A stretch of 24,070 bases of DNA from a virus. This document shows positions 1-24,070 of this stretch, piece after piece (position 1 is the first letter of the stretch; every line of letters starts with the position of its first letter). The DNA lies in the IMG/VR virus record IMGVR_UViG_3300045825_000208, positions 1 through 24,070 of that record. One strand, 5' to 3'. Below the pieces are notes generated by a model, which worked only from the letters and a program-made list of their open reading frames with translations, was not told the origin of the DNA and made no database searches. Position numbers and translations under genes: made by a program.

Positions 1-648
1 GACTTGAAGGGTGCGCTGGTGACGCGCTCCAAAAGCAACTATTCGGCCCTTACCGAACCGGACTCGGTAGGGGCCATGCTTCGCGCCATGGATGACTATG
101 CCAGCCCGATGACGCGCAGCGCGATGCAGCTATCGGCGCTGTTTTTCTGCCGGTCGCAGGAGGTGCGCTCTATGGAATGGGCAGAGATTGATCTGGACGC
201 CGGGCTGTGGTGCATACCGGCCGCCAAGATGAAAATGAAGCGCGATCACATGGTGCCGATCTGCACGCAGGCGCTGCAGATTCTGCGCACGCTGCACGGC
301 CTGACGGGGCGTGAGCGCTATGTTTTCAAGAGCGCCGTGGCAAGCAGCGGCCACCTGTCCAAGAACACGATGAACAAGGCACTACGCTCCATGGGCATCA
401 CCGGCGACATGCACACGCACCATGGTTTCAGGGCGATGGCGCGCACGCTGATGGATGAAGTCATGGAAGTGCGCGCCGACCTGCTGGAGCACCAGCTGGC
501 GCACAAGGTGCCGGGCGTGCTGGGACCGGCCTACAACCGTTCAAAATATTTGGACCAGCGGCGCGTGATGATGCAGGATTACGCGGACTATCTGGACCGG
601 CTGCGCCGGGGTGCTGACGTGATTGCGCTGCCATTGAAGGCGGCCTAG
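1..648 (+). CDS. int: Tyrosine integrase, P4 type, C-terminal part (5' truncated by window edge)
   Basis: Site-specific recombinase that joins phage attP to a chromosomal attB and, with an excisionase, reverses the reaction. The frame is open at base 1, so the arm-binding and core-binding domains lie left of the window. Counting from base 4, the catalytic residues of the family are visible: R50 in CRSQEVRSMEW, a beta-hairpin lysine in KMKMKRDHM (about 75-79), H140 and R143 in HHGFRAMARTLM, H167 in EHQLAHK, and the nucleophile Y177 in AYNRSKYLDQRR. The ending RVMMQDYADYLD is typical of P4-type integrases. The catalytic half looks intact and functional. It is followed by a hairpin terminator and then the AlpA-like gene, a common prophage-end arrangement. 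No att core or tRNA can be recognised inside the window. Confidence 0.93.
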   Translation, partial: DLKGALVTRSKSNYSALTEPDSVGAMLRAMDDYASPMTRSAMQLSALFFCRSQEVRSMEWAEIDLDAGLWCIPAAKMKMKRDHMVPICTQALQILRTLHGLTGRERYVFKSAVASSGHLSKNTMNKALRSMGITGDMHTHHGFRAMARTLMDEVMEVRADLLEHQLAHKVPGVLGPAYNRSKYLDQRRVMMQDYADYLDRLRRGADVIALPLKAA

Positions 649-680
649 ATAATAGGCCTTTGGTTTTCAGTCAAGAAAGT

Positions 681-720
681 TGTAAGTGCAGCGCTGCCCT
701 TATGCGCTGTTTTACATTTT
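681..720 (+). terminator. Probable rho-independent terminator after integrase
   Basis: An outer stem TGTAA (681-685) pairs with TTACA (712-716). An inner stem CAGCGC (689-694) pairs with GCGCTG (704-709). The hairpin is followed by TTTT at 717-720. The inner arm also contains the 10-bp palindrome GCAGCGCTGC (688-697). The T-run is short, so termination strength is uncertain, but the place, 33 bases after the integrase stop, fits. Confidence 0.55.
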
Positions 721-744
721 GATTCACCAGCGCGCGGCGAAAAG

Positions 745-750
745 CATAAT
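745..750 (+). promoter_or_regulatory. Possible -10 element before the AlpA-like gene
   Basis: CATAAT lies 39 bases upstream of the ATG at 789. The best -35 candidate, TTGATT at 719-724, is 20 bp away, longer than the usual 16-18, so the promoter is either weak, activator-dependent or not real. Its place after the integrase terminator is where an early-operon promoter would be expected. Confidence 0.25.
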
Positions 751-788
751 CTGGCGTCCGTTTAATTCAGTTGCCAAAGGTGGCCGAA

Positions 789-1085
789 ATGGACCCCGAT
801 AACACCAGACACCACAAACGGGCCGATGAAGTGGCCAAAATGCTGGGCGTGACCCGCAAAACTGTGTGGGCGTGGGTTAAATCGGACCCGACTTTTCCGC
901 GTCCTGTCAGCTTGAGCCCGCATGTGACCGTGTTTCTCGACAAAGAACTGCAGGCCTGGTTCACTGCCAAGCAAAAGCAGCGGCCGCCAGCGATGGCGCT
1001 GGAGCCGCCAAAACCCCAAGCACCGCCCGCGACCCCCAAAAAACGCGGGCGCCCCAGAAAACCAATACCCGGTGGTGCGCCATGA
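789..1085 (+). CDS. AlpA-like winged-helix DNA-binding protein (excisionase/regulator) with AT-hook
   Basis: A 98-residue protein. Residues 11-58 form an AlpA/MerR-like winged helix: ADEVAKMLGVTRKTVWAWVK is the helix-turn-helix, FPRPVSL the wing turn, and VTVFLDKELQAWF the last strand and helix. Proteins of this family bind next to attachment sites and act as excisionases or as activators of integrase. A proline-rich linker leads to a basic AT-hook, KKRGRPRKP (84-92), which would add minor-groove binding. The ATG at 789 is preferred over the TTG at 771 because AAGG sits 8 bases upstream. Its place just after the integrase supports a role in directionality or early control. The last bases overlap the next start (ATGATG), implying coupled translation. 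Confidence 0.72.
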   Translation: MDPDNTRHHKRADEVAKMLGVTRKTVWAWVKSDPTFPRPVSLSPHVTVFLDKELQAWFTAKQKQRPPAMALEPPKPQAPPATPKKRGRPRKPIPGGAP

Positions 1086-1483
1086 TGCCTACTGTTCGGC
1101 TGACCAAAGCCCCGATTCGCCGCCTGATGCGCGCCAACGGCGAGGTCCGCACGCTGGCCAAGCCGACATCCATCGAATTTATTGAACGTTTGTTGCGCGC
1201 GCAGTCGCTAGAGATTGTGTCGCTTCACGACGCGTTTCGCCACGTCTTGCTGATTGATGCGGCTTCCATCACCAAGCGGCTGCCGGTGAACGTCTTCGCA
1301 ACGCTGCTCTACCGGCTGGCGTGCGGTGGCGACAGTGGCGTGCGGATTCTGGGCGATGCCTTGTTGTGCCCTGATGCGGATTTTGAGGAGCCCGAGCCGG
1401 TGGCCGATACGCTGGCGCCGTCCACGCCCGCGGTCGAAGGCGATGGCGATGGCGACGGCGAAGGCCAGGAGGCGCCAGCATGA
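1082..1483 (+). CDS. Hypothetical early phage protein with acidic tail
   Basis: A 133-residue protein I do not recognise. The N-terminal third is basic (VRLTKAPIRRLMRANGEVR). The middle is helical and hydrophobic (IEFIERLLRAQ, AFRHVLLIDAASITKRL, VFATLLYRLACGG). The C-terminal 35 residues are acidic and low-complexity, ending in a run of alternating Gly and Asp/Glu. The basic head and acidic tail may suggest a nucleic-acid or protein-binding regulator, but no named motif is visible. It overlaps the AlpA-like gene at its start and the next gene at its end by four bases (ATGA), so it is a middle gene of a tightly coupled operon. Confidence 0.6.
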   Translation: MMPTVRLTKAPIRRLMRANGEVRTLAKPTSIEFIERLLRAQSLEIVSLHDAFRHVLLIDAASITKRLPVNVFATLLYRLACGGDSGVRILGDALLCPDADFEEPEPVADTLAPSTPAVEGDGDGDGEGQEAPA

Positions 1484-1717
1484 GCGCGCACCCTGAACCC
1501 GCGGCCGGTGAGTGGCTGGTGCTGGAGGTATCGCACGCGGCGCTGGTGGCGCGCGGGATCTCGCAAGCACCCGATTGCGCACGCCGTGCACGTTGGCACG
1601 CAGGAGGAAGCGCAGCAGTTTGCGGCGCAGCAACACCCAAAGCCGGGCTTTACGTTCATAGCGTGCAACTTCTGGCCGGTGGGCGGCCATAGTCAAAAAG
1701 GAGAAAACCATGGATGA
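1480..1717 (+). pseudogene. Small early protein interrupted by an apparent +1 frameshift
   Basis: The ATG at 1480 overlaps the previous stop (ATGA) and opens a normal-looking frame (MSAHPEPAAGEWLVLEVSHA). Past about 1555 this frame becomes Arg/Ala/Gly-rich and implausible, ending at 1692. The +1 frame over the same stretch becomes protein-like at once (HPIAHAVHVGTQEEAQQF, then PGFTFIACNFWPVGG) and ends at 1717, overlapping the next ATG at 1710 just as operon neighbours do. Dropping one G from the GGG at 1555-1557 joins both halves into one roughly 78-residue protein. The cause may be a sequencing error, a genuine inactivating insertion, or less likely a programmed shift. The function is unknown. 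Confidence 0.6.
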
Positions 1718-2030
1718 GGCAATGCAGGAACATGAACGCCGGGTAACGGCGGTGCTGGCGAGTTGGGAGGGCGTGGATACGCGCTTTATTGAAGCATTCA
1801 ACAAAAGCACCTCACGCGCGCCTGGACTACTACGCTGCACAGCTGATTTGCTCAATCAAAAGCAGATGCTGCTGGAAATGATGGGTGAGCTTTGCACCGT
1901 CCTGAGCGATATGAACGACAGGCTGGGACGCCATGAGAGCCCGAACATGGCTGCAGCGGCTGCACTCAGGGCGGCACAGGAGGCCATTACCGAAGCGCAA
2001 AACGACGCCGGGCACGGCTGCAAGGGGTAA
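1710..2030 (+). CDS. Hypothetical helical early phage protein
   Basis: A 106-residue protein, almost entirely alpha-helical by composition and without a recognised motif. Residues around 46-74 (LLNQKQMLLEMMGELCTVLS and onward) have heptad-like spacing of Leu/Met and could form a coiled coil. The C-terminal third is Ala-rich (AAAAALRAAQEAITEAQ). The ATG at 1710 has a good ribosome site, AAGGAG, ending seven bases upstream. It overlaps the end of the frameshifted gene by eight bases. Confidence 0.6.
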   Translation: MDEAMQEHERRVTAVLASWEGVDTRFIEAFNKSTSRAPGLLRCTADLLNQKQMLLEMMGELCTVLSDMNDRLGRHESPNMAAAAALRAAQEAITEAQNDAGHGCKG

Positions 2031-2033
2031 ATC

Positions 2034-2252
2034 ATGGCGACTTTTTACCTGACTTTTCCACGCGAGCTTCGTGCCCGGCGCGACCAGTACCAACGCATCG
2101 AGGCGCAGACCAAGGAGCAGGCGCAGCACCGCGCCTTTCAAATGTACGGCTATGCGTGGGACGCCGTTTACAGCGAAAGCCAGTTTGCGCCCTACCTGCA
2201 GCATGGTGGGCTGACCGAGTGGATTGACGACCCGACCGGGGTACGGACATGA
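2034..2252 (+). CDS. Hypothetical small phage protein
   Basis: A 72-residue protein. It begins with a short beta-strand (TFYLTFPRELRARRDQY), then has a helical segment rich in Glu, Gln and Ala (IEAQTKEQAQHRAFQMYG), and aromatic residues near the end. The pattern of a strand followed by a helix beginning at a T-x-E-x-A phrase resembles small phage proteins that sit beside recombination genes, but I cannot name it. It overlaps the start of the exonuclease gene by four bases (ATGA), placing it in the same translational unit. Confidence 0.55.
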   Translation: MATFYLTFPRELRARRDQYQRIEAQTKEQAQHRAFQMYGYAWDAVYSESQFAPYLQHGGLTEWIDDPTGVRT

Positions 2253-3127
2253 AGCCCGGCCTGTTCCTTGATCTGGACATCGACACCTACCACGCCGATA
2301 CCGACACGATCAGCAAGAGCGGGCTCGATGAAATCAATGTGTGCCCTGCCCTTTACTACGCGCGCCACCTGGACCCCAAGCGCCCGCCAGCACGGGAGCG
2401 GGCCGGGCAGTTAGAGGGTGCGCTGGCGCATTGTGCGATTCTGGAGCCTTCCCAGTTCGGCAAACGCTACGCGGTATTGCCCAAGGACGCACCGCGGCGG
2501 CCGACTGAGGCGCAGCTGAACGCGAAGAAAAACAGCCCGGAAAGTCTGGTAAGCATCGAATGGTGGAACGACTGGAACGCCACGCACGCAGGCGAGACGG
2601 TGATAACGAACGCCCAGGCCGAGGTCGCTTGGCGCCAGGCCGAGGCGGTGCAGCGCATTCCCGAAGTCGCGGACGTGCTGCGTGATGGACACGCGGAAGT
2701 ATCGGCGTGCTGGCGCGACGTGCTGAGCGGCGAATTGTGCCGGTGCAGGCCGGACTGGGTGTTTACGCTCAGGGACAAGTCGATAATCCTGCTGGACGTG
2801 AAAACCTTTTCCAGCGCGGCGCCCGATGAATTTCGGCGCCAGATCGCGCGCAAGCGCTATCACGTCCAAGCGGCTTACTACAGCCATGGCTACGCACGGG
2901 CCAGCGGCCGGGTTGTGCGCGGCTTTGTGTTTTTGACCGTGGAGCCGGAATTCCCGTTTCTGGCCAGCGCCTTGATGCTGGACGAAGACGGCATTGTGTC
3001 GGGCGAAGTGGCTTACCGGCGCAACCTGGACACTTACGCGCAGTGCAAGCGGGAGGGCCTTTGGCCGAGCTACAGCGACGAGATTGCAATTGTGTCACTG
3101 CCCAACTGGGCTTCGGAAGGAGTTTGA
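2249..3127 (+). CDS. RecE-like PD-(D/E)XK exonuclease (DUF3799-type)
   Basis: A 292-residue nuclease of the RecE/exonuclease VIII group, expected to chew 5' ends of double-stranded DNA and expose 3' single strands for the RecT protein encoded two genes on. Visible signatures: SKSGLDEINVCPALYYARHL near the N-terminus; the family helix LEGALAHCAILEP (55-67, H61); E150 in HAEVS; CRPDW (166-170, D169); the DxK core in LLDVKT (181-186, D183 and K185); and the QxxxY-type motif QAAYYSHGYA (207-216). The length matches stand-alone phage versions rather than the much longer E. coli RecE. All catalytic positions are present, so it is probably active. Confidence 0.85.
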   Translation: MKPGLFLDLDIDTYHADTDTISKSGLDEINVCPALYYARHLDPKRPPARERAGQLEGALAHCAILEPSQFGKRYAVLPKDAPRRPTEAQLNAKKNSPESLVSIEWWNDWNATHAGETVITNAQAEVAWRQAEAVQRIPEVADVLRDGHAEVSACWRDVLSGELCRCRPDWVFTLRDKSIILLDVKTFSSAAPDEFRRQIARKRYHVQAAYYSHGYARASGRVVRGFVFLTVEPEFPFLASALMLDEDGIVSGEVAYRRNLDTYAQCKREGLWPSYSDEIAIVSLPNWASEGV

Positions 3128-3129
3128 CC

Positions 3130-3381
3130 ATGGGATACAAGTTCAACGAGTTTGAAATACCGGACGACATGATGCCTCTGCTGCTGGACTATGTGCAAAC
3201 AGGCAAAGACCCCGGATATTTTTTAACAGCGGTGATCTGCAACGACCTGAAGGCGGCTGTGCGCGAGGCCGACGATGAAAACATGCGCAATTTGCCTGCT
3301 TATGTCGCCTATTTTTACAACGAGGCGCCGCAAGCCTGTCATGGCAGCAAAGAAAAAATGAACCGATGGACAGGAGTTTGA
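3130..3381 (+). CDS. Small conserved companion of the RecE/RecT module
   Basis: An 83-residue protein whose ATG at 3130 follows a strong site (GGAAGGAG), two bases after the exonuclease stop. The sequence FEIPDDMMPLLLDYVQTG, then GYFLTAVICNDLKAAVREAD and LPAYVAYFYNEAPQACHGS, has the shape of a small protein I have seen between exonuclease and annealing-protein genes in many tailed phages. Its function is not known to me. Position suggests that it works with, or is simply co-expressed with, the recombination proteins. A longer reading from 3043 overlaps the exonuclease heavily and is not supported. Confidence 0.65.
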   Translation: MGYKFNEFEIPDDMMPLLLDYVQTGKDPGYFLTAVICNDLKAAVREADDENMRNLPAYVAYFYNEAPQACHGSKEKMNRWTGV

Positions 3382-3384
3382 CCA

Positions 3385-4461
3385 ATGACCACAACGACGT
3401 TTGAAAAGCTGGGCGCAGCGCCCGTGCCGTCCACGAGCGTAAAAGCGCCCTCTCCCGTGGCGGCGCTGTCGGCTTATCTGGACCGGCTGAAGCCGCAGAT
3501 GGCGCTTGCCCTGCCCAGGCACTTGAACCCGGACCGCATGATGCGGCTGGCTTTGACAGCCTTCAGCCAAAACCGTGCGCTGCAGGCGTGCACGCCGCAA
3601 TCCATCGCCGCCAGTTTGATGACGGCCGGGCAGCTGGGGCTGGAGCCGGGGATTAACGGGGCTGGGTTTCTGATTCCGTATGGGGAAAATTGCACCTTTG
3701 TACCGGGCTGGCGCGGGCTGGTTGATCTGGTATCACGCTCCGGGCTGGCCACGGTGTTCACTGGCGTTATTTTCAGTGACCAGACCTATCGGTTTACCGA
3801 TGGCGCCAGGCGCGATCTGGTGATTGAAAACGAGACGGACCTGGACGCACCGGAGGACATCACGCACGCCTATGCCGTGGGCTGGGTACGCGGTGCGGAC
3901 TTGCCGCATATTGAACTATGGCGCGTCAGCAAAATCGCCAAGCACCGCGACAAGTACAACAAAGTGGGGCAGAAGCACTACAGTTTTCGGGACTGGGAAA
4001 TGTACGCGCGCAAGGTGCCGCTGCTGCAAGTGCTGAAGTACATGCCGTGCTCGGTGGAAGTGTCCAATGCGGTGCTGGTATCCCACGCAGCGGAAGAAGG
4101 CCGACCGGCTTTTATCGAGCAGAACTTTGTGTCACTGGCCGGTGATACATCAATGCTGGAAAAGCCTGCACCGAATCCGCCACCGACGCCCAGGCGCGGC
4201 AGGCCGCCAGCTGCGAAGACCGAGCCCGAGGCGCCAGCGCCAGCACCAGCGGCGCCAGCACCAGAGGCCAAGCCTGAGCAGGTGCGCGAGCCGGTGATTA
4301 CGTATGCCCAGGTGCTTGACAAGATGATCAAGGCCAAGACGCCCCAAGCGCTTGATGACGCGGCGCAGTTGATGGGGGAGCTTGATTCGCCGGAGTTGCG
4401 GCGGGAGTTGAACTTGAAGTATGTGGCGCTGCGCGATGAACTGGGAGAAACCGATGCTTGA
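3385..4461 (+). CDS. recT: RecT-family single-strand annealing protein
   Basis: A 358-residue recombinase that coats exposed 3' single strands and anneals them to complementary DNA. The RecT core spans about residues 25-245: PRHLNPDRMMRLALTAFSQN, SIAASLMTAGQLGLEPG, NGAGFLIPYGENCTFVPGWR and FRDWEMYARKVPLLQVLKYMP are typical. E. coli RecT is about 270 residues; this one has an added tail. That tail is an Ala/Pro linker (260-300) with an AT-hook-like RRGRPP (270-275) and a helical C-terminal domain (303-355, ITYAQVLDKMIKAKTPQALD and onward). It starts with an ATG just after the previous gene and overlaps the next start by eight bases. Together with the exonuclease at 2249 it forms a classic recombination pair. 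Confidence 0.9.
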   Translation: MTTTTFEKLGAAPVPSTSVKAPSPVAALSAYLDRLKPQMALALPRHLNPDRMMRLALTAFSQNRALQACTPQSIAASLMTAGQLGLEPGINGAGFLIPYGENCTFVPGWRGLVDLVSRSGLATVFTGVIFSDQTYRFTDGARRDLVIENETDLDAPEDITHAYAVGWVRGADLPHIELWRVSKIAKHRDKYNKVGQKHYSFRDWEMYARKVPLLQVLKYMPCSVEVSNAVLVSHAAEEGRPAFIEQNFVSLAGDTSMLEKPAPNPPPTPRRGRPPAAKTEPEAPAPAPAAPAPEAKPEQVREPVITYAQVLDKMIKAKTPQALDDAAQLMGELDSPELRRELNLKYVALRDELGETDA

Positions 4462-4891
4462 TTTATCAGGAACCGCGACGATCAAAAACCTGAACGTGCG
4501 CAAAGAAAACCACGGCGAGGAAAAGGTGCTGGCCGTGGATTTGAAACTGGAGTTTCAGTCACTGCGCAGCGAGTACTGCGATTTTTTCGACCCGGCTGCA
4601 GAGGCTTTTCTGTGGCGTGGTGAGGATGACGAGGTGCGCAATACCTTTTTGGCGCCTATCGTCTATGACGTGGACGTGGATAACTGCGTGGTCAAAATCG
4701 GCAAGCAGAAGTTTGGCGGCTGCATCGTCAAGCGCTTCGCGCTGGAGCCGCGCAACGGCGGCGTGATGAATCTGGGTTGCCACGTCATCATCCACCCAGG
4801 CGACACGGACGTGAGCAAGCTGGCGCCGCTGGTGCAGGAGAACGCTGCAGTGGTGATACAGGGGCCGCCTGACCTTTTCAGCGAGGGCTGA
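4454..4891 (+). CDS. Conserved RecT-associated phage protein, possibly ssDNA-binding
   Basis: A 145-residue beta-rich protein. Features seen: ATIKNLNVRKENHGEEKVLA (7-26) followed by alternating strands, a VKIGKQKFGGCIVKRFALEP segment, and an acidic end (PPDLFSEG). Similar proteins lie directly after recT or ssb genes in many phages. The strand-rich pattern with an acidic tip brings single-strand-binding proteins to mind, but no OB-fold signature can be proven by eye. The ATG at 4454 is chosen because GGGAGA lies six bases upstream and because it overlaps the recT end by eight bases; an upstream ATG at 4421 would overlap further without a good site. Confidence 0.6.
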   Translation: MLDLSGTATIKNLNVRKENHGEEKVLAVDLKLEFQSLRSEYCDFFDPAAEAFLWRGEDDEVRNTFLAPIVYDVDVDNCVVKIGKQKFGGCIVKRFALEPRNGGVMNLGCHVIIHPGDTDVSKLAPLVQENAAVVIQGPPDLFSEG

Positions 4892-4894
4892 ACC

Positions 4895-5248
4895 ATGGCG
4901 TTTCATGTACCGGACCAATGCCGGATTCGCGAAGGCTCGTTACGCAGTGATGCCACGGCGGGCAATAACGGCGCATTCATGGTGCCACGGCTGGGACATA
5001 TCAAATACTTTTTGGTAAGGGCCAGTGATCGTTCTGGCTGGGAGCGTGTCAGCGTATCGCTGCCGACGCGCTGCCCGCTTTGGGAGGAAATGAGCCAGGT
5101 GAAGCTGGTCTTTTGGGACCCCGAGGACGTTGTGATTCAGTACCACCCTGCCAAGAGCCAGCACGTCAATGTGCATCCGTATCGCCTGTACCTTTGGCGC
5201 CCGATTGGTACTGTGTTGCCCGTGCCGCCTTCTTTTCTGGTGGACTGA
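4895..5248 (+). CDS. DUF7694-like phage protein
   Basis: A 117-residue protein. The segment GWERVSVSLPTRCPLWEEMS (about 48-67), followed by VKLVFWDPEDVVIQYHPAKS and VNVHPYRLYLWRP, matches the conserved pattern I know as DUF7694, a widespread phage protein of unknown function found among early genes. The conserved Cys, Trp, His and Tyr-His-Pro residues are all present. The first 40 residues are less conserved. It starts three bases after the previous stop. It is the last gene before a new promoter element, so it probably ends the first early transcription segment. Confidence 0.65.
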   Translation: MAFHVPDQCRIREGSLRSDATAGNNGAFMVPRLGHIKYFLVRASDRSGWERVSVSLPTRCPLWEEMSQVKLVFWDPEDVVIQYHPAKSQHVNVHPYRLYLWRPIGTVLPVPPSFLVD

Positions 5249-5304
5249 AAATAGTTATTGACGCTTTGATTGTTGTGATACATAATCGTGACTCATTAAT
5301 CAAA
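5249..5304 (+). promoter_or_regulatory. Promoter with near copy at 7113; flanking inverted repeat
   Basis: TTGACG (5258-5263) and CATAAT (5281-5286) are separated by exactly 17 bp, a good sigma70 promoter starting right after the stop at 5248. Of the 37 positions 5249-5285, 29 are identical to 7113-7149. TGTGATACA (5274-5282) is fully conserved in both. TTTGATT (5265-5271) and AATCAAA (5298-5304) form a perfect 7-bp inverted repeat around the -10, which could be an operator. Expected transcription start is near 5293, and the first gene starts at 5317 with CCGAGGA as ribosome site. Confidence 0.7.
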
Positions 5305-5316
5305 CCGAGGACTGCA

Positions 5317-5481
5317 ATGAAACACACGGACGACTTATTCGAGGGGTTCCAGATGGATATGCTGGTGGGCGCTGAATTTTCACCCGAGTATGTGGCGCTG
5401 CTGGCCAAGCTGGCCGACGATGAAAAAAAGTATGACGCCCTGAAAGCCGGGCGCGCTGCAGTGCAGGAGCGGGCACTGTGA
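5317..5481 (+). CDS. Small acidic hypothetical protein, first gene after promoter
   Basis: A 54-residue protein, acidic at the start (MKHTDDLFEGF) and helical afterwards (EYVALLAKLADDEKKYDALK). The ATG at 5317 has the ribosome site CCGAGGA (5305-5311) and stands about 24 bases after the predicted transcription start. A longer frame opening at 5080 runs through the promoter and the previous gene and is not credible. The stop overlaps the following GTG start (GTGA). No function is recognised; being the promoter-proximal gene, it could be made early and in quantity. Confidence 0.6.
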   Translation: MKHTDDLFEGFQMDMLVGAEFSPEYVALLAKLADDEKKYDALKAGRAAVQERAL

Positions 5482-5720
5482 CCGCGCGTAATCCCGATTA
5501 CCTGCACCTGCTGGGCAAAGCCCGCGATGCAAAGCACGGCGGACATGATGCCTGGTGCTGCCAGTCAACGGGCGAGCGCGTGGCCGTGGCGGTGGTGCTC
5601 AACCGGGCCGACTGGCTGGCTGAAATGCACTACACGCTGGCTGAGGCGTTTGCGCGCATCAAGCCGGATTGGCTGGCGCAGCTGCTGGTGGTGCAACGCG
5701 CGCTGGATGACGAAAACTAA
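5478..5720 (+). CDS. Hypothetical small early phage protein
   Basis: An 80-residue protein starting at a GTG that overlaps the previous stop by four bases, with CAGGAG eight bases upstream. It has a His/Cys/Trp-rich stretch (KHGGHDAWCCQS, about 19-30) that could contact a metal, then a hydrophobic strand (RVAVAVVLNRADWL) and a helix (YTLAEAFARI). Too little pattern exists to name a fold. The metal idea is only a suggestion from composition. Confidence 0.5.
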   Translation: MTARNPDYLHLLGKARDAKHGGHDAWCCQSTGERVAVAVVLNRADWLAEMHYTLAEAFARIKPDWLAQLLVVQRALDDEN

Positions 5721-5730
5721 GGAGAGACGC

Positions 5731-6051
5731 ATGAAAACCTACCAATTCAAATTGTCCGGTACACACTTCCAGCGCGAGCAGGCCGTGCGTGCCGACAGTC
5801 CCAGCCAAGGCCGGGCGCGCATTGTGCGCGCCTTCACCGAGTGGGAGCGCGCCAACGTGGACCGCGTGGAGCTTGTCGGCGTGGCCGGGCGCTGGAGCCG
5901 GGCGCTGAAAATCAAGAACCGCTTTATCGGCCAGGGCTTTGATATGTGGCTGACGCTCTTCGGCACGGGCTGTATCGGCTACGCGCTTTATCGCTGCGTG
6001 GCCGCTGCTGGCGCTTGGTGGCAGGCCATTCCCGCGGGGGCTTTTCAATGA
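5731..6051 (+). CDS. Hypothetical protein with C-terminal membrane segment
   Basis: A 106-residue protein. The N-terminal part looks soluble (YQFKLSGTHFQREQAVRADS, then RIVRAFTEWERANVDRVELV). Residues about 71-95 (MWLTLFGTGCIGYALYRCVA and onward) form one predicted membrane helix with a positively charged segment before it, which would leave the larger N-terminal part in the cytoplasm. The ATG at 5731 has AAGGAGAG upstream (5719-5726). A frame opening at 5527 overlaps the previous gene and is rejected. A membrane-anchored early phage protein could act in exclusion or in host takeover, but this is speculation. Confidence 0.55.
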   Translation: MKTYQFKLSGTHFQREQAVRADSPSQGRARIVRAFTEWERANVDRVELVGVAGRWSRALKIKNRFIGQGFDMWLTLFGTGCIGYALYRCVAAAGAWWQAIPAGAFQ

Positions 6052-6236
6052 TCACCGTTGCCAGACTTCCAGCGGACCGGGGCCAGGGGCGCAAGCCGCT
6101 GCCTGCGGGCGATGGCTACACCGTGACGGTGCATATCCGGGTGACGCCTGCGCAGCGCGATAAATTCAATGAACTGGGCGGTGGCCGGTGGTTTCGGGAC
6201 CGCGTGGAGCGGGCTAAAGAGCCGGTGGTGGCATGA
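6048..6236 (+). CDS. Small basic protein, possible ribbon-helix-helix DNA-binding
   Basis: A 62-residue basic protein. After a flexible start it reads YTVTVHIRVTPAQRDKFNEL then GGGRWFRDRVERAK. A short beta-strand followed by a helix opening at TPAQRDKF and a second helix matches small phage and plasmid proteins of ribbon-helix-helix type, which dimerise through the strand and bind operator DNA. The assignment rests on pattern only. Its ATG overlaps the previous stop (ATGA), and its own stop overlaps the next ATGATG. Confidence 0.5.
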   Translation: MITVARLPADRGQGRKPLPAGDGYTVTVHIRVTPAQRDKFNELGGGRWFRDRVERAKEPVVA

Positions 6237-6484
6237 TGATCGACCCTGACAAACCCAATGATGCAGCGCCAGAGGATGATTTGACGATTGCATACATGTG
6301 CGGCTTCGCAAAAGGCAAGCAAGCACAGGTAGCGCTTGCCGCCCCTGTAGCCGCCCCGGTGACTGATGCGGAAGTGGAAGCTGTGCTAGAAATAGCGTGG
6401 GGCGATAAGGATTGGCTAAGTGAGCACAAGGCGTACATGCGCGCCGCTCTTGAATCCTTTTTGGCATCACGGGGGCAAGCATGA
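6233..6484 (+). CDS. Hypothetical acidic small phage protein
   Basis: An 83-residue protein with acidic N-terminus (MMIDPDKPNDAAPEDD), a short hydrophobic stretch (LTIAYMCGFAKGKQ), an Ala/Pro/Val linker and a C-terminal helical segment (VEAVLEIAWGDKDWLSEHKA). The start could be the first or second codon of ATGATG at 6233. It overlaps both neighbours by four bases. Phages often carry small proteins with this layout in early regions; I cannot assign a function. Confidence 0.5.
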   Translation: MMIDPDKPNDAAPEDDLTIAYMCGFAKGKQAQVALAAPVAAPVTDAEVEAVLEIAWGDKDWLSEHKAYMRAALESFLASRGQA

Positions 6485-6825
6485 CCGACCACGGCGGCCC
6501 GGCTTTTCCGACGAACGAATCGAACTTTTACACGTGGTGCGATACAGGCATGACACTGAGGGATTACTTCATGGCCCACGCGCCGACCAAGCAGTATTGG
6601 TTCAAGCCCACCATGGCCACCCCTTGCCCGGTGCATCGCTTCGTCAGCGATGACGGTATCGACTACGGGCAAGATAACTGGGCAGCAGAAAAAGCCGAGG
6701 GTGACAACTTCATGGATAAAAATGGCAGCGCAATCGACGCATGGCAAGCCGAGTATGAAAAACAAACGTGCGTGCAGTGGCCCGCTGCATGGGCCGATGA
6801 AATGCTCAAGGCGAGGCAAGCATGA
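6481..6825 (+). CDS. Conserved small phage protein (MTLRDYF type)
   Basis: A 114-residue protein. It begins GGPAFPTNESNFYTWCDTGM, continues TLRDYFMAHAPT, and ends AAWADEMLKARQA. The combination of an N-terminal GGPAFP, a central GMTLRDYFxA and a C-terminal WADxMLxAR is common in tailed-phage early regions; its role is unknown. The middle (about 40-85) appears to be an insertion compared with the shorter usual form of about 70-80 residues. It overlaps its neighbours by four bases on each side. Confidence 0.6.
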   Translation: MTDHGGPAFPTNESNFYTWCDTGMTLRDYFMAHAPTKQYWFKPTMATPCPVHRFVSDDGIDYGQDNWAAEKAEGDNFMDKNGSAIDAWQAEYEKQTCVQWPAAWADEMLKARQA

Positions 6826-7112
6826 GAAAAATCATTCGTACCGATGGCACGAGCGAGGACTTACTGGTGCCCGTCAACATCAAAGAGGCCAGCTTCCTGA
6901 TTAACGCCGACTGCCTGGATACCGTGGCGCTGCGCCATCTGGGCCTTCCGCTGCAGGTCATGCTGGTCGATGACGGGGGCCATGAGAAAGGCCTGCCGGT
7001 CAATGCCGAGGCTACAGCGCTTTATCTGGCTAACTGCATTGTCGGCACTACGCATCAAATCCGGGGGGATGTTGTAGTCGTGCCTGACGAGGATTTTGCT
7101 TTCACTGACTAA
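6822..7112 (+). CDS. Hypothetical protein, DUF3846-like pattern
   Basis: A 96-residue protein. The segment VMLVDDGGHEKGLPVNAEAT (46-65), then ALYLANCIVGTTHQIRGDVV and VVPDEDF, resembles the layout of DUF3846 phage proteins: a strand, a G-L-P-x-N-x-x-A-T turn, a helix, and I-x-G-D-hydrophobic strand. The likeness is by eye and moderate. It is the last gene before the second promoter element. It overlaps the previous gene (ATGA). Confidence 0.5.
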   Translation: MRKIIRTDGTSEDLLVPVNIKEASFLINADCLDTVALRHLGLPLQVMLVDDGGHEKGLPVNAEATALYLANCIVGTTHQIRGDVVVVPDEDFAFTD

Positions 7113-7154
7113 AAATAATTGTTGACGGGTTGATTTATGTGATACAGTAAAGCC
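7113..7154 (+). promoter_or_regulatory. Second copy of the promoter element
   Basis: TTGACG (7122-7127) is followed by the same TTGATT and TGTGATACA blocks, in the same register, as the element at 5249. The 17-bp-spaced -10 here is CAGTAA, which is poor; TACAGT (7143-7148) with a 15-bp spacer is an alternative. The conserved TGTGATACA may therefore be a binding site for a regulator that helps both promoters. It begins directly at the stop codon of the previous gene. Confidence 0.55.
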
Positions 7155-7223
7155 ATGCACCAGAAATCTGATGCACCGCCCCCAGTCGGCTACTGGTGTT
7201 TGAACAGAATGGTATTGATATGA
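7155..7223 (+). CDS. Candidate 22-codon leader peptide
   Basis: An ATG four bases after the promoter element opens a 22-codon frame ending in TGA at 7221-7223, which overlaps the ATG of the next gene (ATGA). The peptide has three prolines in a row followed by GYWC. There is no clear ribosome site, and if transcription starts near 7155 it would be translated from a leaderless message. Two mutually exclusive stems fall inside it: CACCAG (7158-7163) with CTGGTG (7193-7198), or CCAGT (7182-7186) with ACTGG (7192-7196). This suggests a leader that couples or attenuates the next gene. It is unproven. Confidence 0.35.
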   Translation: MHQKSDAPPPVGYWCLNRMVLI

Positions 7224-7540
7224 AATCGCAATGGATTGGACCTGACGAGAATCTGACACTTGGTGATGTGGGTTTCCTGATTGAATTCAGCAATCCCATG
7301 AATGGCGGTTACGAGCGCTTTGAACTGCGCGATACACCAGCGTGCAGAAATCAAAGCCGCAAGCCTCTTTTGAATGGCTGGTGTGGCTCCTACAACGACC
7401 TCTCAACCAATGCTCACGGCATGGGCAAAGTCGTGCGTATCGCAAAAAATAAACGCTGTCTTATCGAGCCCCTGGAGGGCGACGAGTTGCAGGCTGCGCT
7501 GGCTGACTTGGGCTATCCTGATTTGTGCGAAGCAGACTAA
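7220..7540 (+). CDS. Hypothetical phage protein behind leader ORF
   Basis: A 106-residue protein with no recognised domain. It has an acidic start (WIGPDENLTLGDVGFLIEF), a Gly/Asn/Ser-rich middle with two cysteines (ACRNQSRKPLLNGWCGSYND) and a helical end (LEGDELQAALADLGYPDLC). The ATG at 7220 has no good ribosome site but overlaps the leader stop, so translation coupled to the leader is likely. A GTG at 7196 in the same frame would add eight residues and lies inside the leader hairpin. It is one of the accessory genes controlled by the second promoter. Confidence 0.55.
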   Translation: MKSQWIGPDENLTLGDVGFLIEFSNPMNGGYERFELRDTPACRNQSRKPLLNGWCGSYNDLSTNAHGMGKVVRIAKNKRCLIEPLEGDELQAALADLGYPDLCEAD

Positions 7541-7548
7541 ACCAACCT

Positions 7549-7564
7549 GCCCGCTACGGCGGGC
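7549..7564 (+). other. Perfect 6-bp hairpin between genes
   Basis: GCCCGC (7549-7554) and GCGGGC (7559-7564) enclose a TACG loop, nine bases after a stop codon. It has no T-run, so it is not a standard terminator. It may protect the upstream message or limit read-through into the following gene. Confidence 0.5.
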
Positions 7565-7576
7565 TGAAAGAACATC

Positions 7577-7774
7577 ATGACCATCCGTAAAACTCAAGTC
7601 CTTGACCAAAATACATCAGCCCGCGCAAAGTGGGCCGTCTGCATAGACTCATCGAACTCGGGACGGGTCGAGGCGCAAGTTGGCAGGTTACATGCGACCG
7701 AAAAATCGGCAATTGAGGCGCTTCGCGAAACGCGCAGCACCGGGCAAGTCGTTAGAGTCGCTCCAGCCAAGTGA
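7577..7774 (+). CDS. Hypothetical small basic phage protein
   Basis: A 65-residue basic protein. It has a strand (RAKWAVCIDSSNSGRVEAQV), a helix (TEKSAIEALRETR) and a final strand (GQVVRVAPAK). This strand-helix-strand order resembles very small phage proteins of unknown role. The ATG at 7577 follows the hairpin at 7549-7564, with GAAAGAA as a weak ribosome site. It is the last rightward gene of the early region, with a terminator about 90 bases downstream. Confidence 0.5.
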   Translation: MTIRKTQVLDQNTSARAKWAVCIDSSNSGRVEAQVGRLHATEKSAIEALRETRSTGQVVRVAPAK

Positions 7775-7861
7775 GCCTGGCGCGCATGGCTTGCGCGTGC
7801 GCTGGCGTGGGTGAAGGGCTTGCGCTAAACTAGCGGCTGCATTGCCCCCTTGGTACTTGAG

Positions 7862-7895
7862 CCCGTCGCGCTTCACAGCGGACGGGTTTTCTTTT
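7862..7895 (+). terminator. Rho-independent terminator closing the early region
   Basis: CCCGTC (7862-7867) pairs with GACGGG (7881-7886), with an extra GC/GC pairing inside, followed by TTTTCTTTT (7887-7895). The T-run is on the + strand only, so it ends rightward transcription. Between 7775 and 7861 there is no gene, only a short inverted repeat CGCTA-AAC-TAGCG (7823-7835). Confidence 0.8.
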
Positions 7896-7903
7896 GGGCG
7901 TTG

Positions 7904-8239
7904 CTACATCGGCCGCACGGGCTTGCGCGGGGTTTGCAGGTTGGCCGGTGGCTTGGCTTGCTGCCCCGTGGTCGCTGGCTTGTTGGGGTCGCCTGCTTTG
8001 CCGCGGGCGTCCACGGCGGACTCTGCTTTCTCCCCGCCTACCGTCTGGCCTGAAGTGGCCTGTTCCTCGGGCTTGGCGTCTGGAAAGTCTGAATGTGGCC
8101 TGCCGCCTGCAATCTTGCCCGTGTCTTTCGGGTCGCTGTCGCTGGTGGGGATGGCTTCGCCGACGCGCGGCGGGCTGTCCGTGGGCTTGGGCCGGGCTTT
8201 GGTGGCTGGGTCGCGCTGGCCGGTGATGGGCTGAACCAT
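7904..8239 (-). CDS. Minus-strand disordered Pro/Lys/Thr-rich protein
   Basis: The only convincing leftward gene: 111 residues, starting at 8239 with AAAGGAG five bases upstream on its own strand. The whole protein is low in hydrophobic residues and rich in Pro, Lys, Asp, Thr and Gly, so it is probably disordered. Its first 19 residues (MVQPITGQRDPATKARPKP) closely match those of the protein at 19478 (MAQPITGKGDPASKKRLDP). A longer frame to 8338 lacks a ribosome site. It sits between the early terminator and the terminase genes, diverging from them. This is a typical place for an independently expressed accessory gene, and the shared motif may instead link it to the virion. The function is unknown. 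Confidence 0.65.
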   Translation of the reverse strand: MVQPITGQRDPATKARPKPTDSPPRVGEAIPTSDSDPKDTGKIAGGRPHSDFPDAKPEEQATSGQTVGGEKAESAVDARGKAGDPNKPATTGQQAKPPANLQTPRKPVRPM

Positions 8240-8284
8240 GGTTGCTCCTTTGGGGGTTGATGGTGCGAATATGGTAATCAGCAA

Positions 8285-8314
8285 TTGGGCGGGCGTGTGA
8301 CTTTGCCGAATAAT
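8285..8314 (+). promoter_or_regulatory. Candidate late promoter before the terminase genes
   Basis: TTGGGC (8285-8290) and AATAAT (8309-8314) are 18 bp apart. The intergenic region separates divergent genes and would need a rightward promoter for the packaging operon. A start about seven bases after the -10 would fall on the ATG at 8321, giving a leaderless message, and that ATG indeed lacks a good ribosome site. The -35 is weak. Confidence 0.4.
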
Positions 8315-8320
8315 CGCGCC

Positions 8321-8665
8321 ATGGCTGAAACTAATCAAAAGTCTGGCCAGAATCTAAATAAAGGTGCTGGCCGTGGTGGTAAACGTGCTGGCGCCGGGCG
8401 CCCGCCCGGTACAGCGTCTGTCAAAACACGCGACGTTGCAGAGAAACTAATCAAAAGCGGTCGTGCCACGCCGCTGGAGGTTTTGCTGGAGTGCATGGCC
8501 ATGGCCTACCGTAAAAAGGAATGGCCTGCGGCGGCTGAATATGCCAGGGCCGCGGCGCCCTACATTCACGCCAGACTGCAGGCCGTGGAAATGACCGGGC
8601 GCGATGGCAAGGACCTGACAGCGCCAGCGCAGCCGGTGATTCACCTGACCATCAAGAAAGCATGA
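8321..8665 (+). CDS. terS: Probable terminase small subunit
   Basis: A 114-residue protein directly before the large terminase, overlapping it by four bases. It has a basic glycine-rich N-terminus with an AT-hook-like GKRAGAGRPPG (20-30), suited to DNA contact, then helices VAEKLIKSGRATPLEVLLEC and WPAAAEYARAAAPYIHARLQ, and an end LTAPAQPVIHLTIKK. The A-A-P-Y-x-H-x-R-L phrase with a preceding Ala-rich helix is common in small proteins annotated as phage terminase small subunits. Terminase small subunits recognise the packaging site and stimulate the large subunit. No pac site can be pointed out. The start at 8321 is uncertain because no ribosome site is evident. Confidence 0.65.
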   Translation: MAETNQKSGQNLNKGAGRGGKRAGAGRPPGTASVKTRDVAEKLIKSGRATPLEVLLECMAMAYRKKEWPAAAEYARAAAPYIHARLQAVEMTGRDGKDLTAPAQPVIHLTIKKA

Positions 8666-10137
8666 CGCCAGACGCGGCGGCCAGTACAAGCCTCGATCTG
8701 CACATAGAGCTACACCCGAAGCAGGGGCTGGCGTACTGGTCTGCCGCGACTGAAATACTCTTTGGTGGGGCTGCAGGCGGCGGCAAGTCTTTCTTCATGC
8801 GTGTGGCGGCTGTGCTCTGGTGCGCAGCGATTCCGGGGCTGCAGGTTTATCTGTTTCGCCGCACCTATGACGACCTGATCAAAAACCACTACGAGGGGCC
8901 CAATGGGCTCCGCGCGATGCTGGCGGGCTGGGTGCTGTCCGGCTGGGCGCATTTGGTGGAGAACGAGGTCCGGTTCTGGAATGGTTCGCGCATTTACCTG
9001 TGCCACTGCGAGCATGAAAAGCACAGGTTCAAATACCAGGGGGCCGAAATTCACGTCTTGCTGGTCGATGAACTGACGCTGTTCACGGACGTGATCTATC
9101 GCTACCTGCGCTCTCGCGTGCGCATGACTGCCATCACCGTGCCAGCCGAGTACGCGGGCCGCTTTCCCCGCATCGTCTGCGCATCGAACCCCGGCAACAT
9201 CGGTCACGGCTTTGTCAAAAGCACGTTTGTGATGGATGGCGACGAGCCGGTTGAGCCGCTTGCGCTGCGCCAGATGCCGGACAGTGAGGGCGGGATGCTG
9301 CGCCAGTACATCCCTGCAACGCTGGACGATAACCCGTCCATGGCGCAAGACGACCCAGCCTATCGGGCACGCATCCGCGGCATGGGCAATGCCAGTCTGG
9401 TGCGGGCGTTTGAACTGGGCGACTGGAACGCGGTGCTGGGCTCCTACCTTGAAGGCGTCTGGGAAGAATCGGCGCATGTGGTGGAGCCCTTTATCATCCC
9501 GTCAACGTGGAAAATCTGGCGCTCCATGGACTGGGGCTATGCGGCGCCCTACTCGGTCCACTGGTACGCCATGGACTTTGACGGCTGCGTGTATATCTGG
9601 CGCGAACTGTACGGCTATGGCGGTGCGCCCAACACGGGCACCAAGGAGGAGGCCAGCGCGGTCGCGGCGAAAATCAGGAACATCGAGCGCAGCGACGAGC
9701 GCATGGGCTACGAATACCGGCTGAACCCGGCCGACAGCGCGATATTCAGCAACATCGGCGCCGAGCAGACGATTGCGCGCATCTTTCGCAAAGCTGGCGT
9801 GAAGTGGGTCGAATGCGTCAAGGGGCCGCGCTCTCGCGTCACGGGCGCGCAGCTGATTGTGGAAATGCTGCGCACCGGCAAGCTGAAGGTTTTCAGCAGC
9901 TGCAAGCACTGGATTCGCACTGTGCCCGCCCTCATGCCGGACGATCAAGACCCGGAGGACGTGGACACCAGCCAGGAGGACCATGCGTGGGATGACACCC
10001 GCTATGCGCTCGGTCCGATTCGCAGCACGCCGGAGAATGAAGCCCAAAAGTCAGAGGTGCTTGACGAACAGACGTATAAACACGGCGATGGATACCATAT
10101 CGAAGTAGGCAAGCCATGGAAACGCCCAACTCAATGA
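8662..10137 (+). CDS. terL: Terminase large subunit
   Basis: A 491-residue DNA-packaging motor that cuts the concatemer and pumps DNA into the prohead. ATPase: Walker A GGAAGGGKS (35-43, K42), Walker B LLVDEL (133-138, D136 and E137), coupling motif SNP (175-177). Nuclease (RNase H fold): D290 in RSMDWGYAAPYS, D358 in NPADSAIF, and D444/D445 in AWDDTRYAL. All motifs are present, so the protein should be functional. Its length is normal for headful or cos-type terminases with P22- or lambdoid-like heads; the packaging mode cannot be decided from this alone. It overlaps terS by four bases and the portal gene by 22. Confidence 0.95.
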   Translation: MTPDAAASTSLDLHIELHPKQGLAYWSAATEILFGGAAGGGKSFFMRVAAVLWCAAIPGLQVYLFRRTYDDLIKNHYEGPNGLRAMLAGWVLSGWAHLVENEVRFWNGSRIYLCHCEHEKHRFKYQGAEIHVLLVDELTLFTDVIYRYLRSRVRMTAITVPAEYAGRFPRIVCASNPGNIGHGFVKSTFVMDGDEPVEPLALRQMPDSEGGMLRQYIPATLDDNPSMAQDDPAYRARIRGMGNASLVRAFELGDWNAVLGSYLEGVWEESAHVVEPFIIPSTWKIWRSMDWGYAAPYSVHWYAMDFDGCVYIWRELYGYGGAPNTGTKEEASAVAAKIRNIERSDERMGYEYRLNPADSAIFSNIGAEQTIARIFRKAGVKWVECVKGPRSRVTGAQLIVEMLRTGKLKVFSSCKHWIRTVPALMPDDQDPEDVDTSQEDHAWDDTRYALGPIRSTPENEAQKSEVLDEQTYKHGDGYHIEVGKPWKRPTQ

Positions 10138-12116
10138 TGCCCGCTGTACCCGGCTTAGCGGCAGCACCCGCACCCGTAACAGGCTACCGCGAAACACCCG
10201 ACACGGACCCGCTGGCGCAGCGCTGGAACAAACGCATTGCCGCGGCGCGTACCCACTGGGAGAAATTCCACCAGCGGGTGCAGCACAACCAGACGCTGGC
10301 GACGGGCTTTGACTGGAGCGCGGACCCCAAGACCACGGCGTTTTACAGGCCCAGGGCGAACCTGATACACGGCACGATCACGTCCATCCTGCCCAATATC
10401 TACGCGCGCAACCCGGAAATCAGTGCCAGCGGCACGCACAAGGCGCGCGACCTGAAACTCTTTTGCAAGACCATCCAAGCGGTGACAAACCGGGCGCTGG
10501 AAGATGCCGACCTCAAGGGCCGGGCCAAGATGACGGTGCGCGCGGCGCTGGTGGCCAGCTTTGGGATTGTCAAGGTCCTGTATCAACGCGACATCACCAC
10601 CGACCCGATTATCAAGAGCCGCATCCAGGACACGCAGGACAACATTCAGGCTATCGAGCGCTTGATTGCCGACCTTGAAGACCCCGAACAGCGCGGCGAT
10701 CTGGAGGCCAAGCAGGCCGCACTCAATCAGATGATGGCGGCCTTGTCTGAAAAGGTGGAAGTGACGGCGTCCGAGGGCATTGTGCTGGACCGGGTGCTGA
10801 CGGACAATTTTCTGATTGACCCGGACGTGTGTGAATTTTGGGACTACAAGGACGCGGATTGGCAATGCCAGATCATTCCGATGAAGAAGTCCAGCGCAGA
10901 GGCGCTCTACAAGATCAAGCTGAACAATGCCAAAGCCTACCAGGTGGGCAGCAACAGCATGAAGCGCGCGGGCGGCGATGCCCGGCTGGGCGCCGGGACC
11001 GTGGGCGTGCTCGATGATGACAAGCAGATTGCGATTCTGGAAATATGGGACAAGGTGAGCCAGCGCGTCTTCACCATGGCCGAGGGCTGCGATTACTGGG
11101 TGAAAGAGCCCTACAGCCCGCCCAAGGCTGGAGAGCGCTGGTATCCGTATTTTCTGCTGCCGTTCAATGTGGTCGTGGGCAGTTTCGTGGCGCCGTCCAT
11201 GGTGGACCTGACGACCAAGCTGCAGGACGAGCACAACGACGCGCGCGACGCCTTCAACAAGCACAGGAAGCTATGCCTGCCGGGCTGGATTGCGGGCTCC
11301 GAGGTATCGGAGAAAAGCATCAAGCGCTACACCGACAGCGCCATGGGCGAAGTCACGATCATTGACAGCGAGGGCAAGCCGCTGCAGTCGGTCATCATCC
11401 CGCGCCAGCCGCCACCAATCGACCCGCAGGTGTACGACACGGGCGCGGTACGCTATGACTGGGAGCAGGTGACCGGCTTGCAGGACGCGGCCAGGGGCTC
11501 AATGGTGGAGGCCAAGACTGCCACCGAGGCCAACATCCTGCAGCAAAGCCTGAGCGGGCGCGTGGCCGAATTCCGCGACCAGGTGGAGGACTGGCTGCAG
11601 GAGATAGCGCGCTACACGGCGCAGATACTGCTGCAGGAACTGACCGCGCCACAGGTCGAACGCATCATGGGGCCACCGGGCGAGAAGATGATTGCCACGC
11701 CCATGGGCATGATGCCAGTCCCCGAACCGCAATACGACTGGCCAGAGTTAAGCCGTGATGACGTGTTCGGCATGATTGAAATGAAGATCAGGGCAGGCAC
11801 CACGGGGGCGCCGGACCGGGCCGAACAACAGGATTCATGGGGCAAGATACTGCCCGTGCTGCAGGGGCTGATTACGCAAATCCTGCAGATACGCGCGAGC
11901 GGCATGGATGCCGAACCGCTGGTGAACCTGCTGCGTGAATCGCTGACGCGCTTCGATGAACGGCTTGAAATCGAGGACTTCATCCCGAAAGCACCAGCAC
12001 CGCAGCCCGCGCCGATGATGCCGCCAGGCTTGCCGGGCATGGCCGCTGGAGGGCCAGCACAGGCAGCGGGGCCACCACCGCCACCCATGAACGCCCAACC
12101 AGCACCCATGCAATAG
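10116..12116 (+). CDS. Portal protein, P22 gp1-like
   Basis: A 666-residue protein forming the dodecameric ring through which DNA enters and leaves the head. Typical segments are YRPRANLIHGTITSILPNIY with ARNPEI (portal N-terminal domain), a central region with VLTDNFLIDPD and PMVDLTTKLQDEHNDARDAF-like sequence (MVDLTTKLQDEHNDARDAFN), and QVTGLQDAARGSMVEAKTAT leading to the long crown helices. P22 portal is 725 residues, so the size is comparable. Residues about 634-666 are a Pro/Met/Ala-rich, flexible tail. A stretch of charged helix (about 168-210) looks like an inserted coiled coil. The start overlaps terL by 22 bases, and the ATG at 10116 is the first good choice. Confidence 0.85.
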   Translation: METPNSMMPAVPGLAAAPAPVTGYRETPDTDPLAQRWNKRIAAARTHWEKFHQRVQHNQTLATGFDWSADPKTTAFYRPRANLIHGTITSILPNIYARNPEISASGTHKARDLKLFCKTIQAVTNRALEDADLKGRAKMTVRAALVASFGIVKVLYQRDITTDPIIKSRIQDTQDNIQAIERLIADLEDPEQRGDLEAKQAALNQMMAALSEKVEVTASEGIVLDRVLTDNFLIDPDVCEFWDYKDADWQCQIIPMKKSSAEALYKIKLNNAKAYQVGSNSMKRAGGDARLGAGTVGVLDDDKQIAILEIWDKVSQRVFTMAEGCDYWVKEPYSPPKAGERWYPYFLLPFNVVVGSFVAPSMVDLTTKLQDEHNDARDAFNKHRKLCLPGWIAGSEVSEKSIKRYTDSAMGEVTIIDSEGKPLQSVIIPRQPPPIDPQVYDTGAVRYDWEQVTGLQDAARGSMVEAKTATEANILQQSLSGRVAEFRDQVEDWLQEIARYTAQILLQELTAPQVERIMGPPGEKMIATPMGMMPVPEPQYDWPELSRDDVFGMIEMKIRAGTTGAPDRAEQQDSWGKILPVLQGLITQILQIRASGMDAEPLVNLLRESLTRFDERLEIEDFIPKAPAPQPAPMMPPGLPGMAAGGPAQAAGPPPPPMNAQPAPMQ

Positions 12117-12128
12117 GAGTCTAAGCCC

Positions 12129-12428
12129 ATGGCAGACGAAACCACAGGCGCAATCCCGGACGAACTGGAAAGACGTTACGGACTTGTCCGCGTTGAAGAC
12201 TTCGCCAAGGGCATAGCGATTGCCAATGGCCGCACCGGGCCGACTGGCCGTGATTACGCCTACAGCATTGAATACGAGATATTCGCCGCAGCTTGGCGCG
12301 GCGAAGTGCGATTATGGCGTGAGGACAGCCCGTATCAGTTTCAACTTCACGGGCTGGAAGGGGTACACAACTACTTGAGGCTCAACCCCGAGGACGCCGA
12401 GAAGCTGAGAACAAGGTTTACACAATAG
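12129..12428 (+). CDS. Hypothetical protein between portal and scaffold
   Basis: A 99-residue protein with TAGGAG 10 bases before its ATG. Residues 13-32 (LERRYGLVRVEDFAKGIAIA) suggest a helix and strand; YAYSIEYEIFAAAWRGEVRL is strand-rich; the C-terminus is charged (PEDAEKLRTRF). No family recognised. Its place between portal and scaffold in the late operon suggests a small head-assembly or virion factor, but nothing in the sequence proves this. Confidence 0.6.
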   Translation: MADETTGAIPDELERRYGLVRVEDFAKGIAIANGRTGPTGRDYAYSIEYEIFAAAWRGEVRLWREDSPYQFQLHGLEGVHNYLRLNPEDAEKLRTRFTQ

Positions 12429-12438
12429 GAGCTAGCCC

Positions 12439-13530
12439 ATGCCACCAGAACCAGAAAGCCCCAGCGCCACCGAAACCGCGATGGACAGCATTGGCCAGGG
12501 CACGCCAGCGCCCGCACCGGAACAGTCGGCAGCGCCAGCGGCACCGCAGGCAGACAAAGCGCCAGCACCAGCGCCCGAGGTTCATCAGGAGGGCGAGCCG
12601 CGGCACTCTGACAAATTCACGGAATTGCTTGATTCCATGAGCGCGCCGGACCCGAACGGGCCACCGGACAAGCCGGAAAAGCCGGACACACCAGAAGCCA
12701 AGCCAGCCGAGGCCGCGGCGCCGGGCCAGCCCGCCAAGGCGCCCGCACCGGCAGCGCCAGTCAACGAGGAAGCTGAATTACTGGAGGGCGTGCGCTCGGA
12801 CCGGGGCAAGGAGCGCATACGCCAGATGTTTCAGGAGAAGAAGGCGCTGGAGCAGGACGTGGGCGAATTCCGCCAGCTGGTGAACAACACCGGCATGACG
12901 CCTGAGCAGTTCGCGCAGACGCTGGAATTCGGGCGATTGGTCAACACCGGCGACGAGAAGAACATCCGCGTGGCCATCGAAATGATCGAGGCGCAGCGCA
13001 CCGAGCTTTACAAGCGCTTGGGCGCCGAGGCGCCGGGCGTGGACTTGCTGGCCGATCAGGCCGACTTGCGCCAGGCTGTGGACGATATGGAGATTACGCG
13101 CGAGCGCGCGCTGGAACTGGCCAGGCTGCGCAGGCAGAACGCGCAGCAGCTGCAAAGCCAGCAGGCCACCCAGCAAGCGCAGGAAAGCCAGCAGAAGTAT
13201 GCGCAGACCGTGCAGCAGGCGGCGGCCACCATGGACGCCTACCTCAATTCACGGGCGGGCGAGGCGGACCACAGTTTGCGCATCAAGGCGCTGACGGACC
13301 ATTTCAATAACCCGGCGAACATGCAGAACTTCGTGACGAAGTACGCGCCGGAGTTGTGGCTGGACACCGTGCGCCTGCTTTACGACAACGTGGCCGTACC
13401 ACGCACGGCGCCCAGGCCGGGCGGCCAGCAGCCCATTCATTCGCGGCCGTCCGTGCTGGGACAGGCCACGATCAACGGCGAATCACCCATGGAACGCATG
13501 GCGCGGCGTCTGGATTCCATGGGCATTTAA
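12439..13530 (+). CDS. Putative scaffolding protein
   Basis: A 363-residue protein in the standard scaffold position, between portal and coat. The first 110 residues are Ala/Pro/Glu-rich and disordered. From 110 onward it is helical: ELLEGVRSDRGKERIRQMFQ, a Met/Glu-rich region, and a Gln/Ala-rich coiled coil at about 222-262. A short charged C-terminus (PMERMARRLDSMGI) could bind coat, as helix-turn-helix tails of P22-type scaffolds do. High polarity, coiled coil and position are all typical of proteins that fill and shape the prohead and then leave or are degraded. No protease domain is visible in it or nearby. The ribosome site TAGGAG precedes the ATG. Confidence 0.75.
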   Translation: MPPEPESPSATETAMDSIGQGTPAPAPEQSAAPAAPQADKAPAPAPEVHQEGEPRHSDKFTELLDSMSAPDPNGPPDKPEKPDTPEAKPAEAAAPGQPAKAPAPAAPVNEEAELLEGVRSDRGKERIRQMFQEKKALEQDVGEFRQLVNNTGMTPEQFAQTLEFGRLVNTGDEKNIRVAIEMIEAQRTELYKRLGAEAPGVDLLADQADLRQAVDDMEITRERALELARLRRQNAQQLQSQQATQQAQESQQKYAQTVQQAAATMDAYLNSRAGEADHSLRIKALTDHFNNPANMQNFVTKYAPELWLDTVRLLYDNVAVPRTAPRPGGQQPIHSRPSVLGQATINGESPMERMARRLDSMGI

Positions 13531-13826
13531 AACAAAAGTCCGGCAAGGGTTGGACACAGCGCCAAAATAGCGCCGTTAGTTTGCAAGGGCGCGAGATGGC
13601 CAGACTTCAAGGTGCAGCGGGATTCACCGTCCGCAGTCAGGCCAGCAACGCCCGCGCAGAACACGCCGAATTTATCGCTGCTACCGTGGGGGCCGCGTCC
13701 CACAGCGCATAGCACTGCCGAGCGAAGCGTATCCGAGTCGCGCCGGAACTCTGCAGGGCTGAACCGGGCGGGCTTGCGTGCCGCCGACGGCGTGAAAGGT
13801 TTTTTAACTTTTCACGAAAGCAGCAC
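13531..13826 (+). promoter_or_regulatory. Long structured leader before the major capsid gene
   Basis: The largest gap in the late operon. Complementary segments include GCGCC (13570-13574) with GGCGC (13588-13592) and GTGGG with CCCAC around 13687-13704. A strong 11-bp hairpin with a TTTT loop has arms 13791-13801 and 13806-13816 (one G-T pair) and ends 10 bases before the coat ATG. There is no T-run after the hairpin. A 38-codon frame (13596-13712) is possible but has no clear support. The region may hold an RNA processing site, a stabiliser, or a small RNA. Confidence 0.5.
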
Positions 13827-14873
13827 ATGCCTATCTCAGCCCCCGACCTGGCTCAACTCGCCAAGGTTTCACTGGACGACTACATGCGCAATGTAGTGGT
13901 CGATCAAATCGCCTCGGAACGCCCGCTCCTGAAGAAACTCATGGCGGGCCGCAAACTGTTCCTTGGTGCAAAACAAAATATTGTGGTCAATATCAGGACC
14001 AACTACGGCTCCAACTTCGGCTGGGCCTACGGTGAGGACCCGGTGATCTTCAACAAACGCAACACGACCGAACTGGCCGCCTTCCCGTGGCGCCGGGCCG
14101 TCGATGGCTTGTATCTGGACTATGACCGGCTGTTTGGCGCTGGTATCAAGGTGCGTGAAGGCGAACGCGGCGCCTACAAGCTGGAGCAAAACGAGAAGGT
14201 GCAGCTGCTTAATTTGCTGGACGAGCAAATGGAGTCGCTGCGCGAAGGCTTCATGGAAAAGCTGGACCTGGAACTACACCGCAATGGCACTTCGGATGTG
14301 GACGCCCTTGCCGGGCTCGATGCACTCGTACCGCTTAATCCAGCGGTAGGGGTCATTGGTGGACTGGACAGGGCTACCGCTCTGTACTGGCGTCCGTATG
14401 CCGAAACCGGCATTGTGTCGGCGACGGCGGGCCTGCTGCGCTCTCGCATGGAACTGATGTGGCGCCGGGCGATTCGCAACGGCGGTGCACCGGACTTTAT
14501 CCTTGCTGGCGGCGCCTTCATTGACGCTTACGCGGCCTCGATCACGCTGACGCAGAACACCGACGCAGGCACCAGCAAGCGCATCGACATATCGACGGGC
14601 ACGGGCGCCAGTACGGGCGTGTTTTACAAGGGCATCGAAATTACCTACGACCCGCAGTTTGAGGTGCTGGATGCGCTGGAAGCGCCTGCTATCCCGTGGG
14701 AGAAACGCTGCTACTTCCTCAACTCGAAGTTCCTGAAGTACCGCGACGACGACATGGACGTGGTCACGCCAGTGCGCCCGCACGACATCCTCGCCTTGTA
14801 TGCCATGGTCAATCTGCGCTGCGCGCTGACGCTGACACGCGGCAACTCGCAGGCCGTGATTGCCATTGCCTGA
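13827..14873 (+). CDS. Major capsid protein
   Basis: A 348-residue coat protein, expected to adopt the HK97 fold. It starts MPISAPDLAQLAKVSLDDYM; then LLKKLMAGRKLFLGAKQNIV begins the first domain; LNLLDEQMESLREGFMEKLD is the long spine-type helix; the end KYRDDDMDVVTPVRPHDILA with VNLRCALTLTRGNSQAVIAI is a typical coat C-terminus. No prohead protease gene or obvious delta domain is visible, so assembly probably depends on the separate scaffold. It is preceded by the structured leader and a weak ribosome site (GAAAG). The coat would be the most abundant product of the operon. Confidence 0.8.
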   Translation: MPISAPDLAQLAKVSLDDYMRNVVVDQIASERPLLKKLMAGRKLFLGAKQNIVVNIRTNYGSNFGWAYGEDPVIFNKRNTTELAAFPWRRAVDGLYLDYDRLFGAGIKVREGERGAYKLEQNEKVQLLNLLDEQMESLREGFMEKLDLELHRNGTSDVDALAGLDALVPLNPAVGVIGGLDRATALYWRPYAETGIVSATAGLLRSRMELMWRRAIRNGGAPDFILAGGAFIDAYAASITLTQNTDAGTSKRIDISTGTGASTGVFYKGIEITYDPQFEVLDALEAPAIPWEKRCYFLNSKFLKYRDDDMDVVTPVRPHDILALYAMVNLRCALTLTRGNSQAVIAIA

Positions 14874-14894
14874 ACCGATGGAAGGAAAACGCTC

Positions 14895-15323
14895 ATGTCG
14901 AAACTACTGATACCGCTGGTGCTGGCCACCATCCGGCGGGACGCCAACACCATCACGACCGTGGCCGTGCCGCCTTATGAACTGGCCGTGTTGCGGCAAA
15001 TGTTCGGCAAGGAGCACGTCACGCCGGGCGGCTTTGATGGCGAAATCACCGTGGACGCGGCCGAGGAATACAAGCGCCTGTGCAGCAAGTACGGGCGCGA
15101 GAAAATCGTGCGCGTTTATGGCGATGATGACGGCGAGCGGCTGCTCGAAGTGGTGGAGCGCGCCAACATCGAGGCGGCCAGCCCGAAGCGGCCCAAGGAA
15201 CCGGGCGAGCCCAAGGAGCCCAGGGAGCCGAAAGAGGAACCCGATGGCAAGAAACGCCACATCATGAGCCTGCGCGCTGGCGCTACCGAGGCTTACCGCA
15301 GTGGCCCAGCCGCAGCCGTATAG
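14895..15323 (+). CDS. Hypothetical protein with KEP-rich tail following coat
   Basis: A 142-residue protein. The first 90 residues look folded: IPLVLATIRRDANTITTVAV, a loop, then DAAEEYKRLCSKYGREKIVR and GERLLEVVERANIEA. Residues about 96-120 are a low-complexity run of Pro, Lys, Glu and Arg with the phrase P-K-E-P repeated. A ribosome site GGAAGG precedes the ATG. The last 23 bases overlap the fiber gene. A position right behind coat suggests a head-associated decoration or connector function, but I recognise no family. Confidence 0.55.
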   Translation: MSKLLIPLVLATIRRDANTITTVAVPPYELAVLRQMFGKEHVTPGGFDGEITVDAAEEYKRLCSKYGREKIVRVYGDDDGERLLEVVERANIEAASPKRPKEPGEPKEPREPKEEPDGKKRHIMSLRAGATEAYRSGPAAAV

Positions 15324-18300
15324 CCGAACCGCTGATTTTGCGCAGCGTGACGGCGACGACACCGACCACAACGCGATCAATCAGGAACTGGACGCAGCGG
15401 CGCTGACGATTGGGCAGCTACGCGCCAATGCGGCGCTGATTCAACGCGATGACGGGCTACTGCTTGATGGGTTGGTGACATTGGACAACCTGGCGCCTTC
15501 AGTAGTACTTGAACTGCAGGCCTCTCTTGATTCGGAGGTTGCTTTGGCGCAAGGCGCCTCTGAATCAGCTCTGAACAGCGCAGCATTTGCTGATGCTGCA
15601 ATGAGGTTGTCACAAGAAGCCTCCAACCTGAGCGCCCAGGCGCTAGGCGGTGCACTGGCCACGCAGGCGGCTATCAACAACAGATATTACGGTGCACTTG
15701 CAGCTAACCCGGCAACCAAACCCAACGGCAGCGCCTCGACCTTGGGTGACGAGTATTTCAACACGACGACCGGCCGAAAGATGGTCTTTCGCGCAACCGG
15801 CTGGCAGGATTTTGAACTCAATGCCAGCAATAGCGCAGCATCATCGCTTGCAAGCGCCAGCGCCTCCGAAGACAGCCGACAAGCATCGGGCGTATCTGCC
15901 GGACTATCGGCAACCGCCAACACTGCAGCCGAAGCCGCCCGCGACCTGTCTCAGGCAGCATCCCTCGCTTCCGCTGTAGCGCTGGCCGCCAAAGACACCA
16001 TTGCATTGGGCCGGGCGTCGGTCGCTGATGGCGCAACCTTCTGGGTCAAACCCAACGTCACGGATGGCCTGACCCGCTTCACCAACTACCTGCGTAACAC
16101 CAGCACCACACAGACGTTTGTCATGAGTCAGGCCACTGGCTCTGAGCAGGATGCACTGACGGCGAAGCAAAAATTAAAAGCAGATTTAAAGATTGGTAAA
16201 AATTTGGTCAATGGCAACGACCCGGACGTTGCACTCGGCGCATACATTAATTCCGCAACCGGGGTGACAAGCGTCAACGCCCTTTATAACGTCACGGGAT
16301 TTATCCCTGTTGTGGCGGGCATTACCTACGCAATTATCTACAAGTACCCTGTAGCGTGGTTTGATTCGGCAAAGGTATATATATCGGGAGACGGTGCAGT
16401 TACGGGCGCTTCAACGCCCTTGGTCGCACCGGCAGGCGCGGTGTATCTACGGGCAGCCTGTCCTGTTGCCAACTGGGCAAAGTTCCAGATAGAGATAGGG
16501 ACGACCAACACCCCCTATAACCTATACGTTGCAACGGTGCCAGCCACTCAGTTCGCTGATGGTGGTATTTCAGAATCAAAGTATGGGGCAGGCACTCTTG
16601 ATTATCGGCATACCAAGTTTTTGCTTCCCGGCAAAAACCTGTTCAATATTACCAACCCAGATATAGTTATCGGGTTTTTTGTTGACGGCGCAACTGGCTT
16701 GCTGTCTGCCAATGCCATCTACAACACAACGGGGTTTATCCCCGTGATCGCTGGTACTGCCTACACTGTCTCCTATAAAAATCAACTCGCTTGGTTCGAT
16801 GCCAGCAAGCAGTTTATTTCTGGAAGCTTGGGAGGAGATAGCAATAAAACACAAACAGCTCCAGCGGGAGCTTGTTACCTGCGGGTGATGGTACTTAATA
16901 CGCAATGGGCGGCGTTTCAGGTTGAAGCAGGCATAGCATCAACAACGTATGAAGCCTTCAAGCTGGTGCTGAGCGGACCTGGCGGCGCTCCCGTGTCGAT
17001 ACCGATGACCGCCGGTTCCATAAATACACCGAGCTTGGCAGACGCTGCCGTGACGCCTCAGAAGACAAGTTTTTTCGCGGTAGGAAAGAACAAGTTCAAC
17101 AAAGCAGCGGTGACGCCCGGCTTTTTCATTGACCCAACACTTCCCCTGGTGCTTACTGCCAGCGCGACATATGACCTGTCGGATTACATCCCGGTCATTC
17201 CCGGTTCATCGTACTGGACTACGGGAAGCCGCTTTACGGTGTTTTTTGACGCAGCCAAGGCCCCAGTAGCAGGCGGGTCGCAGGTTGCAGTCTTCTCCTT
17301 CACTCCCCCCGCGGGTGCTGTTTTTATTCGTGTCACGGTGACCCACACGGCCATCAACGCATATCAGATGGAGTTGGGGACTGCGGCTACGGCTTATGAA
17401 TCCTTCGGCTCCGTGTTGCAGGATGCAGCTGGTTTACCTGTGCGGCTTCCCTACTCGCAATTGACGGGGGCACCGGCAACCATCAGCGCAGACACAGACT
17501 ACCTGACGCTGGCTGCCAAACAATATGTACCTTATGGCAAGGAGATTGCTGTTTACCATGAGAACATCGCCAAGGACTATCCGACCTACAAGGGGCGAAC
17601 CGGCATTGTGTTTACGGGCGGCAAGGAAGCCGGTCCCGCGACCAAACTCACACCGCTGATTGGTCAGTCAGGCACGACCATTGCGGGTACCGCTACGGTT
17701 GCCGATGCCGCCTTCACTGCGCTAACAGCCAAAGCATTCAGCGTCATCGTGACGGATGCAGCCAAAACCACAGCGGCGAACATCCAGAACATCGGTGACA
17801 GCTACACCGCGCGCATGACCTGGGCCAACGTGATTCTTGGAACGGCTGCGGCTACCGGCCTGACCTTTAGCGGAAACCGCACCGGCAACACAGGTGTGGT
17901 GCGCTGTGAGGGTCAAGGCGGCTGGGCTATGGCTAACTACTTTGCAGCCGATGCACAGGGCGGGACGAGCGGGTTCTTCTCACCATTCATGCAGCCGGTG
18001 ACGGCGGGTTACCTTTTCTATGGGCCGACAAGCTGCTGGATTGATGCCAACAGCGCAACACCCAGCTACAACGCAGATAACTTCATAGGCACCAAAGGCC
18101 TGTTTAGTGCAGCGACCGGACGCAAGCTCGCGCCGAATGTCAACGATGTGATGGGCGAGGCCGGCGGGTTCATTCGCTGGGACGGTGCTGCGTGGGTGGC
18201 AATCGCTTCGGCCACGTTCGGCGGGCTGGCGTTTAGTTACGCCAAATACCGCACGGCATGGGGTATCGCAGGGCCGACGATCATGCACGTTCTGCTTGGC

Positions 18301-18741
18301 ACAAACGACTTTGCGGCTACCACTGACGCTACCTTTACAGCAAGCTACGCGGCTTACAAAACCCAATATGACGCCCTGATTGCCAGTGTCAAAGCCGATA
18401 CGCCAGCGGTCAAGTTCATGATCGGCGTTCCCGTTAGCGCGGGCCGTCAGGGTAGGCACGGTACGCTGGATACAGAGCGCAGGAAGCGAGGCTTTTATTT
18501 GCTGGCAAAGCAACTCAATGCCGACTATGGCGGGCGCGAGGCGGAAAGTATTTACGTGCTTGATTACCACTCGGTCGTTGACCGTTTTTATGGCTTTGAC
18601 AATGCCTATGAAAAGCCGTTTAGCGACTACTCGGGCGCGGCAGGGGATGACCTGTTCAAGGCGGATACCACTCACCTGGGCCTTGACGGTTTCAAGCAGA
18701 TGGGCAATGCCTATATGGGTTTGATTCAATTCTTGCGATGA
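15301..18741 (+). CDS. Tail fiber/spike with three beta-repeats and SGNH hydrolase domain
   Basis: A 1146-residue receptor-binding protein. Order: virion-anchor domain (about 5-70) shared with the fiber at 18776; Ala/Ser-rich helical stalk (75-240); three repeats beginning GKN at 299, 444 and 595; linker; then an SGNH/GDSL hydrolase (about 825-1146) with GDSY (S834), GQGGW (871-875), GTND (1000-1003) and DTTH (D1122, H1125). All four catalytic blocks are present, so it probably removes acetyl or other ester groups from surface polysaccharide. The GTG at 15301 is chosen because it aligns with the other fiber's start and has GAGG nine bases upstream. It overlaps the previous gene by 23 bases. 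The middle is visibly more AT-rich than its neighbours, a sign of exchange. Confidence 0.85.
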   Translation: MAQPQPYSRTADFAQRDGDDTDHNAINQELDAAALTIGQLRANAALIQRDDGLLLDGLVTLDNLAPSVVLELQASLDSEVALAQGASESALNSAAFADAAMRLSQEASNLSAQALGGALATQAAINNRYYGALAANPATKPNGSASTLGDEYFNTTTGRKMVFRATGWQDFELNASNSAASSLASASASEDSRQASGVSAGLSATANTAAEAARDLSQAASLASAVALAAKDTIALGRASVADGATFWVKPNVTDGLTRFTNYLRNTSTTQTFVMSQATGSEQDALTAKQKLKADLKIGKNLVNGNDPDVALGAYINSATGVTSVNALYNVTGFIPVVAGITYAIIYKYPVAWFDSAKVYISGDGAVTGASTPLVAPAGAVYLRAACPVANWAKFQIEIGTTNTPYNLYVATVPATQFADGGISESKYGAGTLDYRHTKFLLPGKNLFNITNPDIVIGFFVDGATGLLSANAIYNTTGFIPVIAGTAYTVSYKNQLAWFDASKQFISGSLGGDSNKTQTAPAGACYLRVMVLNTQWAAFQVEAGIASTTYEAFKLVLSGPGGAPVSIPMTAGSINTPSLADAAVTPQKTSFFAVGKNKFNKAAVTPGFFIDPTLPLVLTASATYDLSDYIPVIPGSSYWTTGSRFTVFFDAAKAPVAGGSQVAVFSFTPPAGAVFIRVTVTHTAINAYQMELGTAATAYESFGSVLQDAAGLPVRLPYSQLTGAPATISADTDYLTLAAKQYVPYGKEIAVYHENIAKDYPTYKGRTGIVFTGGKEAGPATKLTPLIGQSGTTIAGTATVADAAFTALTAKAFSVIVTDAAKTTAANIQNIGDSYTARMTWANVILGTAAATGLTFSGNRTGNTGVVRCEGQGGWAMANYFAADAQGGTSGFFSPFMQPVTAGYLFYGPTSCWIDANSATPSYNADNFIGTKGLFSAATGRKLAPNVNDVMGEAGGFIRWDGAAWVAIASATFGGLAFSYAKYRTAWGIAGPTIMHVLLGTNDFAATTDATFTASYAAYKTQYDALIASVKADTPAVKFMIGVPVSAGRQGRHGTLDTERRKRGFYLLAKQLNADYGGREAESIYVLDYHSVVDRFYGFDNAYEKPFSDYSGAAGDDLFKADTTHLGLDGFKQMGNAYMGLIQFLR
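16192..16524 (+). repeat. Fiber beta-repeat 1
   Basis: Residues about 298-408 of the fiber: GKNLVN start, GFIPVVAG turn, WFDSAKVYISG, APAGAVYLRA and FQIEIGTTNTPYN end. This pattern is common in phage fibers and is thought to be a beta-sandwich, possibly carbohydrate-binding. Confidence 0.75.
16627..16962 (+). repeat. Fiber beta-repeat 2
   Basis: Residues about 443-554: GKNLFN, GFIPVIAG, WFDASKQFISG, APAGACYLRV, FQVEAGIASTTYE. It is the closest match to repeat 1 (same phrases in the same order) with DNA that is less similar than the protein, so the duplication is old. Confidence 0.75.
17080..17409 (+). repeat. Fiber beta-repeat 3
   Basis: Residues about 594-703: GKNKFN, DYIPVIPG, FFDAAKAPVAGG, PPAGAVFIRV, YQMELGTAATAYE. 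It is the most diverged of the three and more GC-rich. It leads to a conserved-looking linker and then the hydrolase. Confidence 0.7.
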
Positions 18742-18775
18742 CCTGCAAATCAATTAACCCGGAAAGAACAACACC

Positions 18776-19465
18776 ATGCAAGCCCCAGCCTACAACCGCG
18801 CCAAGAACTTCCTGGAAAACGCAGGCGCCAGCACCGACCACGGCGCCATCAACACCGAACTGGACGCGGCAGCGCAGTCCATCAACGGGCTGCGCGCGAA
18901 TCAGGCTCTGCTGCAAAACGATGATGGCAGCTTGCGCGCCAACACCATCACGCTGGCGAACATCACGCCGACCGCGCTGGCGCAGCTGCAAGTGCCCGGA
19001 CCCAAGGGCGATGTTGGACCCGTGGGGCCGGGCGTGGCGGGCGTGCAGGGCGCCACTGGCCCGGCCGGACCATCGTTTGATGCCGACGCACGCGACACGG
19101 CGGCGAACCGCGCGCTCTACGATCTGCAGTTCAAGGGCTTTGCCATGCTGGCCATGGATACCGGGCTGCTGTATTTCAAGCTGTCGGATGCGGCGGCAGA
19201 CTGGTCCGCTGGCGTGGCCTACGGCAAGGGCGATACGGGCACCACCGGGCTCAAGGGCGACAAGGGCGATCAGGGCGACCGCGGTCTGCAGGGCTTCAAG
19301 GGCGATGCTGGCGCCAAGGGTGACCCAGGCACAGCCGGACTCAACGGCACGGTCGTCAGCATTGATCTCTCCACCAAGACGGCCAGCCTGATAGGCCGCT
19401 CCAATGTCGCGGCGCGGCTGACACTGACGGCAGGCGTTTTATCCATCGTTTTAACCACAACCTGA
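18776..19465 (+). CDS. Second tail fiber, collagen-like
   Basis: A 229-residue protein. Residues 3-72 match the N-terminal anchor of the large fiber (shared phrases TDHxAINxELDAAA and GxLRANxALxQxDDG, allowing small changes). Two collagen-type Gly-X-Y tracts follow, at about 75-99 and 150-191, the second with repeated GDKGD/KGD units that form trimeric triple helices in phage fibers. The part between (FDADARDTAANRALYDLQFK) is helical. A short beta-rich tip ends the protein (ARLTLTAGVLSIVLTTT). It has no enzyme domain. The shared anchor suggests that both fibers use the same virion socket or form a branched complex. GGAAAG lies 10 bases before the ATG. Confidence 0.8.
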   Translation: MQAPAYNRAKNFLENAGASTDHGAINTELDAAAQSINGLRANQALLQNDDGSLRANTITLANITPTALAQLQVPGPKGDVGPVGPGVAGVQGATGPAGPSFDADARDTAANRALYDLQFKGFAMLAMDTGLLYFKLSDAAADWSAGVAYGKGDTGTTGLKGDKGDQGDRGLQGFKGDAGAKGDPGTAGLNGTVVSIDLSTKTASLIGRSNVAARLTLTAGVLSIVLTTT

Positions 19466-19477
19466 AGGAGTTTCACC

Positions 19478-19834
19478 ATGGCCCAACCCATCACCGGAAA
19501 AGGCGACCCCGCCAGCAAAAAGCGGCTAGACCCGTCGCTGCTCGATGTCAGCGCCGACAAGGGCGATGCGAATGTGACATTGACCCATCTGGTCGATGCG
19601 GGAACCGTCGTTTTTAATACCCCGCTGACGGCCGTGCGCACCGTGACGCTGGCGACTGCCAACGCGGACGGCGGCATGTTTCGCATTGTCCGCACGGCGG
19701 CGGCCACCGGCGCGTTTGCGCTCAATGTGGGCGCTGGCCCCCTGAAGGCGCTGGCCACGGCTGGGACGTGGTGCCAGGTGCAGTTCAATGACAGCACGAA
19801 TGTGTGGATGCTGGTGGCTAACGGCACGCTATGA
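19478..19834 (+). CDS. Small beta-rich protein of the fiber cluster
   Basis: A 118-residue protein with an excellent ribosome site (AAGGAG). Its first 19 residues (MAQPITGKGDPASKKRLDP) resemble the start of the minus-strand protein at 8239. The rest is strand-rich with Thr, Val and Ala: VDAGTVVFNTPLTAVRTVTL, then GMFRIVRTAAATGAFALNVG and a WCQVQFNDSTNVWMLVANG ending. This looks like a small beta-sandwich resembling fiber tips or head-decoration proteins. Placement just behind the two fibers suggests a virion part, but I cannot name it. It overlaps the adaptor gene by four bases. Confidence 0.6.
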   Translation: MAQPITGKGDPASKKRLDPSLLDVSADKGDANVTLTHLVDAGTVVFNTPLTAVRTVTLATANADGGMFRIVRTAAATGAFALNVGAGPLKALATAGTWCQVQFNDSTNVWMLVANGTL

Positions 19835-20541
19835 ACGGGCTGGGCGCGCGCTACCGGACCATGGGCACGCTCATGACGGAGTTGCGCGCGCGGCTGGGCT
19901 TTGTCGCGCAGGGCACGGCCAGCAAGGCCAACGACCTGAAGATCAAGAGCTTTCTGCAGGAGTCGCACGAGTATGTGTTTGCGCAGCTGGAGCCGCCACC
20001 GCAGCGCAAGAAAACCACCATCCAGCTTGAACGCGCCTCGTTCTTGTACGACTGGCACAACGACAAAGAAGACGAGGACATTGACCCAGGGCGCGTGCTC
20101 TCGCTGTGCCTGTTCACGCTGCAGGGCCAGCGTGCACCGTTGAAGCAGGGGATTGGCCCGGCCGAGCGCGCCATCAATCCCTTCTTTTCATGGCCGACGC
20201 GCTATGACACGCTCAACGGCCAGCTTGAAGTGTGGCCAACGCCGGACACGAGTTACGACCTGGTGGTGGAATACACCGCCGACTGGGGGCGCTTTGAGCA
20301 GCCTAGCGACCGGCCTAGCGTGCCTGACCGGCTGGTGTTTTTGTACGCGCTGGCCACTGCCAAGGCCGACTACCGGCACCCGGACGCGCAGGCCGCGGCG
20401 GCGGCGTTTCAGGTGATGCTGGACAAGGAAAAAATGAAGCAGCGCGAAAACCGGCGCTACTTTGTGCAGGGCGCCGATACGCCTTGCGACGCGCCGCAAG
20501 TGATGCGGCTGGCGGATGGCACCTATGCCTGGAAGCCCTGA
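19831..20541 (+). CDS. Head-tail adaptor (phage adaptor/P22 gp4-like position)
   Basis: A 236-residue protein. The N-terminal LRARLGFVAQGTASKANDLK with IKSFLQESHEYVFAQLEPPP is a helix pair typical of podovirus adaptors; the middle is beta-rich and ends YDTLNGQLEVWPTPDTSYDL; then VPDRLVFLYALATAKADYRH and a long helix, VMLDKEKMKQRENRR. This resembles adaptors that bind below the portal and hold the tail hub (P22 gp4, T7 gp11 type), though P22 gp4 is shorter, at 166 residues. The order adaptor then hub supports this. Its stop overlaps the next start (TGATG). Confidence 0.65.
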   Translation: MNGLGARYRTMGTLMTELRARLGFVAQGTASKANDLKIKSFLQESHEYVFAQLEPPPQRKKTTIQLERASFLYDWHNDKEDEDIDPGRVLSLCLFTLQGQRAPLKQGIGPAERAINPFFSWPTRYDTLNGQLEVWPTPDTSYDLVVEYTADWGRFEQPSDRPSVPDRLVFLYALATAKADYRHPDAQAAAAAFQVMLDKEKMKQRENRRYFVQGADTPCDAPQVMRLADGTYAWKP

Positions 20542-21935
20542 TGGCAAAAATCACCTTTGACCGTTTCGATTTGGGGATTGATCTGCGCAAGGGCGCCAGC
20601 GTCAGCGATGCGAACCGCCTGCGTGAAATGAAAAACGCCTACGTCACAACCGGGCTTGCCACGCAGAAGCGGCCCGGGCTGGTGCTGGTGGCTGAACTGG
20701 AGCCGGGCACCAAGGGGTTGTTTGCAGCGTTTGGGCAGCTGAACACCTTCACCTTTGGCGCCGTGGTACATGCCAATACGCTGTTCAAGTCCAACACGAT
20801 CACGGACGTGATTGGCGGCGTGCCCATGGATGATGTGATTTACGCCGATGTCTTCAACGCCTTTATTTACGTGGTGGTGAAACAGGGCGGATTCACACCG
20901 CACCACTACCTCGACGGCACTGCCAACACCGGCATACCGGACGCCAACTGTCCGCAAAGTGCCGCCGTCATCAAGCTGGCGTCCAAGATATTCGCCATTG
21001 GGCCGGTATCGGCGGACACGGTGCATTACAGCGCCACCGGCAACCCGCGCGACTGGACCACAGCGAGCGATGCGGGGTTCTTGCCGACCGGGCTCAATTC
21101 GCGCGGCGACCGCACCGCCAATGCGCTCGGCACCTACCAGAACAAGCTGGTGGTGCTGTCCAAGGACGGCGCGCAAGTGTGGACCGTGGACCCGGACCCG
21201 GCGAACATGAAGCTCGATTCCATTGTGGAGAACGTGGGCACGCGCCACCCGCGCACCGTGGCCAATGTCGCGGGCGACTTGCTGTTTTTGTCGGACTATG
21301 GCTTCAGGTCCATCACCACGCTGCAGCTGACGAACAACTTAGCCGATATCGACGTGGGCTCTCCCATTGATACGCTGGTGCGGCGCGACCTGAAGGCGCC
21401 GGACGTCAAGCCGCTATCGACATACTTCTATGGCAGCGGGCAATACCTGTGCGCCATGGGCAACCACCTGTTTGTCTATTCCATCAGCCGCACCGCCAAG
21501 ATAGCGGCATGGAGCGAGTACTTTCTGCCGCAGGCCGTGGATGCCTTCGCCGAACTGGGCGGCGCGCTGTATGTGCGCACCGGCGACACGGTGTATCGGC
21601 TGGACCCGGACGCGCAGACCGATGCGGGCCAGCAGTACGAGGTGCTGGTGCAGGCGCCTTACATGGACTTCAAGACGCCGGGGGACTTAAAGCAGATCAC
21701 GGGCGCCGATGTGGTGATGGAGGGCAGCGCGGAGTTTTCGATTGGCTTTGACGTGCGCGACCCGGACGCCTTCACGGACCCGGTAAAGGTCAAGGGCAAC
21801 ACGAGATCGGGCGGACTGCTGCCCGTGGAGTGCTGTGGCACGGAGTTTTCGCTGCGCTTTCGCAACTACGACGCGAGCCCGTGGCGACTCGACGCGGCGA
21901 CGATCTATTACGAGGTGCTGGGGTCATCGTCATGA
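20541..21935 (+). CDS. Tail hub / packaged-DNA stabilisation protein, P22 gp10-like
   Basis: A 465-residue protein. It starts MAKITFDRFDLGIDLRKGAS, then LREMKNAYVTTGLATQKRPG, a beginning typical of gp10-like hub proteins. Repeated beta-hairpins with phrases such as GTYQNKLVVLSKDGAQVWTV, GDLLFLSDYGFRSIT and GNHLFVYSISRTAKIAAWSE suggest a beta-propeller. P22 gp10 is 472 residues and closes the head after packaging, so the length agrees. A longer frame from 20484 lacks support; the ATG at 20541 overlaps the adaptor stop. Tail-needle (gp26) and gp9-like genes are not recognised in the window. Confidence 0.7.
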   Translation: MAKITFDRFDLGIDLRKGASVSDANRLREMKNAYVTTGLATQKRPGLVLVAELEPGTKGLFAAFGQLNTFTFGAVVHANTLFKSNTITDVIGGVPMDDVIYADVFNAFIYVVVKQGGFTPHHYLDGTANTGIPDANCPQSAAVIKLASKIFAIGPVSADTVHYSATGNPRDWTTASDAGFLPTGLNSRGDRTANALGTYQNKLVVLSKDGAQVWTVDPDPANMKLDSIVENVGTRHPRTVANVAGDLLFLSDYGFRSITTLQLTNNLADIDVGSPIDTLVRRDLKAPDVKPLSTYFYGSGQYLCAMGNHLFVYSISRTAKIAAWSEYFLPQAVDAFAELGGALYVRTGDTVYRLDPDAQTDAGQQYEVLVQAPYMDFKTPGDLKQITGADVVMEGSAEFSIGFDVRDPDAFTDPVKVKGNTRSGGLLPVECCGTEFSLRFRNYDASPWRLDAATIYYEVLGSSS

Positions 21936-22387
21936 AGCTGCGCATGGCCACGCTGGACGATTTGCCAGCCATCGCCAGGCTGGGCCGGGACATGCACGAG
22001 GCTTCGAGCTTTTGCACTCTGGACTATGACGAGGACGTGGTGAAGACGACCTTTGGCGACCTGATTGATGAAAGTCAGTTCGTGGTGCTGGCCGAGAATA
22101 TAAACGGGGAAGTTATAGGAGGCATGGCCGGGCGGGTGTTTCAAAGCTGGTTTGGCAAGGATTTGATAGCCAACGATGTTGCAATTTTCATCAGCCCGGA
22201 CGAGCGCGGCGGCTTGCGTGCGGTGCAGTTCATCAAGGCTTTCACAGTCTGGGCCAAGCTGGCGGGCGCCAGGCAGGTGCGGCCGGGGGTCGTGACCGGC
22301 AACCCGCGCGCCGAGGCCTTGTACGCGGCCATGGGCTTTACGCGCTGTGGCGCTTCGTTTTACATGGATATTGCGCAAGGAGAATGA
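21932..22387 (+). CDS. GNAT-family N-acetyltransferase
   Basis: A 151-residue protein of GNAT fold. MKLRMATLDDLPAIARLGRD is the usual first strand and helix; VVLAENINGEVIGGMAGRVF is the central hairpin; FISPDERGGLRAVQFIKAFT (86-105) is the acetyl-CoA-binding motif, with RGGLRA replacing the more common RGxGxG/A; GARQVRPGV and NPRAEALYAAMGFTRCGASF complete the fold. It transfers acetyl from acetyl-CoA, probably to an amine; the substrate is unknown. It overlaps the hub gene (ATGA) and precedes the ejection proteins, so it is made with the virion proteins, a placement seen in several short-tailed phages. It could modify a virion protein or a host factor. Confidence 0.8.
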   Translation: MKLRMATLDDLPAIARLGRDMHEASSFCTLDYDEDVVKTTFGDLIDESQFVVLAENINGEVIGGMAGRVFQSWFGKDLIANDVAIFISPDERGGLRAVQFIKAFTVWAKLAGARQVRPGVVTGNPRAEALYAAMGFTRCGASFYMDIAQGE

Positions 22388-22389
22388 TC

Positions 22390-23184
22390 ATGGGCGGTGG
22401 TGGTGGTGACCCAGGCGGCGACGCCCGCAGGGCTGAGGCTGACCGGCAGGCGCGCATCACCGCGGCAACCGATCAGATCAACAATATCTTTTCAGGCGCA
22501 ACGCAGCAGACAAAGACGCGCGAAGTGCCGGGCGTGGCGACGCCGGGCACGGATGGCTCATGGCAACAGGTGGACTCGGGCGACCGTTCGGTTAACCAGT
22601 GGGTGCCGGGCACGGCCACCAGCACGGCGGCGCCGACCACGCAAAGCTATACCGAATGGGTTCCGCCAGCAGGGGGCAACCCGCGCGAGGCAATGTATGC
22701 AGACCAGCGCAAGGCGGTCTATGACGTGAACAGCCAGGAGGTGAACCGACAGGCGCTGGAGGCCGGGCGCACCAACCGCTTCGGGCTGGCACGCGCCGGG
22801 CTGGCGGGCGGCTCGACCGACATCAACAGCAACGCCGAACTGAACCGGCGCACCAATGAGGGGCTATTGCGCGCTGGCGGCATTGCGGACCAGTCGGGCG
22901 CCGACTTGCGCACGGCCGACGAGCGCACGCGCGGCAACCTTATCAGCATGGCGCAGTCGGGCATTGACACCGGCAGCGCGGCCACGATGGCGCTCGGTGG
23001 GCTCAAATCGAACGTGGACAGCGTGGCGGCGCAGCGCAGTGGCTCGACCATTGATGACCTGTTCGGCAACATCAGCGCGGCCTATCTGGCCAACCAGACC
23101 AACCAGGGGCGCTCCGCTGGCATGAACCAGGGCGCGCAGTTTTACGGCGTGTCGGACCCCAACAAGAAATACGCGGGGCGCTAG
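22390..23184 (+). CDS. Putative internal virion / ejection protein 1
   Basis: A 264-residue protein. The ATG at 22390 is preferred over 22384 because AAGGAG (22377-22382) stands seven bases before it and too close to the other. It begins MGGGGGDPGG, common for internal proteins of short-tailed phages, then is low in hydrophobics, rich in Gly, Ser, Thr, Gln and Arg, with helical Ala/Arg stretches (VNRQALEAGRTNRFGLARAG). It probably travels with the DNA into the cell as P22 gp7/gp20/gp16 or T7 gp14 do. The family is not recognised by sequence; the call rests on position and composition. Confidence 0.55.
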   Translation: MGGGGGDPGGDARRAEADRQARITAATDQINNIFSGATQQTKTREVPGVATPGTDGSWQQVDSGDRSVNQWVPGTATSTAAPTTQSYTEWVPPAGGNPREAMYADQRKAVYDVNSQEVNRQALEAGRTNRFGLARAGLAGGSTDINSNAELNRRTNEGLLRAGGIADQSGADLRTADERTRGNLISMAQSGIDTGSAATMALGGLKSNVDSVAAQRSGSTIDDLFGNISAAYLANQTNQGRSAGMNQGAQFYGVSDPNKKYAGR

Positions 23185-23193
23185 GAGTCAAGC

Positions 23194-23928
23194 ATGGACC
23201 CCATTTCAATTGCCGCACTTGTCGCCGCGCTGGCGGGCTCCGCCATCCAGTACAAGGCGGGCACGGACGCGCAGGACCGGCAAAAGGCCGAGATTGCACG
23301 CAGCCTTGAAGCGCAGCGCGTGCTGCAGCAGCAGGCCGAAAGCAAGGCGCTGGGCGCGGCGTCCAAATTTGCCACCCCTGACCGCGTAGCGGAGCAAAGC
23401 CAGATAGCCGACCAGATTACTCAGGAACTGATTGCACCCGTGAGCGAAAGCCAAAGCATCCGCGCGGGCCAGCAGACGACGCAGGGCGCGGTATCGGGCG
23501 ACTACAAAAGCGCCAAGGCCGCCAGCGACCTGAACACCGTGAAAGCCGCCGAGCAGCTGGCGCGCATGATGGGCAAGACCGCCAGCAGCGGACGGCTGCG
23601 CATGAACGAGGGGATTCGGCTGATGGATACCGGGCAGCAGATTGGCACGCTGGGCAACTTCTCAGCAGGCCAGCACGGCGCCGACAACACCGCCATCACG
23701 CAGGCCGGACTGATTGACCCCGGTATGCAGTTCGCGGGCTCTGCGCTGCAGGGCATTGGCACGGCCGGGATGATGGGCGGCGCGGGCAAGGCGGCAGTCG
23801 GCGCTGACGGGCTGGTGCCGCTGACGGCCATGAACGCGACCACCGGGGCGCCCGTGGCGGCTGGCTTTTCTCAATGGCTTAAACCGCTGACGGCCAGCTA
23901 TGCGGCGCAATCACGGAGGGCTTACTGA
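23194..23928 (+). CDS. Putative internal virion / ejection protein 2
   Basis: A 244-residue protein with TAGGAG nine bases before its ATG. The N-terminus (ISIAALVAALAGSAIQYKAG) is a hydrophobic helix of the type found at the start of ejection or internal virion proteins, followed by a charged coiled-coil-like segment (DAQDRQKAEIARSLEAQRVL and onward), a Ser/Ala/Gln-rich middle and a Gly/Ala/Met-rich C-terminal part. The hydrophobic helix could insert into the host membrane during DNA entry. The name is inferred from position after the hub and from composition. It overlaps the next start by one base (TGATG). Confidence 0.55.
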   Translation: MDPISIAALVAALAGSAIQYKAGTDAQDRQKAEIARSLEAQRVLQQQAESKALGAASKFATPDRVAEQSQIADQITQELIAPVSESQSIRAGQQTTQGAVSGDYKSAKAASDLNTVKAAEQLARMMGKTASSGRLRMNEGIRLMDTGQQIGTLGNFSAGQHGADNTAITQAGLIDPGMQFAGSALQGIGTAGMMGGAGKAAVGADGLVPLTAMNATTGAPVAAGFSQWLKPLTASYAAQSRRAY

Positions 23929-24070
23929 TGCCAAGCGTTGCATTGGCCCTGGGGGGCGGGATTGGCAAGCTGTTTCAGGCCGCGGCGCTGGGCCAGGGCG
24001 CGCAGGACAAGGCCTATCAGGATGCGATGACCAAGCAGGCGCTGATTGGCCAGCGCGGCGCGACCATGCG
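23928..24070 (+). CDS. Putative virion protein, N-terminal fragment (cut by right edge)
   Basis: An ATG overlapping the previous stop (TGATG), with GGAGGG nine bases upstream. The 47 visible residues begin MPSVALALGGGIGKLFQAAA and continue with Gln/Ala/Gly-rich sequence (GQGAQDKAYQDAMTKQALIG). The frame is open at the right edge. The start is similar in style to the two preceding proteins, so it is likely a further internal virion or ejection protein, possibly the large one that often comes last. Confidence 0.6.
   Translation, partial: MPSVALALGGGIGKLFQAAALGQGAQDKAYQDAMTKQALIGQRGATM

Follow-up and report, generated by a model that had tools for sequence, protein, structure and literature searches.

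The gap of 296 bases in front of the coat gene of this phage almost certainly holds a conserved structured RNA, and the sequences collected indicate that such a leader is common to many prophages of beta- and gamma-proteobacteria. We think it probable that the mRNA of the major capsid protein (MCP) carries the gap as its 5′ untranslated leader and that this leader works in cis as a translational switch, by exchange of the pairing around the SD. In the window (the whole 24,070-nucleotide stretch of viral DNA that was analysed) the late genes run in the order terminase large subunit (8662–10137), portal (10116–12116), a 99-residue ORF, a 363-residue ORF, the gap and MCP. Adjacent late genes overlap or are spaced by 10–21 bases; the gap spans exactly 13531–13826, as the upstream ORF stops at 13530 and the ATG of MCP lies at 13827. 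The features of the leader and its surroundings are collected in Table 1.

Table 1. Features of the MCP leader and flanking genes in the window (paired and double-changed values are from the alignments described in the text)
Feature	Position	Strand	Basis
Upstream ORF, 363 aa, scaffold-position protein	12439–13530		no recognised family
A-rich box AACAAAAGTCC at the leader 5′ end, inferred upstream promoter element	13531–13541	+	box, 21 nt, hexamer pattern
−10-like hexamer CAAAAT	13563–13568	+	relatives AATAAT/GATAAT/CATACT
5′ arm P0 (13587–13591 with 13649–13653), bearing module-1 hairpin 13617–13634	13587–13653	+	minimum free energy fold of the window; arm covariation, 23 sequences
P1, long-range closing helix (13662–13668 CACGCCG with 13788–13794 CGGCGTG)	13662–13794	+	94.1% of cells paired; 4/7 pairs double-changed
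J1/2, conserved linker; putative anti-SD 13677–13682 GCTGCT against 13819–13824 AGCAGC	13669–13685	+	complementarity to start region
P2 hairpin GTGGG-GGCCGCGT-CCCAC (module 2); loop in relatives GGTCGCGT	13686–13703	+	100% of cells paired; 3/5 pairs double-changed
Pseudoknot, 13705–13709 GCGCA with 13775–13779 TGCGT in the P3 loop	13705–13779	+	96.9% of cells paired; 31 double-change cells
Arm P2.2/P2.1 (module 3), 13715–13718 with 13753–13756	13715–13756	+	two helices, 76.7% and 95.3% paired
P2.1 hairpin TCCG-AGTCGCGC-CGGA	13732–13747	+	within arm P2.2/P2.1
P3 hairpin GGCGG-GCTTGCGTG-CCGCC	13767–13785	+	85.9% paired; 5/5 pairs double-changed
P4, the 11-bp hairpin of the earlier note	13791–13816	+	from sequence; overlaps the last 4 nt of P1 in the window
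Translation start region GAAAGCAGCAC-ATG	13816–13829	+	relatives CGGAGCAGCGAC / GGAGCGACAA
Major capsid protein (major head protein) gene, regulated gene	13827–14873	+	phrog_9953, E 2e-33

The leader is conserved over at least two clades, and its core is the same in both. Helix P1 closes the core around two hairpins, P2, the loop of which is of the UCGC type, and P3, and a pseudoknot links J2/3 to the loop of P3. In clade 1a, the clade of the window, the leader further comprises the 5′ arm and a hairpin module with a GUCGCG loop, present in as many as three copies; clade 1 also includes a Polynucleobacter group. An earlier note on this DNA had suggested aligning the gap across relatives and looking for covarying stems, and the stems do covary. 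In the core alignment of clade 1 (A3; 39 sequences and 35 pairs in seven helices, excluding L034, L057, L061, L113 and the Polynucleobacter group) 90.7% of the cells are paired, compared with 76.6% on shuffling, and there are 182 double-change cells, compared with 57.7 on shuffling and at most 68 in slid controls; none of 500 shuffles reaches these values. The 5′ arm, aligned in 23 sequences (A5), is 89.8% paired (77.5% shuffled) with 70 double-change cells (23.3 shuffled), values again reached by 0/500 shuffles. The pseudoknot strands change together (GGACC/GGTCT, GCACC/GGTGT, GCGTA/CACGC and GAGCC/GGCTT among 76 leaders), although this tally is weak: for GCGC-type knots the first fitting hairpin is often module 3 and not P3, and L034 and L061 are unparsed. 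Outside P4 the G–U cells (117) are far above the A–C cells (17), an indication that the conserved molecule is RNA of the + strand. It is the pairing of bases that is conserved, amid many insertions and deletions, and not a reading frame; the stems are thus conserved in relatives, and the decayed gene that the earlier note had also considered does not fit. The distance between core and SD is variable, with ∼130 nt extra in L113. Insertions of tens of bases to ∼130 nt between the core and the start codon, in or after P4, are seen in L057, L113 and L124.

P4 (CGTGAAAGGTT-TTTT-AACTTTTCACG, 11 bp including one G–U, with 13791–13801 paired to 13806–13816) stops 10 bases before the ATG. The earlier note had singled out this hairpin and the 296-base gap in an otherwise tight late operon; the hairpin lies exactly where it was placed, and the ORF coordinates agree with the gap. 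To judge from the alignments, P4 is the least informative part of the leader. It is 82.1% paired in A3 with all changes one-sided, and it has 11 bp in the window and is modelled at 5–6 bp in relatives. An intrinsic terminator or attenuator would be a GC-rich hairpin and then a U-tract before the start codon, whereas P4 in the window precedes AAAGCAGCAC; the terminator scan has a + strand match at 13777–13794, the T-run of which comes from within P4. RNase III processing hairpins are long, nearly uninterrupted duplexes, which P4 is not. Of the roles that the note had offered for the leader, two fared differently. RNA processing that raises coat yield finds no backing: no processing site is indicated, and the end hairpin is short, variable in length and has no visible counterpart in the leaders of the Polynucleobacter group. 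A regulatory element not yet described, on the other hand, is what the comparisons point to, the leader being conserved, covarying, pseudoknotted, without a match in Rfam and always directly upstream of MCP.

Folding of the single sequence was not significant and is therefore excluded from the evidence: the whole gap has a z-score of −1.70, with 10 of 200 shuffles equally stable, and the gap minus the hairpin has a z-score of +0.47. Unconstrained folds repeatedly paired the ribosome-binding region with leader segments. The predicted accessibility of the SD, from folds without pseudoknots, is 0.25 compared with 0.34 for shuffled leaders, and such a low value would fit a default-off state.

Three hairpins are alike, namely P2, P2.1 and the one that ends the 5′ arm: a stem of 4–5 bp with variable sequence encloses a loop containing UCGC (often GUCGCG), and the stem is followed by A or AG; the P2 loop of the window deviates from GUCGCG. 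Hairpins with a [TC]CGC loop occur on average 2.76 times per leader, compared with 0.56 on shuffling (51 clade-1 leaders outside most of the Polynucleobacter group), and at least three are present in 29 of these 51, chance hairpins counted in. The module copies are nearly identical within the leader in L124 and L126. Leaders of the Polynucleobacter group have one module in 27/28 cases and two in 1/28; since P2 alone is common to all clades, repetition of the module is not essential. Polynucleobacter prophages (L062, L065, L072, L098 and others) also have two more conserved hairpins upstream of the leader, ∼200–340 nt before MCP (CGTCAAGGGCACCCC..CCCTTGACGG and ATGCCCAAGGTGG..CATTGGGCAT).

The MCP query gave 39 IMG/VR loci, and a query with the MCP alignment gave 80 viral loci and another 34 from bacterial genomes. 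The latter belong to Polynucleobacter, Achromobacter, Pusillimonas and Quisquiliibacterium and to MAGs with the labels Tepidimonas, Burkholderiaceae, Gallionellales, beta proteobacterium and, once, Bacteroidetes; Quisquiliibacterium transsilvanicum DSM 29781 and Pusillimonas minor YC-7-48 are carriers of the clade-1 element. MCP identity among leader-bearing prophages is mostly 62–75%, with a lowest value of 46%, and is 38% for the second clade. A gap of ∼300 nt recurs in many relatives and the leaders can be aligned end to end. Loci L001–L117, after L002 and L040 were dropped for want of a usable start, gave 116 leaders including the window; L096 was too short, and the remaining 115 were clustered to 71, to which eight later loci were added (79 leaders). 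A motif scan of DNA that used no protein input returned 24 stretches, every one an MCP leader: 16 are on known contigs and eight are new, with an MCP homologue downstream of all eight. When the spacing in the motif was 9 N instead of 8, eight stretches were returned; the only leaders were those of L121 (on the contig of L022) and L124, and the other six matched none of the window proteins tested.

The covariance model of clade 1 (R1), searched against whole records, found a single copy in six of seven; the record missed is a Polynucleobacter with a divergent form. In the order sample R1 matched three of 399 Burkholderiales genomes, one of them the centre genome, always upstream of MCP; among these genome matches is L156, in which the MCP is only 46% identical and the RNA is the same. 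In the class sample it matched one of 369 genomes, the centre genome itself, and the model of clade 2 (R2) matched none of the 369, a set without a positive control for R2. No phage record in our INPHARED copy has a close MCP (the best matches are 22–30% identical), the gap DNA gave only short chance matches to named phages and the DNA of the clade-1 leader L036 gave none. Among phages with a distant MCP, no R1 match above noise was seen in Mae-Yong1326-1, RHph_N65, Mx8, BUCT555, ppBjS10J-1, Mx9 or ctMlz233, and in three of these seven the gap before MCP is only 16–29 nt. Stenotrophomonas phage BUCT555 and Myxococcus phages Mx8 and Mx9 (L160 1640–1790, L159 1655–1800 and L162 1638–1800) have hairpin-bearing gaps of 141–163 nt before MCP, for which the R1 match is not significant; that of BUCT555 also has TTGACA-17-TAGAAT. 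These leaders are possibly remote cousins.

The closest plasmid match, with an MCP that is 38% identical, is a phage-like plasmid of Stenotrophomonas maltophilia, the MCP of which as a query gave 80 further loci. In this clade 2 the leaders have the core in a shorter form, with P1, P2, the pseudoknot and P3. Alignment of 34 representatives of the 81 clade-2 loci (A8) has 97.7% of cells paired and 14 of 18 pairs double-changed, with the pseudoknot 100% paired, and the clade-2 records searched have a single copy each (7/7). Each model recognises the other clade. R1, run on 29 of the 81 clade-2 loci, gave 18 matches with E ≤ 1 in 17 of the 29 sources (best E 6e-5), all at most 170 nt upstream of MCP; R2 matched 13 of 17 clade-1 sources (best E 7e-5), all in the MCP leader, missing the window, L011, L034 and L061, and matched none of the seven distant phages. 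The leaders of the two clades are homologous on this evidence. Rfam 15 at the gathering threshold has no match in the window, and at E ≤ 5 there is no leader match in four clade-1 loci, nine further loci (seven from the Polynucleobacter group) and ten clade-2 loci. The family Polynucleobacter-1 (RF01718) is tempting by name, but the Polynucleobacter leaders do not match it.

In three groups a segment of the leader is complementary to the MCP start region beyond chance and statistically coevolves with it, and its location differs by clade: J1/2 in clade 1a and the 3′ strand of P3 in clade 2 and the Polynucleobacter group. In statistics that ignore relatedness (78 of the 79 clade-1 leaders could be parsed, L023 having failed), J1/2 of clade 1a pairs with its own start region at −14.37 kcal/mol compared with −13.44 kcal/mol for swapped regions, which 0/2000 permutations match (n = 48). 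The signal is modest when L156 and L113 are left out (p = 0.0056, n = 45, window not included) or when the 39 rows of A3 are used (p = 0.017). L156 has both J1/2 and the start region rewritten (CAGTCACC with GGTGACTG), and they pair at 8/8 positions. Apart from the Polynucleobacter group, J1/2 complements the start region better than any other segment in 33 of 50 leaders of clade 1, including the window (−16.9 kcal/mol compared with −12.3 kcal/mol for the next-best segment), where the SD is weak; a better complement lies elsewhere in 17 of the 50, and L004, L033, L057, L058 and L059 have no good J1/2:SD helix. In clade 2, the P3 3′ strand pairs with its own SD at −11.51 kcal/mol compared with −9.59 kcal/mol for swapped ones (0/5000 permutations), with 11 double-change cells compared with 2.3 on shuffling (0/500); the pairs include CCTCGAA/TTCGAGG, CCTCGGA/TCCGAGG and CCTCAGA/TCTGAGG. 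In the Polynucleobacter group the same strand gives p = 0.001: a P3 with CTATC goes with GATAGG in 14/15 leaders and a P3 with CCATC with GATGG in 7/12, and in 17 of 28 leaders a better complement lies elsewhere. The P3 3′ strand was ruled out as the anti-SD of clade 1a (p = 0.35), as was J1/2 for clade 2 (p = 0.88), and J1/2 is unsupported in this role in the Polynucleobacter group (p = 0.31). Because the anti-SD is a strand of P3 in clade 2 and the Polynucleobacter group, P3, and hence the pseudoknot, cannot coexist there with the SD helix; this exclusivity is less clear in clade 1a, as J1/2 is unpaired in the conserved fold.

A promoter-like pattern, consisting of an A-rich box that ends in approximately ATCC, 21 nt and a −10-like hexamer, is found in 69 of 79 clade-1 leaders compared with 0.02 per shuffled leader, the pattern having been fitted to the data. 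The copy in the window is degenerate, and a plain sigma-70 scan of the window gave no promoter at the leader 5′ end. L113 has TTGACA-17-TATAAT at the promoter position, as read by eye, and under a lax rule a sigma-70-like pair is present in 21 of 34 clade-2 leaders, 18 of the 21 with a 16-nt spacer. Just upstream of the pattern, L034, L041 and L043 have hairpins resembling intrinsic terminators. We infer that the MCP mRNA has its own transcription start near the beginning of the gap. An imperfect dyad with a central TTGAC (GGGC-TTGAC-GCCC type) separates the A-rich box from the −10 hexamer in L006, L025 and L028 (∼300 nt before MCP) and in further leaders of clade 1a; its arms vary by phage and are still complementary, and it was not seen in the other groups.

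The leader has a conserved, covarying fold in the 5′ untranslated region of a single gene and, in clade 2 and the Polynucleobacter group, an anti-SD:SD pairing that excludes part of this fold. Translational switches commonly work through such alternative pairings. In the mechanism that we consider probable, transcription would start from the promoter at the head of the gap; in the pseudoknotted fold the SD would be free and coat would be made, and with the anti-SD paired coat synthesis would be off. In the groups that have the anti-SD in P3, any factor that stabilises the pseudoknotted fold would therefore free the SD. A binder of the UCGC/GUCGCG hairpins could set the balance, a phage or host protein being more likely than a metabolite, and would time or cap coat synthesis. 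Of the window proteins scanned, none was recognised as RNA-binding, which leaves the coat protein, the scaffold-position protein and host factors as candidates.

One special case of such a switch, quite possible though we would not presume it, is an autogenous operator, in which coat, scaffold or a small phage protein would bind the GUCGCG/UCGC hairpins and repress or activate MCP translation. The repetition of the module across the 51 leaders is what such an operator might show, and the element is present as a single copy per genome, is always beside MCP and stays with MCP where the terminase large subunit strongly differs; however, the window proteins that were scanned have no recognisable RNA-binding domain, and only the P2 copy is shared by all clades. 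More tentatively still, the leaders may form a family of RNA switches in beta- and gamma-proteobacterial prophages that sense a protein involved in assembly (free coat or scaffold), or another late signal, through these hairpins and gate coat translation by pseudoknot/anti-SD exchange, a feedback that would match coat supply to capsid assembly.

It is unlikely that the leader is a strong but passive one, in which a promoter and a stable 5′ structure protect the mRNA and lift coat yield with no switching. Coat protein is needed in large amounts, a promoter-like box is present and the terminator-like hairpins of L034, L041 and L043 suggest a separate transcription unit, but protection needs no conserved loops, pseudoknot or coevolving SD complementarity, and the predicted SD accessibility lies below, not above, that of shuffled leaders. 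We also consider improbable another special case of the switch, a metabolite riboswitch in a phage structural operon: the compact pseudoknotted domain with near-invariant unpaired bases and then, in clade 2, a mutually exclusive SD helix would suit one, although the element is found only upstream of one phage gene, has few conserved loop bases and stands in a context that suggests no ligand. There is just as little reason to expect that the leader is only the incidental site of a small RNA (processed or acting in trans) or of an RNA-based antitermination element; the variable distance to the SD (L113, L057 and L124) would agree with this, but there is no terminator at the 3′ end, the location is single and the element coevolves with the SD of the adjacent gene. 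A DNA-level signal (a packaging or replication site) or a decayed gene can be practically dismissed in spite of the inverted repeats, given the excess of G–U over A–C cells on the + strand, the covarying pseudoknot and an overlapping ORF (13612–13896) that has no protein family match.

Translational riboswitches and the leaders of ribosomal-protein mRNAs expose or hide the SD, and the switch that we favour resembles them in combining a conserved folded domain with a mutually exclusive anti-SD:SD helix, most clearly in clade 2; it differs in that the leader has no Rfam match and the regulated gene is a phage MCP. Capsid proteins are required in large, well-timed amounts, and their control in tailed phages is mostly credited to promoters and gene order. 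If our reading is true, the leader would define a new RNA family and be one of the few examples of a tailed-phage structural gene controlled at the RNA level, and its covariance models could be used to seek more members.

By its mode of working, the nearest phage precedent would be the pseudoknot of the T4 gene 32 leader in gp32 autoregulation. According to PMC3014915, this is likewise a phage mRNA leader with a pseudoknot upstream of the start codon (67 nt upstream) and control of the translation of the adjacent gene. There gp32 spreads over an unstructured A+U-rich start region; the MCP leader, in contrast, has several hairpins, an explicit putative anti-SD and a coat gene. The glutamine riboswitch of phage Melnitz is also a phage-borne cis-regulatory RNA (PMC9004378, where riboswitches are termed a rare feature in phages), but it is of host type, beside a tmRNA gene and unrelated to capsid genes. 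The STAXI motif likewise occurs in two or three repeats (PMC2864571) but is itself the repeated pseudoknot and lies near genes for DNA-handling proteins, whereas the MCP leader does not match Rfam. PMC2864571 and PMC8040213 report many candidate RNAs, and the word ‘capsid’ is absent from the main text of both. No paper describing the MCP leader RNA was found in open-licence PMC text.

The terminase large subunits of L124, L126, L128, L130 and L148 are 38–63% identical to that of the window (8662–10137), and in these loci the stretch from the portal, through the ORF in front of the leader and the leader itself, to MCP is kept together. With the terminase variable and the stretch from portal to MCP kept, the head genes seem to travel as a block. 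The window also has an integrase fragment at its edge (4–648) and genes for an exonuclease VIII-like protein (2249–3127) and RecT (3385–4461), and therefore the phage appears to be temperate, with its own recombination genes.
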